A DNA stretch of 64,000 nt, from positions 1 to 64,000 of the forward strand of contig BDTX01000019.1 in NCBI GenBank assembly GCA_002897615.1, written 5' to 3'. Each line of letters begins with the position of its first letter. Position 1 is the first letter of the stretch. The translations under genes were made by a program, and so were the position numbers. Below the pieces are notes generated by a model. That model worked only from the letters and a program-made list of their open reading frames with translations, was not told the origin of the DNA and ran no database searches. Source of the stretch: a bacterium BMS3Bbin14. GTDB lineage: Bacteria; Desulfobacterota; Desulfobulbia; Desulfobulbales; Desulfobulbaceae. Shown piece by piece: positions 1 through 64,000 of this stretch.

Positions 1-26
1 CAGACACCGAGAATCGCAGTCGGCTC

Positions 27-77
27 CAACGCCATGGATAGGTGGAGCGCGAAGCGCGGAATCTATCCATGGCGTTG
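27..77. repeat. Perfect 15-bp-arm palindrome
   Basis: The arms CAACGCCATGGATAG (27-41) and CTATCCATGGCGTTG (63-77) are exact reverse complements around a GC-rich loop containing GGAGCGCGAAGCG. The same loop motif returns in the next palindrome, so the two probably belong to one REP-like dispersed repeat family. No gene overlaps it. Whether it acts as a transcript hairpin or as a mobile REP unit cannot be told from one window. Confidence 0.7.
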
Positions 78-94
78 CTTGAACAGCCCGGCCC

Positions 95-127
95 GATAGG
101 ATGGAGCGCGAAGCGGTCCATCCTATC
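95..127. repeat. Second palindrome with the same GGAGCGCGAAGCG loop
   Basis: GATAGGATGGA (95-105) pairs exactly with TCCATCCTATC (117-127). The loop shares GGAGCGCGAAGCG with the palindrome at 27-77. The two hairpins sit about 20 bp apart, as REP-type repeats often do. Confidence 0.65.
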
Positions 128-133
128 AGTATT

Positions 134-260
134 AATAAGTGGAAACTTTCCATCATATTGAGAGTAATAGATACCCTGATTTTCCACTTATTCTCATATT
201 GAGATATCTAAAGTGGAAAATACTTTCCACCTATTACTTTCTCGGGTTATTTTTCCACCT
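134..260. repeat. Cluster of TGGAAA/TTTCCA inverted repeats
   Basis: AATAAGTGGAAA (134-145) is exactly reverse-complementary to TTTCCACTTATT (181-192). A second inverted pair lies at 212-219 and 224-231, and another TTTTCCACCTAT at 251-262. CATATTGAGA occurs twice as a direct repeat (154-163 and 195-204). The stretch is AT-rich and non-coding. It looks like a regulatory or recombination site in front of the integrase-like fragment, but no function can be assigned. Confidence 0.45.
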
Positions 261-284
261 ATCGTAATATTAAAAGGGGTAAAA

Positions 285-452
285 TGGAAAAAACGTCGCC
301 ATCGTGCCCTGGAATCGGGCCGGCAAAAGGCCGTGAAGCTGGCAGCCAGCGAGCCCGCCGCCGGTATTGACAAACGGGTTACCTGCCATATTCTGCGCCG
401 CAACTTGGCGACTACGATGCTGGAGAATGGTCTTGAAGGCCTGGATCTGTAA
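285..452 (+). pseudogene. Degenerate integron-integrase-like (tyrosine recombinase) fragment
   Basis: This frame encodes about 55 residues that read like the C-terminal catalytic part of an IntI/Xer tyrosine recombinase. It has [15 protein letters not shown], then [13 protein letters not shown] and LATTMLENG, matching the usual 'ES..QRAVK..AGI.KRV.CHTLRHSFATHLLENG' box II region. The family's H-x-L-R-H is altered to H-I-L-R-R, and the frame stops before the 'LLGH..T..IYTH' tyrosine box. Nothing upstream encodes the rest of the protein. It is therefore a broken remnant. I infer integron integrase rather than XerC/D from the 'ES..QKAVK' and 'KRVTCH' spacing; an ordinary phage or Xer remnant remains possible. 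Confidence 0.5.
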
Positions 453-580
453 GCCTCAGCGCCGTGTACCTGTTGTGCAGGCTGGCTTTCCCCCTCCCAA
501 TCCGCCTCGCCGTATACCGAGCCCCCCGCTGGTACGGAACTTATTTTTCAATTCTCACCTGCCGCATTTATACCTTTTAT
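453..580. other. Non-coding stretch, nothing recognised
   Basis: Between the integrase fragment and the degenerate family B repeat I see no convincing reading frame, RNA gene or repeat. Confidence 0.4.
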
Positions 581-698
581 CCGAGAGTGTTCGAGAACGG
601 TGCAGATGCAAGGCGGCAACGATGTTGATCTGCTGGTGCGATATCAACGAGTTGTCAACGCAGCAGATGCGCCGTTCTCGAACGCCCCGGTTATGCTT
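581..698. mobile_element. Degenerate family B MITE fragment
   Basis: It aligns by eye with the outer half of the intact family B copies: GTTCGAGAACGGTGCAGATG, then GGCGGCAACGATGTTGAT, GATATCAACGAGTTG and CGCAGCAGATGCGCCGTT. The terminal CCTGAATCCGTGA is reduced to CCGAGAGTG and the second half is missing. No target-site duplication is visible, so this is an old or truncated copy. Confidence 0.6.
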
Positions 699-730
699 TC
701 GGACTCCGATCGGCAGCCGGGCCGGCAATA

Positions 731-767
731 AACAAAAAAACCCCGTTCCTCGGGACGAGGAACGGGG
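731..767 (-). terminator. Rho-independent terminator (minus strand)
   Basis: CCCCGTTCCTCG (741-752) pairs exactly with CGAGGAACGGGG (756-767), giving a 12-bp GC-rich stem with a 3-nt loop. Read on the minus strand it is followed at once by TTTTTTTGTT. It probably ends the long minus-strand transcript whose last gene is the GlpD-like dehydrogenase, with a MITE lying between them. Confidence 0.75.
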
Positions 768-1026
768 TCAGATCGGCAATAGTTTTTGGCATGTAGGCCT
801 AAGTTCATAATTTTAACCGTTTTTTGGACTTTATTCTCAGGTAGTATAATCTTTTCGTTTAGTCAAGCTCTTTCGGAGACTCCGAAAATAACGGATCACC
901 TGGAACGAATAGGGGTTCATGCAAAAATGGGAATGCCCGGGTGGGGGATATTTATGCTCCGGAAGAAGACGATTATGAACATGGGAAGCATGGCAGCCGG
1001 TCCCGGTCCGGTTGACTTGATTCAAC

Positions 1027-1183
1027 ACAACTGGTCACAGGGTGTGAAACTCTGCGCTATTCCTTACATCCAACCTGTAAATCGCACAGGTACCACAGAT
1101 TTACGTAGTCGCTTCCGTTCGCTATAGTCCCTCTATGCGGGCGGGAGTGACCGCGTGAAGATGGGGTGCCTGTGACGGTTTAC
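1027..1183. mobile_element. Family A MITE, copy 1, 8-bp TSD GATTCAAC
   Basis: A 157-bp non-coding element flanked by GATTCAAC at 1019-1026 and 1184-1191. The right end, ...CTGTGACGGTTTAC, is the family A terminus (GTAA in reverse complement); the left end has drifted to ACAACTGGTCACAGG. It carries the family hairpin with GTGAAGATGGGGTGC. The right duplication contains the stop codon (1187-1189) of the GlpD-like gene, so it landed exactly on that gene's 3' end. Confidence 0.85.
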
Positions 1184-1186
1184 GAT

Positions 1187-2830
1187 TCAACCGGGGAGGA
1201 CCAGGGGGTAGTAGCGGCCTTCGACTGCGGCGACTTCGCGTTCTTTTCTTGTGGTGTCCCAGGATAACTCTGCGGCCATCACCTCGGCGATACGCTGCAG
1301 GACATCCCGGCCCGGCGACCCCGCATCACCCAGGCCGGATCGGCGCAGGACCACGTCGGCGAGGGTCTCCGCCATCTCTTCGCGGATAAAATAGACAACT
1401 TCACCGGCCTGCAAATCCGGTTGCCGGCAGAGCCACCGCTCACCATCGCGGGAGGCCCCGATATATTCGGCGACGCGGACCGCCCGATGCCCATACCTGT
1501 CATGCAGGGCGGCCAGCCGCTCCGCAGCCAAAGAGACCGGCCGGCCGGGGCTTGGCGGCCGGCTTATCCCGGCTGTTTTCCGGGCGGCCGGCGGACTTTT
1601 TTCGCCGCCCAGCAGCCGCAGGACTTTGCCGGCGATTGTCGGCGCCGTGGTATATTTGATGCCGCACAGGGAAACGAGCCCGGCCGGGCCGCCCGTGTCG
1701 GCATGATCGATAACCAGGGGATGCTTGGCCAGTTGCACCGTACCTGGTTCATCCTCCTGCTTGTCCGCCATGGGCACCAGGCCGCAATGGAAAAAACAGA
1801 TATCGCCGTACTCCAGGCGCAGCGAAGGATAGAGGCTGTTCGCCTCTTCAAGTATCGTCAGCAGGTCCTCCCTGGTCGCCCTGACCCTGTCAGGCGCTTG
1901 TTCAAAGCGGTGGTACGTTGTGCCGATCATCATCAGGCCCTTCCAGGGCACGAAAAAATATAACCTCCCGCCCCGCTTGACGACTGCATCCATGTCCCGG
2001 TCCCCTGCCCGGCTTTCGAGTCCGACGGCACAGGTATCGCTGATCTGTTTACGAACAACCAGGTTCACCGCCTTTGCCCACCGTACCCGCGGCGCCGGCA
2101 GACCGGAGGCCCGGAGAAGCTCGGCGAACCAGGGGCCGGCACAGTTGATAACCCGGTCGGCCCGAATGGCGAGCGGCGTGCCGGCCAGGAGATCTGTTGC
2201 CGTAATCCCCGTCACTCCGCCGTCTTTGGTAACGATACGATCCACCCTGATGTAATTGGCGGCCGCCGCTCCGTAATCGCAGGCCGTGAGCAGGTATTCG
2301 AGAGCGATACGTTCCGTATTGACCGCCAGGCCGTCATACCACACCGCCCCCCCGGTTATCTCGCGGCGGGATAAATCCGGCATAATCTTTTTGATCTCCG
2401 CCCGCCCCATAATCCTGCCGGGCGGCAGCTGTTTCTCCCGGGCAAGCCCCAGGTTCCGGTCCCGGCCGATAAGATCATTGGCCAGGAAAGCGCTTTTCAT
2501 AATCAACCGGGACCGCATCCCCCGGCCGATGGTCGGGACGAGACAAGGCAGGGGCATAACAAGGTGCGGCGCAAAACTCATGATCTCGCGGCGGGACTTG
2601 ATCGACTCGCGCATCCGTTTAAAATCCAGATGCTGGAGATAGCGCAAACCGCCATGCAAAATCTTCAGGCTGTTTGCCGAAGTGGCGGCGCAGAAATCCC
2701 CCTTCTCAACAATCGCGACCTGGTAGCCGGCCTTGGCCAAGCGCCAGGCCACCAGGGTTCCATATATCCCCGCGCCGATAATAACCGCATCAAAGGTCCG
2801 GTTCTCCAGCGCTGTTATCTCTCTTTTCAT
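1187..2830 (-). CDS. glpD: FAD-dependent glycerol-3-phosphate dehydrogenase-like protein
   Basis: A 547-residue flavoprotein of the GlpD/GlpA family. The N-terminus has the FAD dinucleotide-binding motif GAGIYG (residues 19-24), followed by the family stretch ATSANSLKILHGGLRYLQHL, a DAO-type fold, and a C-terminal GlpA_C-like helical region from about residue 420. The family oxidises sn-glycerol-3-phosphate to dihydroxyacetone phosphate at the membrane and passes electrons to quinone. It is slightly longer than typical GlpD (about 500 residues). It lies at the 3' end of the surface-polysaccharide region with no glpK or glpF nearby, so the substrate could be a related polyol phosphate. The stop codon lies in the target duplication of a family A MITE. 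Confidence 0.85.
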   Translation of the reverse strand: MKREITALENRTFDAVIIGAGIYGTLVAWRLAKAGYQVAIVEKGDFCAATSANSLKILHGGLRYLQHLDFKRMRESIKSRREIMSFAPHLVMPLPCLVPTIGRGMRSRLIMKSAFLANDLIGRDRNLGLAREKQLPPGRIMGRAEIKKIMPDLSRREITGGAVWYDGLAVNTERIALEYLLTACDYGAAAANYIRVDRIVTKDGGVTGITATDLLAGTPLAIRADRVINCAGPWFAELLRASGLPAPRVRWAKAVNLVVRKQISDTCAVGLESRAGDRDMDAVVKRGGRLYFFVPWKGLMMIGTTYHRFEQAPDRVRATREDLLTILEEANSLYPSLRLEYGDICFFHCGLVPMADKQEDEPGTVQLAKHPLVIDHADTGGPAGLVSLCGIKYTTAPTIAGKVLRLLGGEKSPPAARKTAGISRPPSPGRPVSLAAERLAALHDRYGHRAVRVAEYIGASRDGERWLCRQPDLQAGEVVYFIREEMAETLADVVLRRSGLGDAGSPGRDVLQRIAEVMAAELSWDTTRKEREVAAVEGRYYPLVLPG

Positions 2831-2904
2831 TGCCCTCCCGAAAAAATCAAAAGACCGGTCCCGCCGCCGGAACCTGTACCGTAACCCCTTGGCAGGTCAG
2901 CCGG

Positions 2905-3702
2905 CTACACGTTATTCTTACCGCAACTGTAAGGTGCCAGGCGCAGACGCACCTGCTGCAGAAAAAAGGTGAAGGGAGACCGGCGGCGGCCGACCGGTTC
3001 CACTTCCGGGGATTGCAGGAGGACCTGCCGGAGGGTCGAGGCTACACTGCCGCCGGGAAGCCGGGCCGCCAATATGCCGCCATAGCTTCCCACCCGCCTT
3101 TCCTCCCCGGGCAGAGGCAGCGGATCACTGCCCGGCAGGATGGGAATCCGTTTTTTCCTGGCAAGGTCAAAATGCTTCGGCTCGGGCCAGCCAACGGGAC
3201 GGCCGCCATTATCCCCCAGGAATACCTTGTCACGGGTTGTTTCTAAAAATTCGCGGATGATCCTGCCGCGCCTGCCGGTCCACTTGCCCGCCCCCCAGGG
3301 CAGGACGGCGATTCCGCCCCCGGCGGCAGCCGCCTGCACCGTCGCCGCCAACGACTGCCCGTCGTCGATATCGGCGTCGGTGCAGAGGGCCAGCACCTCC
3401 AGGTGTTCGGCGGTATTCATCTGGCGGCCGCGGATAACGTAGATGATCTTATCCCGGTTCACGCAGCGAAGAGAACAGGACTCGCCGGTCCGTTCCACCT
3501 GCCAGCCGCTGTCCGGCACACCGTGTTCCCGCAGTTCGGCAAAACGGTCATACCCCCGGCTCTCTGCCAGCAGGAGCACCCCGGCCGTCGTTGCCGCCGC
3601 CCGCGCCCGCTGAAGCCGATGAAAGGATTCATGGGCCGTTGTCAGTACGGTGCCAAGATCATAGCAGTTATAGAGATGAACATGAAAATCAAGAATAACC
3701 AT
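2905..3702 (-). CDS. PHP-like putative metal-dependent hydrolase
   Basis: About 265 residues. The start LDFHVHLYNCYD resembles the first metal-binding motif (D-x-H-x-H) of PHP/amidohydrolase-type phosphoesterases. Later LGDNGGRP and ILPGSDPLPL could hold further metal ligands. No signal peptide or membrane segment is seen. I chose the ATG at 3702 rather than the TTG at 3708; it overlaps or abuts the end of the upstream glycosyltransferase gene (stop at 3705), so the two are probably co-translated. Function within the polysaccharide operon is unknown. The assignment rests on motifs only and is moderate at best. Confidence 0.6.
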   Translation of the reverse strand: MVILDFHVHLYNCYDLGTVLTTAHESFHRLQRARAAATTAGVLLLAESRGYDRFAELREHGVPDSGWQVERTGESCSLRCVNRDKIIYVIRGRQMNTAEHLEVLALCTDADIDDGQSLAATVQAAAAGGGIAVLPWGAGKWTGRRGRIIREFLETTRDKVFLGDNGGRPVGWPEPKHFDLARKKRIPILPGSDPLPLPGEERRVGSYGGILAARLPGGSVASTLRQVLLQSPEVEPVGRRRSPFTFFLQQVRLRLAPYSCGKNNV

Positions 3703-3704
3703 GA

Positions 3705-6700
3705 TCAACGCCGGGGGCCGACAACGAGTTCCCGCTCCGTTTTCAGGCCGGCATACCAGTTGATCCAGTCGCTTTTCGTGATTGCCGCATCCTGGAAAAT
3801 CCGTCTTTCATTGTAATAGGGATTGCCGGCCAGCAGGTCGCGGCGCCAGCGTTCCTGAAACCGCTCCTTCTCCTGCCGGGCCTGCTCGTCCAAGTCGAGT
3901 AACCGCCGGCCTTCCGGACATCCCGCCTTACAGTAGGGGGAAAAAACATTTTCAACCCCCTGCTGTCGTACACGCAGGCTGAAATCGATATCATACATGA
4001 CATTCGCCAGCCGGCCTTCGTCAAAGCCGTGCACGCGGTCAAACAACTGCCGCTTCACCATGCAGAGCTCCGCGCCGACGGCAAGGACATTCTGCGGACA
4101 GACAAGGCCGTTAAGGTGACAGGAGCCGGCAATAAAAAAGCGGCGATATGCCTCGCAGCCCTCATCGTTTAAATCGGGCAGCGCCCCATTGTCGTTTTCC
4201 CGGTCATCATATTCCACCAGGCCGCCCACTACCCCCAGGGCGGGGTCCTGGGAATAGCCGAGCAGGGTCTCCACCCACGTCTCATGGAGCGGCAGGACGC
4301 CGTGGTCCAGGAACAGGAGCTGCCCGGCGGCCGACTGGGCAATGACCCGGTTCAGGGCCGGGCCGTTCTTCTCGTCGGGAGCAACATCATGCAGGATAAA
4401 ACGGTGGTCGAGGCTGCTGATTCTCCGGCGCCGGTCACTGTCGCCGGGCTGCCGCGACAGGAGATGAAACTCCAGCTTCTCGTACCCGGTGACCCGGGCC
4501 AGCCGCTCAAGCCACTTTTCGGTCTCGTCCCCCTCGTCTCTCAGCAGGACAAAAAGCGCCACCGGGACGCTGTCGCGGCATTGCCGCCGCACCTCGTAAT
4601 AATACCGCCACTGCCCGGCCTGGACCGAGGCCTCCAGGCCGCGCCGCCTGATTGCGGCTTTCAAGGCCTCCAGGCCGGCACTATCCGCATAATCCTTCTG
4701 CGTATGGTTGATACTGGTCGAGGTCTCGATAGCCCGCCAGTGGTAAATCGTTTCCGGAAGATGATAAACGCGGCGGCCGGGTTCCGTCAGTTTCAAGAGC
4801 AGGTCATAATCCTGCGAACCGTCACATTGCTCCGAGAAACCGCCGACTTCTGCAAAAAGCGTCTGCCTGGTGACGAGAAAATGGGTGATGTAGTTATGAC
4901 ACAGGAGCAGCTCCTGGTTGAAATCCGGTTTAAAAAAACTCTCCAGGTAACGGCTTTCCCGGTTGACCAGGTCCTCGTCGCTGTACAGCACGTCCGGGTC
5001 ATGCTCGTTGATGGCCCGGGCCACCAGGTACAGGGCATCCAGGGTCAACTCGTCATCATGGTCGAGAAAGCCGAGATAGTCGCCGCCGGCCAGGGAAGCC
5101 GCCTTGTTGGAAGCGGCGGAGATGCCTTGGTTGCCGGCGAGAAAGCTGATCCTGATCCGCGGGTCCAGGGCGGCGTATTCTTCGAGCAGCGGCCGGATAT
5201 GCGGGGCGCTGCTGCCGTCATCGACCAGGCACAGTTCCCAGTGGGGGTAGGCCTGGTAGAGGACGGAATGAATACATTTACGAAGCAGGCTCTCGTCGGT
5301 GTCGTACACGGGCGTCAGGATGGAGATGACCGGTTTTTTCGGCAGGTCCGCCACCTCCCGGCACGGGTAACAGCCTTGGCGCACCCCTGTTTCCTGGTAG
5401 TGCAGCAGGGGATAGGGGTGGGTCTCCCGGAACTCGGGATAGGTCTCGGCGTAGAAACGGGGATCAAAGAGCGGATTCGGCCGGAGCTGCCGCTCGCAGC
5501 CCGTGCTTACGTAATGATTAAAGGCCTCCCAGCCGGAGGGGTCCGCAATATCATACTGGCGGCGGTAAAAGACAGGATCGAAAAAGCGGTTGGGGCTGCG
5601 TCCCTCCCTGGCCCCGAAGCCGAGATAATGCAAGAGGAGGGGGATACGCAGCTTGACGACGGCCGGATTATCCTCCGCGTAATAGGCGGTATCAAAAAAC
5701 GCTAAGGGATGAAATTGTTCCGTACTGCCGAAGCGCAGGTAATGGGCCAGGGGATTCATCCCGGCCGGAATTACCCGGCTGTTTTGAGCCAGGTAAAAGG
5801 CGGAATCAAAAAACGGATTGGGGTTCTTTCCCTGCCGGCAGCCGGTCTCCAGGTAATGGACCAGGGGCGACATCCCTTTGCCCGTACTTTCGGGACACGT
5901 CCCGGCGTAATAGCCGGTAAAAAAGAGCAGGTTGGGCTGACGCCCCTCCCGCCAGCCGGTCTCCAGGTAATGGATCAGCGGATCGACCAGCAGCGGGTCC
6001 ATTGCCGGATCGTTTTGCAGGTAAAAATCCCGGTCAACGAGACCACTCCGCCTGACCAGCAGGTAGTGGCGGCAACGGGAAAAAAACTCGAACGGCCGGC
6101 TGACGAAAAACCTGATCAACCACAACCGGCGCCGGAAAACCGCCTGCTTCGCGGTCAACCGGGAATGCGGCCCCGGGTCGTCGGCCGCGGCGTTCCGGTT
6201 GCCGTCGGGCTGGTGGTTGCCGTCGGGATGGCGATGATGATATGCTGTAAAATGCGGCACACATTCACGACCAAAGGCATGATACCTGAGTTCAAATATC
6301 AGCTTTACCCGGCCGCGGCACCCATCCGGAGACAATGGCGGGTCCACCTGGAAACAGGGCGTGGTCGAGCCGAAAAAATAGGTCTGCCCCTCCTGGAAAT
6401 CCGCGTTGCTCGTCAAACGGGTCAGCGGGGTCCCGGCCCCCTCGACTTCGCAGGTTATCCGCTCCAGGGTCAGGACCACGTAATCATTGGCGGGAAGGAA
6501 GCGGATGGGCCGGCGGGATTCACTGTCTGCCAGGTCGAATTCAAGGCGCCTGGTATCCAGGTCGACTTTGCGGACCAACGGGGAGACGCCGCCATCGGCC
6601 CCGGGCGGCCCCAGGGACAAGGAGGCCTCGTGGTAGGGCTCGCGCAGGTCAAGCAGACGATCTATCCAGACCTCGATATGCTCTGAAAAAAGCGGCTGAT

Positions 6701-7370
6701 GTTTTCGATAAATGGCGGTGAAGGTCTCCAGTTTATGCCGCCGGGGCCGGGCCCGGACCATGGAGTCGGCCGAGACCCGGTAATAAAACAGAATTTCCGG
6801 TATCCGGTAGACCCGGCGGCCAAGCTCCAGCAGAGACAGCCAGAAATCATAATCCTCCCAGCCGTATTTCAGGTCCTGGTCATAGCCGCCGACCCGTTGC
6901 CAATCTTGCCGGCGAAACAGGGCGGAGCAGAAAATGACATTGTCGAGGAGCATCTCCTCCAGGGAAAATTGCGGCAGCCGCCACTCCGTATCGACCGCGC
7001 CGAAAAGCTGCGCCCGGCAGTAGACAATCCCCAGTTCGGCGCGCTCATCAAGTAAGCGGACGGCCCGTTCCAGGTAAGCGGGGCCGATCCGGTCGTCGGC
7101 GTCCAGGGGCAGGATATATCGGCCCCGGGCCTCCCGGATGCCATTGTTACGGGCAGCGGCCAGGCCCTGGTTCTCCGTCGCGACCACCCGGGTCTTCGGC
7201 CGGTCATACCCGGCCAGGATCCGGCAGGTCTCCTCGTCGGTTGAACCGTCGTTGACGATGATGATCTCGAAATCCTGGAAACTCTGCGCCAGGACGGAAG
7301 CGACCGCCTCATCGATAAATTGCCCCTGGTTATAGCAGGGGATGATAACGCTGACACGTGGTGGCATCAT
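3705..7370 (-). CDS. Multidomain GT2 glycosyltransferase with six linker repeats
   Basis: About 1221 residues. Residues 1-240 form a GT2 (GT-A) domain with VSVIIPCYNQGQFIDE and LPLDADDR (DxD). Residues about 447-675 hold six tandem units of roughly 38 residues with the pattern D-x-x-F-Y ... P-L-x-H-Y-L-x-x-G-x-x-x-G-x-x-P-N-x-x-F. A second GT2 domain follows from about 680 (ISILTPVYDTDE, FLDHDDELT). A third, diverged GT-A-like domain (about 937-1157) has LLFLDHGVLP. The start was placed at the ATG at 7370, just after the galE stop, because the open frame upstream lies inside galE. It presumably adds several sugars processively to a lipid-linked glycan. Substrates cannot be deduced. Confidence 0.85.
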   Translation of the reverse strand: MMPPRVSVIIPCYNQGQFIDEAVASVLAQSFQDFEIIIVNDGSTDEETCRILAGYDRPKTRVVATENQGLAAARNNGIREARGRYILPLDADDRIGPAYLERAVRLLDERAELGIVYCRAQLFGAVDTEWRLPQFSLEEMLLDNVIFCSALFRRQDWQRVGGYDQDLKYGWEDYDFWLSLLELGRRVYRIPEILFYYRVSADSMVRARPRRHKLETFTAIYRKHQPLFSEHIEVWIDRLLDLREPYHEASLSLGPPGADGGVSPLVRKVDLDTRRLEFDLADSESRRPIRFLPANDYVVLTLERITCEVEGAGTPLTRLTSNADFQEGQTYFFGSTTPCFQVDPPLSPDGCRGRVKLIFELRYHAFGRECVPHFTAYHHRHPDGNHQPDGNRNAAADDPGPHSRLTAKQAVFRRRLWLIRFFVSRPFEFFSRCRHYLLVRRSGLVDRDFYLQNDPAMDPLLVDPLIHYLETGWREGRQPNLLFFTGYYAGTCPESTGKGMSPLVHYLETGCRQGKNPNPFFDSAFYLAQNSRVIPAGMNPLAHYLRFGSTEQFHPLAFFDTAYYAEDNPAVVKLRIPLLLHYLGFGAREGRSPNRFFDPVFYRRQYDIADPSGWEAFNHYVSTGCERQLRPNPLFDPRFYAETYPEFRETHPYPLLHYQETGVRQGCYPCREVADLPKKPVISILTPVYDTDESLLRKCIHSVLYQAYPHWELCLVDDGSSAPHIRPLLEEYAALDPRIRISFLAGNQGISAASNKAASLAGGDYLGFLDHDDELTLDALYLVARAINEHDPDVLYSDEDLVNRESRYLESFFKPDFNQELLLCHNYITHFLVTRQTLFAEVGGFSEQCDGSQDYDLLLKLTEPGRRVYHLPETIYHWRAIETSTSINHTQKDYADSAGLEALKAAIRRRGLEASVQAGQWRYYYEVRRQCRDSVPVALFVLLRDEGDETEKWLERLARVTGYEKLEFHLLSRQPGDSDRRRRISSLDHRFILHDVAPDEKNGPALNRVIAQSAAGQLLFLDHGVLPLHETWVETLLGYSQDPALGVVGGLVEYDDRENDNGALPDLNDEGCEAYRRFFIAGSCHLNGLVCPQNVLAVGAELCMVKRQLFDRVHGFDEGRLANVMYDIDFSLRVRQQGVENVFSPYCKAGCPEGRRLLDLDEQARQEKERFQERWRRDLLAGNPYYNERRIFQDAAITKSDWINWYAGLKTERELVVGPRR

Positions 7371-7380
7371 AAAATGACGG

Positions 7381-8364
7381 TTATCCGGGCCGCCGGCCGG
7401 CATGCCATTTCCAGGCGGAAGATATGATGGTCGGCAGATCCGAGCGCGTGGGCCTCCAGCCCAGCAGCCGCCCGGCCTTTGCCGCATCGGCCACCAGTAC
7501 CGGAGGGTCGCCGGCCCGGCGTTCTTTGCGGACCACCGGCACCTCTCTCCCGCTGACCCGGCCCACCTCCCTGACGATTTCCCGGACCGAATACCCCCGG
7601 CCGGTGCCGAGATTGATTGCCTGGCTGGTCTCTTGCCGGGCCAGGAATTCCAGGGCCTGCACGTGTGCTGCCGCCAGGTCGGTTACATGCACAAAATCCC
7701 TGACCGCGGTCCCGTCCGCGGTCGGATAGTCGGTCCCGAATATCTGCAGTTCCGGCCGGGTGCCGAGAGCCGCGGCTACGGCCAGGGGAATGAGATGGGT
7801 CTCCGGCGCGTGGTCCTCGCCCAGCTCGCCGGCCAAATCCGCACCGGCCGCATTAAAATAACGTAACGAAACGGATTTCAAGCCATGGGCCGAGTCATAA
7901 TCCTGGAGTATCTCCTCGACCATCAACTTGCTCCGGCCGTAAGGACTGATGGGCTTCCGGGGATGGCTTTCAACCAGAGGCAGAGTTTCCGGCAGCCCGT
8001 ACGTTGCGCAGCTACTGGAAAAAACAAGGTGCGGGCAGCCATTTTGCCGCATTGACTCGAGCAGAGACAGGGTCCCGGCCACGTTGTTCCGGTAATATCT
8101 CCCGGGCGCCAGCATGGATTCCCCGACATAGGCGAAGGCGGCGAAATGAATAACGGCGGCAGGCGAATACTCGGAAAAAATACGGCCCAACACGCCCTGA
8201 TCATGAATATCGCCCTCGATAAACGGCCCCCATTTGACAGCGGACCGGTGACCATAAACGAGATTGTCCAGCACGACCGGCGTATACCCTCTTTCATGAA
8301 GGAACTTGCAGGTATGACTGCCGATGTAGCCCGCGCCGCCGGTGACTAAAATATATTGTTCCAT
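7381..8364 (-). CDS. galE: UDP-glucose 4-epimerase
   Basis: A 327-residue extended short-chain dehydrogenase/reductase. It has the NAD-binding GGAGYIGSH at the N-terminus, FSSSCATYG, and the catalytic Y-x-x-x-K in SPYGRSKLM, followed by RYFNAAGAD, all typical of GalE. The length fits the family. It interconverts UDP-glucose and UDP-galactose (or the N-acetyl forms) to supply galactosyl donors for the neighbouring transferases. It lies between the DUF2304 gene (7 bp gap upstream) and the multidomain GT2 gene (about 10 bp downstream) in one minus-strand operon. Confidence 0.92.
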   Translation of the reverse strand: MEQYILVTGGAGYIGSHTCKFLHERGYTPVVLDNLVYGHRSAVKWGPFIEGDIHDQGVLGRIFSEYSPAAVIHFAAFAYVGESMLAPGRYYRNNVAGTLSLLESMRQNGCPHLVFSSSCATYGLPETLPLVESHPRKPISPYGRSKLMVEEILQDYDSAHGLKSVSLRYFNAAGADLAGELGEDHAPETHLIPLAVAAALGTRPELQIFGTDYPTADGTAVRDFVHVTDLAAAHVQALEFLARQETSQAINLGTGRGYSVREIVREVGRVSGREVPVVRKERRAGDPPVLVADAAKAGRLLGWRPTRSDLPTIISSAWKWHAGRRPG

Positions 8365-8370
8365 CCTGCG

Positions 8371-8766
8371 TTATTCTCTTGCCCGCCTTTCTTTGATTTC
8401 TTTTTGTAATTTTTCTATCTGTTCGTGCGCATCGTGAATGGACTGCTTCCGGGTTATTTCGGAAATATTCTGTTCAATTTTCTCAATGGCTGAAAGCAGT
8501 TTGAAAATGATCAGGAAGACAAACAGGAATCCGGTCAGGATCACCGCGTTGATATTTCCCTCTATGCCGATGACCCGGGCCATGAACAGCGTAAAGTTCG
8601 GATATACGGCGATAAGAGCCATGCCGCCCCAGACCGCCAGGCGCACGAGAAGTTTCAACACGGTCTGGCCGGTCTCTCTGCTCACAAACTCCTTGATCCC
8701 CTGGAAAAGCATCACGGACGAGATAGCCACGACCACAACCTGGTATAAATGAATTCCTCCCAGCAT
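8371..8766 (-). CDS. DUF2304 family small membrane protein
   Basis: 131 residues with three hydrophobic segments (about 6-22, 43-62 and 74-93) and a charged, probably coiled-coil C-terminus (KIEQNISEITRKQ...). Pattern and size match DUF2304 proteins, which commonly sit beside DPM1-like GT2 enzymes in polysaccharide loci, as here. A clear Shine-Dalgarno (GAGGGGA) precedes the ATG at 8766 and lies at the end of the upstream GT2 gene, which implies coupled translation. A partner role for the adjacent polyprenyl-phosphate glycosyltransferase is inferred from context. Confidence 0.8.
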   Translation of the reverse strand: MLGGIHLYQVVVVAISSVMLFQGIKEFVSRETGQTVLKLLVRLAVWGGMALIAVYPNFTLFMARVIGIEGNINAVILTGFLFVFLIIFKLLSAIEKIEQNISEITRKQSIHDAHEQIEKLQKEIKERRARE

Positions 8767-8777
8767 AATCTTTCCCC

Positions 8778-9458
8778 TCAGGCAATCATTTTCCAGATCA
8801 TCCGAAATAGCGTGACAAGGCCGTTAATGAAACCCTGTTTGTGCTTTTTCCCCATGGAATATTCCGTATAGCGGGTATGGATCTGAACCTCGCCGAAGCG
8901 CAGCCTGTTGTTTTTGATTTCCCGAATAACCTTGCTGTCATATTCGTATTTGTCCGCCCTGGTATCGATAATCAGGGCCGCATGTCTTGAATACGCCCGA
9001 AACCCCGACTGGCTGTCGGAGACCCAGGTTCCGTACAGGACCCAGGTAAAAAAATTACCGGCCCAGTTGGCGATGACTTTTATCCGGGGCATCTCGTGCC
9101 GGTCCAGCAGCCGTGATCCCAGGACAACATCACAATGTCCCGCCCGGATCGGTTCGACCAGGAGCTCGATATCGGCCGGATCATGCTGACCGTCGCCGTC
9201 CATGGTGACAATGATATCGGCGCCGAGCAGATTGGCCGCCAGGATGCCGGTTTTGATCGCCGCCCCCTTGCCGCGGTTAAGCCGGTGCCGGAGAGCGAGG
9301 ACATTCTTCTGCCGGGCCTGTTGCCAGGTGTCATCGCTGCTGCCGTCATCCACGACGATAACAAGGTAATCCCCGGTCCGGCGGATCTCATCAATGACAC
9401 TGCCGATGACACCAGCCTCATTGAACACCGGGACAACAAGGGCCATCAAGGCTGCCAT
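8778..9458 (-). CDS. GT2 glycosyltransferase, dolichyl-phosphate-mannose-synthase-like
   Basis: A single-domain GT2 enzyme of about 226 residues: LVVPVFNEAGVIG, VIVVDDGSSDDT, TMDGDGQHDP (DxD) and VVLGSRLL, the signature of DPM1-like enzymes that move a sugar from a nucleotide donor to polyprenyl phosphate. It stands next to a DUF2304 gene, a frequent partnership. The open frame extends to 9491, but those first residues lie in a family A MITE (9480-9562) and its duplication. I therefore prefer the ATG at 9458. Before the insertion this gene and the upstream GT2 gene would have been directly abutting. Confidence 0.82.
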   Translation of the reverse strand: MAALMALVVPVFNEAGVIGSVIDEIRRTGDYLVIVVDDGSSDDTWQQARQKNVLALRHRLNRGKGAAIKTGILAANLLGADIIVTMDGDGQHDPADIELLVEPIRAGHCDVVLGSRLLDRHEMPRIKVIANWAGNFFTWVLYGTWVSDSQSGFRAYSRHAALIIDTRADKYEYDSKVIREIKNNRLRFGEVQIHTRYTEYSMGKKHKQGFINGLVTLFRMIWKMIA

Positions 9459-9479
9459 GGGCGGGGTGTCCCTCTCATC

Positions 9480-9562
9480 ATAACTCATCACAGGATATAT
9501 AAACTAGGCGGTTTCACGTACTCAATCACTGTCAGTGGTCAGGAGTGCCCCTGACCACTGAC
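9480..9562. mobile_element. Family A MITE, short form, 8-bp TSD CTCTCATC
   Basis: An 83-bp element between CTCTCATC at 9472-9479 and 9563-9570. The left end is ATAACTCATCAC (GTAACTCATCAC in a sister copy) and the right end is GTCAGTGGTCAGG in reverse complement. The long hairpin is reduced to a small one (GTCAGTGGTCAGG/CCTGACCACTGAC). It lies exactly between two operon genes: the right duplication holds the stop of the upstream GT2 gene and the left end reaches the downstream GT2 start. Confidence 0.85.
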
Positions 9563-9565
9563 CTC

Positions 9566-10363
9566 TCATCCGTTGAACGAACTGACCCGGCGGCACGTAT
9601 CCACCCGGCAGGCGAGAACGGCACGCCCCCGCAGATAATAAAACAGCTGCGCCGCCCTTCTATAACTGAACAGGCGGGTGTATCGGGCCGACAGTTTAAA
9701 TATCTCCCACAGCTGTTCACGGGTCTGACTGGAACTTTTGGCTGCGGGATAATACCGCATCGACGACAAAACGGCCGGTATCAGTCCGGCAGCGTACTTA
9801 TCCGCAAAGCGCAGCCAGAGATCGTAATCCATGGCCAGGTGCAGACGAGGATCAAGCATCCCGCATTCATCCAGCAGACCCTTGCGGAAAAAACAGCTGG
9901 GCTGACCGATGTTGCAGTAGTTGAGCAGTTTGCTTTTTTTATACTTTCGGTGCATGGTCAGTTTATAAACACCGCCCTCCCGGTTCACGAGCTTCCAGCC
10001 GCCGTAGGCCCATCGGCACTGCGGATGACTCTGGAAATAGTCGATCACATTCCGCAGGGCGCCCGGCTCGAGGAAATCGTCGGAATTCAGAAAGCCGAGG
10101 ACTTCCCCCCGGGCCAGCCGCCAGCCCTTGTTGATCGCATCCGCCTGCCCCCGGTCCTCTTCCCGGATAGAGACAAAGTGGACCCCCTGTTGCAGAAATT
10201 TCGGGGCATAGCGGTCGATAATCCCGGCGGTCGAATCCGTTGAGCAGCCGTCAACAACGATATACTCCAGCAGGCCGCCGACATCCTGCGCCAATACACT
10301 GTCAAGGGTCTGGGCAATCGTTTCGGCCTGGTTATATGTCGGCGTGATCAGACTTATATACAT
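9566..10363 (-). CDS. GT2 glycosyltransferase
   Basis: 265 residues with the GT-A fold motifs ISLITPTYNQAET, YIVVDGCSTDST, EDRGQADAINKGW and FLNSDDFL (DxD-type metal site). WcaA-like enzymes of this group add hexoses or deoxyhexoses to a growing surface glycan. The ATG at 10363 is only 3 bp from a family B MITE, so the native leader and ribosome site have been replaced by repeat sequence. The stop TGA lies within the target duplication of the family A MITE at 9480. This gene is thus bracketed by two different mobile repeats. Confidence 0.88.
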   Translation of the reverse strand: MYISLITPTYNQAETIAQTLDSVLAQDVGGLLEYIVVDGCSTDSTAGIIDRYAPKFLQQGVHFVSIREEDRGQADAINKGWRLARGEVLGFLNSDDFLEPGALRNVIDYFQSHPQCRWAYGGWKLVNREGGVYKLTMHRKYKKSKLLNYCNIGQPSCFFRKGLLDECGMLDPRLHLAMDYDLWLRFADKYAAGLIPAVLSSMRYYPAAKSSSQTREQLWEIFKLSARYTRLFSYRRAAQLFYYLRGRAVLACRVDTCRRVSSFNG

Positions 10364-10366
10364 AAA

Positions 10367-10609
10367 CCTGAATCCGTGACGGCTTGAGATGACACTTTAT
10401 GCAATATTTGGAATTTATTATATTGTTTCAGAATAAACGCATTTTCCGGCCTGCACTGCGCCGCCCTGCGGGGCGCCCGATAACGGCGCATCTGCTGCGT
10501 TGACAACTCCTTGATATCACACCAGGATAATCAACATCGTTGCCGCCTCGAAGGTCTCGCAGGCTCGCTATCTGCAGCTGCACCGTTCTCAGACGCTCAC
10601 TGATCCAGG
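10367..10609. mobile_element. Family B MITE, 5-bp TSD ATAAA
   Basis: A 243-bp element with ends CCTGAATCCGTGA (left) and TCACTGATCCAGG (right, reverse complement CCTGGATCAGTGA), flanked by ATAAA at 10362-10366 and 10610-10614. The left duplication overlaps the start codon of the GT2 gene that begins at 10363. It contains GGGCGCCC and CGATGTTGATTATCCTGG (in reverse complement), shared with the other family B copies. There is no open frame of note. Confidence 0.85.
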
Positions 10610-10645
10610 ATAAAGGGTAATTATACGCGGTAGCCTTAAAACTGG

Positions 10646-11800
10646 CTACTTTAAAACGGGGCCGGACGTTACAAAATCGAGATAACGGCTGACTATTTCC
10701 TGCGGCGAGTAGGCTGAAGCGGCTTTCAGACGCATGCTGTCACCGGCCGCGCGGCGCAGCTGCCGGTCGCCGAGAAATCGTTTGATATGATCAACAAAGG
10801 CCGTCGATTCAGGGAGGGCGGTGGGACACAGGGTATCCTGCAGCATTTCGGGCATGCCGCCATGAGGGCTGGCGACGGCGGGCTTGCCCAGGCTCATTGC
10901 CTCCAGCAGGGCTGTCGGGAAATTGTCCCAGCGTGACGGCAGAATCACAACCCAGGCCCGCGCATAGGCCGCGATAAGTTCCCGCTGTTCGAGATGGCCG
11001 AGGAAGCTGACATATTGCGCCAAATCACCCAGTTGCCCAACGAGCCATTTTTTCAGCGAACCCAGGCCGCGCGCATAAGCATCACCACCGGCTATTTCGA
11101 GTCGCAAACCGGGAAAATCCCGGGCCAGCCGGCTGACGATCCGGGGCAGATACTGAATCCCCTTGCCGATATCCAGGCGCGAGACCATCAGGAGCGTCGG
11201 CACCGCAGCCTCGACCTGGTTGCCGGAATCGAGCGGCATGATCGGGTTGGCGATTACCGCTTTCTTCCCGGGCAGGCTCACCCCCTGCCGCTCCAGTTCC
11301 AGCAGGATGCGGGCGGAAGGGGCGATGAGCATGTCCGCGGCCACGATTGAGACCTTCTCGCGCCGTGTCTGCCGCCAGTTGCGTAACAGGGCGGCCGAAA
11401 TCATGGGCCGCTGCCACCGCTTCAGGACCTGCGACTCGTGCAGGACCTGCAGGATGTTGCAGCTATGAACCTTGATGACCACGGGCGGCCGCTGCCGGAC
11501 TTTAAGCAACCTGGCGCAGTCTCCCAGGTAATCGGCGCCCTCGATGAGCTCGACGGCGTGTTCGCGGGCCGCGTCCAGGACCAGGTGCAAGACCCGGCGG
11601 CTTCCTATCTCGCTCTGATCATAACAGCGCCGGATCTTAAGATTCGGTCCCGTTTCCTCGGCCGGGAGTCCCGGGGCCCGGCCGGTAACGACAACGACCT
11701 GGTGGCCGCATGAGGCCAGGGCCCGGGACATGTTGGCGATATAGGCGCCGACACCGCCGCCGTTCGGCGGGAAGGCCCAGCTATGAAAAAGAATATTCAC
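10646..11800 (-). CDS. GT4 glycosyltransferase
   Basis: About 384 residues, GT-B fold. The N-terminus WAFPPNGGGVGAYIANM holds the acceptor-side glycine loop. The C-terminal Rossmann half has MVSRLDIGKGIQYLP and the E-x7-E donor motif in PSRWDNFPTALLEAMSLGKP. These are retaining transferases using UDP- or GDP-sugars. The frame is open to 11845, but the first residues would overlap the upstream GT2 gene (stop 11808). I prefer the GTG at 11800, preceded by GGGATGATGG. The 3' end is followed by a family B MITE. Confidence 0.85.
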   Translation of the reverse strand: MNILFHSWAFPPNGGGVGAYIANMSRALASCGHQVVVVTGRAPGLPAEETGPNLKIRRCYDQSEIGSRRVLHLVLDAAREHAVELIEGADYLGDCARLLKVRQRPPVVIKVHSCNILQVLHESQVLKRWQRPMISAALLRNWRQTRREKVSIVAADMLIAPSARILLELERQGVSLPGKKAVIANPIMPLDSGNQVEAAVPTLLMVSRLDIGKGIQYLPRIVSRLARDFPGLRLEIAGGDAYARGLGSLKKWLVGQLGDLAQYVSFLGHLEQRELIAAYARAWVVILPSRWDNFPTALLEAMSLGKPAVASPHGGMPEMLQDTLCPTALPESTAFVDHIKRFLGDRQLRRAAGDSMRLKAASAYSPQEIVSRYLDFVTSGPVLK

Positions 11801-11807
11801 CGCGCCA

Positions 11808-12905
11808 TCATCCCGATTGAGCCGCCCGGTCCGGGGAACGGGCAATCATTGCCTTGACGACGGCCGCACCGACCAATGCCTTTCTGAGGCCGCTGCCCTG
11901 CCCCTTCACTGCCAGCGGAGAAGACAGGTACTTTTTAACGATCCAGAAGCCGAGTCCCGAGGAATTGAAACAGAGCCGGAACCAGGTATCACTGATGACA
12001 CCTTTCAGCGCTTCTTCATCATATCGCCGTTTCCCGCGGTTGACCTCGGCCAGATCGTGCAACCACCCTTCGGCCCGGATAATCTCCGCCCGGTCCTGAC
12101 ACTGATAACTCATTTCCCTGCCGATATGGCGATGGAAAAGCAACTGTTCAGCGGACGGATCAAGACCAAGCGCCTTCAGCTCCCGGCCGACAATGATGAG
12201 CGATTTGGCATCCATCCGGCTCCAGTCCGACCTGGTCATACTCCCGGGATGAATACGGTAACGCAGGAGAACCGCATCGATATTATCGCAGGGAAACAGC
12301 TGAACGGCCCGGGCCCACAGTTCAAAATCCTCTGTCGGATAATAATGGCCGTCAAACCGCAACCGGTGGCGGGCAAAAAGGTTTTTCCGGATCATTACCG
12401 AAGGATGCACGAACGGATTGTCAAACAGCGCCTTGGCGCGGACAGACTCATATCCCACCGGGGCCTTATACCTGGTCTCCCGGCCGCTGCCGAACATTTT
12501 GACCCAGGAGCCGCACAGCCCCATACCTTTATGCCGATCCATAAAAGCGGTCTGGACTTCGAGCCGCTGCGGCAGGCTGATATCATCAGCGTCCATGCGG
12601 GCCACATACTCGCCGCGGGCCTCATCAAGCCCCCGGTTCAAGGCCCCGGAGAGTTTCAGGCGCTCCGGATTTCGCAGCAGCCGTATCCGCCCGTCGTTAA
12701 AACTTTTAATAATCCCGGCAGTCGAGTCCGTGGACCCGTCATCGACAATGAGGAACTCGAAATCGGCAAAGGTTTGCCCGAGGATGCTCTCCATGGCTTC
12801 CCTTAAATACCGCTCACCATTATAGACCGGCATCAGGACGGTGACCAAGGGTGAGGCGGTTCCTCGTCTTAACGACTGATTATCTGATGAGGAATCGAAA
12901 CACAT
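11808..12905 (-). CDS. GT2 glycosyltransferase
   Basis: 365 residues: VTVLMPVYNGERYLREAM, FLIVDDGSTDST, NRGLDEARGEYVARMDADD (DxD) and, later, PTEDFELWARAV, the acidic acceptor-site motif of WcaA/SpsA-like GT2 enzymes. The C-terminal 100 residues are less conserved. The start overlaps the end of the upstream sulfotransferase gene by 26 bp, so the two are co-transcribed and probably translationally coupled. Confidence 0.88.
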   Translation of the reverse strand: MCFDSSSDNQSLRRGTASPLVTVLMPVYNGERYLREAMESILGQTFADFEFLIVDDGSTDSTAGIIKSFNDGRIRLLRNPERLKLSGALNRGLDEARGEYVARMDADDISLPQRLEVQTAFMDRHKGMGLCGSWVKMFGSGRETRYKAPVGYESVRAKALFDNPFVHPSVMIRKNLFARHRLRFDGHYYPTEDFELWARAVQLFPCDNIDAVLLRYRIHPGSMTRSDWSRMDAKSLIIVGRELKALGLDPSAEQLLFHRHIGREMSYQCQDRAEIIRAEGWLHDLAEVNRGKRRYDEEALKGVISDTWFRLCFNSSGLGFWIVKKYLSSPLAVKGQGSGLRKALVGAAVVKAMIARSPDRAAQSG

Positions 12906-13563
12906 CTTTCAATGTCAGCCTGCCGGGCTGGAACTGGTAGGAAAAGAGTTCAATGTCTCTCGAATAATACTGCGCGACAATTTCTCTTGTCTGTTCATCA
13001 TAATACCTGTGGTACCTGCCATGTGAACTCCGGTTCGTCTTTGAAAGATGAACACCATCTACGGACAAAGCGGCGCACAGCCGTTTAAAATCATTTTTTA
13101 TGTCCTCGACACGCCCGACGAAATCCACCATGCTCTTGCCGTTCTCATCGCAGACGAACTCATGTTGCGGACGAAAATGCGGTATAAATTGATGAGGATA
13201 AATACTGTCACTCTCGCGAATATTGATCCAGTTTTCTATATCCAGGACAAAACTTCTGAAATCACCTTTGTATTTTTTCAGGTACAGGTCTCTCCGCCTT
13301 GCGTCGATTTCCGCCCTGCCGCCTTTGAGAATATAAAAAAAAGTTGAAACAAGTCTCTCCCAGGGATTGCGGACAAAGGTAAAAGTAAAATAATCCTCTC
13401 TGCTGAGTCTGCCTTGAGGGGAAAAAATATCCCTGCATCGGCAATGAGGGCCCATTCTCTTGATGCTGATTTTTTTTTCCAGGGCCTGCGTAATTGACAC
13501 ACCCGCACACTTGGGGACATGAATAAACAGAATTTTTTTTTTAGAGTCTTTGCCGGTGGTCAT
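12880..13563 (-). CDS. Sulfotransferase family 2 protein
   Basis: 227 residues. FIHVPKCAGVSI near the N-terminus is the 5'-phosphosulfate-binding loop and FVRNPWERLVSTF is the 3'-phosphate-binding motif of PAPS-dependent sulfotransferases (HNK-1/chondroitin type). The family transfers sulfate from PAPS to a sugar hydroxyl. One of four sulfotransferase-fold genes in this region, it suggests a sulfated glycan. It sits between a GT2 gene (overlap) and a GT-A-like gene. No signal peptide, so it acts in the cytoplasm before export. Confidence 0.87.
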   Translation of the reverse strand: MTTGKDSKKKILFIHVPKCAGVSITQALEKKISIKRMGPHCRCRDIFSPQGRLSREDYFTFTFVRNPWERLVSTFFYILKGGRAEIDARRRDLYLKKYKGDFRSFVLDIENWINIRESDSIYPHQFIPHFRPQHEFVCDENGKSMVDFVGRVEDIKNDFKRLCAALSVDGVHLSKTNRSSHGRYHRYYDEQTREIVAQYYSRDIELFSYQFQPGRLTLKDVFRFLIR

Positions 13564-13614
13564 AAAACGCTCTTCAACTGTAAGACTATTGACATGAACA
13601 ACGAAGTTGTCCTC

Positions 13615-14451
13615 TTAGGCTTTGAACCGTTCTGCAAACTGGAAGTTCTTGCTGATATCTGCAATGAGCTCCCGGCTGTCCCAGTGAGCCTTCCTGATCT
13701 GTTTTTTCATAACAAAAGAATACACGGCATTCTGCAACCATCCGCTCCCGGCCGTTCCGAGACGGGAGTCGGCAATATCCATCAACCATTTTTTCCACCA
13801 TGTCTGCCGGGCGTTCCGGATATCCACCATGCAATAAGGCGTACGGAATGCAGCCCCATGATGATAAATCAAATTTTCATACAACCCAAACCACAGGGGG
13901 TGCGGATTGACCTGGTTCGACCGCAACATGGGCGCCCAGTCAATCCCTTTTTCCTTGAGCTTCGCCCACAGCAGCCCACCCGTATCCGTCCGGGTCCGGC
14001 CGTCTCTGGTCCGCCAGTGCGGGCCCTGCCCCCAGTCCCCGTTTATTTCACGCCAGAATTTCACGGTGGTCGCACAGAATGAAGGATGCGGCTGGGGATC
14101 ACCCTCATTCTCCAGCCGCTGCACCGCGACCAACGGGACCTGCCGCAGCTTCTCCTGCACATATCCCTGGATATCGCCGACCGGGAAGGCATCTCCATCG
14201 ATAAAATAGATAATATCTTCAGGCTCGCCATCCTCACAGATCTTTGCGGCCAGCAGGTTCAGCTTGGCGGTGTGCGCCACAATGGGGGCCGTATCGATAT
14301 AATAAATCCGCTGCCGGTATTTCTCCGGCTCGATCCCGTTCAGGAATGCATACACCCGGTACGGAGATGATCCGAGATAACGGGCAAAATAATCCAGCTG
14401 AATATCCACCCAGGTTGCGTCCAACCAATGAACCGTGGCTATATAAATCAT
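13615..14451 (-). CDS. GT-A-type (GT8-like) glycosyltransferase
   Basis: About 278 residues beginning MIYIATVHWLDATWV. IIYFIDGDAFPV carries a DxD-like DGD, and HHGAAFRTPY near the C-terminus could supply the metal-binding histidine seen in GT8-type enzymes. The open frame runs to 14487, but the ATG at 14451 fits the start of the beta-strand. I do not recognise the exact family. Glycosyltransferase is inferred from the DGD motif, the overall pattern and its place among other transferases. Confidence 0.62.
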   Translation of the reverse strand: MIYIATVHWLDATWVDIQLDYFARYLGSSPYRVYAFLNGIEPEKYRQRIYYIDTAPIVAHTAKLNLLAAKICEDGEPEDIIYFIDGDAFPVGDIQGYVQEKLRQVPLVAVQRLENEGDPQPHPSFCATTVKFWREINGDWGQGPHWRTRDGRTRTDTGGLLWAKLKEKGIDWAPMLRSNQVNPHPLWFGLYENLIYHHGAAFRTPYCMVDIRNARQTWWKKWLMDIADSRLGTAGSGWLQNAVYSFVMKKQIRKAHWDSRELIADISKNFQFAERFKA

Positions 14452-14500
14452 GTTCTCCGCCTTGGCTGACTCGTGTTCATCATGCACAATCTCCCGTTCC

Positions 14501-15316
14501 CTACGGCCTTATATCCGGCAGCCACTTTTCCAGCTCGCCGCTGTCCACTCTCCCGAGCACGTCATGTTCAAGCTCCAAGAGGTTCTCCGGGAGCGTGACG
14601 TCTTTCTTGGTCACTTTTGATTCATTGACCTTAAACCGTGAATTACGCAGGAAACGCAACCGGGTCAGCCAGGCGGGAAATTTCAGCGACAGATCCAGGG
14701 CCGTCAGCACTCGGCGCAGACCCGTGGCTGTCTTCAGGCCGGCCAGAGTCGTGGCAACGATTCTCCCGCCGCGCCCCTCAAACATTTTTTGATATTTTCT
14801 CGCCCGGCGCTCTATTTCAAGGCAATACCAGTAACAGAGCTGATAATCGTGCAGCGTTTCCCAATCCGCCAGGGGAATCACCCCCGGGTCGGCGGGACTG
14901 AGATAAAAACGCAGGGCCTTGGAACTGCGGCCGGGGATGGTACCCATCGTGTAGAGACTTACGGCCACGTCACGCATGGGCCGCCGGTGAATGACCAGGT
15001 CGGGAACAATACCTAGTTCGAGCAGGGGTTCCAGAAAACCCTTGCACGCGAGATGGCTGGTCTCGACATAAATCCCGGCGGCATCGCGGGCGATCGCCGG
15101 CAGTTTTTCCTCAAGCAGGAACCGGCGCGCCACCTCAGGATGTCCCTGGGCCTGCCGCAGCACGGCCACGTACTCCGGCGCGGGCTCATGATAGGAATTG
15201 GCATCCCTGACATAGCCGAAAACGGCAGCCAGGTAGGCCGTGCCGCTGCGACCGGTCGTCACGGTAAAGATCAGCCTTTTCCGGCGGATTTGTTTGATTA
15301 ACTCTTCGTTTCCCAT
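14501..15316 (-). CDS. Sulfotransferase-like protein
   Basis: 271 residues. The N-terminus LIFTVTTGRSGTAYLAAVF has the T-G-R-S-G-T phosphosulfate loop, and LVIHRRPMRDVAVSLY corresponds to the 3'-phosphate motif (R-x-P-x-x-x-x-x-S). This places it in the broad sulfotransferase fold, more distant from the family 2 genes nearby. It probably modifies the glycan or a precursor with sulfate. It lies 29 bp from the GT4 gene upstream in the same operon. The acceptor is unknown. Confidence 0.75.
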   Translation of the reverse strand: MGNEELIKQIRRKRLIFTVTTGRSGTAYLAAVFGYVRDANSYHEPAPEYVAVLRQAQGHPEVARRFLLEEKLPAIARDAAGIYVETSHLACKGFLEPLLELGIVPDLVIHRRPMRDVAVSLYTMGTIPGRSSKALRFYLSPADPGVIPLADWETLHDYQLCYWYCLEIERRARKYQKMFEGRGGRIVATTLAGLKTATGLRRVLTALDLSLKFPAWLTRLRFLRNSRFKVNESKVTKKDVTLPENLLELEHDVLGRVDSGELEKWLPDIRP

Positions 15317-15344
15317 AATATTTTTCTGGGCTGATAACAGCCTG

Positions 15345-16466
15345 TTACGATTTCAGCAGTTGGGCAAATATCTGCCGGTGCCGTTCCAGCCATGGCCTGA
15401 CATCAAAATTCTCGACCACCCGTCTCCGGGCCGCCCGGCCATAGCGGTCAAGGTGGGAAACGACCTCCACCAGCGCTGCCGCCAAGGCCCGGGGATCAGG
15501 GGAATGGTCCTGTTCCCAGTCCAGCGGCCCGGCCACGCCTTTGCCCGCCTCTGCGCCAACGAGTTCCGGGACCCCGCCGGTAGCCGAATAGACGACCGGT
15601 AAACCGCACGCCATGCCCTCCACCACCAGACGGGGGCAGGGATCATTGTACTTGGTATGCAGGAGGACCTGGGCTCGGTTAAACATGGCGGGCGCCCGGC
15701 TCTGGGCGTACGGGCCGATAAAATCGACCTGGTTCCCGAGCCCCAACTCGCTGACCAGTCGTTTGATCCGGGCCAGGGCCTGCTCCTCGTCCCTCTCCCA
15801 GCAACAACGACCGGCAACGATCAAACGCGCCCGGGGAAACTCCCGCAACACCAGCTGCAGGGCTTCAACTGCGACCCGGACCCGGTAATAACTCTGGTGG
15901 CTCCCGGCCAGCAGCAGATTTACGGCCTCGTCATGACGGGCGGCCTGCTGCGGGTCGGGTTTGAAGATCCCGGTATCGACGGGATTATGCAGAATCTCAA
16001 ACGCCCCCTCCCGGGGGCCGAGAAATTTATCAGCGGCCTGCCGGCAAAAGTGACTCTGGTAAATAACATAATCAGCCAGGTGCAAAAGCCGGCGCAACGG
16101 CCGGTTAGCCTGTTCCCAGCCCGGCCCGTACCAACCGGGATAGGCGACTCCATTCTGATTAAGGACAACCAAGGCGCCGGCGCGCCGGGCCAGCTCCGCC
16201 ATCCGCACCGCGAAATGGGGCAGTGCGCTGCTGACAAGATAGAGAATATTCGCGCCCGTAACCTGGTTGGGGAAATCTGCCTGGAGGTCCTGGACCTTGA
16301 TAATTCCGCCGGACGCCTTTTCGCCCGGCAATGGTAAACGATCAAACCCGTAAAACACCCGAATACCGTGCCGGTCGCTTTGCTTTTTCCAGCGGCGATG
16401 TTCCCGCAACGCGCCCTGCATCCAGAGCCGGCCGAGATTAACGCGATCAAGCAATGTTAGGTTCAT
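15345..16466 (-). CDS. GT4 glycosyltransferase
   Basis: 373 residues, GT-B fold. The C-terminal donor domain has NLLLAGSHQSYYRV, RLIVAGR, and the family motif in KYNDPCPRLVVEGMACGLPVV, where the E matches the conserved nucleotide-ribose-binding glutamate. The N-terminal half (VSSALPHFAVRMAELARR) looks like an acceptor domain. The start ATG overlaps the stop of the upstream GT2 gene (16463-16466, ATGA), indicating tight translational coupling. Confidence 0.85.
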   Translation of the reverse strand: MNLTLLDRVNLGRLWMQGALREHRRWKKQSDRHGIRVFYGFDRLPLPGEKASGGIIKVQDLQADFPNQVTGANILYLVSSALPHFAVRMAELARRAGALVVLNQNGVAYPGWYGPGWEQANRPLRRLLHLADYVIYQSHFCRQAADKFLGPREGAFEILHNPVDTGIFKPDPQQAARHDEAVNLLLAGSHQSYYRVRVAVEALQLVLREFPRARLIVAGRCCWERDEEQALARIKRLVSELGLGNQVDFIGPYAQSRAPAMFNRAQVLLHTKYNDPCPRLVVEGMACGLPVVYSATGGVPELVGAEAGKGVAGPLDWEQDHSPDPRALAAALVEVVSHLDRYGRAARRRVVENFDVRPWLERHRQIFAQLLKS

Positions 16467-17314
16467 GATTTTTTTCTGCCGTTACCGGCAGCGGCCCGCC
16501 CTGACGTCCGGGACAGAAAGGACCGGACATCAACCTGCACTATTTTTCCACGCATATATTTTTCCTGTTTGAGCGGCGGCGCTTTCCATAACCCGAGATA
16601 ACCACGGATCAAGGAGAGGACCCTTGTCACCAGGTTTTCCGACATGCGGTCAGCGATATTTTGCCGCAGCACAAGCTCGCCATCCGTTCTTTTGTCCAAG
16701 GTGCTGCGAGACAGAAAACAGAAATGCAAACACCTGAAAACCGCTTCGTCCCAGGCGGTTTCCTTATATATATCATAATACTTTGACCGATCGTAGCCCG
16801 GCCGGAAAATAATTTCTCCGCCATGCAGGCGTTCCGGGCAATCCCCGTTCCAGGACCGAATCGCCTTGAAATTATACAGCTTGGTCATGCTCCGGCAGGG
16901 CGGCGCCGTATAGCCGCAAGCCGTTCCGGCCGCATAATCAACCCCGGTACAGTTTATGACATTGCCAAAGAGCAGCCAAAAACGGTCATACCGCCCGGAC
17001 AGCAGCTGCCGGCGCAGCACCGCCAATCCCTCGGGGTCATAGAGTTCATCACCGTCAACCCCGAAAACCCAGGCATTGTCACCGGCATACTTTTTTATGA
17101 GATCATGAGAAACTCCGGGCCGGCGAATGCGGTGATACGTCCCCTTGGCATTCTCGGCACAAAACCGCCTGGCGATTTCGGCGGTGCCGTCTTCGGAGAG
17201 ATGATCCGCGATGATGATCCGGTCACAGAACTCGCGGATATTATGCAGGACGGCGGCAAGAAACCGGTCTTCGTTCCGCACCAGGACAATGCCAATGATC
17301 TTGTTATTCGGCAT
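16463..17314 (-). CDS. GT2 family glycosyltransferase
   Basis: About 283 residues: IGIVLVRNEDRFLAAVL, IIIADHLSEDGTAEIARR and WVFGVDGDELYDPEG (DGDE in the DxD position), the pattern of GT2 enzymes that begin 'VRNE'. The frame opens at 17377, but the ATG at 17314 is preceded by AGGGGTC and overlaps the stop of the truncated methyltransferase gene by 11 bp, so I take 17314. Sugar specificity is unknown. Confidence 0.83.
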   Translation of the reverse strand: MPNNKIIGIVLVRNEDRFLAAVLHNIREFCDRIIIADHLSEDGTAEIARRFCAENAKGTYHRIRRPGVSHDLIKKYAGDNAWVFGVDGDELYDPEGLAVLRRQLLSGRYDRFWLLFGNVINCTGVDYAAGTACGYTAPPCRSMTKLYNFKAIRSWNGDCPERLHGGEIIFRPGYDRSKYYDIYKETAWDEAVFRCLHFCFLSRSTLDKRTDGELVLRQNIADRMSENLVTRVLSLIRGYLGLWKAPPLKQEKYMRGKIVQVDVRSFLSRTSGRAAAGNGRKKS

Positions 17315-17690
17315 AACTGACCCCTGCTTTTTCGGCCCGGACAACGGCCTTGTCAATGTTGCGCTGATTTCCTTCAACTCCCACTACTTTTCGAGCTCCG
17401 CGCTGCCTGGCAACAATACAGTCGGAGCCGACCCCGGACCCCAGGTCTAAAAAATTAATGCCCGGCTGCAGCAATTCATGAAGCATGCTGCCACGATCTT
17501 CATCAAAAAGATGCTTCGGATGAACCGCGACCGGAGAGAATCCCCTCCACTTCATGGCCCGGCACGCCATCCGCCCCAACCAGACATCCTGAATTTTGAG
17601 CGACTGGTAGAACGATCGAACAACTATATTAGATGAAACACGTCTCACATTATAAACCATCCACCGGTGCCGCCAGGCAAAGGTGTTCAT
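17304..17690 (-). pseudogene. Truncated SAM-dependent methyltransferase
   Basis: 128 residues. FLDLGSGVGSDC is SAM-binding motif I, and VVGVEGNQRNIDKAV fits the second strand with the acidic ribose ligand. The chain stops after about one third of a class I methyltransferase fold, at a TAA that overlaps the start of the next GT2 gene. The missing C-terminal strands make an active enzyme unlikely. A good ribosome site (GGGGATGG) precedes the ATG. I read it as a gene cut off when the downstream transferase gene was joined to it. A family A MITE lies 57 bp upstream. Confidence 0.65.
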
Positions 17691-17746
17691 CGAGCCATCC
17701 CCGGTTCCAGACCTATTCTAGTCCCGCTGCGGCGTTTGACTCGGCC

Positions 17747-17898
17747 GTAACCGTTCACCAGAGGCAATAAACTACCCTCAACTCGTAACTGTAACCGTTC
17801 AGATGTGCCCCGGATTTGTTCGTTTCGCCCTCCGAGGTGTACTCCCTGTACCTGAGGAGGGCGAAACGGACAAAGATGGGGTGCAGGTGAACGGTTAC
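17747..17898. mobile_element. Family A MITE, 8-bp TSD ACTCGGCC
   Basis: A 152-bp element with perfect 13-bp terminal inverted repeats GTAACCGTTCACC/GGTGAACGGTTAC, flanked by ACTCGGCC at 17739-17746 and 17899-17906. Inside is a long hairpin (TTCGTTTCGCCCTCC pairing with GGAGGGCGAAACGGA) and the core AAAGATGGGGTGC. It differs from the copy at 27889-28040 at only two positions and lies in the same orientation, so it moved or was copied recently. Confidence 0.92.
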
Positions 17899-17919
17899 AC
17901 TCGGCCTCCTCTTTCTTGC

Positions 17920-19062
17920 TCACTCCGTCATGCCCCCCGTACTCATTTTCAGGCACAACCGTTCCATCCGCGTTGCGAACTGACCGATCCGGCCGTTATG
18001 AACGACATAGTCCCGGCCTGCCGCTCCGATACCCTGCCGCCACTCGGGATCTTCATTTAATTTATGTATAGTATGAATCCATGCCACCGGGTTCCCGGGC
18101 GGGACCAGCAGCACATTGCGGCCGTGCTCCAGGGCCGTTGTCTCCCACAACCCCTGAGTTTCCGTCAGAATAACCGGTTTGCCGCAGGCCATGGCCTGCA
18201 GGGTGACACTTTGTCCGGATGGTTGCAGGCTTGGCTTTAAGGGAACAGCGACGGCCAGGGCTTTTCGGTAAAAATCCCGAAGGGCAAGGTCATCAAGTTC
18301 CTGCGAATTCCAGGCACTGCGGATAATTTTGACGTTTTCGGGGAGCTGATCCGGCAGCGACCGCTTGGTTATGATAATAACCTGAGTATCAAAACCTTCT
18401 GCCGCCTGAATAAGGGTGCCGAAGTCGCGGAGGGCATCATTGCCGACGGCCAGGATATAGCCTTCATCCGCTTCGGCCTGATCAGATTGCCAGAAATCGG
18501 TATCAACACCGAAACAGTTTACTTCAATCTGCGTAGGCGCAACACGATAAATTTTCTTTATGTCATCGAGTTCGCCGATGCCGAAAAGCTGCGTCGACAT
18601 CCGGTTCATGAGCTTGCCGGTGAGAGACACCCTGATCCTGTTTAAAGAATAGTTTAAAATGCCGCACTGAATGGCAATGATCGGCCGGTCAAATCGACCC
18701 AGGGCCTGCCAGATCCCCAGGGAGAAGGCGATTCCCGGGGTGGTGGCGACAACCGCATCGTACTTTTGCAGTTCGGGCAGCAGGAAGTAGACCGCGTCGA
18801 TAATCCCGACATAGGTCTTCACGGGAAGATATTTTTTCCGTATTATGATCTCCGCCAACAATTTGGGAACGCTCCGCCGCGGCCGTTCGATGACTTCGAA
18901 AATACCGATATCATGACCCTGGTCCCGCAGCTCGAAGGCACCGTAAAAAAACTCGGACGGATGATGTTTCTCATACGACCGCAAGCGATGCAGGCAGCCA
19001 TCCCGGATGGAATCATCAAGACGGGCGATTCTGCCGGGCAGATAGGTAAAGGCTATTTTCAT
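17920..19062 (-). CDS. GT4 glycosyltransferase
   Basis: 380 residues, GT-B fold. ILAVGNDALRDFGTLIQA begins the donor domain, and PLKPSLQPSGQSVTLQAMACGKPVIL follows the usual 'PS..EG.....EAMA.G.PV' layout, with Q replacing the customary E before AMACGKP, a detail worth noting. It ends 14 bp from a MITE duplication. It starts 3 bp after the stop of the tandem GT4 gene upstream, within the same operon. Acceptor and donor sugars are unknown. Confidence 0.83.
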   Translation of the reverse strand: MKIAFTYLPGRIARLDDSIRDGCLHRLRSYEKHHPSEFFYGAFELRDQGHDIGIFEVIERPRRSVPKLLAEIIIRKKYLPVKTYVGIIDAVYFLLPELQKYDAVVATTPGIAFSLGIWQALGRFDRPIIAIQCGILNYSLNRIRVSLTGKLMNRMSTQLFGIGELDDIKKIYRVAPTQIEVNCFGVDTDFWQSDQAEADEGYILAVGNDALRDFGTLIQAAEGFDTQVIIITKRSLPDQLPENVKIIRSAWNSQELDDLALRDFYRKALAVAVPLKPSLQPSGQSVTLQAMACGKPVILTETQGLWETTALEHGRNVLLVPPGNPVAWIHTIHKLNEDPEWRQGIGAAGRDYVVHNGRIGQFATRMERLCLKMSTGGMTE

Positions 19063-19064
19063 GT

Positions 19065-21131
19065 TTAGAGACGTATCATTTTTTCAGCCAACTCAATATA
19101 TTTCCCGGCGATCTCATCCATGCTTCGTATGGATATCATCGCCCGGAAGGCATCATAGCCGGCGACAAGCCGGTCCAGCTGCGACAAGACGTCCCGCTCG
19201 TCGTTAAACGGCAGGCCGCCGTAGCCCACCAATTCAGGATTGCCGCCATCATTGCGGTATAAAGCGGGCAGGCCGCAGGCCAGCGCCTCCAGCAGGGCGT
19301 TGGAACAGGGCTCGTGCCGGCTCGCGGTGATATAAATATCATGCCGGCGCAACAAATCGGCCAGACCCTTCGACCCCTGGGCTTCGATATGGTTTATATG
19401 GGAAAATCGCTGCTTTACCCGGCCGACAAAGGTGTATTCAAAACGATCCCAGTCAAGATTTTCATCCAGCCATTTATAAAACGGCCCGCCCTTGCGCGGA
19501 TTGTCGGACCAGGCCGAGGAGATAAGCCGTATTTTCCTGGTCCTCGAAAAAGGAACCCGGGGCGCGGGATAAAACAGAGTTTCGTCGACGGCGTTGTGAA
19601 TAATAACCGGAGATACGGCATTATAACCAAGCTCGGCGCTCTTGAGGCAGGAAAAGGCTGATTGAAACACGGTAGCCGAGGCAAGCTTGTTGTTCAGGGA
19701 AAAAATACGATCATCCTCAGCCGCGCCTTCTCCCCGGTAAAAGGTGACCGGCCCATCGATCCGATGAATCATCCGCACCGGGAACTCTTTTGATTTTGCT
19801 GCAAACAGTTCCGTATCAAACCAGGCCGAATTGCAGATATGGACATCAACATCCCTGGTCAGCTTATTCACCACCACCTTGACACCACGGCGGGTCATGG
19901 CCGTCTTGAGGGCCAGCATAAACTGATTTCCCCCGCCATAGGGCGGCTTATGAAACTCATGCCATAAGCTGATCGTCAGCGCCGGTGGCTGCCTCCGGAT
20001 AAACCTCCCCAGGGCGGGGGCCAGTCGGCTCAAACAATGATTCAGACCCCTCGCTTTCTTTTTCCTCCCCGGTGCGACTCCGCCCGGACCGTGTTCATCA
20101 CCCCGGCAGCAGGGGATGGTGTCAATGCTTTCATACAAATCCCGCAGCAGTGGGATATTGGCTTTCGGGGTATGAAACCGAACAACTTTCTCAAGGTGCT
20201 CATCAATTGCAGGGTGGGGCCGGCCGCTTTTTATGAGATCCTCGATCCGCATGACGGCATCATCATAGGTCTCGAAAATACATTCCGGTTCCAGGATATC
20301 CGGGGCAATGCCGACCCGGGTCGAAAAAACCGCGGTCCGGGTTGCGGCCGCTTCCAGGACCGCCCTGGGCCCCCCTTCCCAGCGGCTTGTTACCAGGTGA
20401 AGGTCGGAGATGTGATAGAGCTGATTTATTATTTGCGGCGGCAGGATATTGACCCGGTTATCATCGCCGGGCATCTCCTTGCCGATAAAGGTGAAACCAA
20501 TCCCCGCCTCCCTTAAACGGCTCTTTAACCAATGACGGCGGGGGCCCGCCAACAGGACATGAACAGGGGCATTCCTCTGCCGCAGCGCCTTGATGATCTC
20601 GAGGAACAACTCCGGCGCCTTCTGCTCCTTGGGCCGGGAGAGATCCTGCGCACTGGAATCACGCATAAAATTACTGATGACAAAACATTCCGCCGGCACG
20701 CCCCATCGACGGCGCAGTGCCGCGGCCGACTCGCTGTCGGCCAGAGATGGCGTAAAAACCTCCGTATCAACGGAATAAGGGATATAAGCCGTGCGCAGCC
20801 CCAATCCCTTCAGGTCACGGACAGCCATCTGCGCCTGGCCGACCCACAAACCGATGGTTTGCCGGGCAAACAGCATCCAGGCCCCTTCATGCAGCCTCAT
20901 CACATCATTACAGGCATGACAGATAATCCGCTTGCCCTCCAGCACCGCGGGGTCCAGGGAGAGCAACGGTTCTTCCCAGACGGAATGGACGACATCGGCA
21001 TCCTTGAGCGGGGTCAGGGAAACCAGGCCGGACAACCCGGTCAAACTCTGCAGGGTAGTGGCCACATCGGCATCGAGCGCCCAGCCCGTACCTTCTCCCC
21101 CGAACAAAAAAACTTTAATTGGTTTTCGCAT
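19065..21131 (-). CDS. Tandem GT4-GT4 glycosyltransferase
   Basis: About 688 residues with two GT-B units. The first starts IKVFLFGGEGTGWALD and has HLVTSRWEGGPRAVLEAAA in its donor domain. A linker near residue 350 is followed by a second unit starting LTISLWHEFHKPPYGGGNQF, with LISSAWSDNPRKGGPFYKW and ITASRHEPCSNALLEALACGLP. It probably makes two linkages. The frame is open to 21200, but the ATG at 21131 begins the first Rossmann strand. It is the last high-GC gene before the AT-rich block upstream. Confidence 0.83.
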   Translation of the reverse strand: MRKPIKVFLFGGEGTGWALDADVATTLQSLTGLSGLVSLTPLKDADVVHSVWEEPLLSLDPAVLEGKRIICHACNDVMRLHEGAWMLFARQTIGLWVGQAQMAVRDLKGLGLRTAYIPYSVDTEVFTPSLADSESAAALRRRWGVPAECFVISNFMRDSSAQDLSRPKEQKAPELFLEIIKALRQRNAPVHVLLAGPRRHWLKSRLREAGIGFTFIGKEMPGDDNRVNILPPQIINQLYHISDLHLVTSRWEGGPRAVLEAAATRTAVFSTRVGIAPDILEPECIFETYDDAVMRIEDLIKSGRPHPAIDEHLEKVVRFHTPKANIPLLRDLYESIDTIPCCRGDEHGPGGVAPGRKKKARGLNHCLSRLAPALGRFIRRQPPALTISLWHEFHKPPYGGGNQFMLALKTAMTRRGVKVVVNKLTRDVDVHICNSAWFDTELFAAKSKEFPVRMIHRIDGPVTFYRGEGAAEDDRIFSLNNKLASATVFQSAFSCLKSAELGYNAVSPVIIHNAVDETLFYPAPRVPFSRTRKIRLISSAWSDNPRKGGPFYKWLDENLDWDRFEYTFVGRVKQRFSHINHIEAQGSKGLADLLRRHDIYITASRHEPCSNALLEALACGLPALYRNDGGNPELVGYGGLPFNDERDVLSQLDRLVAGYDAFRAMISIRSMDEIAGKYIELAEKMIRL

Positions 21132-21310
21132 AAACAATGAAATGATTGTAACAAAAAAATCTCTCGGTCCGCCCGGTGCTTCTGTGAGAGACAACCTCAA
21201 GTGAGACTGTCCCGGCCGGCGGCGATAACATAAAACTCTGCATCCTGAACAAAAAAAATCTTATTTTGCAAACTTGCGCAACCGATCCTGGTTGACCAGC
21301 AAATCTATTA

Positions 21311-21526
21311 CCTGAATCCGTGACGTCTTGAGGTGATGTTCCATGCAATATGTGGAATTTATTGCATTATTGACGAACAATCGCATTTTTTGGTCTTCAC
21401 CGCGCCGCCCTGCGGGGCGCCCGATAACAGCGCATCTGCTGCGTTGGCAACTCGTTGATATCACACCAGGATAATCAACATCGTTGCCGCCTTGCATCTG
21501 CACCGTTCTCGAACCACGGATCCAGG
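21311..21526. mobile_element. Family B MITE, 5-bp TSD TATTA
   Basis: A 216-bp element with the left end CCTGAATCCGTGA and the right end CACGGATCCAGG, flanked by TATTA at 21306-21310 and 21527-21531. The right duplication contains the stop codon (TAA, 21529-21531 on the minus strand) of the fucosyltransferase-like gene. It carries the shared internal blocks GCGCCGCCCTGCGGGGCGCC and GATATCACACCAGGATAATC. Confidence 0.88.
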
Positions 21527-21528
21527 TA

Positions 21529-22371
21529 TTATTTTCCCATAATTATACATTTTTGCCGGGGATTAAAAAATCTGCACGCATAGGACAGATTAGAATCGGT
21601 CCGCACTAATTTGGTACAACTGGCAAGAAGCAGACAGTCAATCAAAGCATCCTCGCCGGCCTTATACTTGGAAACTCCACTAATACCGCCGCGGTGTATT
21701 GACGCTGAGCTATTACTTCTCAGGGCATTGTAGGAAATAACCCTATCGGTAAAAACACTTTCCATCCGGTCCAGAAAAGCTTGCTCATCTGTGGCGACAA
21801 AAAAAAGGCAGCCATTATCTTTTTCAAGATAATCAAATACGTCCTCGTATGGCACCCTGTCCGATTCTTTGCCCTTGCCGTTCACCTTATCCGTTCCACG
21901 GTAATGTATACCAACCACCGGCCCCCCATCCATGTTTTTATTTTTGAAATCATTAACTTTGTCAATGACGGCATCTTGGATATCAACCACATCAACAAGC
22001 GCATTGCCAACTGATGAAGATAGAGCCCGACCATAATAAGAAAAATCTTTCTGCTCCCACTCATTCAGCACCCGGTCATGCCGAATCCCGCCTCCGGAAA
22101 AATCAAACCGTTTCCGGGAAAAATAATATTCCCACCAGTTTTTACCGAAAGCTTCTTCAAAGTAAGGACCGCCAACAAAATCGACCTCAAGACTATGCTT
22201 ATATTTTTTGCAAAAATGAACAGCGCCAATCACCTGAAAGAACATGGAAAAAAAACCAACATCTCTCCCGTTCATGATGAGGGTGAGCGCCCGGTCGCCG
22301 CCATATTTCTTTTTCAATCTTCGTTCAAGACGCTTACGGTAGAAAACGAGACATATATCCTGGTAAAGCAT
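21529..22371 (-). CDS. Fucosyltransferase-like protein (GT11/GT23-like)
   Basis: 280 residues. VVGIHYRGTDK matches the H-x-R-G-x-D motif that binds GDP-fucose in alpha-1,2/alpha-1,6/O-fucosyltransferases. FFVATDEQAFLD and DCLLLASCTKLVRTDSNLS fit the second and third conserved blocks (NodZ-like). It probably adds fucose or a related GDP-sugar. The codons are AT-richer than those of the downstream genes. The stop codon lies in the target duplication of a family B MITE. The next gene upstream starts 9 bp away. Confidence 0.72.
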   Translation of the reverse strand: MLYQDICLVFYRKRLERRLKKKYGGDRALTLIMNGRDVGFFSMFFQVIGAVHFCKKYKHSLEVDFVGGPYFEEAFGKNWWEYYFSRKRFDFSGGGIRHDRVLNEWEQKDFSYYGRALSSSVGNALVDVVDIQDAVIDKVNDFKNKNMDGGPVVGIHYRGTDKVNGKGKESDRVPYEDVFDYLEKDNGCLFFVATDEQAFLDRMESVFTDRVISYNALRSNSSASIHRGGISGVSKYKAGEDALIDCLLLASCTKLVRTDSNLSYACRFFNPRQKCIIMGK

Positions 22372-22379
22372 AGGGGGAA

Positions 22380-23255
22380 TTACATTCTTCTTAGATTATC
22401 AAACTGTTCCCAGGCAATTCTCTTTCTGAAAAAAAGCAGGTAAAGTAACCGGGTGGGATTTAGAATATAAGGAAGCCCGAATCTGCGTAGCAGTTTCCTT
22501 GCTCCGGGAACATACTTGCCCCCTTTATAGTCCAGAAACACCCTGGCAGCCTCGTCCGAATGAAAAAGAGAATAGATTTGAGCAATTTCTTGCAGCCGTG
22601 CCTGCCCCCCAGTGGCTGTTTTATGGGCATCATGCACCCGGTAGACAGATAAGAAACGGTCAACAGGATGAAATAATACGCCCATTCTTACACCCCTGAT
22701 AAACCACTCCCAGTCAAAAGCATAATGCAGATTTTCATCGAGCTCTCCAACCTTCTCCACCGTTTCCCGGCTCCAGAAACTTGACGGCTGGATGATGTAA
22801 TCATACCATTCAAGATCAAGCGTTGCCGCCGCCGCTTTCACATTATTGGCTTTGACAATTTTTTCTCGTTCTCTTAAAAAAATACAGTTACCCAGCAGCA
22901 CGGAAGGGGTGGACAACAATCCGTCCCTGAAAGTTTCCGCAACAAAATTCAAGGTGCCGGGAAGGTACATATCATCTGAATTCAGCCAGCCGACTATGTC
23001 ACCCGTAGCCATGGAGAACCCTTTATTAATTGCCTGGGCCTGGCCTTCGTCTTTTTCACTTTGCCAATAGGTCAGCTGTGATTCATATTGTTTTATAATC
23101 TCCACGGAATTATCCGTAGAACCGCCATCAATGACAATATATTCCAGGTTAGGATACCCCTGCCCCAACACTGAACTAATTGTATCTGCAAGATACATCC
23201 CCTGATTGTAGCTGGGGGTAACAATAGAAATTTTTGGATATTCGCTATCAGGCAT
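22380..23255 (-). CDS. GT2 glycosyltransferase
   Basis: 291 residues: ISIVTPSYNQGMYLADTI, YIVIDGGSTDNSVEIIKQY, EKDEGQAQAINKGF and WLNSDDMYLPGTL (DxD). It is clearly a paralogue of the next gene (23562-24431), sharing most of these motifs and the order of segments, which suggests an old duplication. The region is AT-rich. A family A MITE separates the two paralogues. Confidence 0.88.
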   Translation of the reverse strand: MPDSEYPKISIVTPSYNQGMYLADTISSVLGQGYPNLEYIVIDGGSTDNSVEIIKQYESQLTYWQSEKDEGQAQAINKGFSMATGDIVGWLNSDDMYLPGTLNFVAETFRDGLLSTPSVLLGNCIFLREREKIVKANNVKAAAATLDLEWYDYIIQPSSFWSRETVEKVGELDENLHYAFDWEWFIRGVRMGVLFHPVDRFLSVYRVHDAHKTATGGQARLQEIAQIYSLFHSDEAARVFLDYKGGKYVPGARKLLRRFGLPYILNPTRLLYLLFFRKRIAWEQFDNLRRM

Positions 23256-23377
23256 AAAACCTACGAGGTCCTATTTTGTTAATTACAGGAAAACACACCA
23301 GTTTCCGCGAGCAGATCACAATATAGAGGCAATCACCAACGGGTGCCGGCCAGGCAACAATTCACAACTATCCAGGG

Positions 23378-23526
23378 GTAAGGCACCCCATCTTTGCACG
23401 GTCACGCTTGCCCGCATAAAGGGACTATAGCGACCAAGCGTGCCTGCACAAAGCTGGGGCACCTGTGCCGGCTTACAGTGTTGAGCTTAATGAAAACGTA
23501 TCGTTACGTACCCCGTGATGAGATAC
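23378..23526. mobile_element. Family A MITE, 8-bp TSD ATCCAGGG
   Basis: A 149-bp element, GTAAGGCACCCC ... GTGATGAGATAC (reverse complement GTATCTCATCAC), flanked by ATCCAGGG at 23370-23377 and 23527-23534. The hairpin arms GGCACCCCATCTTTGCACG and TGGGGCACCTGTGCC give the conserved family A core in the opposite orientation to the copy at 17747. It fills most of the gap between two GT2 paralogues; nothing else is seen in that gap. Confidence 0.88.
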
Positions 23527-23561
23527 ATCCAGGGACTACCAACCCCGTCTGTAACTGTTCA

Positions 23562-24431
23562 TCATTTACAGAGAACCCACCCGTCACCTTCGCGATACTT
23601 AAGGCGGGCATTACTTGTTCGACCTTTAGCTATAAAAAATCCCGGAAACTTTTGTTGGAGATATTTTTTTATAGGATGAGGGACCCCGCCACCGTGCCGC
23701 TTAAGGATGCCATGACATTCCGCAATATACTCTTGCGCATTTACCGAGGATCTTTGGGCCGGCTGGTTCCTGAAGAGGGCGAGCGGCACTTCAACTCCTA
23801 CCAGGTCAGCATATTCAAAAAATCGGGTCCATAGTTCAAAGTCGGCAGCAAGACCGAATTTTTCATTTACCCGGCCTCCTGCTTTTTCCCACAATTCACG
23901 ACGCCAGAAAGTGGACTCTTGCTGAATATACCCTTTATTGTACCAGTCGCCGCCGGCGAAATTTTCGCCTTGCAAAAAACCTTCTCGTGAAAATCCGCCG
24001 GCAACAGCGCGACAATAGACCGGAACTCCTTGCTGATTACTGCTCATTGGAAAGCATGAGGTCAACCATTTGACTTCCGGATACCTGGAAAAAATTTCTC
24101 CAACACATTGCAAGGTCCAGGGCAAATACATGTCATCGGAATTCAGCCAGGCCATAATCTCGCCGGTAGCATGACCAAATCCTTTATTAATGGCATGGTA
24201 CTGGCCATTATCTTGCTCGCTGACCCAATAGGCCAACCTGTTTTCATATTTTTTTATAATTTCCAGGCTGTGATCAGAAGAGCCGCCATCAATAACAATA
24301 TACTCAAGGTCCGGGTATCCTTGGTCCAAGATGGACAACATTGTCTGTTCAAGAAAAACACCCTGATTGTAGCTAGGAGAGACAATAGAGATTTTTGGAA
24401 TGGTATGATTATTCAATAACAAGACCGTCAA
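23562..24431 (-). CDS. GT2 glycosyltransferase
   Basis: 289 residues: ISIVSPSYNQGVFLEQTM, YIVIDGGSSDHSLEII, EQDNGQYHAINKGF and WLNSDDMYLPWTL. It is close in pattern to the gene at 22380-23255. The open frame begins with a TTG at 24431 and has no earlier or better ATG, so the start is uncertain. It follows the sulfotransferase gene at 24447 by 15 bp, in an operon. Confidence 0.86.
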   Translation of the reverse strand: MTVLLLNNHTIPKISIVSPSYNQGVFLEQTMLSILDQGYPDLEYIVIDGGSSDHSLEIIKKYENRLAYWVSEQDNGQYHAINKGFGHATGEIMAWLNSDDMYLPWTLQCVGEIFSRYPEVKWLTSCFPMSSNQQGVPVYCRAVAGGFSREGFLQGENFAGGDWYNKGYIQQESTFWRRELWEKAGGRVNEKFGLAADFELWTRFFEYADLVGVEVPLALFRNQPAQRSSVNAQEYIAECHGILKRHGGGVPHPIKKYLQQKFPGFFIAKGRTSNARLKYREGDGWVLCK

Positions 24432-24446
24432 CCACAGCTGAGATTT

Positions 24447-25172
24447 TTACTTGACTGGCAAAGAATAACCAAATGTCCTGATTTCAAATTCATATAATTG
24501 TCGCACAGCTTCTTCTGTTTCCTCGTCATAAAAATCATTAATGCTAAATCTTTTATCACGAGAATTCGCTTTCAACCGAGGGAGTCTCTGCAGGTCGAAT
24601 GGCAGAGACAACTGATCGCAAACATGTTTAATACCACCGCTAATGTCTTCGAATCTTATAAAATAATCAACACATGACTGATCATCAATCATATATTTAT
24701 CATTATCAATAAAGGCATGCCCAGATTTAACCCATAATCTAAAGTTACGGATTAACATTTCACGTTCAAGATGTTGAGCGTGATGTTTTTGTCCGAGAAC
24801 TTTCCATAGCTTTTTCTTAAGAGTTAAAGAATAACTATTCCTCATCTTATTTTGGTCAAAATAAAAAAATGCCGAGACCAGCTTATCAAAGGGATTCCGT
24901 ATAACGCAGAATTTAAAATAACTCTCCCAGACCTCCCCGGATACTTTTCTTTTAATATCTGAAGCAGGCATATGATTATACCATTTTTTCCCGGCAGAAT
25001 CCTTCCCCCGATAACCGACTATCCCCTCTGAACAAATATGCTCTTCACGTCCATGTGAAAATTTCCATTCACCTTCTTTCATACAAAAAGGTTCGAAATA
25101 CAATTCAACAGAGGTACTGGCAGTTTTTACAGTTTTGAAATATATGAACTTTTTCCGATGACTTATTAACAT
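24447..25172 (-). CDS. Sulfotransferase family 2 protein
   Basis: About 241 residues. The start FIYFKTVKTASTSVE has the K-T-A-S-T-S phosphosulfate loop, and FCVIRNPFDKLVSAFFYF the 3'-phosphate motif. The product is cytoplasmic and probably sulfates the glycan with PAPS. The sequence is AT-rich (a 60-base sample at 24481-24540 counts 18 G+C). The start ATG at 25172 directly follows the stop of the next sulfotransferase gene. Two neighbouring but different sulfotransferases suggest sulfation at two positions. Confidence 0.82.
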   Translation of the reverse strand: MLISHRKKFIYFKTVKTASTSVELYFEPFCMKEGEWKFSHGREEHICSEGIVGYRGKDSAGKKWYNHMPASDIKRKVSGEVWESYFKFCVIRNPFDKLVSAFFYFDQNKMRNSYSLTLKKKLWKVLGQKHHAQHLEREMLIRNFRLWVKSGHAFIDNDKYMIDDQSCVDYFIRFEDISGGIKHVCDQLSLPFDLQRLPRLKANSRDKRFSINDFYDEETEEAVRQLYEFEIRTFGYSLPVK

Positions 25173-25174
25173 AA

Positions 25175-25828
25175 TCACTCAAATCTATATCCAAAGGCAT
25201 TGATATCCGGTTCAAAAACCTTGCTCACGAGATCCACGGTCTCCGTATCATAATATTCTCGGTATGATGCGGTACGGGAGATATTCATTTTTGGCAAAAC
25301 GACATCAATTCCTATTCTGGAACAGATACTTTGAAAATCCTGCTCTATTTGTTCAAACCTGCCGACAAAATCAACCAGCAGATCCCCCTGGTCTGAATAA
25401 ATAAAATCTCTTTGATACCTTACTTCCTCGGCACAGCGCCACCTTATATACTCCCCGAAACTACCAAGATTTTTAACCAGCTCATGTTGATGGTGATCAC
25501 CATTCTTCAACATATAAGTATAGAGTGAGACTTGCCAGTCCCAGGGATTCCTTACGAATGCAAAAGAAAAGTAGGAGCTATAAGTATCGCCCCCCATCTC
25601 TGAGACAATCCGCTGGGCGGATACATGTGAAGAGTATGGAGTTGGATTAAACCGATCGAAACGCATTAACAACGAGGCCAAATTTCCCAAAACAGGATAG
25701 TGGGCAATGCCGCTCAGCCTTTCCTGGAAAATGCTTGTAGCAAATGGTTTTAACGCTGCCGTAATGCTGGTTCCTGCATTCTTATAGATATGAATAAATA
25801 TAAAGTTGTGACTCTCCGAAATAAGCAT
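25175..25828 (-). CDS. Sulfotransferase family 2 protein
   Basis: 217 residues with FIFIHIYKNAGTSITAAL (phosphosulfate loop K-N-A-G-T-S) and FAFVRNPWDWQVSLYTYML (3'-phosphate motif), the canonical sulfotransferase family 2 layout. LLVDFVGRFEQIEQDF is also typical of the group and is shared almost word for word with the protein at 12880 (MVDFVGRVEDIKNDF). AT-rich. It lies between the acetyltransferase and the other sulfotransferase gene. Confidence 0.87.
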   Translation of the reverse strand: MLISESHNFIFIHIYKNAGTSITAALKPFATSIFQERLSGIAHYPVLGNLASLLMRFDRFNPTPYSSHVSAQRIVSEMGGDTYSSYFSFAFVRNPWDWQVSLYTYMLKNGDHHQHELVKNLGSFGEYIRWRCAEEVRYQRDFIYSDQGDLLVDFVGRFEQIEQDFQSICSRIGIDVVLPKMNISRTASYREYYDTETVDLVSKVFEPDINAFGYRFE

Positions 25829-25876
25829 AAAATCTGTTTCTAACCGGCTAAAAAATCAAGATTGCAATATTTTCCT

Positions 25877-26608
25877 TTAATCCTGCCCACCTGCCAGGTG
25901 AGCTTTGTATCGCTCTACCGCCGAACGAAAAGCTGACATATCATTAAAGGTTTCAGCAAGACTAGTTACCACATCTTCCGGCCATTCCCACCACGCTGTT
26001 TGTAATAAGAATGCTCTTTCTTCCTCGTTGAAGCGATAACGAATCAAGTTAGCAGGATTACCTCCGACAATGGCGTACGAGGGAACGTCTCTGGTCACAA
26101 CAGACCCCGCTGCAACAATTGCTCCCGTTCCAACGGATATGCCGCCGGGGATGATTACGCTATTCCCGATCCAGACATCACTGCCGATAAGAGTACTAGG
26201 CGGAGATTCCTCATAACGTTTTTCAGTTACAAAGCTTTCATGACAACCGAGATTTCCGACAGAGAAAAAAGCCGGATAGGTTGAAATAAACCCCCTGGCC
26301 GGATGCCGCCACAGGCCGATAGATACGCCCTGTCCAATCGAACAGTAATTGCCGATTTCCGAATGCGAAACACAACTGCCGGCTATGATATAAGAATGAT
26401 TTCCGACTAAAGATCTCTCTATTCTAACATTGGCATGCACAACAACATGAACACCCAAATGACTTTCAATTACCTCACAGCTGTCTGCCAATTGGCAGGT
26501 TGGGAATTCTTGCTTACGTTTTTGAATAAATAACAAACGCTCGCGTTTCATTCTTTTCTGATCAACAATTCGCCTGAATAGCGATATAAGCGACCCAATA
26601 ACCTTCAT
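25877..26608 (-). CDS. CatB-type hexapeptide acetyltransferase
   Basis: 243 residues. Repeated hexapeptide-like turns ([32 protein letters not shown]) and [19 protein letters not shown] followed by [19 protein letters not shown] define a left-handed beta-helix acyltransferase of the LbetaH/xenobiotic-acyltransferase type. It would O- or N-acetylate a sugar using acetyl-CoA. The C-terminal EWPEDVV is typical. The start overlaps the stop of the upstream GNT-I-like gene (26605-26608, ATGA), so the two are translated together. Confidence 0.88.
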
Positions 26609-27801
26609 TGCCGAAACCTGAACACCTTGATCAGAATCCTGTATATTTTATTCAAAACAAGCGAGAACACTCTTCGCCCTATTTTTCTATTGAAAGAACC
26701 ATTACAGACTCTATTGCACTTATGATTATCTATATTATCCTTAATAACATAGTTAGCCTGACAGAATCTGATATGTTCTCCAGGAACATTGTTCATGACA
26801 TTAAGCACCGCAGGTTTCATGGCATTAGCAAAAGTATGGTCGGCAGAGATACACTCCTGTGTTGTCAACATATACTTGACTCCAACTTTAGAGGGAGTTT
26901 TATTCCCATAAAGATCGACGGTGTATTGCTTGCCATGGTAGCGATCAGTAAGCCTATCCAATACACTTGGTTCCAACTCGAAGAATGCATCGTATACCGA
27001 CAGCGAGTCATCCAATGAAATGAATTGATAGACTTTGCTTTTTAATAATATCGGCACCTGGTAAAATGAATTTTGATCTGAAAAGTGCGTACCGGGATCA
27101 CCAAAATTTGTCGAGAGCGATACCCGTGGGTAAACAAACGTTTTTTCAGACTCTACCATATATTTTATAAATAACTTAAGCCATGACGTATCAGGCCACT
27201 CAATCACTTGGCATGGAAGAGGGTCGTCTGCACTTACCACTTGTCCCTTGTTGTACCAACTCCTGAAAGAACTCCACTGTCTCTTATCCCATACCTGCCC
27301 CCAAGATGAGGCAAATTGCAGAAAAAAGTTATCAACTCCATCATCCAATGGTTCAAAGGGCTGCTGCAAGCAGGGGTTATTTTGATGAGAGTAGAGAGAA
27401 ATTCCAGAAATACGACTATCATTCCTATAAAATTTTAAAGCATCAGAAGCATATCTGTAATATACGGGCGAGAGGAACAAGTCATCCTCCAACACTATAA
27501 CAGATCCATACTTCTCAGCGAGGTCTCCGCACTTTAAAATATGTTCTTTCAGCCCTAATTGATGTGGGTGGCATATGACTTCTTTATTACCACGGGACCA
27601 TGGTATATTATCGGCAATCTTTCTTACTGCATCGGCGACATCTTGCTCTGGACAACAGTCAAGACTTATGACTAATGAAATCTTTGTATCAGCAGGGTAA
27701 TCTGCAAGAAGTAACGATGACAACAATCGTTCAAGGGATAGCGGCCTATTATATCCGACCACCACTATTGCCGGCACGCTTGGTGCGGAATCGCGTTTCA
27801 T
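26605..27801 (-). CDS. GNT-I-like glycosyltransferase
   Basis: 398 residues. [20 protein letters not shown] and [18 protein letters not shown] (EDD as the metal site) resemble the GT13/GNT-I-like fold found in bacterial glycan clusters. The C-terminal 130 residues, rich in aromatic and basic residues, have no family I recognise. AT-rich codons. A family A MITE lies about 88 bp upstream of the start. Confidence 0.72.
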
Positions 27802-27888
27802 ACCTTTCTAAATATCAATGATGCTTGTCTCTTGGAATAATTAACCGGCCTATTAAAAGGCTATTCTCCGTCTGCCGATACTATTGGT

Positions 27889-28040
27889 GTAACCGTTCAC
27901 CAGAGGCAATAAACTACCCTCAACTCGTAACTGTAACCGTTCAGATGTGCCCCAGATTCGTTCGTTTCGCCCTCCGAGGTGTACTCCCTGTACCTGAGGA
28001 GGGCGAAACGGACAAAGATGGGGTGCAGGTGAACGGTTAC
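27889..28040. mobile_element. Family A MITE, 8-bp TSD CTATTGGT
   Basis: A 152-bp element with perfect GTAACCGTTCACC/GGTGAACGGTTAC ends, flanked by CTATTGGT at 27881-27888 and 28041-28048. By direct comparison it matches the copy at 17747-17898 at 150 of 152 positions and has the same orientation. The rest of the gap 27802-28120 holds nothing recognised. Confidence 0.93.
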
Positions 28041-28120
28041 CTATTGGTTACCCGACCGGGGATATCTAGAATGGGCCCCATATTTTCTCTAACCGCGATA
28101 AAATCTGGCCATCTCTATCC

Positions 28121-28822
28121 CTAAAAACCACCACCTAACGGAATTACAGGTTGGATGTTTTTTGCCCTGAACCCATATGACCTCCTAAAGAAAAAAGTGG
28201 TCGTCCAGGTATAATTGTTAACCGGACCCAATCCATGCATATCAACCTGAATCAAATCTTTCTCCCTTAACCTGCTGGAGATATCCGGATGCCGGTCTGA
28301 ATTGTCCAAAATAATCAACCCGTCTGGTTTAATATGCTTAATAGCCTCCTCCGCACAATTGGCTCGCAGTTTTCCATCAATAATAATTATATCATAGAGA
28401 TCTTTTGTCTTCGATATATAAGCGGGATAGCTATCCCCCTCCTCAACATGTACCAAAGTTTGATTATCTTTTTTTTCTTTTGATATAGTTTCAAACCAAT
28501 CCCTGTCGCTTTCAACACTAGTAATTTGTTTTACCCTATCTGCAAAAAACAAAGAAGAATTGCCGGACCCCCATTCAAAGACGATCCGATCAGACAAATC
28601 CAACTGTTGAATATATTCGATTGCCGGATAAGTAAACCACGGAAGAGGATCACCACTGCCGTTGACAGGCCTCCTTAAATGTCGAGAACGTGCATGCCCC
28701 CATTTTTCTTCATAAATCTGCAGATAATCAGGAATTTGTTCAGAAAAACAAACCTCTACTCCTGGTATCTTAGAAAGCATGGTGACCAGTCGTTTACCGA
28801 CAAAGCTAACAAATCGCATCAA
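28121..28822 (-). CDS. Class I SAM-dependent methyltransferase
   Basis: 233 residues. IVFEWGSGNSSLFFADRV is motif I (E-x-G-x-G-x-S), ITSVESDRDWFE supplies the acidic residue for the ribose, and DIIIIDGKLRANCAEEAI and LIILDNSDRHPD fit motifs of methyltransferase_24-like enzymes. It might methylate the glycan or a nucleotide sugar. It overlaps the start-side ABC gene by 4 bp (28819-28822), so it is translated directly after the Wzt-like ATPase. Chain-terminating methylation in ABC-exported O-antigens is a known role for such neighbours, but that is inference here. Confidence 0.8.
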   Translation of the reverse strand: MMRFVSFVGKRLVTMLSKIPGVEVCFSEQIPDYLQIYEEKWGHARSRHLRRPVNGSGDPLPWFTYPAIEYIQQLDLSDRIVFEWGSGNSSLFFADRVKQITSVESDRDWFETISKEKKDNQTLVHVEEGDSYPAYISKTKDLYDIIIIDGKLRANCAEEAIKHIKPDGLIILDNSDRHPDISSRLREKDLIQVDMHGLGPVNNYTWTTTFFFRRSYGFRAKNIQPVIPLGGGF

Positions 28823-30093
28823 AACGCCTCAATCTTATAATCAGGCAAAAAAACACCCTGGCCTCTTTCCGGCAATTTCCCCGATTTATAGTAATCTCCA
28901 TATCCAACCACAAAATTGCCAGCGTCCCTCACCCAATCCGCCACATCAGAGTTTACTCTTGCAAAAAGAGTGAATTTATATTCCCCGGGAACCAGCTGAT
29001 TCCGGTTTATGGTGACCCGTACACGGTTAACCGTTTTGTCAACTTTTATTGGTCTGTTCCCGGATATATCCGTACTAATCAAAGCAACTCTTCTGCCAAG
29101 ATAGTCATCAATACCAAAACCAATTTCCAGATAAAAATCTTCATGACGAATATTTTGAAAATCTATTTCAATAACAGACTCCTCACCACACCTAAAGTGT
29201 TTTACAATATCATCACCACTCTTCAATACATACCCTGTAAACCTAATAGAGCCGTTACCCTTCCTATCGGTCCGATCACTTAACGATATTTTCGATATTG
29301 CTAAATTACGACTCAAATAATCTTGGACAATAGCAGCGGTACTTCCTACGGCTTGCAGTTGTCCACAACTAACAATGGTTGCTTTTTCACATAATTTTTC
29401 AATGCTTACCATATTATGACTAACAAAAATAACGGTCCTTCCTGCCCTTGCGACCTCACCCATTTTGCCGATACATTTTTTCTGGAACTCGGCATCCCCA
29501 ACCGCTAACACCTCGTCGATTACTAAAATTTCCGGGTCAAGGTGGGCCGCCACCGAGAAAGCAAGCCTGACTCTCATTCCTGAAGAATATCTCTTAACCG
29601 GCGTGTCAATATATTGATCGACTCCGGAAAACTCTATTATTTCATCAAGTTTTCGCTTCACCTCAAGCTTTGTCATGCCTAATATCGCACCATTCAAATA
29701 AATATTTTCCCGGCCGGTAAGTTCCGGGTGGAACCCGGTACCCACCTCGAGCAGGCTGGCGATACGGCCTTTGACTTTAATGCATCCCCGGGTCGGAGCA
29801 GTAACCCGGGAGAGAACTTTGAGAAGCGTGGACTTCCCTGCCCCGTTCTTGCCGATTATCCCCAGAACCTCACCTTCCTTGACTTCAAGATTGATATCCC
29901 GCAGAGCCCAGAAGTGATCCCCCTCGATCTGTTTTTCCTGGCCCTTGAGCATGGGAGATATTTTAGCATTGGGATCTTCCTTGCCATGTACCCTGGCCCA
30001 CCAGGACTGCAGGTCATGAATAAGTGTCCCGTGCCCTATAACGCCGAGGCGGTATTCCTTCCAGAGGTTTTCGATTGAAATGACTGTTGTCAT
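28819..30093 (-). CDS. wzt: Polysaccharide ABC exporter ATP-binding subunit (Wzt-like)
   Basis: About 424 residues. The ABC ATPase domain has Walker A GKNGAGKST (about residue 78), signature YSSGMRVRLAFS, Walker B ILVIDEVLAVGD and VSHNM. Residues beyond about 265 form a beta-rich C-terminal domain like the carbohydrate-binding Wzt-C, which reads the chain-end modification of the substrate. With the permease at 30158 it exports an undecaprenyl-linked glycan. The frame opens at 30222, but the ATG at 30093 starts the conserved domain; the extra part lies over the permease gene end. AT-rich in its second half. Confidence 0.9.
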   Translation of the reverse strand: MTTVISIENLWKEYRLGVIGHGTLIHDLQSWWARVHGKEDPNAKISPMLKGQEKQIEGDHFWALRDINLEVKEGEVLGIIGKNGAGKSTLLKVLSRVTAPTRGCIKVKGRIASLLEVGTGFHPELTGRENIYLNGAILGMTKLEVKRKLDEIIEFSGVDQYIDTPVKRYSSGMRVRLAFSVAAHLDPEILVIDEVLAVGDAEFQKKCIGKMGEVARAGRTVIFVSHNMVSIEKLCEKATIVSCGQLQAVGSTAAIVQDYLSRNLAISKISLSDRTDRKGNGSIRFTGYVLKSGDDIVKHFRCGEESVIEIDFQNIRHEDFYLEIGFGIDDYLGRRVALISTDISGNRPIKVDKTVNRVRVTINRNQLVPGEYKFTLFARVNSDVADWVRDAGNFVVGYGDYYKSGKLPERGQGVFLPDYKIEAF

Positions 30094-30157
30094 GTTTTTT
30101 TCGTTTAAAATAAGTTTCTTGTGTCCTGGTGTCCTGTCAACGATCAACGAAGAACAA

Positions 30158-31021
30158 TTACACCGTATCCATAAAGGTCTTTTCAATGCGGCTGAAAAGG
30201 ACGATCCCGGCAAAGAGAACAACCAGGGTCACCAGCCAGCTTATGACCACATCGCTGCCTCGAATGGCGCTGGCCCCGATAAAAGCGTAGCGAAAACTCT
30301 CAACAATTGAAACCATGGGATTCAGGATATAATAAGGCCGGAGCCAGTCCGGAACCTGGCTCAACGGATAGACGACCGGCGTTGCATACATCCAGAGTTG
30401 AACGACAAAGCTCATGGCGAACCGGAGATCCTTGTACTTGGTTGTCAGGGATGAAATAAGAATGCCCGTCCCCATACCGAAAAGGGCCATCTGCAACAAC
30501 AACACCGGCAGCCCGAGGATCCAGAGATTGGGTCTGATCGGCGCCCCTTTCATCATGAAATAAAAGTAGAAAGCGAGAAAGAGCGCGAATTGAATGGCAA
30601 ACTGCAACAGGTTGACAATAACCCCGGACAGGGGCACGGTCAGCCGGGGGAAATAGACCTTGCCGAAAATAGCGGCGTTTGTGTTGAACGTATCGGAAGT
30701 CCGTCCCAGGCACGATGCGAAATAGGCCCATACCACATTGCCGGACATGTAGAATAAAAAGGGCGGGATATTATCGGTCGGGATCTTGGCGACCTTGCCG
30801 AAAATAATCGTAAAAACAATCGTTGTAAAAAGCGGCTGGATAATATACCAGAGCGGCCCCAGTATGGTCTGTTTGTAAAAGGTGACAAAATCACGCTTGA
30901 TAAACAGAGAGATAAGGTCGCGGTAGCGCCACAACTCCAGCAGATCAATATCAAACCAACCGGTTTTCGGCTTGATTACTAAATCCCATTGCTGTTCGTT
31001 TTCTGCTTTTGCTCTACTCAT
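30158..31021 (-). CDS. wzm: Polysaccharide ABC exporter permease (Wzm-like)
   Basis: About 287 residues with an ABC-2 transporter layout: a cytoplasmic N-terminus (WRYRDLISLFIKRDF, the family's coupling segment), then about six hydrophobic segments, including PLWYIIQPLFTTIVFTIIFG and LPVLLLQMALFGMGTGILIS, and the family motif LNPMVSIVESFRYAF. It forms a homodimer in the inner membrane and works with the ATPase at 28819. The frame opens with a GTG at 31066, but I prefer the ATG at 31021. Confidence 0.9.
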   Translation of the reverse strand: MSRAKAENEQQWDLVIKPKTGWFDIDLLELWRYRDLISLFIKRDFVTFYKQTILGPLWYIIQPLFTTIVFTIIFGKVAKIPTDNIPPFLFYMSGNVVWAYFASCLGRTSDTFNTNAAIFGKVYFPRLTVPLSGVIVNLLQFAIQFALFLAFYFYFMMKGAPIRPNLWILGLPVLLLQMALFGMGTGILISSLTTKYKDLRFAMSFVVQLWMYATPVVYPLSQVPDWLRPYYILNPMVSIVESFRYAFIGASAIRGSDVVISWLVTLVVLFAGIVLFSRIEKTFMDTV

Positions 31022-31062
31022 GAGTATTATATCTATTGAGTCTAAGTGGTTCTCGCCACTCG

Positions 31063-31578
31063 TCACGCTTTATTTATTTTCGAAAGAAGCCGGACCAGGG
31101 GATTGCCGAGAATGGAGTTAAGCCGTTTCTGCAGCTTCTTGGCCCGCCCCACCCGCTGCCGCAAGAATTTGAGGTCCTGGAGTTCATCAGGCTGACTTTC
31201 AACACTACCAAGAAGCTCCAAGGTGCCGTCAAGCTCGCTCCCAAACTGTTGAATTTTCTGGTGGATGACGGACAATAGTCCCTGTTGCAGGGCACTGGCA
31301 ATATTATCGGCACTGCGATAATATTTTTTTCTCTCCCCTTTTATCCAGACCCGCCGGACCAGGCCCAGCTGCTCAAGCTGACGGGCGGCGACACTGACCG
31401 ACGCCTTGCTGAGACCAAGTTCGGCCTCCAGCACATCAAGGGAACATTCACCGGGCTGGAGGTAAAGATACACCAGCACCTGGCCGACAATCCGGCCCAG
31501 GCCGAGATCCTGGGAGGTACGACCACCTGTTTCAACCAGTCGCGTCCTGGCCTGCGTTATGACATCCGCCCTGTTCAT
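31063..31578 (-). CDS. GbsR/MarR-type transcriptional regulator
   Basis: 171 residues. LGRIVGQVLVYLYLQPGECSL, then LGLSKASVSVAARQLEQLGL as the helix-turn-helix and VWIKGERKKYYR as the wing, which is the GbsR-like winged-helix pattern. The C-terminal part is helical. It is the first gene before the first ABC exporter, 41 bp upstream of the permease start, and probably regulates that operon. A family B MITE lies 77 bp upstream, in what should be its promoter region. Confidence 0.8.
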   Translation of the reverse strand: MNRADVITQARTRLVETGGRTSQDLGLGRIVGQVLVYLYLQPGECSLDVLEAELGLSKASVSVAARQLEQLGLVRRVWIKGERKKYYRSADNIASALQQGLLSVIHQKIQQFGSELDGTLELLGSVESQPDELQDLKFLRQRVGRAKKLQKRLNSILGNPLVRLLSKINKA

Positions 31579-31655
31579 TTTAAACTTTCACAAAATATTA
31601 AAAGTTGGAAAACTTAAACCACATTGCCGGAAATCATGCAACTGTTTTTCTGAAA

Positions 31656-31874
31656 CCTGAATCCGTGAGCGTTCGAGAATGGTGCAGACGCAAGGCGGCA
31701 ACGATGTCGATTATCCTAGTATGATATCAACGAGTTGCCAACGCAGTAGCTGCGCCGTTATCGGGCGCCCCGCAGGGCGGCGCGGTGAAGAGTATAAAAT
31801 TCGTTTATTTGTCAATAATGCAATAAATTCCATATATTGCCTGGAATATTACCTCAAGCCGTCACGGATTCAGG
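31656..31874. mobile_element. Family B MITE, 5-bp TSD TGAAA
   Basis: A 219-bp element with the left end CCTGAATCCGTGA and the right end TCACGGATTCAGG, a perfect 13-bp inverted repeat, flanked by TGAAA at 31651-31655 and 31875-31879. It is in the opposite orientation to the copies at 10367 and 21311. It occupies the space between the GT4 gene end (31888) and the GbsR-like gene start (31578); nothing else is seen there. Confidence 0.92.
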
Positions 31875-31887
31875 TGAAAGGTTTTTC

Positions 31888-33042
31888 TTATGGGCAGGCG
31901 AGACGGGACAGGATTTCCATGGTCTGCCGGGCCGACCGGGACCAGGTAAACGAGGCAGCCCATTGCCGGGCTCGGCGGACATGCTCCTGCCTGGCCGCGG
32001 AATCCATGTCCAGGACCTGGACGATACTCCGAACCAGGTCCTCCGGGGTCAGCCCGGCCAGGTAGATCGCGTGCGGGCCGCCGACCTCGGGAATTGAGGC
32101 CATGCGGCTGGTGACCACCGGCGTGCCGGCCATCATGGCTTCCAGGACAGGCAGGCCGAAGCCCTCGTAAGCCGACGGCAGCACAAAGCAGGCGGCGCCT
32201 CGGTACAGGTCCTTTAGTTCCGCCCGGCTCAGGCCCTGCAGGCGATGTACCCTTTCAAAAGACCCGGCGAAACGGGCCAGGCTTTCCTCCAGGGCCGCCT
32301 CTCCGCGCCTGGGGCTGCCGACCAGGACAAGGTGGTGCGGAATCCGTTCGCCGGCAAGACGCAAGGCGTCAACCAGCAGGTGGACATTTTTGTGCGGATA
32401 GGTATGGGCCACGCAGAGAAGATAAGGCTGGTGCCCAGGTTGAAAGCCGCCCGGCCCCCTCTTCCGCCCCTGCTGGTCCGGGGCGGCGAAGTCTTCAGAA
32501 ACCCCTTCGTGGACGGCGAAGACCTTGGCTGCCGGGGCAAAACCGTAGCGCAGGATTTCCTGCCGGGCGAATTCGGACACGGTAATGACCGCCCTGCAGC
32601 GGCGGCAGGCCGAACGGACCAGGAAATCCAAGGTGAGCCGCTCAAGAAAACTCAGGTCTTCGGGGTGACTTTTGTACTGCAGGTCATGGATGGTCACCGC
32701 CTGCGGACAGGCTGACAGCAATGGCGCCGTATAGCCGGGAGACCAGAGCACATCAACGCCACTGCGGAAAACGGCCGCCGGCAGCCAGAGCTGCTCCATG
32801 ATAATGCGCAGCGGCCTGTTGGCCGCCCGAAAACGAAGCTGCCGATATTCAACATTCGGGAACCGGGCATACTCCTGCCGCAAGAGGTTATGATTATCAC
32901 GGCTGGTAAAGAGCAGCAGCGCAACATCCGGGTGGGCCGAGGCCATGGCCCGGAGCGACTGCCGCAGGTAGGTCTCGGAGCCCCCCACGTCTCCGGGCAC
33001 CATGAACAGCGTGTTCACGCCGATGCGCAGCCGGCCGCTCAT
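31888..33042 (-). CDS. GT4 glycosyltransferase
   Basis: About 384 residues, GT-B fold: LFMVPGDVGGSETYLRQSL (acceptor-side glycine loop), VTIHDLQYKSHPE, LLCVAHTYPHKNVHLLVDAL at the start of the donor domain, and PSAYEGFGLPVLEAMMAGTP with the E-x7-E motif. It resembles mannosyl- or rhamnosyl-type GT4 enzymes. The longer open frame to 33165 overlaps the upstream gene; the ATG at 33042 forms an ATGA overlap with its stop (33039), so I use it. Confidence 0.88.
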   Translation of the reverse strand: MSGRLRIGVNTLFMVPGDVGGSETYLRQSLRAMASAHPDVALLLFTSRDNHNLLRQEYARFPNVEYRQLRFRAANRPLRIIMEQLWLPAAVFRSGVDVLWSPGYTAPLLSACPQAVTIHDLQYKSHPEDLSFLERLTLDFLVRSACRRCRAVITVSEFARQEILRYGFAPAAKVFAVHEGVSEDFAAPDQQGRKRGPGGFQPGHQPYLLCVAHTYPHKNVHLLVDALRLAGERIPHHLVLVGSPRRGEAALEESLARFAGSFERVHRLQGLSRAELKDLYRGAACFVLPSAYEGFGLPVLEAMMAGTPVVTSRMASIPEVGGPHAIYLAGLTPEDLVRSIVQVLDMDSAARQEHVRRARQWAASFTWSRSARQTMEILSRLACP

Positions 33043-33872
33043 GGCGTCCTGCCCCCGTCCCCGGTCCCCCCGGCCCGCAGACGCCGCAGCCCGGCCATGG
33101 CGAAATAAGCGGACACGATCCCCCACCTGACAAAATAATGAATGAGCGCCTGCGGACTGAACCAACCGGCGTCCCGGGCCGCAGCCTGGAACTCTTCCCT
33201 GAATTGCGCCCCGAAATGAAGCCCGCTGATTGAACCTTCGTGCCAGCGAAAGGCGGCCACCGGGCCGCCCGGGATACGCACGCCGCCCCCCAGCCGCCAG
33301 AGCCGGAGAATAAATTCATAATCCCAGGCCGCCTGCAGGTCTTCCCGCAACCCCCCTGCCCGCTCCAGGGCGCTGCGGCGGAAAAAGACGGCCGGCTGGG
33401 AGATGTAATTGATACACTGGTAAGTAAACCTGGACGACAGCGGGAAAAAGAACTCCTTGAAGTGGGTGATCCCCTGCCGGATCTCGGACGAGCCGGCGTC
33501 AACAATGGGGCAGGAACCAAAGCAGAAGGAGGCCGCCGGGTTCCGGGCCAGACACTCCTCCGCCCTCTGCAGGGCCAGGGGAAAGTAGCGGTCATCCCCG
33601 TTGAGCCAGGCCACGATCTCCCCGGTTGCCAGGGCCAACCCCTTGTTGATCGCGTTGGCCGGGCCGGTATCCGGCTCAATCAGCAGGCGGGAAATCTCAC
33701 CCCGGTATCGTGACAGGATTTCATGTGAATGATCACGGCTGTCACCGTCGACCACAATATATTCCAGCTCAACTCCACGGCCGCGCTGGCTGATGACGCT
33801 TTTCAGCGTCTCTTCCAGAAAGACCGCGCCGTTATAGTTGGGTGTAATAATGGAAAAACGTATGATATCCAC
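33039..33872 (-). CDS. GT2 glycosyltransferase
   Basis: 277 residues: FSIITPNYNGAVFLEETL, YIVVDGDSRDHSHEILSRY, EPDTGPANAINKGLALATG and WLNGDDRYFPLAL (DxD-type). WDYEFILRLWRLG holds the acceptor-site acidic residue. It begins 1 bp before the stop of the membrane protein gene upstream and ends in an ATGA overlap with the GT4 gene, so it belongs to a tightly packed five- or seven-gene operon with the second ABC exporter. Confidence 0.88.
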   Translation of the reverse strand: MDIIRFSIITPNYNGAVFLEETLKSVISQRGRGVELEYIVVDGDSRDHSHEILSRYRGEISRLLIEPDTGPANAINKGLALATGEIVAWLNGDDRYFPLALQRAEECLARNPAASFCFGSCPIVDAGSSEIRQGITHFKEFFFPLSSRFTYQCINYISQPAVFFRRSALERAGGLREDLQAAWDYEFILRLWRLGGGVRIPGGPVAAFRWHEGSISGLHFGAQFREEFQAAARDAGWFSPQALIHYFVRWGIVSAYFAMAGLRRLRAGGTGDGGRTP

Positions 33873-35990
33873 CTATCCAAGCGTCTTCATGTTGCGCCGG
33901 AGTTTCAGATCGAGAAACGCCAGCGGCAGGACGAAATAGAGACCGAAATAGAAAAAATAATAGTAACGCCAGTTAAAAATCCGCGGAAAGACCAGGACGA
34001 TGGCGCCGAAAAAAAGAAAGCTGCTGTACAGGGCCGTGTTGGGAAACCGCCGGAAAAGAAGCATGAACAGGGGAATGAGCGGCAGCATATAAAGCGGGTC
34101 CCAGACCAGGTAATACCAGGGCTTCTCGTAGGTTTTCCAATAGAGACGCATGGCGGCCTTCCGCAGGCGGGGAAACGGCGCTTCCTGTTTGACATAGGGA
34201 TAGACGTCGTTGAAGCCGACACTCCGTAAAAAACCATAGGCGAAACGATCGTGGAGGTAATAATGCCAGCGGTCCGAGACCGTGCCTTTCTTGTTCATAT
34301 CAAAGATGTCAAAATATTCCCCGGCCGTCCGCACGAGTTGCCGGTCTAAAGGCGTTCTGGTGATCTCCTGCAGATAACCGAGCGAATTATGATAGATGAA
34401 CTGCGATCGCAGCATCCGGCCCGGCCGGTGCATGGTCAGCAGCAGACCGCCCGCGGCCAGGGTGCAAACGACAATGAAGGCCAAAACCTTCTTCAGGCTG
34501 ACAAGCCTCAGGGCCATAATATAAACGGGAATGACGGCGAGGTAAACGATACCGTTATAGCGAAACATGACCGGGGCGAGGTAGAGAAGGAACAGGGCCG
34601 CCCTGGCCGGCCAGGAAAGATGGAGTTGCCCGGCCCGGCGCTGATTGTACAGGTAGACCAGGGCAAGGCCCCAGAACACCACCAGCAGGGCGAACGGGAT
34701 ATCCTTCCACAGGATCACATTGTACAGGCCGACAGGGATGGAGCAGACAACGAGCAGGTAACAGGGAACCAGCAGCACCAGCGATACGCCCCGGCGCCGG
34801 AGGGCGAAAAAAAAGGCGGCGACCAACCAGGAAACGAGCAGGATCTGGGCAATCGGCACCACTGCGACATTGTTCCAGATATGCATGAGGTACATGTAAA
34901 AGACAAAATTCAGCACCGGGTGACCGTTGGTGAAAACCCCGGGCAGCATGGCCGCCCGCCAGATCTTGAGGGAATCGACCGACATGACCCCGGGCCAGAA
35001 AGCAGCCAGCCAGACGGAATAAACGGCAACGGCGCCCAGGAAAAACAACCAGAACAGGGGGCGCCCCGACGCCGTAAATACCCCGGCCAGGCCGCCGCTT
35101 CGTTGCCAGAACTGAAAACAGGCAATCAGCATCCAGGTCGTCAAGGCCGCGAAGCCCACCTCCAGCAGGAACTGCGAAGGATCGAGGTAACGCTTCAGGT
35201 CTTTATTCATATCCGTAAATGACACCCGGGACAGGGGCTCATTCCGGTTAACCTTAAACGACTTTACCCCGCGCGCGCTTTTCAGGGTGACCGAGGAGAG
35301 AAAAACCGGCCGGCCGGCGCTGCGGTTCACAATAACCAGCCGCTTTACGGCATAGCGGGGCATATCCATGGCCACGGTAAAGCGGCCTCCGGGGTCCAGA
35401 ACCCAGTAATCGAAGCTGCGGGTCTCGGTTATGGTACCGGCGGCGTAGAGATCATGTATCGTTGTGACCCCATCCACCGTAATTGCCACCTTGCCGAAAT
35501 AATAACTGGTGGTCAGCTCAAGCCGAATATGTTTCCTGGCCCGGGCAGTGAACTGAATACTCTCTCCCTTTTTCGTCAGGTGAAAACCCATCCTGTCCCG
35601 CAGGATCGTCTGCCGTCTTATTTTTGCCAGGTCAAACTTGCGGCCGTCAAGATAGACCGCGCGGATCTCGACGGCCGTACTCAGCGAGCCGGGATCTTTT
35701 TCGCCCAGGGCGCGAATGGTTATCCGGTGCATCCCGGTCTCATCGGCTGCCACCGTATTGAGGGGAAAGCGTTCCGACTCGTAGGAGTTAAAACCGCTGC
35801 CGGAATCCCACCTGACCTCCAGGTCGGCCTGCATGGCCGGCGCCGTTCCCTGGATGGTCAACCGGGCCGGGGCGTACCAGCCCGTACCGAAGACAAAATA
35901 AAGGAGCAGGGAGACAAAAAGGGCGATGACGGCAAAAATACGGGAGACCATGGTTGAACCTGAACCCGAATCGGTTACGTTATTTTTCAT
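33873..35990 (-). CDS. Large membrane protein, GT-C-like glycosyltransferase candidate
   Basis: About 705 residues: an N-terminal transmembrane segment (VIALFVSLLLYFVFG), a beta-rich extracytoplasmic domain (about 40-290), then about ten hydrophobic segments from about 300. The loop FWPGVMSVDSLKIWRAAM with an acidic residue after a membrane segment recalls GT-C enzymes that use polyprenyl-phosphate sugars. It resembles DUF6020-type proteins. The frame is open to 36104; I chose the ATG at 35990, but the one at 35951, preceded by TTCAGG, is also possible. It could decorate the glycan on the periplasmic side. Confidence 0.65.
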   Translation of the reverse strand: MKNNVTDSGSGSTMVSRIFAVIALFVSLLLYFVFGTGWYAPARLTIQGTAPAMQADLEVRWDSGSGFNSYESERFPLNTVAADETGMHRITIRALGEKDPGSLSTAVEIRAVYLDGRKFDLAKIRRQTILRDRMGFHLTKKGESIQFTARARKHIRLELTTSYYFGKVAITVDGVTTIHDLYAAGTITETRSFDYWVLDPGGRFTVAMDMPRYAVKRLVIVNRSAGRPVFLSSVTLKSARGVKSFKVNRNEPLSRVSFTDMNKDLKRYLDPSQFLLEVGFAALTTWMLIACFQFWQRSGGLAGVFTASGRPLFWLFFLGAVAVYSVWLAAFWPGVMSVDSLKIWRAAMLPGVFTNGHPVLNFVFYMYLMHIWNNVAVVPIAQILLVSWLVAAFFFALRRRGVSLVLLVPCYLLVVCSIPVGLYNVILWKDIPFALLVVFWGLALVYLYNQRRAGQLHLSWPARAALFLLYLAPVMFRYNGIVYLAVIPVYIMALRLVSLKKVLAFIVVCTLAAGGLLLTMHRPGRMLRSQFIYHNSLGYLQEITRTPLDRQLVRTAGEYFDIFDMNKKGTVSDRWHYYLHDRFAYGFLRSVGFNDVYPYVKQEAPFPRLRKAAMRLYWKTYEKPWYYLVWDPLYMLPLIPLFMLLFRRFPNTALYSSFLFFGAIVLVFPRIFNWRYYYFFYFGLYFVLPLAFLDLKLRRNMKTLG

Positions 35991-37704
35991 CGGCAGGGAA
36001 GATTGACGATAGTCCGGCCGCCAGGCGCCGGCCGAGGGAAGGACGGCCGGCACCCGGGGACCTTCCCGGACCGGCCGCCGAATCCCGGGCCGGGCAGTAT
36101 TCATCGATAAACTGCCGGACTCCCGTTTCCCGCAGGGAAATAGCTATACGCAGGGTATCGCCGGGTTCGCCTTCTTCAACGGCCGGCAGGACCAGTTGGG
36201 GGTCGGAGCCGGTGGCCAGGTAAACAGGCTGTCCCCCCCGCTGCAGACGGCAGATGGTGCCGTCCATATACAATACGTCGAAATCGGCCGGCCGGGAGAA
36301 CTCCATAATTTTCCGGCCGGTGCGCTGGTTGACAATCTCAAGACAATAAATTTCAATCAACCCCATCCTGACGCTGGGGTCGATGCGGAGCCAGAAAGGA
36401 AAGCCGGTGATGTCGACCTCGAATGAGAGATCGATCCGGGCCCCGCTTTTATAATAAAGCCATTGGCAATCATCCGGATTAAAACCGTCCCCTTTATGCC
36501 AGTAGAGCTGCACAAAGTTGTCAATGGACTCTTCGGCGGTCCCCCTGTTCTTTTCCCGGCCGGCAAAAAACTCCAGGTCCCTGGCGGCCAGGGCCGCGTT
36601 GTTTTCCTCCACCAGCCTGGCCGACTGTTGCGCCAGGTAGTTGCGGGCCGTTTTCTCCTGCCGGCAGATGAGTTGCAGCGCCCGGTCGAATTCGGCTGAC
36701 GAGGCTTCCCAGTCCGGCCAGGCGGCGGCCGTTGCCGCCGCGCCCCGTTGCAGTCGTTTCAGGGTCCCGGGGTCGCTTTTTAACCGCTGGAGACAGGCGA
36801 CGACCCGGTCCTCGTCATCCCGGTCCACGACCAGGCTGTTGCGGTCATGAACAATGTACTCGTCGTGGCCGGTGACCTGGTAAACGATTGCGGTGCCGCC
36901 GCAGTGGAACATCTCCAGCGGCGGCCCGAACATCCCCTCGATATAACTCAGCTTGACCAGGACATCGCAGGAGCGATAAATTTCCGGCGTCTTGTGGATG
37001 GGTACGCGCGAAAAAACCCGGTCGACCCCCGGGAAATCCCTGATCTCCGAGGAGGTCAGCAGCCAGACTTCATCGGCGCCCGCCTGCCGGCAGAGTTCGA
37101 CCGACCGGGGAACATTCTTGTAGGGAACATCAACCGGCCCTTCAACCAGCACCCGCAGCATGCCTTCAACCCGGGGCGCCGCGCATTCACCATGCTCCCG
37201 GTACAGATCCTTCCTGATGCCGTTACGGACCAGGAAAGGGGTATTGTTATAATTGTCATGCAGATATTCCCGGATCCATGCGGCCTCGGTAATGACGGGC
37301 AAGGCATACGAATAGGTACGTTCACAGAATTTTTTCCAGATCGAGAGATCTCGTTTGTCGTGATCTCTCGGATCCTCCTCCGCAAAAAAACGGGATTCGA
37401 TGGACTGGACGAAGTAGGCAAAATGGGCGGCCGAAAGGTGCTGTAGGAGAAACGGACTCTGCCACCAGGTTGCCAGGATGATATCAAACTCCTGCCGCCC
37501 CGCCTCGGCCAGGGTCAGCCACTCCAGCCGGCCGGCGGCGGGATGCCAGCCGTACCTCTCGGGCCGGACGGCCGCCTGGGTGATGATCGCCACCTGGTGG
37601 CCGGCGTCCTGGAGACGCGACGCGTGCTCATAGATGACATAGGTGCCGCCGTTGATATCGGGCGAACCAAGCAGAAAACCGATTTTGCGGATCGCGGTGG
37701 TCAT
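35980..37704 (-). CDS. GT4 glycosyltransferase with C-terminal beta domain
   Basis: 574 residues. IGFLLGSPDINGGTYVIYEH (acceptor loop), then LVEGPVDVPYKNVPRSVEL, and SYIEGMFGPPLEMFHCGGTA with the conserved glutamate. After about residue 370 a charged helical linker leads to a beta-rich domain of about 150 residues (LYYKSGARIDLSFEVDI...), which may bind glycan. It overlaps its upstream neighbour by 4 bp (37701-37704) and probably the membrane protein gene downstream, so the operon is translationally coupled. Confidence 0.82.
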   Translation of the reverse strand: MTTAIRKIGFLLGSPDINGGTYVIYEHASRLQDAGHQVAIITQAAVRPERYGWHPAAGRLEWLTLAEAGRQEFDIILATWWQSPFLLQHLSAAHFAYFVQSIESRFFAEEDPRDHDKRDLSIWKKFCERTYSYALPVITEAAWIREYLHDNYNNTPFLVRNGIRKDLYREHGECAAPRVEGMLRVLVEGPVDVPYKNVPRSVELCRQAGADEVWLLTSSEIRDFPGVDRVFSRVPIHKTPEIYRSCDVLVKLSYIEGMFGPPLEMFHCGGTAIVYQVTGHDEYIVHDRNSLVVDRDDEDRVVACLQRLKSDPGTLKRLQRGAAATAAAWPDWEASSAEFDRALQLICRQEKTARNYLAQQSARLVEENNAALAARDLEFFAGREKNRGTAEESIDNFVQLYWHKGDGFNPDDCQWLYYKSGARIDLSFEVDITGFPFWLRIDPSVRMGLIEIYCLEIVNQRTGRKIMEFSRPADFDVLYMDGTICRLQRGGQPVYLATGSDPQLVLPAVEEGEPGDTLRIAISLRETGVRQFIDEYCPARDSAAGPGRSPGAGRPSLGRRLAAGLSSIFPADEK

Positions 37705-39800
37705 TTGAACTCCCGCTTGTATCGTCGCCGCCCGTCGAAATGGCGATAAAAATCCAGGCCCAGGCCCCGGAGGATGATCGGCGGCCAGATCCCGCTTTCC
37801 AGGATCTCTTTATCCTTTAAAATATTTTTTAGATTTTTCAAACGCTGTTTCTTTGACAGGCCGTGGTCGGTCCGGAAGTCGGTGTATTCAAAGATACCAA
37901 AATTCTCCAGGTGATAGAGACGTTCAAAAAAATCAACCTCTTCTCTTCTCGGCTTAAAGACCATGCGGGCGTGCTGCCGGGCAAACCATTCAGGGCCGGG
38001 TGCCGTGCAGCCGCACCGGAGATACGCCCGGTTCAAGGCGACCGCCGCCGCAAACATCTCCTCCTGCAGGGGCTGGATGACCCGGCGGTACAGTTCGCGT
38101 TCTTCGGGCAGGTCCAGGGTGGCGATGCACAGTTCGTCTTCCCGGCTGCGGATCCGCTCCCGCACGGTTCGCTGGTGGTCCCCGGGCAGGCGCTCATACT
38201 GCTGCCGGGTAAAATAACCGTCGGCGCTGCCGTGCGAGGCCCCGAGCACCATCTCGAAAAGAGAACGGTTGTTGTTGTAGACATGGAAATAAGGGGAAAG
38301 ACCGGGGGTATCGTCAAAAAGAAGGCCGGTCTTGATGTTGGTTGCCGAGCGCTGGGTCGCAATCAGGGAACCGACATAGAAGCCCCGCACCCTGACCCGG
38401 CCGCCCAGGATATAATAAATATTATCCTGGATGCTGCCCTTCCAGCCCACGTCAACGATATTCAGCCCCTCCTGCCGGTAATCGATCCCAAACGAATCAA
38501 GATAACGGATAAAATTTTCCCGCTGCCGGTCGCGCCGGCTTTCATATTCCTGCTGAAAGCGCCCGGACCGCTTCAGGGCGATAAATTCGGGCCGATTCTG
38601 CAGGTCAGGGAAACGGCGACTGAAATCAAGGTTCAGCTCCTCGCAGAGGGTTGCGGCCACCGACTCTTCGATATTGAGACTGAGCAGAAAATCCCGCAGG
38701 GATATATCCCGGTAATGGGCGAAAAGACGGGAAAAATCCTCCTCGGCAAGCGGCCGGAGCGAGGCCAGGAAGGTGGCCTTCCGCGACACCAGGATATAGT
38801 GACTTTCAATAACGGCATGCCCGAACAGGTCCTGCTGGTAGCGGTCGAACAGGCGTTTGAGAAACTCCCCTTCCTTGGAGAAAAAAAAGACCTGGCCGGC
38901 CTTTTCCCGGATGAGCCTCTGCACCAGCAGAGAAGTAAAGAGCCACAAGCTGTATGTCATCTCCCCGAAGGCGGCGGCGGGCCGGGAAGCCGCGGCAAAT
39001 CGCCGGGCAACCCGGCCCGTCGCGCTCAAATCCCCGGGGCGCCATTGGCTGTACAACTTCTGCTGGGCCGGATTTTTCACTTGAATCGCGGCGAGGCCCT
39101 GCTCCCTGGCCATGTTGACATCGGCGTGCGGGTTATCCCCGATCATGACCAAACGGTCGGGCCTACACCCCAGGTCGTCGCAGATCTTCCGATACAGGCG
39201 CCCCGACCCCTTGGCGACGCCGTAATCAGAGGAGATGTAGATATGATCGAACAGCTCATGGAGCCGGAAGTGCTTGAGCATTCGCCGGAAATGGGTGCCG
39301 GGCAGGTAAAAATCGGAGATGAGCACCGTTGTCCGCCGGCTCCTTTTCAACGCCCTCAGCACCTCGACGGCTTCAGCGCAGGGACGCTGGACGGCAAGCT
39401 CCACGGCCACTTCAATATCCAGGATCAGCTGGACAAACCGTTCTTCATGGACCAGGACGGGCAGTTGGCCGGCCTTTTTCCGCAGGACCCCGAGATAGGC
39501 CCGGGCAAAGTCGGCAAGGTGAAAATCAAGTTCGCCCCCGGCCGCGGCATGCTCTTCACAGAGACCCTTTTCCAGTTCCTGGCGGATCCGGTACAGTTCC
39601 CCGGCCGCAAGGGCATTATCGAGGAGCTGACTGTGCAGCCGCGCGGCAAGCTGCTTGGTGTATTCAGGTTCAATATCCCGGACCACCAGGGTATCGAAAT
39701 AATCAAAGCAGAAAACGGCAGGCGGCGCGGAAGACGTTGCCGCCAGAAGATGTCCGGCAATCCGCTCGGGGGAGTCACGTCCGATAACCCAGGTATCCAT
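37701..39800 (-). CDS. Two-part HAD-superfamily hydrolase protein
   Basis: About 699 residues. The N-terminal third is a HAD hydrolase: FDYFDTLVVRD (motif I, D-x-x-D-T), TTVLISDFYLP (motif II), a lysine in GVAKGSGRLY (motif III) and MIGDNPHADV (motif IV). Residues from about 270 form a second, large domain (GQVFFFSKEGEFLKRLFDRY ... LNIVDVGWKGSIQDNIYYIL) that I cannot name; such two-part proteins occur in surface-glycan loci. The start is the ATG at 39800, just after the ABC ATPase stop. It might dephosphorylate a sugar phosphate or a lipid-linked intermediate. Confidence 0.72.
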   Translation of the reverse strand: MDTWVIGRDSPERIAGHLLAATSSAPPAVFCFDYFDTLVVRDIEPEYTKQLAARLHSQLLDNALAAGELYRIRQELEKGLCEEHAAAGGELDFHLADFARAYLGVLRKKAGQLPVLVHEERFVQLILDIEVAVELAVQRPCAEAVEVLRALKRSRRTTVLISDFYLPGTHFRRMLKHFRLHELFDHIYISSDYGVAKGSGRLYRKICDDLGCRPDRLVMIGDNPHADVNMAREQGLAAIQVKNPAQQKLYSQWRPGDLSATGRVARRFAAASRPAAAFGEMTYSLWLFTSLLVQRLIREKAGQVFFFSKEGEFLKRLFDRYQQDLFGHAVIESHYILVSRKATFLASLRPLAEEDFSRLFAHYRDISLRDFLLSLNIEESVAATLCEELNLDFSRRFPDLQNRPEFIALKRSGRFQQEYESRRDRQRENFIRYLDSFGIDYRQEGLNIVDVGWKGSIQDNIYYILGGRVRVRGFYVGSLIATQRSATNIKTGLLFDDTPGLSPYFHVYNNNRSLFEMVLGASHGSADGYFTRQQYERLPGDHQRTVRERIRSREDELCIATLDLPEERELYRRVIQPLQEEMFAAAVALNRAYLRCGCTAPGPEWFARQHARMVFKPRREEVDFFERLYHLENFGIFEYTDFRTDHGLSKKQRLKNLKNILKDKEILESGIWPPIILRGLGLDFYRHFDGRRRYKREFK

Positions 39801-39801
39801 C

Positions 39802-41121
39802 TTACTGCGGCGAACTCGCGGCGCCGACGGGAACAACGGCGATCTGTTCGAGGTTATTGTTGAAGATACCATGCACGGCGACGCCGGACGTGACGGCGGC
39901 CAGGGCCACGATATTATGGGCCCAGCACTGCACGGTATGGATTAACGGATGGGTCCCTTCGCCAATCCCCAGGGTCAGGGTGTATTCGTCGGGATAAACC
40001 TCCGGCCACAGGAAGCTGTACTCAACGACGCTGTATCCCTGTTTGAGAGACAGGGGAGTGGTTTCCAGGCAGAGGCTGTTCTGGCCGAAGATCGCGTTGC
40101 CGACCCGGTCCTTCATCGTGTAGCCGAAAATCATGTCGTTCTTGTCGGCCTTGGCATAAACAAGCAGCCGCAAGTCGATTTTATCTCCCTGCTGAACGGC
40201 ATTCACCGGCAGGCCGTCCCTGGTGACCGAGGCGCGCAGAATCGTGACCTCGCCGAGGCCGCCCCGGTCCTCCGGCGCCACGATAAACCATTCGTCGAAA
40301 TCCGCGACCAGCTGCCGGGCGGCGGCGATTACCTCTGTCGGCAGCGCCTCCCGGCCCGGGGTTTCATCCTTGGCCTGCCGGCCGCGTTTCTCGCTGTGCA
40401 CAATCTTGGTATACTTGGCAACCCCGGCAGGAGGCTCCCCCTCGTAGACGACCTCGCCCTCGTTGAGCACGAGTACCCGGTCGCACATGTTGGTAATGGC
40501 GTGCATATCATGACTCACCAGCAGAATGGTGCACCCCTGCATCATTTTCTTCATGTGCTCCATGCACTTCTGCTGAAAGAAAATATCGCCCACGGCCAGG
40601 GCCTCGTCAATGATCAGAATTTCGGGGTCGACACAGACGGCAGTGGCAAAGGCGAGCCGGATATACATCCCGCTGGAATAGGTCTTGACCGGCCGGTCAA
40701 TAAAATCGCCGATATCGGCAAAATCGGTAATCTGGCCGAACCGGGCATCGGTTTCCCTTTTGCTTAAACCGAGAATCGCCGTGCTGAGATAGACATTGTC
40801 CCGGCCGGTGAACTCGGGGTTGAACCCGGCCCCGAGCTCCAGCAGGGCCGATATCCGCCCCTTGACCTCTACATTACCCCCGGTCGGCTGCAGATTTCCG
40901 CAGATCATCTGCAGCAGGGTTGATTTACCGGAGCCGTTGCGCCCTATGATGCCGATGGATTCTCCCCGTTCAACCTGGAGATTGACATGGGAAAGCGCGG
41001 CAAAAGAGGTATGAAGCGCCCGGCCGAAAGGATTGAAGGTCTCGAGAATCCTGTACATGGGTTTGCGGTACAGGTAATACTTTTTTGATAGGTCGTTAAT
41101 GGATATGACAATGTCGGACAT
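39802..41121 (-). CDS. wzt: Polysaccharide ABC exporter ATP-binding subunit (Wzt-like), second system
   Basis: 439 residues. GRNGSGKST (Walker A), LELGAGFNPEFTGRDNVYL, YSSGMYIRLAFATAV (signature), ILIIDEALAVGD (Walker B) and LLVSHDM. From about residue 250 a beta-rich Wzt-C-like domain follows (EVTILRASVTRDGLPVN ... VYPDEYTLTLGIGEG), which would recognise the modified chain end. It pairs with the permease 16 bp upstream and differs clearly in its C-terminal domain from the ATPase at 28819, so the two pumps probably recognise different glycans. Confidence 0.92.
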   Translation of the reverse strand: MSDIVISINDLSKKYYLYRKPMYRILETFNPFGRALHTSFAALSHVNLQVERGESIGIIGRNGSGKSTLLQMICGNLQPTGGNVEVKGRISALLELGAGFNPEFTGRDNVYLSTAILGLSKRETDARFGQITDFADIGDFIDRPVKTYSSGMYIRLAFATAVCVDPEILIIDEALAVGDIFFQQKCMEHMKKMMQGCTILLVSHDMHAITNMCDRVLVLNEGEVVYEGEPPAGVAKYTKIVHSEKRGRQAKDETPGREALPTEVIAAARQLVADFDEWFIVAPEDRGGLGEVTILRASVTRDGLPVNAVQQGDKIDLRLLVYAKADKNDMIFGYTMKDRVGNAIFGQNSLCLETTPLSLKQGYSVVEYSFLWPEVYPDEYTLTLGIGEGTHPLIHTVQCWAHNIVALAAVTSGVAVHGIFNNNLEQIAVVPVGAASSPQ

Positions 41122-41137
41122 AAGGTCGATTCACAGG

Positions 41138-41941
41138 TTACAGGACATCGGAAAACTGCGGTTTAAGCCGTTTGAAAATAAAAGCGCCGCCCAGGAGCAC
41201 CAGGCTGGCGACACCCCAGAAATACAGGGTATACATCGGATGGTGCCAGAATGGCGTACCGGTAATAAAGGAGTCCCGGTATCCCTGGACGATATAGTAT
41301 ACCGGGTTGAGTTTAAGATACCACTGGATACGCGGCGACATCATGTGAATATCCCAGAAAATCGGAGTCATCCAGAATCCAACCTGGAGCGCCACATTGA
41401 CGATCTGGGCCACATCACGGATAAAAACGTTCAGGGCCGCCGTTGCCCAGGATATCCCCAGGGCCAGGACGATGAGACCGAAGGCATAATAGAGGGACTG
41501 AAAAAAGGTAAAATAAAAGGGCTGGTGTTGAAAAAAGATCAAACAGAGCAGGACCATAATAAAAACAAGATGGGTGACCATGCCGGAGATGATTTTGACC
41601 AGCGGCAACAAGTGAGGATAAAATATTGTTTTCTTGACCAGGTGGGAATGGGCCACGACGATGTTGGTCGAGCCGCTGACGATCTCGGAAAAAAAATACC
41701 AGGGAGCCAGGCCGGCGGTCAGCCAGACAACAAAGGGGACATTATTCATCGGCCTGGCCTTGAAACCGATGCTGAAAACAAACCAGAATACGGTGATCAT
41801 AACGACCGGATTAATCACGGTCCACAGGAGTCCCAGGGACGAGCCGACATACAGTGACTTCACCTCCCGGGCGGCCATGGAGAAAATGAGCCGGCGGCGG
41901 TGCCAGACCAGCTGGAAAAAACCAATAAAATTATTAATCAT
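41138..41941 (-). CDS. wzm: Polysaccharide ABC exporter permease (Wzm-like), second system
   Basis: 267 residues, ABC-2 permease with six predicted hydrophobic segments: WHRRRLIFSMAAREVKSLYVG as the cytoplasmic entry segment, then LGLLWTVINPVVMITVFWFVF and the family loop LKLNPVYYIVQGYRDSFI. First gene of the second minus-strand operon. The 180 bp upstream, to the Bpt gene, should hold its promoter, which I could not pin down. It works with the ATPase at 39802. Confidence 0.92.
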   Translation of the reverse strand: MINNFIGFFQLVWHRRRLIFSMAAREVKSLYVGSSLGLLWTVINPVVMITVFWFVFSIGFKARPMNNVPFVVWLTAGLAPWYFFSEIVSGSTNIVVAHSHLVKKTIFYPHLLPLVKIISGMVTHLVFIMVLLCLIFFQHQPFYFTFFQSLYYAFGLIVLALGISWATAALNVFIRDVAQIVNVALQVGFWMTPIFWDIHMMSPRIQWYLKLNPVYYIVQGYRDSFITGTPFWHHPMYTLYFWGVASLVLLGGAFIFKRLKPQFSDVL

Positions 41942-42124
41942 CCGTAATCTATATAGAGTGCTGGGCAGTGCGGAGAGGCGCCTAAAAAAAACAGGGCCTC
42001 CGTACTCGATATTCGCTTTTTACCCGGATACTTGCAAGTTCGTGGATACGGATACAGGAATTTGTCTCGTACCGCAAGCAGTTTCAAGCATTACCGGGCA
42101 GACCTCGCCCTGTGGCGGCAGGGG

Positions 42125-42871
42125 TTATCGGCAGATCCGTTGCCAGCTGTGATCAACAAGCAACTCATGGGGTTTGAACGCCGCCTTGTAGCGCATGGCC
42201 CCGACCTGCTCTATCCAATATCCGAGATAGAAAGAATCGATTTTATGGCTGCGGCAGAAGTTGATCAGGTAGAGAATATTCATGGTCCCGGGACTGCGCC
42301 AGCCTTCGTCCGGATCAAAATAGAAATAGACGGCGTTCAACCAACGGCTCGAGCCGTCGACGATAGCCACGCCGATCAGCCGGTCTTTCACCCGGTACCT
42401 GATCTCAAAACAGCGACTGATGGAGGTGATAAAAAAACCGGAGTAATACTCTTCGGCCGTACTTCGACTTTCGGGGAAGCGGGTCCGCAGGAACCGGTCG
42501 AGCAGGGCCAGGTTCTCCCTGGTCATGGCCGGGGGGGCGACGCCGGCCCTAACATCACTGTTTTTCTTCCGGACCCGCCGTTGATTACGGTCGGGGCGGA
42601 ACTCCTCCGGCCGCAGCCTGATCGGCACACAACCATGACAGGTTGGACAGCGCATGGCATAAACGCAGTTGCCGTTGCGCCGATAGCCGTTGGCCAGCAA
42701 CCGGCCCATGGTCCCGTCATCAATGGCCGGGAACAAGGCCTGGTGGTAGACTGCCCGTTGCCCGAGCCCGTAGGGGCAGGCAACAGAGATGTCAACAAAA
42801 TACCGCTCAAGCTCTGTATCAATGGCAGAGCCGCCGGATTCCGGCCTCTCCGCCTGTTCGTGTATGGTCAT
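42125..42871 (-). CDS. bpt: Arginyl (or leucyl)-tRNA--protein transferase, Bpt/Ate family
   Basis: About 248 residues. CPYGLGQRAVYHQALF opens the N-terminal domain with its cysteine cluster, and CVYAMRCPTCHGCVPIRL is the second conserved cysteine-rich block. LYLINFCRSHKIDSFYLGYWI is the C-terminal GNAT-like core. The family adds an amino acid from aminoacyl-tRNA to the N-terminus of proteins, marking them for ClpS/ClpAP degradation. A GTG at 42892 is an alternative start; I chose the ATG at 42871, preceded by GGGAAACGGGGA. A family A MITE ends 3-10 bp before the longer start. Confidence 0.88.
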   Translation of the reverse strand: MTIHEQAERPESGGSAIDTELERYFVDISVACPYGLGQRAVYHQALFPAIDDGTMGRLLANGYRRNGNCVYAMRCPTCHGCVPIRLRPEEFRPDRNQRRVRKKNSDVRAGVAPPAMTRENLALLDRFLRTRFPESRSTAEEYYSGFFITSISRCFEIRYRVKDRLIGVAIVDGSSRWLNAVYFYFDPDEGWRSPGTMNILYLINFCRSHKIDSFYLGYWIEQVGAMRYKAAFKPHELLVDHSWQRICR

Positions 42872-42902
42872 TCCCCGTTTCCCGACGACCACTGGTTATC
42901 AT

Positions 42903-43061
42903 GTAAGTGATCAGGGGCACCGCATCTTTGCACGATCGCGATAGCCCGCATAGAGGGGCTATAGCGAACAATCGCGCTGGCACAAATATGCGGCCCCCCT
43001 GACCACTTACAGCGATTGAGTACGTGAAACCGCCTGGTTATATCTCCTGTGATGAGTTCGC
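42903..43061. mobile_element. Family A MITE, 8-bp TSD GTTATCAT
   Basis: A 159-bp element starting GTAAGTGATCAGG and ending GATGAGTTCGC, flanked by GTTATCAT at 42895-42902 and 43062-43069. The hairpin arms (CAGGGGCACCGCATCTTTG / CAAATATGCGGCCCCCCTG) show the family core. Its outer part, GTACGTGAAACCGCCTGG, is shared with the short copies at 9480 and 43790. It lies in the 5' region of the Bpt gene. Confidence 0.88.
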
Positions 43062-43238
43062 GTTATCATAGCAGCCCGGCAGCGACCCCGTTATCGGAAA
43101 CAACAAAAGAGGTGCGCCGTGGACTTCATGGAGCAACTTTCTCTCAAACACACTATACTCCCTGCGCTCCGCCAGTCAACTTTGACCTTAATCCGTGACG
43201 GCCCGAGGAAATAAATGCCTTTGCCGGGCAGGCATACC
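43062..43238. other. Non-coding gap with a family B end fragment
   Basis: After the MITE duplication I see no gene. At 43186-43208 there is CCTTAATCCGTGACGG, a near copy of one family B end (CCTGAATCCGTGACGG), apparently a solo remnant near the 3' end of the CYTH gene. Confidence 0.5.
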
Positions 43239-43718
43239 CTAACCGGCCTGCCCGGGCCAGGAACAAAACGGCTGCCGGCTCAAGGCGGCATTGAAATAGC
43301 GGGGGTCGCCGCTTACCTCCCGGCCGACCCACGCCGGCCGGGCAATGACCTGATCGGCCCGCTCAAGTTCCACTTCGGCGATAACCAGGCCGCGATTTTC
43401 TCCGAAAAACTCGTCCACCTCCCAGACCATCCCCTCATACTCTATTTTGTACCGGTCTTTTTCAATGAGCGGCTGACGGCAGAATTTTGCCAGCAGCTCG
43501 GCGGCATCGGCAACGGGAATCTCGTACTCGAACTCATGGCGGACAATGCCCGCGCCCCCGCCCTTCACGGTCAGGAACCCCCGGTTGCCCATGATCCTGA
43601 CCCGTACCGTCTTGTCCCGCTCCAGGCAGAGATAGCCCTGGCGACACCTGATGGGTGGGGCCAGGTCTTTCCAGGCCCACCCCTCGACAAGAAATTTTCG
43701 TTCTATTTCGATCCCCAT
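43239..43718 (-). CDS. CYTH-domain triphosphatase
   Basis: About 159 residues. The start MGIEIERKFLV has the E-x-E-x-K motif of the CYTH tunnel, followed by alternating charged strands (VRVRIMGNRGFLTVK, RYKIEYEGMVWEVDEF, GLVIAEVELE) that line the triphosphate-binding tunnel. Small stand-alone CYTH proteins hydrolyse inorganic triphosphate or related compounds using a divalent metal. The open frame extends to 43826, but the first part runs into MITE sequence; the ATG at 43718 directly precedes the conserved motif. Confidence 0.85.
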   Translation of the reverse strand: MGIEIERKFLVEGWAWKDLAPPIRCRQGYLCLERDKTVRVRIMGNRGFLTVKGGGAGIVRHEFEYEIPVADAAELLAKFCRQPLIEKDRYKIEYEGMVWEVDEFFGENRGLVIAEVELERADQVIARPAWVGREVSGDPRYFNAALSRQPFCSWPGQAG

Positions 43719-43789
43719 GCGTATCCTCTCAAAACACGATCCGGCCCCGGACAGGCGCCCTCTTTCATCAGGACGACGACTTGTCGGCC

Positions 43790-43871
43790 GTAACTCATCA
43801 CCGGATATATAACCAGGCGGTTTCACGTACTCAATCGCTGTAACTGGTCAGGGGCACCCCTGATCACTTAC
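43790..43871. mobile_element. Family A MITE, short form, 8-bp TSD (TGTCGGCC/TATCGGCC)
   Basis: An 82-bp element, GTAACTCATCACC ... GGGGCACCCCTGATCACTTAC, flanked by TGTCGGCC (43782-43789) and TATCGGCC (43872-43879), 7 of 8 matching. It is a sister of the 83-bp copy at 9480, sharing GGCGGTTTCACGTACTCAATC. It lies inside the 3' end of the antiporter gene and supplies the present stop codon. Confidence 0.85.
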
Positions 43872-45999
43872 TATCGGCCGGCTTGCCCGGCGGGCAAAGA
43901 ACCAGGACCGGCCGGGACAGGCTCCGCACCACACTGCTTGACAACGAGCCGAAAAACATCCGGTTCAAACCGTAACGCCGGGCCGCGGTCATGATGACAA
44001 TATCATGATATTCAGCCGTCTGCATGATGGTCTCGAGGCGCGACTCGGCCGCTTCGACCAGGTGCCGGGTCTGGGTATCGAACAAATTCGTCGCCAACCA
44101 TCCCTGCAGCTCCTGATCGCTGGCCGCAACCTCCTCCTTGCTGCTGTCATGGTGGAGCAGATGCAGAAACGTAATACGGGGCTGAGTGGTCATGGCCATG
44201 GCCTCCAGTATCGGCAGCAGTTCGTCGAGTTCAAAGGGAAATAAAAACGGGACCAGGATCCGCTCGCACCTGAATGTCCCGGAAAAACGTACGGCGACGA
44301 CCGGGCAGGAAACCCCGGCAACCACCCGGTCAATAACCCTCTGAAAGGCCTGCGGGTTGCCGGCGACAGGATAGCCCAGGACAATGGCCCGGGCCTTGCT
44401 GCGCTCCGCGGCCGCAATCAGTCCTGCTGCCGGGGCATCGTGAATAACCTCGGTCAGCAAGGGATAGCCCATGCTTGCGGTTTCATCTTTCTCGGCCAGA
44501 AACAGGGAATCAGGATCCCCGTCATCTTGCCGCGCCTGCTCCGGCCGGTCAGAGACCCTGACCGCCAGGGGCAGGGCATGATAATAATGGGCCAGGATGG
44601 CGGCGATCCTGGCCAGGCCCCGCACCGTGGCGAAATGAAAGGCGCCGAAAACAACCACGCCGTTCGGCCTTGAGGCGGGGTGCAGCTTGCCGCCGGTCCA
44701 GGGGGCGAAACTGATGCCCTCCGAACCGCGCAGCCATGCGTTGCAGGCCCGGCGGCTGCGAGTGCCGCACTCGGGATGGTGCTCGACCGTTTCCCCCTCC
44801 CCGGCCCGCTCCAGGGTGTAACGGGCCAGCAGCGGTCCGAACAATTCAGAGAAGACGACGCCGGCCAGGACCACGGGGGTAATCACCGCCGACCAGGCGT
44901 CGAGCTGGGGATCACTGCTGATCATGAATACCAGGCCGATGGCCACCCCGGCCTGGGGAATCAGGGCCAGGCCGAGATAATTCCGCACCATGGCCGGCGC
45001 GCCGGACAACACCGCCCCCAGCCAGGCGCCGGTATACTTGCCGATGATCCTGGTCACGAAATAGACCAGGCCGAGCCAGCCGGCCAGCTTCAGGGCGGCG
45101 AGGTCAAGATGTACGCCGGCCAGGGTGAAAAAAAGCACGTAAATGGGGGGCTCAAAGGCGTTGATGGCCCGAAACAGGCGGACATCCCGTTCGGCCCGGT
45201 TAATGATGATAAACCCGGCAGCCATGCCGGCCAGCAAGGGCGAGAGATGCAGGAGCCGGGTTGTTTCGCCGCAGAGCAGCAAAAGCGCCAGGCCGCCGGT
45301 CAGCATCTCTTCGCGTTTATGAAATTTATTCAGCATGTAATCAATGAGCAGCCCGGTCAGCACGCCGATGGCCAGGGAGGAGAAGATCTCCGAGACACAG
45401 GCGACAACCGCCTGCACGGGGGTGCCGGCGCCCGGGCCGACGATCTGGTGCGCAACCGACACGGCCAGGCCGAATATCATAATGGCCAGGCCGTCATCAA
45501 CGGCGACAACCGCCATCAGGGTCGAGGTCAAGGGACCCCGGGCACCCATTTCACGAACCAGGTGGAGGATGGCGGCCGGGGCCGTTGCCACGGCCACGGC
45601 CCCGAGCAGCAGGGCCAGGACGACAGGATCAAGGCCGCGGCCACCACCGGACCCCGCGAGCATCCAGGCGGCCAGCAAGGTCCCGATGGTGACCATGACA
45701 AAGGTGCCGAGGGCCTGGACGATGCTGATCCAGGTGACGTCCCGGGCAATAGCGCCCAGGCGGCGCAGCTCGATATGCTCGCCGATGCCGAAGGCAATAA
45801 GCATCAGGGCGATCTGGGTAAAATGGTCCAGTTTATGGCCGACCGACTCAACCGTTATCAGGCCGAAACCGGAGGGGCCGAGGACCAGTCCGGCCAGGAT
45901 AAAACCGGTCACCGAAGGCAGTTTGATAAGTTGCGCAAACTTGGCGAACAGAAGACCGACCGCAAGCAGGACGGCGATACTGAGGGTCACCTCACCCAT
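43864..45999 (-). CDS. CPA2-type cation/proton antiporter with tandem Usp-like domains
   Basis: 711 residues. About 12 hydrophobic segments (1-385) include LPSVTGFILAGLVLGPSGFG and VAVDDGLAIMIFG, as in Kef/NapA-type Na+(K+)/H+ antiporters. There is no TrkA-N domain. Instead two Usp-like alpha/beta units follow (about 430-560 and 565-700; RILVPFLFPFELDELLPIL, IVIMTAARRYGLNRMFFGS with a nucleotide-type G-S-x-S-S-x-V-V end). The clear ribosome site GGAGAG precedes the ATG at 45999. The last residues, DSK, come from a MITE; the native end was probably a few residues longer. Confidence 0.86.
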   Translation of the reverse strand: MGEVTLSIAVLLAVGLLFAKFAQLIKLPSVTGFILAGLVLGPSGFGLITVESVGHKLDHFTQIALMLIAFGIGEHIELRRLGAIARDVTWISIVQALGTFVMVTIGTLLAAWMLAGSGGGRGLDPVVLALLLGAVAVATAPAAILHLVREMGARGPLTSTLMAVVAVDDGLAIMIFGLAVSVAHQIVGPGAGTPVQAVVACVSEIFSSLAIGVLTGLLIDYMLNKFHKREEMLTGGLALLLLCGETTRLLHLSPLLAGMAAGFIIINRAERDVRLFRAINAFEPPIYVLFFTLAGVHLDLAALKLAGWLGLVYFVTRIIGKYTGAWLGAVLSGAPAMVRNYLGLALIPQAGVAIGLVFMISSDPQLDAWSAVITPVVLAGVVFSELFGPLLARYTLERAGEGETVEHHPECGTRSRRACNAWLRGSEGISFAPWTGGKLHPASRPNGVVVFGAFHFATVRGLARIAAILAHYYHALPLAVRVSDRPEQARQDDGDPDSLFLAEKDETASMGYPLLTEVIHDAPAAGLIAAAERSKARAIVLGYPVAGNPQAFQRVIDRVVAGVSCPVVAVRFSGTFRCERILVPFLFPFELDELLPILEAMAMTTQPRITFLHLLHHDSSKEEVAASDQELQGWLATNLFDTQTRHLVEAAESRLETIMQTAEYHDIVIMTAARRYGLNRMFFGSLSSSVVRSLSRPVLVLCPPGKPADSK

Positions 46000-46174
46000 A
46001 ACTTTTTCTCTCCGTCAGCGGCCCGGCAACCGGTACTGATTTCACTCCTGCCGGGTGACAACCGGCCACCGGGCCCGGTAACCTGCCCGGCACGATAACT
46101 GTCGACTTTATAGATTTATTATCCATTATAATCCTTTCTTTGACATGCTACTGATCGATACGTTATAGTAATTG
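46000..46174. other. Upstream region of the antiporter gene
   Basis: Non-coding. It contains the antiporter ribosome site and GC-rich inverted stretches such as CCGGCCACCGGGCCCGG, then an AT-rich part. It presumably holds the minus-strand promoter, but no convincing -35/-10 pair was identified. Confidence 0.4.
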
Positions 46175-46325
46175 GTAACCGTCCAGCTCTACTCCACCTT
46201 CGGGCGATCAGCCAAGTTTGTTGGGTTTCGCTCCGCTTTGTGGTATTTCTGACTTGCCGGCAAGAATAAGGATTAAGCGAAACCCAATGTCTTGGCGATA
46301 ACCCGCTCTACGCCAACCTACGGCA
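46175..46325. mobile_element. Degenerate family A-like hairpin element
   Basis: It starts GTAACCGTCCAGCTCTACTCC and shares CTTCGGGCGATCAG with the copy at 62091-62246. The middle forms a large stem: GCCAAG plus GTTGGGTTTCGCT (46211-46232) against AGCGAAACCCAA plus CTTGGC (46276-46296). The far end (CGCCAACCTACGG) does not match a family A terminus and I see no target duplication, so this copy is old or chimeric. Confidence 0.55.
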
Positions 46326-46451
46326 AAACTCCGGATAGCGAAATAGCCGGTTATTTTGCAAACCAAAATTTACAAGGTCTGTCTTCCGAGCTTGGAATGG
46401 AAACACTTTACATTTTTTGCCCCGTGAACCATTTTTACCTTATAATACCAT
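46326..46451. other. Non-coding stretch before a family B MITE
   Basis: No gene or RNA is recognised. Its last five bases (ACCAT, 46447-46451) are the left copy of the duplication around the family B element. Before the insertion this stretch was the leader of plsC. Confidence 0.45.
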
Positions 46452-46695
46452 CCTGGATCCGTGAGCGTTCGAGAACGGTACAGATGCAGATAGCGAGCCT
46501 GCGAGACCTTCGAGGCGGCAACGATGTTGATTATCCTGGTGTGATATCAACTTTGTTGCCAACGCAGCAGATGCGCCGTTATCGAGCGCCCCGCAGGGCG
46601 GCGCGGTGAAGAGTATAAAATGCATTTATTTGTCAATAATGCAATAAATTCCACGTATTGCCTATAGTATAATCTCAAGCCGTCACGGATTCAGG
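46452..46695. mobile_element. Family B MITE, 5-bp TSD ACCAT at the plsC start
   Basis: A 244-bp element, CCTGGATCCGTGA ... TCACGGATTCAGG, flanked by ACCAT at 46447-46451 and 46696-46700. The right duplication provides the AT of the plsC start codon (ATG 46699-46701), and the element's end, CAGG, sits just before it. This is the longest family B copy and has the same orientation as the one at 31656. Confidence 0.93.
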
Positions 46696-46701
46696 ACCAT
46701 G
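46690..46701 (+). promoter_or_regulatory. plsC translation start made of MITE end plus duplicated target
   Basis: TTCAGG is the MITE terminus, ACCAT the target duplication, and ATG begins at 46699. AGG with a 3-nt gap is at best a weak Shine-Dalgarno. The native leader was displaced 249 bp upstream, so expression of plsC must now start inside or read through the element, or use this junction. Confidence 0.6.
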
Positions 46702-47412
46702 TCGCCACTGCAATATATCCGGGCCTCTCTGGCCCTCATTGTCGCCCCGCCGCTGACGATCGTGGTCAGCGTCCTGGCCCTGCTCGACCTGACTTTTTTT
46801 CGCAAGTCCCCGGCCAAGGCCCTGGTTTTCCCGCGAATGTGGGCCAGGATCACCTGCCGGATCGCCGGGGTCCGCGTTCGAATTGCAGGACTTGAGAATA
46901 TCGAGCCAAACCAGACCTACATCTTTGCCGCCAATCACGTCAGCCAGTTTGACATCTTTACTCTTCAGGGGTATTTTCCCCATGATTTCCGCTGGATCGC
47001 CAAAAAGGAACTCTTTCGCATTCCCATCTTCGGCACTGCCATGCGGCGGACAGGTTTTATCGCCATGGACCGCACCCACGGCCGCGCGGCCTTAAAAAGC
47101 CTGAACAAGGCGGCCGAACAGATCGCCGGGGGCACCTCGGTCATCATCTTTCCCGAGGGCACGCGCAGCCGGGACGGCCGGCTGCATCCCTTTAAAACCG
47201 GGGCGATCATGCTGGCCATCAAGGCCGGGGTGCCGGTCGTGCCCGTCGGCATTAACGGCACCTACGAAATCCTGCCCAAGGGCAAACTGCTTGCCGACTC
47301 CGGCGAGGTCGTCATCCGGGTCGGCACCCCCATTCCCACCGCCGACTTCACCTCTCACGACAAGCAGAAGCTGGCAGGGCAACTGCACGACCGGGTCAGG
47401 GAACTACTGTAA
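46699..47412 (+). CDS. plsC: 1-acyl-sn-glycerol-3-phosphate acyltransferase
   Basis: 237 residues with an N-terminal hydrophobic segment (LALIVAPPLTIVVSVLALL) and the LPLAT motifs: NHVSQFD (the H-x4-D catalytic motif), FIAMDR, FPEGTRSRDGRL (motif III) and VPVVPVGINGTYE (motif IV). It transfers an acyl chain to lysophosphatidic acid to make phosphatidic acid at the inner membrane. The length is typical. The start codon lies in a family B target duplication. The stop codon TAA is the first bases (GTAA) of a family A element, so the gene is bounded exactly by two repeat families. Confidence 0.93.
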   Translation: MSPLQYIRASLALIVAPPLTIVVSVLALLDLTFFRKSPAKALVFPRMWARITCRIAGVRVRIAGLENIEPNQTYIFAANHVSQFDIFTLQGYFPHDFRWIAKKELFRIPIFGTAMRRTGFIAMDRTHGRAALKSLNKAAEQIAGGTSVIIFPEGTRSRDGRLHPFKTGAIMLAIKAGVPVVPVGINGTYEILPKGKLLADSGEVVIRVGTPIPTADFTSHDKQKLAGQLHDRVRELL

Positions 47413-47545
47413 GTCGGCCCAGGCACCCCATCTTCACGCAATTGCTTCCGCCCGCATAAAAAAACTATAACGAGCGAAAACAATTACGCAAATATGGGGC
47501 ACCTGGACCAACTTACAGGCTTGAACAACAATGACCCATAGTTAC
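47409..47545. mobile_element. Family A-like element at the plsC stop codon
   Basis: It starts GTAAGTCGGCCCAGGC and ends CCCATAGTTAC (GTAAC in reverse complement). The hairpin arms are CCCAGGCACCCCATCTTC and ATATGGGGCACCTGGACC. The TAA stop of plsC (47410-47412) is part of the left terminus. A clean 8-bp duplication is not visible, probably because the region was later amplified in tandem. Confidence 0.7.
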
Positions 47546-47939
47546 CCCCCCGGGAGGGAACACGAGCTGCTCGATCTGACCGGGAAATGCCTCTCCGGCA
47601 CCCCATCTTCACGCAATTGCTGCCGCCCGCATAAAAAAACTATAACGAGCGAAAACAATTACGCAAATATGGGGCACCTGGACCAACTTACAGGCTTGAA
47701 CAACAATGACCCATAGTTACCCCCCCGGGAGGGAACACGAGCTGCTCGATCTGACCGGGAAATGCCTCTCCGGCACCCCATCTTCACGCAATTGCTGCCG
47801 CCCGCATAAAAAAACTATAACGAGCGAAAACAATTACGCAAATATGGGGCACCTGGACCAACTTACAGGCTTGAACAACAATGACCCATAGTTACCCCCC
47901 CGGGAGGGAACACGAGCTGCTCGATCTGACCGGGAAATG
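47426..47939. repeat. Three tandem 175-bp units derived from the family A element
   Basis: CCCCATCTTCACGCAATTGC begins at 47426, 47601 and 47776, an exact 175-bp period. Unit 1 differs from unit 2 at least by CTTCCG versus CTGCCG; units 2 and 3 look identical. Each unit contains most of the hairpin plus the flank with CCCCCCGGGAGGGAACACG. The last unit ends at about 47939 without the final 11 bases. The short open frames inside have no plausible protein features. Confidence 0.92.
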
Positions 47940-48079
47940 AATTGTTTTGCAACTATTTGCCGAACATGGCATAGTGATCTGGATTATTTCCGGCTGAAAC
48001 AAATTCAGCGTATCAGGCGCAAGACGCCTGTAATCTAACAACAAAAAAATATCCAGACCATCAAACAGGAATTGATCCC
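47940..48079. other. Upstream region of bamA
   Basis: A non-coding, AT-rich leader with a small hairpin CAGGCGCAAGACGCCTG and, near the end, CAGGAA as the bamA ribosome site. No defined promoter was identified. Confidence 0.45.
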
Positions 48080-50758
48080 ATGCAGCTGACATCGCGCTTT
48101 CCGTTCCGTTTGCATTCCGTCCCCGGACTGCTCCTCCTTGTTCTTGTCACTATCCTTTGCGCGGCCTCCGGGGAGGCCTGGGCCGTCAAGCAGAATACCG
48201 TCTTTATTCCGTTCAAAATTAATGCCGCCAATCAGCAGGCAATAGCAAAAAAGGCCGACGCGGCCCTGCAAAAGGAACTGCAGACCAAACACTTCACCAT
48301 GCTCAGCCGCGAAAAAGCGGCCAAGCTCGTTGACTATGCCGGTTCCTGGCCGCCGCCCCCTGCCGTTATCAGGCAAATCGCCAGGAAAACCGGTCTCGAT
48401 TACGTGGCCGTGGGCAGCCTGACCCTGATCGGCGGCCGGATGAGCCTGGACGTCCAGGTTTTCGACATCCTTGCCGCCGGCCCTCCCCATTCATCGTACA
48501 GAGACAACCTTACCCTTGACCAGCTGCCGACGGCCGTCCATGAGACAGTGACCGACATCCTCGGCTACACCGACCGTAACTTCATCATCGCCTCGATCGC
48601 GCCCGCCGGCAACAAACGTATCGACTCCGGGGCCATCATGCGCAAAATCACCACCCGGCCTGGTGACCTCTATGATCCGGTCCGGCTGCGCAAGGACCTC
48701 AAGGCCGTTTTTTCCATGGGCTACTTTGACGATGTGCAAATCGAATCAACAGATACGAATAAAGGTAAGGCCATTATTTTCCGGGTCAAGGAGAAACCGG
48801 TTATCAGCAAGGTGCTGATCGAGGGAACCGATGAAATCAAGGAACAGGACGTGCGCGATGCGGCGAATATCTCCGCCAACTCCATCCTGAACCCCGCCCG
48901 CCTCAATGATGCCGTGGAACGGATCAAAAAGCTGTATAAATCAAAGGGATACTACAAAACCACGGTCGCCGCGAAACTCAGCTATCCGACCAAAGACAAG
49001 GTAGTGGTCCGCTTTGTCGTGCACGAAGGGAAAAAAGTCTATATCGGCAAAATCTCCTTTAGCGGCAATAAAACCTTTGATGACAGCGACCTCCGTGACG
49101 TCATCAAGACCTCCACGCGAGGATGGTTCTCCTGGATTACCGAGAGCGGCATCCTCAAAATGGATGTCCTCAACCACGACACCGAGCGGCTTGGGGCCTT
49201 TTACCACAACCACGGTTTTATCGAGGCCAAGATCGGCGATCCCATCGTGAAACAGCAGGGCGGCAGAATCCACATCACCTTCCCCATCCATGAAGGTCCC
49301 CGTTACCGCGTGGGAACCGTGGAGATTAAGGGAGATCTCATAGAAAGCAAGGATAAACTGATGTCGCTTCTGAAAATCCGGCATGAAAAATTCCTGAATC
49401 GTAAAATTCTGCGGGATGACATCCTGCGCCTCACCGACCTGTATGCTGAACACGGCTACGCCTTTGCCGAGGTCCGCCCACACATCAACAGCGCCCCGAC
49501 CAGCAAACGGGTCGACATTGTCCTGACGGTGACAAAGGGCGCACTCGTCCATTTCAACCGGATCGAGATCGAAGGCAATACCCGGACCCGTGACAATGTC
49601 ATCCGCCGGGAGCTGGTAGTGAAGGAAGGGGGGATCTTTGACTCCAAGGCCATCCGCAAATCAACCGCGAATCTGCAACGCCTGGACTTCTTTGAAGACG
49701 TTTCGGTGACCCCGAAACCGACCGTCAACCCGGACCAGATGAATGTCCTGGTCAAGGTCAAGGAAAAATCCACCGGCCAGTTCAGTGTCGGGGCAGGATA
49801 CAGCTCTTCGGACAGCCTGATGTTCATGTCGCAGATCTCAGAAAACAACCTGATGGGTACCGGCAACCGCCTGTCCCTGGCCGCCAACCTGAGCAGTATT
49901 TCCACCCGTTTCAACCTGAGCTATACCGATCCCCGGGTTTTCGATTCCGAGGTCCTGGCTGGTATCGACTTGTATAACTGGCGCCGGGTATATGACGACT
50001 ACACCAAGGATTCCCGTGGCGGCGCGCTGCGGTTCGGCCAACCGTTTTTCGAAAAATGGCGCCTTTTTTACAGCTACTCCTATGCCACCACCACCCTTTC
50101 CGATATCGCCGACAATGCCTCCTGGATCATCAAACAGTCCGAAGACATCAAGGTGACCAGTGCCATCCAGATCGGGCTGGCCCGTGACACCCGAAACCGT
50201 TATTACGGTGCCAGTACCGGCTCCAAAAATACGCTCAGTATCAAATATGCCGGGGGCCCCTTTGGCGGTGACGCTCAATTCACCAAGGTCGAGGCGACCA
50301 GCAGCTGGTATTTCCCCCTGCCCCTTGACTGTGTCTTCCACATCAAGGGCGCGGCCGGCCAGGCCTTTGCAAACGAATCCAACAAACTGCCGGTATATGA
50401 ACATTTCTATCTCGGCGGCCTGGGTTCCATCCGCGGTTTCAAGTCCGCCCATATCAGTCCCAAGGATCCGGTGACCGGCGAACGGATCGGCGGCGACAAG
50501 ATGTGGTACGGCAATATCGAGGTTATCTTCCCGCTGGTCAAGAATGCGGGTCTGCGGGGCGTCGTCTTTACCGACTTCGGCAACGTTTACGCAGTTGGTC
50601 ATCGCTGGGATTTCGCCTCGGTGAAGAAATCAGTCGGCATCGGCTTCCGCTGGCTCTCACCCATGGGACCGCTGCGCCTGGCGTGGGGGTACAATCTTGA
50701 CCCCACCAGTGACGAAGACAGTTCGGTATGGGATTTCAGCATTGGCGGCGGTTTCTGA
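48080..50758 (+). CDS. bamA: Outer membrane assembly factor BamA with extra N-terminal domain
   Basis: 892 residues. A signal peptide (about 1-35) is followed by an extra domain of about 125 residues (NTVFIPFKINAANQQAIAKK ... TGLDYVAVGSLTLIGGRMSL) that resembles the TolB-N/CsgG-like fold. Five POTRA domains begin at about 167, 238, 318, 408 and 488, and a 16-strand barrel starts near 563. GLGSIRGF at about 780 is the loop-6 V/I-R-G-F/Y motif, and the chain ends in phenylalanine, the outer-membrane signature. It folds and inserts beta-barrel proteins. CAGGAA precedes the ATG. The N-terminal addition is unusual compared with the roughly 800-residue E. coli protein. Confidence 0.94.
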   Translation: MQLTSRFPFRLHSVPGLLLLVLVTILCAASGEAWAVKQNTVFIPFKINAANQQAIAKKADAALQKELQTKHFTMLSREKAAKLVDYAGSWPPPPAVIRQIARKTGLDYVAVGSLTLIGGRMSLDVQVFDILAAGPPHSSYRDNLTLDQLPTAVHETVTDILGYTDRNFIIASIAPAGNKRIDSGAIMRKITTRPGDLYDPVRLRKDLKAVFSMGYFDDVQIESTDTNKGKAIIFRVKEKPVISKVLIEGTDEIKEQDVRDAANISANSILNPARLNDAVERIKKLYKSKGYYKTTVAAKLSYPTKDKVVVRFVVHEGKKVYIGKISFSGNKTFDDSDLRDVIKTSTRGWFSWITESGILKMDVLNHDTERLGAFYHNHGFIEAKIGDPIVKQQGGRIHITFPIHEGPRYRVGTVEIKGDLIESKDKLMSLLKIRHEKFLNRKILRDDILRLTDLYAEHGYAFAEVRPHINSAPTSKRVDIVLTVTKGALVHFNRIEIEGNTRTRDNVIRRELVVKEGGIFDSKAIRKSTANLQRLDFFEDVSVTPKPTVNPDQMNVLVKVKEKSTGQFSVGAGYSSSDSLMFMSQISENNLMGTGNRLSLAANLSSISTRFNLSYTDPRVFDSEVLAGIDLYNWRRVYDDYTKDSRGGALRFGQPFFEKWRLFYSYSYATTTLSDIADNASWIIKQSEDIKVTSAIQIGLARDTRNRYYGASTGSKNTLSIKYAGGPFGGDAQFTKVEATSSWYFPLPLDCVFHIKGAAGQAFANESNKLPVYEHFYLGGLGSIRGFKSAHISPKDPVTGERIGGDKMWYGNIEVIFPLVKNAGLRGVVFTDFGNVYAVGHRWDFASVKKSVGIGFRWLSPMGPLRLAWGYNLDPTSDEDSSVWDFSIGGGF

Positions 50759-50789
50759 TCCCACGACTCTTCAACCTGATCCGGCAATA

Positions 50790-53700
50790 ATGCAGTCGCT
50801 CATCAAACGGCTGCCCGGCGGCCGTTCGCAGCTCGACATCTGCGGGCTGCACGGTGGCAGTGCGGCCCTTTTCCTGGCTCGAACCGTAGCCGCGCGCCAG
50901 CGGTCGGTCTGCTGTATCGTGCCGGCCGATGAACAGCTGGAGATCCTGGCCCAGGACCTCCGCCTCTTCAGCACCGCCGAGGTCCTGGTCTACCCCAGTT
51001 TCGAAATCCCGCCTTACACCCCCATGTCGCCCGATCCTGCGACCATCGCCCTCCGCCTGGCCACCCTGCACCGGCTGTTGAACAACGCCGAACCCTGTAT
51101 CGTCCTGTCCTCGGCCGAGGCCGTCTTGCGGCGGCTCCCGCCCAAGAGCGCGCTCGGCCGCCACAGCGAACTGGTCATGGCCGGCGAGGAAACCGACCGG
51201 GAGGCGCTGATCCGCTCGCTGACCGACGCCGGCTACCAGATATGCTCCATGGTTCAGCATGAGGGTGACCTGGCCGTGCGCGGCGGCATTATCGATATCT
51301 ACGCCCCTTGCCCGGACCCGGCCGCCGCGGGACCGCTGCGCCTTGACTTCTTCGGCGATACCATCGACTCGATCCGGCTCTTTGACCCGGTTTCCCAGCG
51401 TTCCACGGCAGAGCTTGAAGAGGCGGTCCTGCTGCCGGCAACCGACATCCTCTTTCCGGCACCGGCACAGGACCAGGCCTGGCTCGGCTTCCTGAAAAAA
51501 ACGGCAGCCGCACTCGGCTGGCCGCGGGACCGGGCCGACCACCTGCTCATGCAGTTCGAAGAACATATTCGCTTTGCCGGGATCGAGTTCTTCCTGCCCC
51601 TGCTTTTTCCTGAACCTGATCCGGTACAGACCCTGTTCGATTACCTGCCGGCAGACTCGATCATGGTCTTCGACGACCCGGCCGCGGTCAACCAGCAGGT
51701 CAACCTGCTCCGGGACCGCATCATGGCCAACTACGACGAGGCTCTCCAAAAGGACGCTGCCGTCCTGCCGCCGCCCCATCTCTTTCTCGACCAACAGGAA
51801 CTTGACCGCCAGGCGGCACGCTTCCCGGTTCTCAATCTCCGCCCCCTGCCGGACCCCGACGGTTCTCACGAAACGCTCACCCTGACCACCGGCGACCATA
51901 CCCTGCTGCGGCAGGAAACGGACTTGCAGCGCAAAAAACGCGGCACCCTCGCCCCCCTGGTCGATCGGCTCATGACCTGGACCGGCAGCGACGACACCGT
52001 GATTCTGGCCTGCCGCTCCGCCCGCCAGGCCCATCATCTCGGGCAGATGCTGGCCGGTTACCAGGTAGAGACCGCTCCGGCCGCCACGCCCCTCGATTTC
52101 ACGGGTTTCAAGACCGGCCCCCGGGTCCGTCTCGCTGACCAGCCGCTGTCCCGCGGTTTCGACCTGCCAGGGGAAAAACTGCATATCCTGTCCGCAGGTG
52201 AACTTTTCGGCGAAAAACGGCTGCGGCCGGGCAAAAGGGAAAAAGGCGCGGTCACCGCAGAGGAACAGGTCCGGATCGAAGAGCTGTCACCCGGTGACGC
52301 AGTGGTCCACCGGGACCACGGAATCGGGATTTTCCAGGGGCTGCTGAACATGGAAGTCGCCGGCCGGCGCAGCGATTTCATGCAGATCGAATACCTGGGC
52401 GGCGACAAGCTCTACGTGCCCGTGGACCGGCTGCACTGGATCAGCCGTTACCAGGGCCTGACCGATCAGCAGACGAAACTCGACCGGCTGGGCTCCGACA
52501 AATGGCAGCATACCAAGAAAAAAGTGACCGACGCGGTCTGGAAAGTGGCCCAGGAACTGCTTGACATCTATGCCCGCCGTGACCTGCGCCAGGGGCACGC
52601 CTTCACCCAGCCCGGCGAACTCTACCAGGAGCTGGAAAATTCCTTTCCCTACGACGAGACCAGCGGCCAGGGCAAGGCCATTGCAGACGTCCTGCACGAC
52701 CTGACCAGCGACCAGCCCATGGACCGCCTGGTCTGCGGCGATGTCGGCTACGGTAAAACCGAGGTGGCGGTCCGGGCCGCCTTCAAGGTGATTGAGGACG
52801 GCTACCAGGCCGCCCTGCTCGTACCGACGACCGTGCTGGCGGAGCAGCACGCCGCGACCTTCCGGGAACGGCTGGCCTCATTCCCGGTACGGATAGCCTG
52901 TATCAACAGGTTTCGCACGCCGGCGCAGCAAAAAGAGATCATTCGCGATCTTGCCGAGGGCCGGATCGACCTGCTGATCGGTACCCACCGGTTACTGTCC
53001 CGGGATATTGTTTTTCAAAAACTCGGCCTGCTGATCGTGGACGAGGAACACCGGTTCGGCGTCACCCACAAGGAAAAAATCAAAAAACTGCGGGCCGAAG
53101 TGGACATCCTGACCCTGACCGCCACCCCGATCCCGCGCACCCTGCAGATGTCGCTGCTCGGCATCCGTGACCTGTCGGTGATCTCCACTCCCCCCCGGCT
53201 CAGGCGTTCGATCAAGACCTTCCTGGCCCGTCATGATGACCTGGTCATCCGCGAGGCCGTTGTCCGGGAGTTGCAGCGCGGGGGGCAGCTCTTTTTCGTC
53301 CACAACCGGGTCGGCTCCATCAGCCACGTCTCCCGGAATATTGAGAAACTGGTACCCCAGGCCCGGATCGCCGTGGCCCACGGCCAGATGCCCGGCCATC
53401 TCCTGGAAAAGATCATGGTCAGGTTCATCAACCACGAGATTGATGTCCTGGTCTGTACCACGATCATCGAATCCGGCCTGGACATCCCCAATGCCAACAC
53501 CATTATCATCAACCGGGCCGACAACCTGGGGCTGGCGGATATCTACCAGCTGCGCGGCAGGGTGGGCCGGTCGAGCCGGCAGTCCTACGCCTACCTGCTG
53601 GTTCCCTCGCTGGAGAACCTGACCGGCGAGGCCACCAAACGGCTGCGGGCGCTGATGGACTGCAACGAGCTGGGCGGCGGTTTCAAACTGGCCATGAACG

Positions 53701-54335
53701 ACCTGCAGATCCGCGGCGGCGGCAACCTGCTCGGGGTGTCACAAAGCGGCCACATCGCGGCGGTCGGCTATGACCTGTACCTTGAACTGCTGCAGTCCAC
53801 GGTGGCCGATCTCAAGAAAAAAGCGGCGGCCGGCGCGGAGTCGATAGAACCGGAGCTTGATCCGGAGATCAAGCTTGCCGTCCCGGCCTTTATACCTGAT
53901 CAATATATCAGCGATACGGCCCAGCGTTATCATATCTACCGCCGGATATCGGCCTGCGGCGACGAACCGCCGGAGAAACTTGACGAACTGCGTGATGAAT
54001 TGATCGACCGCTACGGGATGCCGCCGGCCGAGACCGGGAACCTGTTCAGGGTCATCGCCCTCAAGCACCACCTGCGCCGACTGGGGATAGCCAGGCTCGA
54101 GCAGGCGCCGGACGCGCTCATTTATTCGTTTGTCCCCGACGCCCCGGTCGAACCGCAGGTCATCATCAACCTGGTCGGCAGGAAACCGCGGAAAAACAGC
54201 CGGGCCGTGCGCCTGACCCCGGACAACCGGCTCATCGTGCCGTACAGCGAGGATGAAGACCTGTTCGGCCAGGTCATGACCCTGCTAACCTCGCTGCGGC
54301 AACCGGTGGCACGAACCGCCTCGAAGAGAAGATAA
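50790..54335 (+). CDS. mfd: Transcription-repair coupling factor Mfd
   Basis: About 1181 residues. A UvrB-like N-terminal module (VRGGIIDIYAPCPDPAAAG) is followed by the CarD-like RNA polymerase-interacting domain (LSPGDAVVHRDHGIGIFQG, about 497), helicase motif I GDVGYGKTEVAVRAAF (about 650), motif II DEEH (about 750), LTATPIPRTLQMSL, and VGRSSRQSYAYLL, then the TRCF C-terminal domain. It removes stalled RNA polymerase at lesions and recruits UvrA. The frame extends back to 50697 inside bamA; the ATG at 50790, 31 bp after the bamA stop, is preferred. No strong ribosome site is seen. Confidence 0.96.
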   Translation: MQSLIKRLPGGRSQLDICGLHGGSAALFLARTVAARQRSVCCIVPADEQLEILAQDLRLFSTAEVLVYPSFEIPPYTPMSPDPATIALRLATLHRLLNNAEPCIVLSSAEAVLRRLPPKSALGRHSELVMAGEETDREALIRSLTDAGYQICSMVQHEGDLAVRGGIIDIYAPCPDPAAAGPLRLDFFGDTIDSIRLFDPVSQRSTAELEEAVLLPATDILFPAPAQDQAWLGFLKKTAAALGWPRDRADHLLMQFEEHIRFAGIEFFLPLLFPEPDPVQTLFDYLPADSIMVFDDPAAVNQQVNLLRDRIMANYDEALQKDAAVLPPPHLFLDQQELDRQAARFPVLNLRPLPDPDGSHETLTLTTGDHTLLRQETDLQRKKRGTLAPLVDRLMTWTGSDDTVILACRSARQAHHLGQMLAGYQVETAPAATPLDFTGFKTGPRVRLADQPLSRGFDLPGEKLHILSAGELFGEKRLRPGKREKGAVTAEEQVRIEELSPGDAVVHRDHGIGIFQGLLNMEVAGRRSDFMQIEYLGGDKLYVPVDRLHWISRYQGLTDQQTKLDRLGSDKWQHTKKKVTDAVWKVAQELLDIYARRDLRQGHAFTQPGELYQELENSFPYDETSGQGKAIADVLHDLTSDQPMDRLVCGDVGYGKTEVAVRAAFKVIEDGYQAALLVPTTVLAEQHAATFRERLASFPVRIACINRFRTPAQQKEIIRDLAEGRIDLLIGTHRLLSRDIVFQKLGLLIVDEEHRFGVTHKEKIKKLRAEVDILTLTATPIPRTLQMSLLGIRDLSVISTPPRLRRSIKTFLARHDDLVIREAVVRELQRGGQLFFVHNRVGSISHVSRNIEKLVPQARIAVAHGQMPGHLLEKIMVRFINHEIDVLVCTTIIESGLDIPNANTIIINRADNLGLADIYQLRGRVGRSSRQSYAYLLVPSLENLTGEATKRLRALMDCNELGGGFKLAMNDLQIRGGGNLLGVSQSGHIAAVGYDLYLELLQSTVADLKKKAAAGAESIEPELDPEIKLAVPAFIPDQYISDTAQRYHIYRRISACGDEPPEKLDELRDELIDRYGMPPAETGNLFRVIALKHHLRRLGIARLEQAPDALIYSFVPDAPVEPQVIINLVGRKPRKNSRAVRLTPDNRLIVPYSEDEDLFGQVMTLLTSLRQPVARTASKRR

Positions 54336-54336
54336 A

Positions 54337-55062
54337 ATGGCCGCGGATAAAATCATCAGGCCCGACGTTTCCTGGCATGACATCGATACCGTGCTGCTGG
54401 ACCTGGACGGCACGCTGCTGGACAAACACTTTGACGATTACTTCTGGGAAGAGTATGTCCCCGAGAATTACAGCCTGCTGCGCGGCCTCTCCGTCGAACA
54501 GGCCCGGGCCGAGCTGCGGGAACGCTACCGGCAGGTGGAAAACACCCTGGACTGGACCGATCTTGACTACTGGTCCGGGGAACTGGGCCTGGACATACCG
54601 GGGCTTAAATCGCGGGTCAACCAGCTCATCGCGGTTCATCCGTTTGTCATGGACTTTCTGAAATATTGCCGGCAGCGGCAAAAAAAGATCTGCCTGGTCA
54701 CCAACGCCCACTCCAAAACCCTGGCCATCAAGCTGCACAAGATCGCCATCGGCCCTTTATTCGACCGCATCGTCTGCGCCGAGGAGGTGGGCTGCGCCAA
54801 GGAAGATTTAAAATTCTGGCCGCAGCTGGCAGAGATGCTCGGCTACAACAGGGAGAGAACCCTGCTGGCCGACGACACGGAAAAGGTGCTGCGGTCGGCG
54901 GCACACTACGGCATCCGCTATCTCATCTTTGTCGCGCATCCCAGCAGCCGGCAGCCCGTACGCTACTCCGGGGAATTCGCCTCCATCGAGTATTTCAACG
55001 AGCTGATCCCGGACGGCGACAGACCGGCCGAAGCCGGGAGCAGGCGGCGGAAAAAACGATAA
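54337..55062 (+). CDS. HAD-IA hydrolase, GMP/IMP nucleotidase-like (YrfG)
   Basis: 241 residues: VLLDLDGTLLDKHFDDYFW (motif I), ICLVTNAHSKT (motif II), a lysine in EVGCAKEDLKFW (motif III) and LLADDTEKVLRSA (motif IV, D-D). The sequence FDDYFWEEYVPE is typical of YrfG-type purine nucleotidases. The start codon is 1 bp after the mfd stop, so the two genes are coupled. The C-terminus is basic (RRRKKR). Confidence 0.85.
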   Translation: MAADKIIRPDVSWHDIDTVLLDLDGTLLDKHFDDYFWEEYVPENYSLLRGLSVEQARAELRERYRQVENTLDWTDLDYWSGELGLDIPGLKSRVNQLIAVHPFVMDFLKYCRQRQKKICLVTNAHSKTLAIKLHKIAIGPLFDRIVCAEEVGCAKEDLKFWPQLAEMLGYNRERTLLADDTEKVLRSAAHYGIRYLIFVAHPSSRQPVRYSGEFASIEYFNELIPDGDRPAEAGSRRRKKR

Positions 55063-55081
55063 CGTCTTTAGAGACCTTCCC

Positions 55082-56041
55082 CTACTTCGACTTACCCGAC
55101 TTACGACAATAGCGGATATAATCCTTGACCAGCGAAGGATGGGCGGTAATGGCGGCAGCGGCACTACCCATTTCCTGAACCAGGTAGTCCACGGTCTGGG
55201 CATAGGTCATATCCTTGGCAAAGGTATCAGCAACGAGCCGCGCAATTTTTTCCTGGTCCTCCGGGTCATCCAGGTAGGCGAACAAACGGTGGGCCGCGCC
55301 CTCGTCATCGCCGCGGTCATTCGCTGCGGCCGCGGCCGTGTCTTTATTGCCGCCGGCATCAAGCTCGGTCGATCCGGCCGGCAACGCCTCAAGCCGCCCG
55401 GCCAGGGCCTCAAGCCCGGCGGCCAGCTCCGCAAGCCGCGGTCCCGGGTCACTTTCCCGGATTTGCCGCGTAATCTCTTCCACCTGGCCGGCCAGGGCCT
55501 GAATTTTTTCCTCCGCCCGCTTGTCGGCCTCCCGGGAAGCGGCGACCTCTGCCGCCAGGTGCTCAAGCCGTGCCGCCAGCTCCCGGCCGTCATCGCGCTC
55601 AAGCTGTTCGAGCCGGGAATGCAGGGCGTCCAGACCGTTTTCAAGCCTGTCCTGTCTCGCGCCGATTGCCGCCAGGACGGAACCCGGAACCGGTGCCGCC
55701 GAGGCCTGTTGCTGATCATTTTTTTTGACCAGCTTCTTCAGAAAGAGCAGACGATCCGCCAGCATCTGGTACAACTGACGATACATTGTCGCGGCGCTGT
55801 CCCTGGAAACCATGGCCACGCTGCCCAGAAAAATTCCGACCAGGACCATAAGGCAGAAAAGCAGGGCCAGGATCAGGCCGATGCCAAGCTGGGCGATTCT
55901 GAACACGCCGAAAAAAATCTGGCCGAGAGAATTCCAGACACTCCCGGTGGGTGAAGTACTGGTGAGATAGACCAGGAGGGAAAAAACGGCGAGTAAAACA
56001 GCCGATTTGATAAGTGGAGCCCTCAGTTTGTTATTCTGCAC
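55082..56041 (-). CDS. Membrane-anchored coiled-coil protein of unknown function
   Basis: About 319 residues. Two hydrophobic segments (LIKSAVLLAVFSLLVYL and IGLILALLFCLMVLVGIFLG) are followed by a long charged heptad-rich stretch (DALHSRLEQLERDDGREL ... AGQVEEITRQIRE) and a small C-terminal helical domain (VDYLVQEMGSAAAAITAHP). AGGAGG lies 7 nt before a GTG at 56041, which I take as the start instead of the TTG at 56059. It is convergent with the nucleotidase gene. No family is recognised. A role as a membrane scaffold is only a guess. Confidence 0.75.
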   Translation of the reverse strand: MQNNKLRAPLIKSAVLLAVFSLLVYLTSTSPTGSVWNSLGQIFFGVFRIAQLGIGLILALLFCLMVLVGIFLGSVAMVSRDSAATMYRQLYQMLADRLLFLKKLVKKNDQQQASAAPVPGSVLAAIGARQDRLENGLDALHSRLEQLERDDGRELAARLEHLAAEVAASREADKRAEEKIQALAGQVEEITRQIRESDPGPRLAELAAGLEALAGRLEALPAGSTELDAGGNKDTAAAAANDRGDDEGAAHRLFAYLDDPEDQEKIARLVADTFAKDMTYAQTVDYLVQEMGSAAAAITAHPSLVKDYIRYCRKSGKSK

Positions 56042-56059
56042 GGATAGTCCTCCTGCCAA

Positions 56060-56311
56060 ACCTGTTAGTGCCCATCCGGAAACTGTCTTTACGGCCGGAC
56101 AGCCGTACCGTCAACCAGAACCGGATACCGGGTAATATCGACTTGAAACTAAGTTGTTTTGTCCAGTAAATCAACCTATAAAAAAAAAATCCGGCCGCCC
56201 GGTAACCGGCTTCGTCAATCCTGAATTCGTTATCGCGCCCCCTTGCCGGGGCGACCTCAATAACTTCCCCCCCGCGGCCCGCAACCGGGCACTGCCCGGA
56301 GATACCTGAAA
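56060..56311. other. Non-coding region between divergent genes
   Basis: It holds an A10 tract near 56180 and several CCGG-rich short inverted repeats. It probably carries the promoter of the coiled-coil gene. The last 8 bases (ACCTGAAA, 56304-56311) are the left duplication of the MITE that follows. Confidence 0.4.
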
Positions 56312-56490
56312 GCAACGGGCACAGGGTGTGAAACTCTGCACTATTCCTTACATCCAACCTGTAAGATACAGACGCCACAGATTTACGTAGTCGCTGCCGT
56401 TCGCAGGTAAGCTACCGAAGGGAGACTCCGGTAGCCCCTCTATGCGGGCGGGAATGACCGCGTGAAGATGGGGTGCCGGTGACAGCTTAC
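56312..56490. mobile_element. Family A MITE, 8-bp TSD ACCTGAAA
   Basis: A 179-bp element starting GCAACGGGCACAGGG (drifted GTAAC end) and ending GGTGACAGCTTAC, flanked by ACCTGAAA at 56304-56311 and 56491-56498. It shares TTCCTTACATCCAACCTGTAA and GTGAAGATGGGGTGCC with the copies at 1027 and 59756. It has about 20 extra bases in the loop (GGTAAGCTACCGAAGGGAGA). It lies upstream of the surA-like gene. Confidence 0.9.
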
Positions 56491-56614
56491 ACCTGAAAAA
56501 CATTGCTTCTTTCGTCAGTACTGAGTACAAAATACATCTTAATATTTTATTTTGCATGTGCTATCATCATTTGATATCCACACCTTCTAAACTTACAAAA
56601 CATACAATGAAATT

Positions 56615-57607
56615 ATGAAATTACAGAGATACTGGCTGGCAGCTTTAGTCCTTTTTCTCATCCTTCGCGGCACGGCGGTTGCCGATGTCGTCGATCGCGT
56701 AGTCGCTATCGTCAATAACGATGTGATCACCCTCTCCGAAGTAAACGAGGCAGGCAAACCGCTTTTTCAGCGGATTGCCGAGCAGGTCCCGGCCGCGGAG
56801 TTACAAGCAGCCCTGCGGCAGGCCCGCCAGAGCGTCATTCAAAAACTGATTGAAAAGAAAATAATGCAGGAGGAAGCGAAAAAGAAGCACATCACCGTCA
56901 ACGATGACGAGGTGAACAAGGCTATTGAAACTATCCTGGACCGCAACCATACAACCATGAAACAGTTGAAAACCCAGCTCGCGGCCATGGGCATCACCGA
57001 AAAACAGTATCGGAAAAACCTGCGCAGCCAGATCCTCAGCTCAAAACTGATCAACTATGAAATTCGGTCAAAAATTATTGTCCCGGAAGACAAGGTTCTT
57101 GATTATTATGACACGCACTACACCAAGCATATTGGCGAGGGCGACTACTATATCCTGCAGATCGGCTGCAGCTGGAATAACGACACAGGGGCGGCCGACC
57201 TGAAAGCAGCGAAGGAAGCAGCCAGGAAGAAAATAGAACATGTCCGCAGTCTCGCCGTTGCGGGACAGGACTTCAAGGAACTGGCCCGGCAATATTCCGA
57301 CCTGCCCTCTGCCGCCGACGGCGGCGACATCGGGACATTCAAGAAGGATGAAATGGCGCCTTACATGCGCAAGGCGGTCACCTCAATAAAACCGGGCGAG
57401 ATCAGCCGGATCTGCGAGACCCCGGACGGCTACCAGATCTTCAAGGTATTATCCAGCAAGGAAGGGAAGATCATCACCAAGGCGCCCTTCAAGTCGGTCA
57501 AGGATGACATTTATCAAACGCTGTACCAGCAGGAAATGAAGGTCAGGCTTAAACAGTGGCTGACAAAGATGCAAAAACAAGCTTATATCAAAGTCCTGAA
57601 TCCGTGA
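56615..57607 (+). CDS. surA: SurA/PpiC-type periplasmic peptidyl-prolyl isomerase chaperone
   Basis: 330 residues. A signal peptide (YWLAALVLFLILRGTAVA) is followed by VDRVVAIVNNDVITLSEV, the SurA N-terminal chaperone start. The parvulin domain lies at about 170-275, with DFKELARQYSDLPSAADGGD and a GTFKKDEMAP end. It escorts unfolded outer-membrane proteins to BamA. The last codons, for AsnPro, and the stop are the beginning of a family B MITE (57595), so the native C-terminus (expected ...AYIKVL plus a few residues) has been capped by the repeat. No clear ribosome site is visible. Confidence 0.88.
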   Translation: MKLQRYWLAALVLFLILRGTAVADVVDRVVAIVNNDVITLSEVNEAGKPLFQRIAEQVPAAELQAALRQARQSVIQKLIEKKIMQEEAKKKHITVNDDEVNKAIETILDRNHTTMKQLKTQLAAMGITEKQYRKNLRSQILSSKLINYEIRSKIIVPEDKVLDYYDTHYTKHIGEGDYYILQIGCSWNNDTGAADLKAAKEAARKKIEHVRSLAVAGQDFKELARQYSDLPSAADGGDIGTFKKDEMAPYMRKAVTSIKPGEISRICETPDGYQIFKVLSSKEGKIITKAPFKSVKDDIYQTLYQQEMKVRLKQWLTKMQKQAYIKVLNP

Positions 57608-57704
57608 CGGCGCGGTGAAGACCAAAAAATACGTTTATGCGGTAATAGTGCAACAAATTTCATGTATTGCATGGAATACCACCTCAAGCCGTCACGGATT
57701 CAGG
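57595..57704. mobile_element. Internally deleted family B MITE at the surA-like stop
   Basis: A 110-bp element, CCTGAATCCGTGACGG ... CCGTCACGGATTCAGG. The first 16 bases are followed directly by the distal half of the family (GCGGTGAAGACC ... ATGTATTGCATGGAATACCACC), so about half the element is missing. The flanks AAAGT and AAGAT do not form a duplication. It provides the stop codon of the surA-like gene. Confidence 0.85.
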
Positions 57705-57813
57705 AAGATACTCTGAGTTACAGGGGCCGAGGTTATGGCAGTTTTTCGCTTGTACCTGACAGTAGTTACCCAAAAAAGGATAATCGGCACCTTTTTCGTG
57801 AAAAACAAAAAAA

Positions 57814-58719
57814 ATGAGCAAGACCAAAAAAGAAGAGGACCGGGAACGGCAACAAACGGCTGAATCAGAAACCATCGGTAGCTACCTGAGAAGACTGCGC
57901 TCGGAAAAGGGCCTGAGCGTCGAAGAGGTGAGCAGCTCGACCCGGATCTCGGCCGCCAATGTCCGGGCCATAGAGGGCCAGGAGTTCGACAAACTGCCCG
58001 CCGACTCCTTTACCCGCGGCCAGTTGAACATCTATGCCGACTTTCTCGGCATAGATTCCGCATACCTCGTCAGTCAATTTATGAAGGAACGCGACGAGAA
58101 GAGCATGGCAGCTGGCCGCCGCGGCAGGCCGAGGCAGGCCCAGAAGGTCCTGGCCCCCAAGACCATGGCCGAACCTTCCCGCATCTCTTCCGCCGCCGTG
58201 GCCGGTTTTCTGCTGCTCCTGATCGTTGTCCTTTTTACCGCTTTCTGCCTCTACACTTCATGGAGCCCCTTCAGCTTTCTCCGGAAAGAAACCGCCATAA
58301 TCGGCGTCTTCCCCGGCAACAGGGCGGCCCCCCCGCAACAGGTTCAGGCCGGCAGGGAAAAGCGGTCCGCAACTCCGGTAACGGCCCCGAAAAAGAGCCC
58401 GGCAACGGCGCCAAAAAATCAAAACGAGGCACCCCCGGCCGGGGCAACGACAAAAATCCCCACGCAACGGTACTCGCTGACGGTCCATTTCTCCAAAAAC
58501 ACCGGGGTAACCATTACCCGTAACGGGGGCGCACCGCTCAGCATGTTTTTCAAAAGCGGCACCAAGCAGACCTGGAAGGCCGGGAAATCCCTCAAGCTGG
58601 TCTTTGCCCGGCCGGGGAGCGCCACCCTGCTGCTTAACGGCAAAGCCCTTGCCTTCCCGGCATCTCGAAACGGGCGGCCGACCCTGCTGATTCCCGAAGA
58701 TCTTCCCAGCCACCAGTAA
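57814..58719 (+). CDS. rodZ: RodZ-like helix-turn-helix membrane protein
   Basis: 301 residues. The cytoplasmic HTH_25 domain (about 20-95) starts with IGSYLRRLRSEKGLSVEEV and SFTRGQLNIYADFLGID. One transmembrane segment (about 128-148, VAGFLLLLIVVLFTAFCLY) is followed by a Pro/Ala/Lys-rich linker and a C-terminal DUF4115-like beta domain (GTKQTWKAGKSLKLVFARPG). RodZ links MreB to the elongasome and sets cell width. It follows the family B MITE by about 110 bp; no good ribosome site precedes the ATG. Confidence 0.86.
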   Translation: MSKTKKEEDRERQQTAESETIGSYLRRLRSEKGLSVEEVSSSTRISAANVRAIEGQEFDKLPADSFTRGQLNIYADFLGIDSAYLVSQFMKERDEKSMAAGRRGRPRQAQKVLAPKTMAEPSRISSAAVAGFLLLLIVVLFTAFCLYTSWSPFSFLRKETAIIGVFPGNRAAPPQQVQAGREKRSATPVTAPKKSPATAPKNQNEAPPAGATTKIPTQRYSLTVHFSKNTGVTITRNGGAPLSMFFKSGTKQTWKAGKSLKLVFARPGSATLLLNGKALAFPASRNGRPTLLIPEDLPSHQ

Positions 58720-58902
58720 GCCGGTGCGTAAAAATAACTTGGCCATCCTCAATCTCATCTTCAGGCGGTCTTGGGCCGATTCTCAAGCGCACAATCCTCA
58801 GCGTAGTGTTGCTGCGATTGCGGTTGCGCTCAACCGGATCCAGCAAATCGCACCTGAATCCGAGTGCAATCCCGGCCAACTGATTTCGACGCACCTCCTG
58901 AA

Positions 58903-59739
58903 ATGATCAGCCGTCGCACCAGCGGCATCGTTCTGAGCGTGAGCGACCACGGCGAATCCGACAAGCTGGTCACCTTTCTCAGTCCGGATATCGGTCGGGC
59001 CACGGGGATCGCCAAGGGCGCCAAACGCAGCAAGCAACGTTTTGTCAACAAGCTGGAGCCCTTCTCCCTCCTGCGGCTCATGTACCGTACCGGCCGGAAC
59101 GGCGGCCTTCTCTTCCTCAGCGAAGCGGAGCTGGCAAACGCCTTTTTCCTCTTGCGGCAGCGCTATGATTGTTTTGTTGTCGCCATGTTCGCCTGCGAGC
59201 TGGTCCTGCACTTTACCAGGGAACAGGACCCGGATCCGGCAATTTTCTTCCTGCTGCTCTGGCTCCTGCAGGCCCTGGAAAGCGGCCGCGACCCCCTGCA
59301 GGTTGCCGCGCTTTTTCATCTCCGGCTCCTGGGAGCGGCCGGATATCAACCAAAACTTGACAGCTGCGGTCTCTGCTCCGAACCGATCCGGCCGGGCCGC
59401 AGCTACACCCTGCAGCCGGGCAGCGGCCTGCTGGCCTGTGACCGGTGCCGCCACGATTTGCCGGAGGCCGCGGCCTCTCTCTCCGTGCAGACCCTGAAAT
59501 TTCTGTACAAGGCCCAAGCCGTCGACCTGCACCATCTTGACCGGCTTCGTCTCCCCCGCCGGACCGCGGACGAAACGCTGCTCATCCTCTACCGCTACAC
59601 CCGGCATCTCCTGCAGCACGATATCAACTCATGGCGGCAGCTCCGGGGCCTGCGGGCGACTGCCGAACAACCCGGTGATCTCCGCCGGCGGTTAAAAACG
59701 GCTGCCGGGACGAGAAAATCAGGAAGGGGACGACGGTGA
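58903..59739 (+). CDS. recO: DNA repair protein RecO
   Basis: About 278 residues. An N-terminal OB fold (TSGIVLSVSDHGESDKLVTF, GIAKGAKRSKQRFVNKLEPF) is followed by the helical domain with the zinc site CGLCSEPI ... GLLACDRC. It loads RecA with RecR in RecF-pathway recombination. I chose the ATG at 58903, whose MISRRTSGIVLSV matches the family start, over the open frame to 58864. The 3' end lies 16 bp from a MITE. Before the insertion it would have been convergent with, and overlapped by, the birA-like gene. Confidence 0.92.
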   Translation: MISRRTSGIVLSVSDHGESDKLVTFLSPDIGRATGIAKGAKRSKQRFVNKLEPFSLLRLMYRTGRNGGLLFLSEAELANAFFLLRQRYDCFVVAMFACELVLHFTREQDPDPAIFFLLLWLLQALESGRDPLQVAALFHLRLLGAAGYQPKLDSCGLCSEPIRPGRSYTLQPGSGLLACDRCRHDLPEAAASLSVQTLKFLYKAQAVDLHHLDRLRLPRRTADETLLILYRYTRHLLQHDINSWRQLRGLRATAEQPGDLRRRLKTAAGTRKSGRGRR

Positions 59740-59755
59740 GCCGTTGCCGTCAAGG

Positions 59756-59913
59756 GTAACTGATCACAGGGTGCGAAACTCTGCGCTATTCCTTACATTC
59801 AACCTGTAAACCGTCAAAGGTGCCACAGATTTACGTAGTCGCTTCCGTTCGCTATAGTCCCTCTATGCGGGCGGGAGTGACCGCGTGAAGATGGGGTGCC
59901 GGTGAAGGTTTAC
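59756..59913. mobile_element. Family A MITE, 8-bp TSD (CGTCAAGG/CGTCAAGA)
   Basis: A 158-bp element, GTAACTGATCACAGGG ... GGTGAAGGTTTAC, flanked by CGTCAAGG (59748-59755) and CGTCAAGA (59914-59921), 7 of 8 matching. It is a close relative of the copies at 1027 and 56312. It interrupts the 3' end of the birA-like gene, whose frame now continues about 20 codons into the element. Confidence 0.88.
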
Positions 59914-60847
59914 CGTCAAGATACAGAATCTCGCCGCTGTATTCGGTTATCCGCCGGCCATCCTCCAGGGCCATGACCAGACCGCCGTCATGATCAATAT
60001 CCAGCACGGCGGCCCGGTAAAGCGGCCGCCGCCGGACATCGTAACCGTACACCACCTGCCGTCCCATCGTATCGCTGAGCTGCCGCCAGGCGGCGACCAC
60101 TGGACTCTCCGGCTTATCCGGATAACCGCCGGCGGCCAGCTCACACTCCTCCTGAAAGTGGACCAGGCCGAAATTCCAGGCCAGGGCAACCAGGAGATCG
60201 AGGGCGAACTGCGAAAGGTCCAGGGAGCGGCCGAGCAGGTCGCGCATGCTGACCGCCGTGTCCCGGAGTTCAGCCGGAAAGGTTTTATTGTTACAGTTGA
60301 TACCGATACCGATCAGGTGGTAGCGGTCGCCGGAACCGGGGGCGCTGACGGTTTGGCAGAGGATGCCGCAGACCTTGCGGCCCCGGACATGGATATCATT
60401 CACCCACTTGATCGCGGCATCGATACCGTAACTCCTGACGGTCTCGCAACAGGCGATCCCGGCGGCAAGAGGCAGCAGCCGGGCAAAATCAGGCAACAGG
60501 GTGTCGGCCCAGGCCATGGCCAGCCACAGGCCGCCCGGCGGCGCGTACCAGCGCCGGTCAAAACGACCGCTGCCGCGTCCCAACTCGGCGGCCATGACTA
60601 CGGTACCGCTGGCCAGTGCTTCCCCGCGCCGTTCCGCTTCGACGACCAGGTCTTGCAGGCGATCCATGCAACGGTCAAGCCGGGCATGCTGCTCGATCCG
60701 GCGGCCGGCCGTGGCGCCGTAACGAAAGACCTTGCGCACCACGTCTTCAGGCAGGATGGCGCAACGCCGCGACAATTCCCGGCTTTCGATCCGTTCCGAT
60801 ATAGCGGCGGGAGTCAAACCGGCAACCGGGGCGGAATTTACTCCCAC
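59852..60847 (-). CDS. Biotin--protein ligase-like protein with altered catalytic loop
   Basis: 331 residues. The BPL/LplA fold is shown by WYAPPGGLWLAMAW, KWVNDI (147-152), CGILCQT (160-166) and IGIGINCNN (179-187), which match BirA KWPNDI, GI(L/I)xE and GIGIN. The usual G-R-G-R-x-G-R loop reads GRGSGR (90-95), and the S-T-N motif is replaced by RCMD. There is no N-terminal DNA-binding domain. A GTG start lies inside the end of the upstream biotinyl-like gene, so the two are coupled. The last residues after ILYLDG come from the MITE at 59756. It could be a ligase for a special partner; activity is uncertain. Confidence 0.75.
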   Translation of the reverse strand: MGVNSAPVAGLTPAAISERIESRELSRRCAILPEDVVRKVFRYGATAGRRIEQHARLDRCMDRLQDLVVEAERRGEALASGTVVMAAELGRGSGRFDRRWYAPPGGLWLAMAWADTLLPDFARLLPLAAGIACCETVRSYGIDAAIKWVNDIHVRGRKVCGILCQTVSAPGSGDRYHLIGIGINCNNKTFPAELRDTAVSMRDLLGRSLDLSQFALDLLVALAWNFGLVHFQEECELAAGGYPDKPESPVVAAWRQLSDTMGRQVVYGYDVRRRPLYRAAVLDIDHDGGLVMALEDGRRITEYSGEILYLDGKPSPAPHLHAVTPARIEGL

Positions 60848-61488
60848 TCGGCCTTGACCCGGGTGATGATCTTCTGAATAAGCGGCAATTTGTCCTCGGC
60901 ACAGACACCGAACAGGGGCTCCCCATGGTTCACGCTGTCCCCTGGTTTGAAATAGACGGAATGAATGATCCCCGGGTCTCCGGCGTAATACACCGGCGTG
61001 TCGCGTTTCATGAGCGACATGGTGATAACCTCGTCGCCGGGATTGATGAAAACCGAGCGAAGCCCCTTCTGGTCAATGCGGGACTGGACATCCATGGCAA
61101 AATAGTAACGAGCCCGTTCCGGGGCCAGGAACAGGGAAAGGACCTCCTGCAGGATCGACTCGATAATTTCCTTTTTCTTCAGCGGATGGCGGATGGTCAT
61201 CAATTTTTCACCAGCCTCGACGAACTTGCCGTCAAGGGCGGTGTTGAGAAAGGACACGATCCCGTTGGTCCGGGCGGTCACCACCTTGAGATTACGTTCC
61301 CGGGTAATCTCATACAGCGGGGTGCCCGGGATATGCTGCCATTCTCCGGACTCGGCCTGCACCTCGGTGCCCTCGGCCGCCTTGAAGTGCACCAAGCCGG
61401 CATGAATGGCATGAATGTCGACATAATCATAGGGATCAGACCGGTAGCGGCTGATGACCTCGTCAAAATGAATTTCCTGCTGCGACAC
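60838..61488 (-). CDS. Biotin/lipoyl-carrier-like protein with M-K-R motif
   Basis: 216 residues. The C-terminal half, with VFINPGDEV, SLMKRDTPVYYAG, GIIHSVYFKPGDSV and GEPLFGV, follows the biotinyl/lipoyl hammerhead pattern. K161 in SLMKR stands where BCCP has the biotinylated lysine of AMKM. An earlier segment (about 68-102) looks like another half-barrel. It overlaps the birA-like gene by 10 bp, which suggests enzyme and carrier. The start is a GTG at 61488. No carboxylase subunit is nearby. Confidence 0.68.
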   Translation of the reverse strand: MSQQEIHFDEVISRYRSDPYDYVDIHAIHAGLVHFKAAEGTEVQAESGEWQHIPGTPLYEITRERNLKVVTARTNGIVSFLNTALDGKFVEAGEKLMTIRHPLKKKEIIESILQEVLSLFLAPERARYYFAMDVQSRIDQKGLRSVFINPGDEVITMSLMKRDTPVYYAGDPGIIHSVYFKPGDSVNHGEPLFGVCAEDKLPLIQKIITRVKAEWE

Positions 61489-61540
61489 GGTGAAATAAAA
61501 GAATTAAATAATTAATTGGTTTAGTAAGCTGACAGCGCCG

Positions 61541-62041
61541 TCAGCGAGTAGCGCCATGGCCGACAGGAGCCCGGTGCAGAACAAAAAACGGCGGCCGGAC
61601 AACCTTCAGATCCGTAATTCTGCAGGACAGGACGCGCGACCGGGTATTGACAAGAAGGTGTGAGAGATCGGTGTGCTTCAAGCCCTTGCCAGCCGGGATA
61701 GTCCCGCTGACCGTCCACAGTTTCCGGTCCACAAAGGAGCCCTTGCCGTTATAAAATTTACAAAGAATATCCACGTCTTTTACATCCTGGTCGGAATTGT
61801 TTTGTAGATAAAAAACCGCCTTGACCATGTGATTCTGGTCTTCACCGATATGGTAACCGGCGAGCACGACCTTGGGCAACAAAGGAACCGCCTCGGCCGA
61901 TGGCGTCGGATCACTGGCCAGCAACCCCTGCGGCGTCAGCGCCGAACTCAACCGGGTGAGAGCAAAAGTTACCAGTAAGCCCAGGATGATACACAGCACC
62001 ACCTTGGCCCAATAGTCTGTCCAATACTGTCGTCTGCCCAT
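61541..62041 (-). CDS. Membrane-anchored periplasmic protein of unknown function
   Basis: 166 residues. After a short basic start, one hydrophobic segment (VVLCIILGLLVTFALTRL) anchors a small beta-rich domain (VVLAGYHIGEDQNHMVKAVF, DVDILCKFYNGKGSFVDRKL) that recalls FxLYD/DUF2393-like folds. A strong ribosome site AGGAGGGG lies before the ATG at 62041. It is followed by the biotinyl-like gene 52 bp downstream, so all three minus-strand genes may form one operon. No function is assigned. Confidence 0.7.
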   Translation of the reverse strand: MGRRQYWTDYWAKVVLCIILGLLVTFALTRLSSALTPQGLLASDPTPSAEAVPLLPKVVLAGYHIGEDQNHMVKAVFYLQNNSDQDVKDVDILCKFYNGKGSFVDRKLWTVSGTIPAGKGLKHTDLSHLLVNTRSRVLSCRITDLKVVRPPFFVLHRAPVGHGATR

Positions 62042-62090
62042 GTCTCCCCTCCTGCAAAATCACATCAAAAACAGAGCTTCTATTTTAACA

Positions 62091-62246
62091 GTAACTATTC
62101 AGATACAAGCGAAAAAAACTGCCATAACCTCGGCTGGTAACTATTCAGATGTGCTCAATATTCGGGTAAGCAGGCCAACGAATCTATAGTTATGGCTATG
62201 TGAGGCGGCCTGATCGCCCGAAGATGGAGTGCAGCTGAATAGTTAC
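62091..62246. mobile_element. Family A MITE, no clear TSD
   Basis: A 156-bp element with perfect 12-bp ends GTAACTATTCAG/CTGAATAGTTAC. An inner copy of GTAACTATTCAGATG starts at 62137, giving the same nested layout as the copies at 17747 and 27889, and the core GAAGATGGAGTGC is present. The flanks TTTTAACA and CTCAGTTT do not match, so the duplication has decayed or the element was rearranged. It lies between divergent genes. Confidence 0.8.
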
Positions 62247-62333
62247 CTCAGTTTATACTTTCAGTTTGACAAGATGGCAAGGCTATTTTACACCTGTGGC
62301 CGGTAAGAACATTCAGCAAAAACCAAGGAGAGC

Positions 62334-63065
62334 ATGAAGGCAGACAAACTATTCAAATCCGGCATTGTCCACGAGGACTTCTCTTTTAACGATGATGTCG
62401 CCGAGGTTTTTGACGACATGCTCAACCGGTCCGTGCCTTTTTACGGCGTGGTGATTGACGGGATGGCCCAGTTGCTGCGACGGATGGTCGAACCCGGTTC
62501 AACGGTCTACGACCTCGGCTGCTCGACCGGCGCGACCATCTTCGGACTGGCGCGGCGCCTGCCGGACATGGACCTGCGCTTTGTCGGCGTGGATAACGCC
62601 CCGGCCATGATCAGCAAGGCCCGGCGCAAGGCCGAAATGTATGCCGCCCCTCCTGCTGTTCATTTTGTTGAAGACGATATCCTCACCGCCGGCCTGGCCG
62701 CCCCCTCTGTCATTATCTGCAATTACACCCTGCAGTTCATCCGCCCTCTGACCCGGCCGCAATTCATCCGCCGTATCCATGACGCCCTGCCGCCCGGCGG
62801 GCTGCTGATAATCAGTGAAAAGATCATCAGCCATCACAAGAGACTGAACCGGGAATTTATTGAAATGTATCATCAATTCAAACTGCAACGGGGATATTCC
62901 GAGCTGGAAATCGCCGCCAAACGCGAGGCCCTGGAAAATGTCCTGATCCCCTTTTCCATCCGGGAAAATCACGACCTGCTCAAAGACGGCGGTTTTGACA
63001 GCGTCGAGACTTTTTTTCAGTGGTTCAACTTTGCCTCCCTGGTCGCCGTCAAACAGGCGGGATGA
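62334..63065 (+). CDS. cmoA: Carboxy-SAM synthase CmoA
   Basis: 243 residues. DKLFKSGIVHEDFSFNDDVA and DDMLNRSVPFYGVVI are the family N-terminal signature. VYDLGCSTGATIFGLARRL is SAM motif I, and YTLQFIRPLTRPQFIRRIHD is typical. It makes carboxy-S-adenosyl-methionine from SAM and prephenate for the wobble modification cmo5U34 in tRNA. A strong ribosome site AAGGAGAG precedes the ATG. The next gene, cmoB, begins 1 bp after the stop. Confidence 0.95.
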   Translation: MKADKLFKSGIVHEDFSFNDDVAEVFDDMLNRSVPFYGVVIDGMAQLLRRMVEPGSTVYDLGCSTGATIFGLARRLPDMDLRFVGVDNAPAMISKARRKAEMYAAPPAVHFVEDDILTAGLAAPSVIICNYTLQFIRPLTRPQFIRRIHDALPPGGLLIISEKIISHHKRLNREFIEMYHQFKLQRGYSELEIAAKREALENVLIPFSIRENHDLLKDGGFDSVETFFQWFNFASLVAVKQAG

Positions 63066-63066
63066 C

Positions 63067-64000
63067 ATGAGCTACATCGACCTTCTCCCCGCCACGGCCC
63101 GCCACGATGAACTGGCCCGGGTCCGGGCCGAAAAAAGGCGCTGGGTCAGGCAGCGTAAAAACGGCTTCCTCCGCTACCGGGAGCCGAGCGAATCGGTCCG
63201 CCACCTGCGGGCATCCTGGTGCGATTTTTCCGGCGACGCGGTGCAAATCGGCAGGGCGGAAGAGATCGACCCGGCGGAACGGCAACGGGTCTTGCAGGTC
63301 ATGCGCAGCTTCATGCCCTGGCGCAAGGGGCCGTTCAACGTCTTCGGCATCGACATTGACGCCGAGTGGCGCAGTGAACGGAAATGGAACCGGCTGCGGC
63401 CCGAGCTGCCCGACCTGGAGGACAAGGTCGTGGCGGATATCGGCTGTAACAACGGCTACTACATGTTCAGGATGGCCCCCTGCCGGCCGCGCCTGGTGCT
63501 GGGTTTCGAGCCCTATGTGCAGCATTACTATACCTTCCGGACCCTGAACGGCTTCGCCGGCCTGGACAATCTGCACATCGACCTGCTGGGCGTTGAACAT
63601 CTGAACCTGTTTCCGGAGTGTTTCGACGTGATTTTCCTGCTCGGCATCATCTATCACCGGCCCTCGCCCATTGAGGCCCTGCGCGATATTTACGCGGCCC
63701 TCAAACCGGGCGGCGCCCTGATTCTTGAGTCACAGGCCATCCCGGGAGAAGAGCCGGTGGCGCTCTTTCCCGAGCAGACCTACGCCAAGGTCAGGGGCAC
63801 CTGGTTCGTTCCCACCGGTGCCTGCCTGCGAAACTGGCTCAAACGCACCGGTTTCCGGGACATCAACCTCTTCTGCAGCCACCCCATGAGCGGCGCTGAA
63901 CAACGGCGGACCGACTGGATGAGCTATGAATCATATGAAGATTTTATTGACAAGGAGCGTCCCGCGCTTACAATAGAGGGATACCCTGCGCCCCGGCGGG
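63067..64000 (+). CDS. cmoB: tRNA U34 carboxymethyltransferase CmoB (cut by window end)
   Basis: At least 311 residues; the frame is still open at 64000. WRSERKWNRL, then VVADIGCNNGYYMFRM (SAM motif I), VLGFEPYVQHYYTFRTLN and FLLGIIYHRPSPIEALRDI match CmoB. E. coli CmoB is 323 residues, so only the last few residues are probably missing. It transfers the carboxymethyl group from carboxy-SAM to 5-hydroxyuridine-34. It is an operon partner of cmoA, which makes the cofactor. Confidence 0.95.
   Translation, partial: MSYIDLLPATARHDELARVRAEKRRWVRQRKNGFLRYREPSESVRHLRASWCDFSGDAVQIGRAEEIDPAERQRVLQVMRSFMPWRKGPFNVFGIDIDAEWRSERKWNRLRPELPDLEDKVVADIGCNNGYYMFRMAPCRPRLVLGFEPYVQHYYTFRTLNGFAGLDNLHIDLLGVEHLNLFPECFDVIFLLGIIYHRPSPIEALRDIYAALKPGGALILESQAIPGEEPVALFPEQTYAKVRGTWFVPTGACLRNWLKRTGFRDINLFCSHPMSGAEQRRTDWMSYESYEDFIDKERPALTIEGYPAPRR

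Follow-up and report, generated by a model that had tools for sequence, protein, structure and literature searches.

Two non-autonomous transposons at the edges of a plsC gene that keeps its native start codon in a Desulfobulbaceae bacterium

Arrangement of the plsC locus

The plsC gene studied here is bordered at both edges by unrelated non-autonomous transposons, an IS1380-type element (MITE B, repeat family B) that abuts the start codon and a probably IS66-type element (MITE A, family A) that supplies the stop codon. We consider it the likeliest reading that the gene is still transcribed from its native upstream promoter, through the upstream MITE. The window, i.e. the whole 64,000-nt stretch that was analysed, is taken from contig BDTX01000019.1 of the assembly GCA_002897615.1 (bacterium BMS3Bbin14). 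The host is a sulfate-reducer-type bacterium. Coordinates of the features are collected in Table 1.

Table 1. Features of the plsC region, in window coordinates
Feature	Position	Strand	Basis
Predicted native plsC promoter, TTGACA-18-TATAGT	46140–46169	+	11/12 consensus positions
Third composite repeat inside the old plsC leader	46173–46384 (approximate ends)	.	Absent in sister
Left target duplication of MITE B, ACCAT	46447–46451	+	Exact 5 bp
MITE B, 244-bp IS1380-type non-autonomous element	46452–46695	+	Terminal repeats, duplication, copies, fold, empty sister site
31-bp motif marking the 244-bp subfamily	46489–46519	+	Exact in 48/57 copies
Right target duplication of MITE B, ACCAT, supplying the AT of the plsC ATG	46696–46700	+	Exact 5 bp
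plsC (1-acylglycerol-3-phosphate acyltransferase, 237 aa)	46699–47412	+	TIGR00530, conserved start, sister comparison
Left 8-bp target duplication of MITE A, GAACTACT	47401–47408	+	Alignment with other copies; sister GAACTGCT
MITE A, 155-bp element, GTAA end gives the plsC stop	47409–47563	+	Copy comparison; hairpin z -4.5
175-bp tandem triplication (most of MITE A and the old plsC 3′ end)	47422–47946	+	
Right 8-bp target duplication of MITE A, GAGCTGCT	47564–47571	+	Fit to other copies

In the sister genome G001 (same genus, locus L065), which is about 93% identical at the nucleotide level over plsC and both of its neighbours, both insertion sites are empty, and the 5′ site reads ...CTGATAACACCATGTCGCC... 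with a single ACCAT. The framing of plsC by two repeats, as proposed in an earlier note on this DNA, is thereby borne out. Since the sister lacks both elements, the simplest account is that they inserted after the two species had split; the ATG is old, and the window protein is five residues shorter than it was. A public plsC sequence (JAADIK010000112.1) is 90% identical and is probably the same gene as that of the sister genome.

The start codon of plsC

The product of plsC scores 129.4 bits against TIGR00530, for which the cut-off is 102.95. Its ATG (46699–46701) consists of the last two bases of the right ACCAT duplication together with the next G. The earlier note had the start arise from the family B duplication, which is right as to the bases used but not as to their origin: the sister has the identical ATG in a continuous CACCATG without any element, so that creation of the start codon by the duplication is ruled out. 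Judged by this comparison, the ATG is the native start and is older than the MITE B insertion. The orthologue alignment agrees: the sister plsC and most of 30 orthologues start at the residue that corresponds to this ATG.

MITE B and its family

MITE B is bounded by 13-bp terminal repeats (CCTGGATCCGTGA / TCACGGATTCAGG). A long imperfect hairpin makes up its left part, the right part is AT-rich, and the predicted fold of the whole has an energy of -95.2 kcal/mol (z -5.3). The family comes in sizes of 219 and 244 bp, without transposase and at high copy number; across the 2.71 Mb of the genome, the terminal repeat CCTGRATCCGTGA turns up 232 times on each strand, compared with 0 hits for its reversed form, used as a control. 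About 40 alignable copies were scored, and the copy-based counts given here cover the copies listed and fetched from the genome itself, among about 230. An exact 5-bp duplication flanks 53 of 99 two-ended copies. The most conserved stretch of the element is the 31-bp motif GATAGCGAGCCTGCGAGACCTTCGAGGCGGC, which may be either constrained or recently homogenised; elsewhere the copies differ by up to about 10%, and conservation of the 244-bp element is lowest in its right arm.

The sequence CCTGAATCCGTGA is present at both ends of autonomous IS1380 elements in the relatives L128 and L129, the latter element being flanked by the 5-bp duplication TTTTG/TTTTG. In the genome under study, the only IS1380 transposase sequence found, a fragment encoding the N-terminus, lies at a contig edge (L063, positions 1–430), next to the terminal repeat CCTGGATCCGTGA, and the full element seems to have been lost there to assembly collapse. 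On the evidence of these ends and duplications, family B is an IS1380-type MITE. Shorter or diverged forms of it occur in other genera of the order.

A target logo was derived from sixty insertion sites with at least four of five matching duplication bases. It displays C before and G after the duplication and A/T at the first and last positions of the latter, i.e. a palindromic preference for C-W-NNN-W-G. This preference makes NNNAT followed by G a common target, with the result that an ATG falls in the duplication. Active targeting of start codons by family B was considered and ruled out, given that, of 59 oriented copies, 8 carry an ATG at the right end and 6 its mirror image, CAT, at the left end, the nearly equal frequencies that a palindromic target predicts. 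At plsC, the element hit such a W-NNN-W-G site (ACCAT, then G) containing the start codon, most simply after the split from the sister. Because the target contains the start codon, duplication of its 5 bp restored the ATG and left the frame untouched.

A second case of a start codon within the duplication is found in the window at a glycosyltransferase gene (9566–10363, minus strand), where the ATG comes from TTTAT followed by G; the family B copy there (10367–10609, 243 bp) has the same orientation relative to the gene as at plsC. A copy at a transaldolase gene (L029, ATAAT followed by G) was not counted, the ATG of its duplication lying upstream of what we take to be the native start (MSKLDQLK).

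MITE A and the 3′ end of plsC

MITE A begins with GTAAG, and the TAA at 47410–47412 terminates plsC; the assignment of the stop to the GTAA terminus of a downstream element, made in the earlier note, is thus correct, and the end given there (47545) lies within that element, about 18 bp short of its terminus at 47563. The window protein ends in VRELL*, compared with VRELLDPPGK* in the 242-aa sister protein, which amounts to the loss of five C-terminal residues. This tail differs in length and sequence among the 30 orthologues. The IS66-like MITE, which most simply landed at plsC after the sister split, cut the variable tail and gave the gene a new stop, and the tail may well be dispensable.

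The duplication of MITE A is degenerate at this locus (GAACTACT/GAGCTGCT, versus GAACTGCT in the sister), while exact 8-bp duplications flank about ten other family A copies. An IS66 element in the same genome (L125) has the ends GTAAGCGCCACGTAAA and the duplication AAATGTTA/AAATGTTA. Family A is probably IS66-type, with a terminal-repeat identity to that element limited to GTAAGC, about six bases, and may have been mobilised by IS66.

The native stop, a TGA at about 47938–47940, lies near the end of the tandem triplication, about 530 bp beyond the new one. Through the triplication, the 3′ sequence that plsC has lost is present three times between plsC and bamA. It also contains a short CCTCTCC junction.

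Promoter and leader of plsC

The best promoter match of the upstream region (Table 1) has a score of 15.5, which was reached by 0 of 100 shuffles, and in the sister a match with identical hexamers, spacing and score heads the list at -118 to -89 of plsC. These scores use E. coli sigma-70 hexamer frequencies, from which those of the Desulfobulbales-like host may differ. In the sister, only about 88 bp separate the -10 hexamer from the ATG. In the window, the old leader also contains the third composite repeat, of the type GTTTGTTGGGTTTCGC...GCGAAACCCAA, which has 22 other partial matches in the genome.

In MITE B, no sigma-70 match exceeds the shuffles (best 7.7, shuffle mean 7.8). The family B consensus likewise has no hexamer pair above shuffles, and a conserved outward -35/-10 pair was not found. 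A TATAAT in the right arm of the plsC copy (46668–46673) recurs in only 2 of 52 copies; it was ruled out as a family promoter and is a private change common to one other copy. Since the native promoter match persists upstream, MITE B is at chance level and the third repeat lies between them, the native leader was stretched and displaced (about 82 nt before, about 520 nt now) and not replaced by a new promoter. The views of the earlier note that the leader had been fully replaced, and by implication that the MITE carries a promoter and a translation start, are therefore not upheld. Most likely plsC is still transcribed from the native promoter, through the third repeat and MITE B, and no intrinsic terminator-like site was found between 46000 and 46760.

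Such read-through would have a cost. In the predicted plsC transcript the terminal repeats pair with each other into a stem that stops 3 nt short of the AUG. Opening the region from -18 to +15 is predicted to require 14.6 kcal/mol with MITE B (12.0 kcal/mol if transcription starts at 46453), compared with 4.6 kcal/mol without the MITE and 5.7 kcal/mol in the sister; with the MITE reversed, the value is 16.7 to 18.0 kcal/mol. No SD-like sequence is present in the native plsC leader of the sister either. The terminal-repeat stem should lower the translation of plsC unless it is processed or unfolded, and lower translation, or stem processing as proposed for Neisseria elements (PMC2229807), is what the folding model predicts. 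With so high a predicted opening cost, an essential-type gene would be poorly translated, which speaks against read-through, and mere tolerance of the MITE leaves another observation unexplained, namely the orientation of the 244-bp copies relative to gene starts.

Orientation of the 244-bp copies and other explanations

Among 42 intact 244-type copies, a gene start lies within 60 bp of the right end in 18 cases and of the left end in 3 (p 0.0015), a test that followed the inspection of several classes and distances and relied on gene calling by a simple ORF and hexamer method. The bias weakens to 22 versus 7 when truncated copies are included. For the 219-type copies the numbers are 8 (right) and 6 (left), and the two subfamilies are not clearly different in this respect. 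Many 244-type copies lie between co-directional genes, where upstream transcription can enter. From their N-termini, we take the genes behind right ends to include pyrG, accC, trpC and rpe. A directional leader effect of the 244-type right end is a lead, and this end may possibly be permissive or promoter-bearing.

What, then, is the chance that the right arm of MITE B serves as a mobile promoter and leader from which plsC is now expressed? Besides the orientation bias, the AT-rich right arm with its TATAAT in the plsC copy and the outward promoters of the IS1380 elements ISEcp1 and ISPme1 (PMC9330008) would fit such a role. However, hexamer pairs in the plsC copy and in the consensus stay at the level of shuffles, the TATAAT is hardly shared and sits in the least conserved arm, and the bias is post hoc, weaker with truncated copies and not clearly specific to one subfamily. 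We regard this explanation as unlikely, albeit the strongest of those competing with read-through from the native promoter. Slightly less probable still is a broader version, in which the 244-bp MITE is a directional leader, through a non-sigma-70 promoter or through a processed RNA that frees the start codon, and has captured many housekeeping genes of this lineage, including plsC, at their 5′ ends.

It is improbable that transcription starts at the left terminal repeat, from a promoter-like site that abuts MITE B (46417–46446). This site (TTGCCC-18-TATAAT, 10/12, score 13.3) ends one base before the duplication, but its TATAAT is not present in the sister (CTGATAAC), the site is absent from the top promoter matches of the sister, and transcripts made from it before the insertion would have begun at or inside the ATG.

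Finally, that plsC is decaying and unexpressed, with another acyltransferase taking over, is very hard to credit: its dN/dS against the sister (0.34) does exceed that of the start of the adjacent bamA (0.16), and a second PF01553 protein is encoded on contig C28, but the reading frame and the NHxxxxD and FPEGTRS motifs of plsC are intact, and the C28 protein, at 69 bits, falls short of the AGPAT cut-off (103) and adjoins a ketoacyl-synthase-like gene. A dN/dS of 0.34 indicates that plsC is under purifying selection. Among the PF01553 proteins of the 94% complete assembly, no other acyltransferase scores above the AGPAT cut-off; the second plsC that the earlier note proposed to look for was not found, and given this completeness one could be missing from the assembly. 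The weaker suggestion of the earlier note, that the MITE permits expression, is fair in view of the selection on plsC and the lack of such a second enzyme.

Comparison with known elements

The plsC case is of the same kind as those described for IS1380, Correia and Coxiella elements. Family B has the 5-bp duplication of the IS1380 family (ISEcp1, ISPme1) and its derived MITEs, as well as the 13-bp terminal repeat of L128/L129 and L063; it differs from ISEcp1 in having no transposase and no detectable outward promoter. The Correia elements of Neisseria (NEMIS, CREE) resemble family B as high-copy, gene-side MITEs that place hairpin RNA in transcripts; they can give rise to promoters and are bound by RNase III, and have been reported to alter the expression of neighbouring genes (PMC2229807, PMC2649163). 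Unlike family B, they have different terminal repeats and the target TA, and their promoter generation and RNase III cleavage have been tested.

In Coxiella burnetii, QMITE1 and QMITE2 extend into functional genes at the 3′ end and change their C-termini; among genes of known function, the authors reported no 5′ end affected (PMC5896051). The 3′ overlap is alike at plsC, where one MITE, in addition, lies directly at a start codon. For family A, GTAAGC ends and an 8-bp duplication are shared with the IS66 family, with only about six terminal bases in common. No paper on such elements in Desulfobulbaceae was found in the literature searched, which is weak evidence of novelty.

The locus is a clear-cut natural example, controlled by the empty sites of the sister genome, of an essential-type gene keeping its start and frame while both of its flanks are mobile DNA. 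That an IS1380 MITE of about 200 copies favours a W-G target, often with an ATG in it, accounts for how start codons can be hit often without harm to the protein. One orientation has perhaps been selected for supporting expression, which is directly testable.
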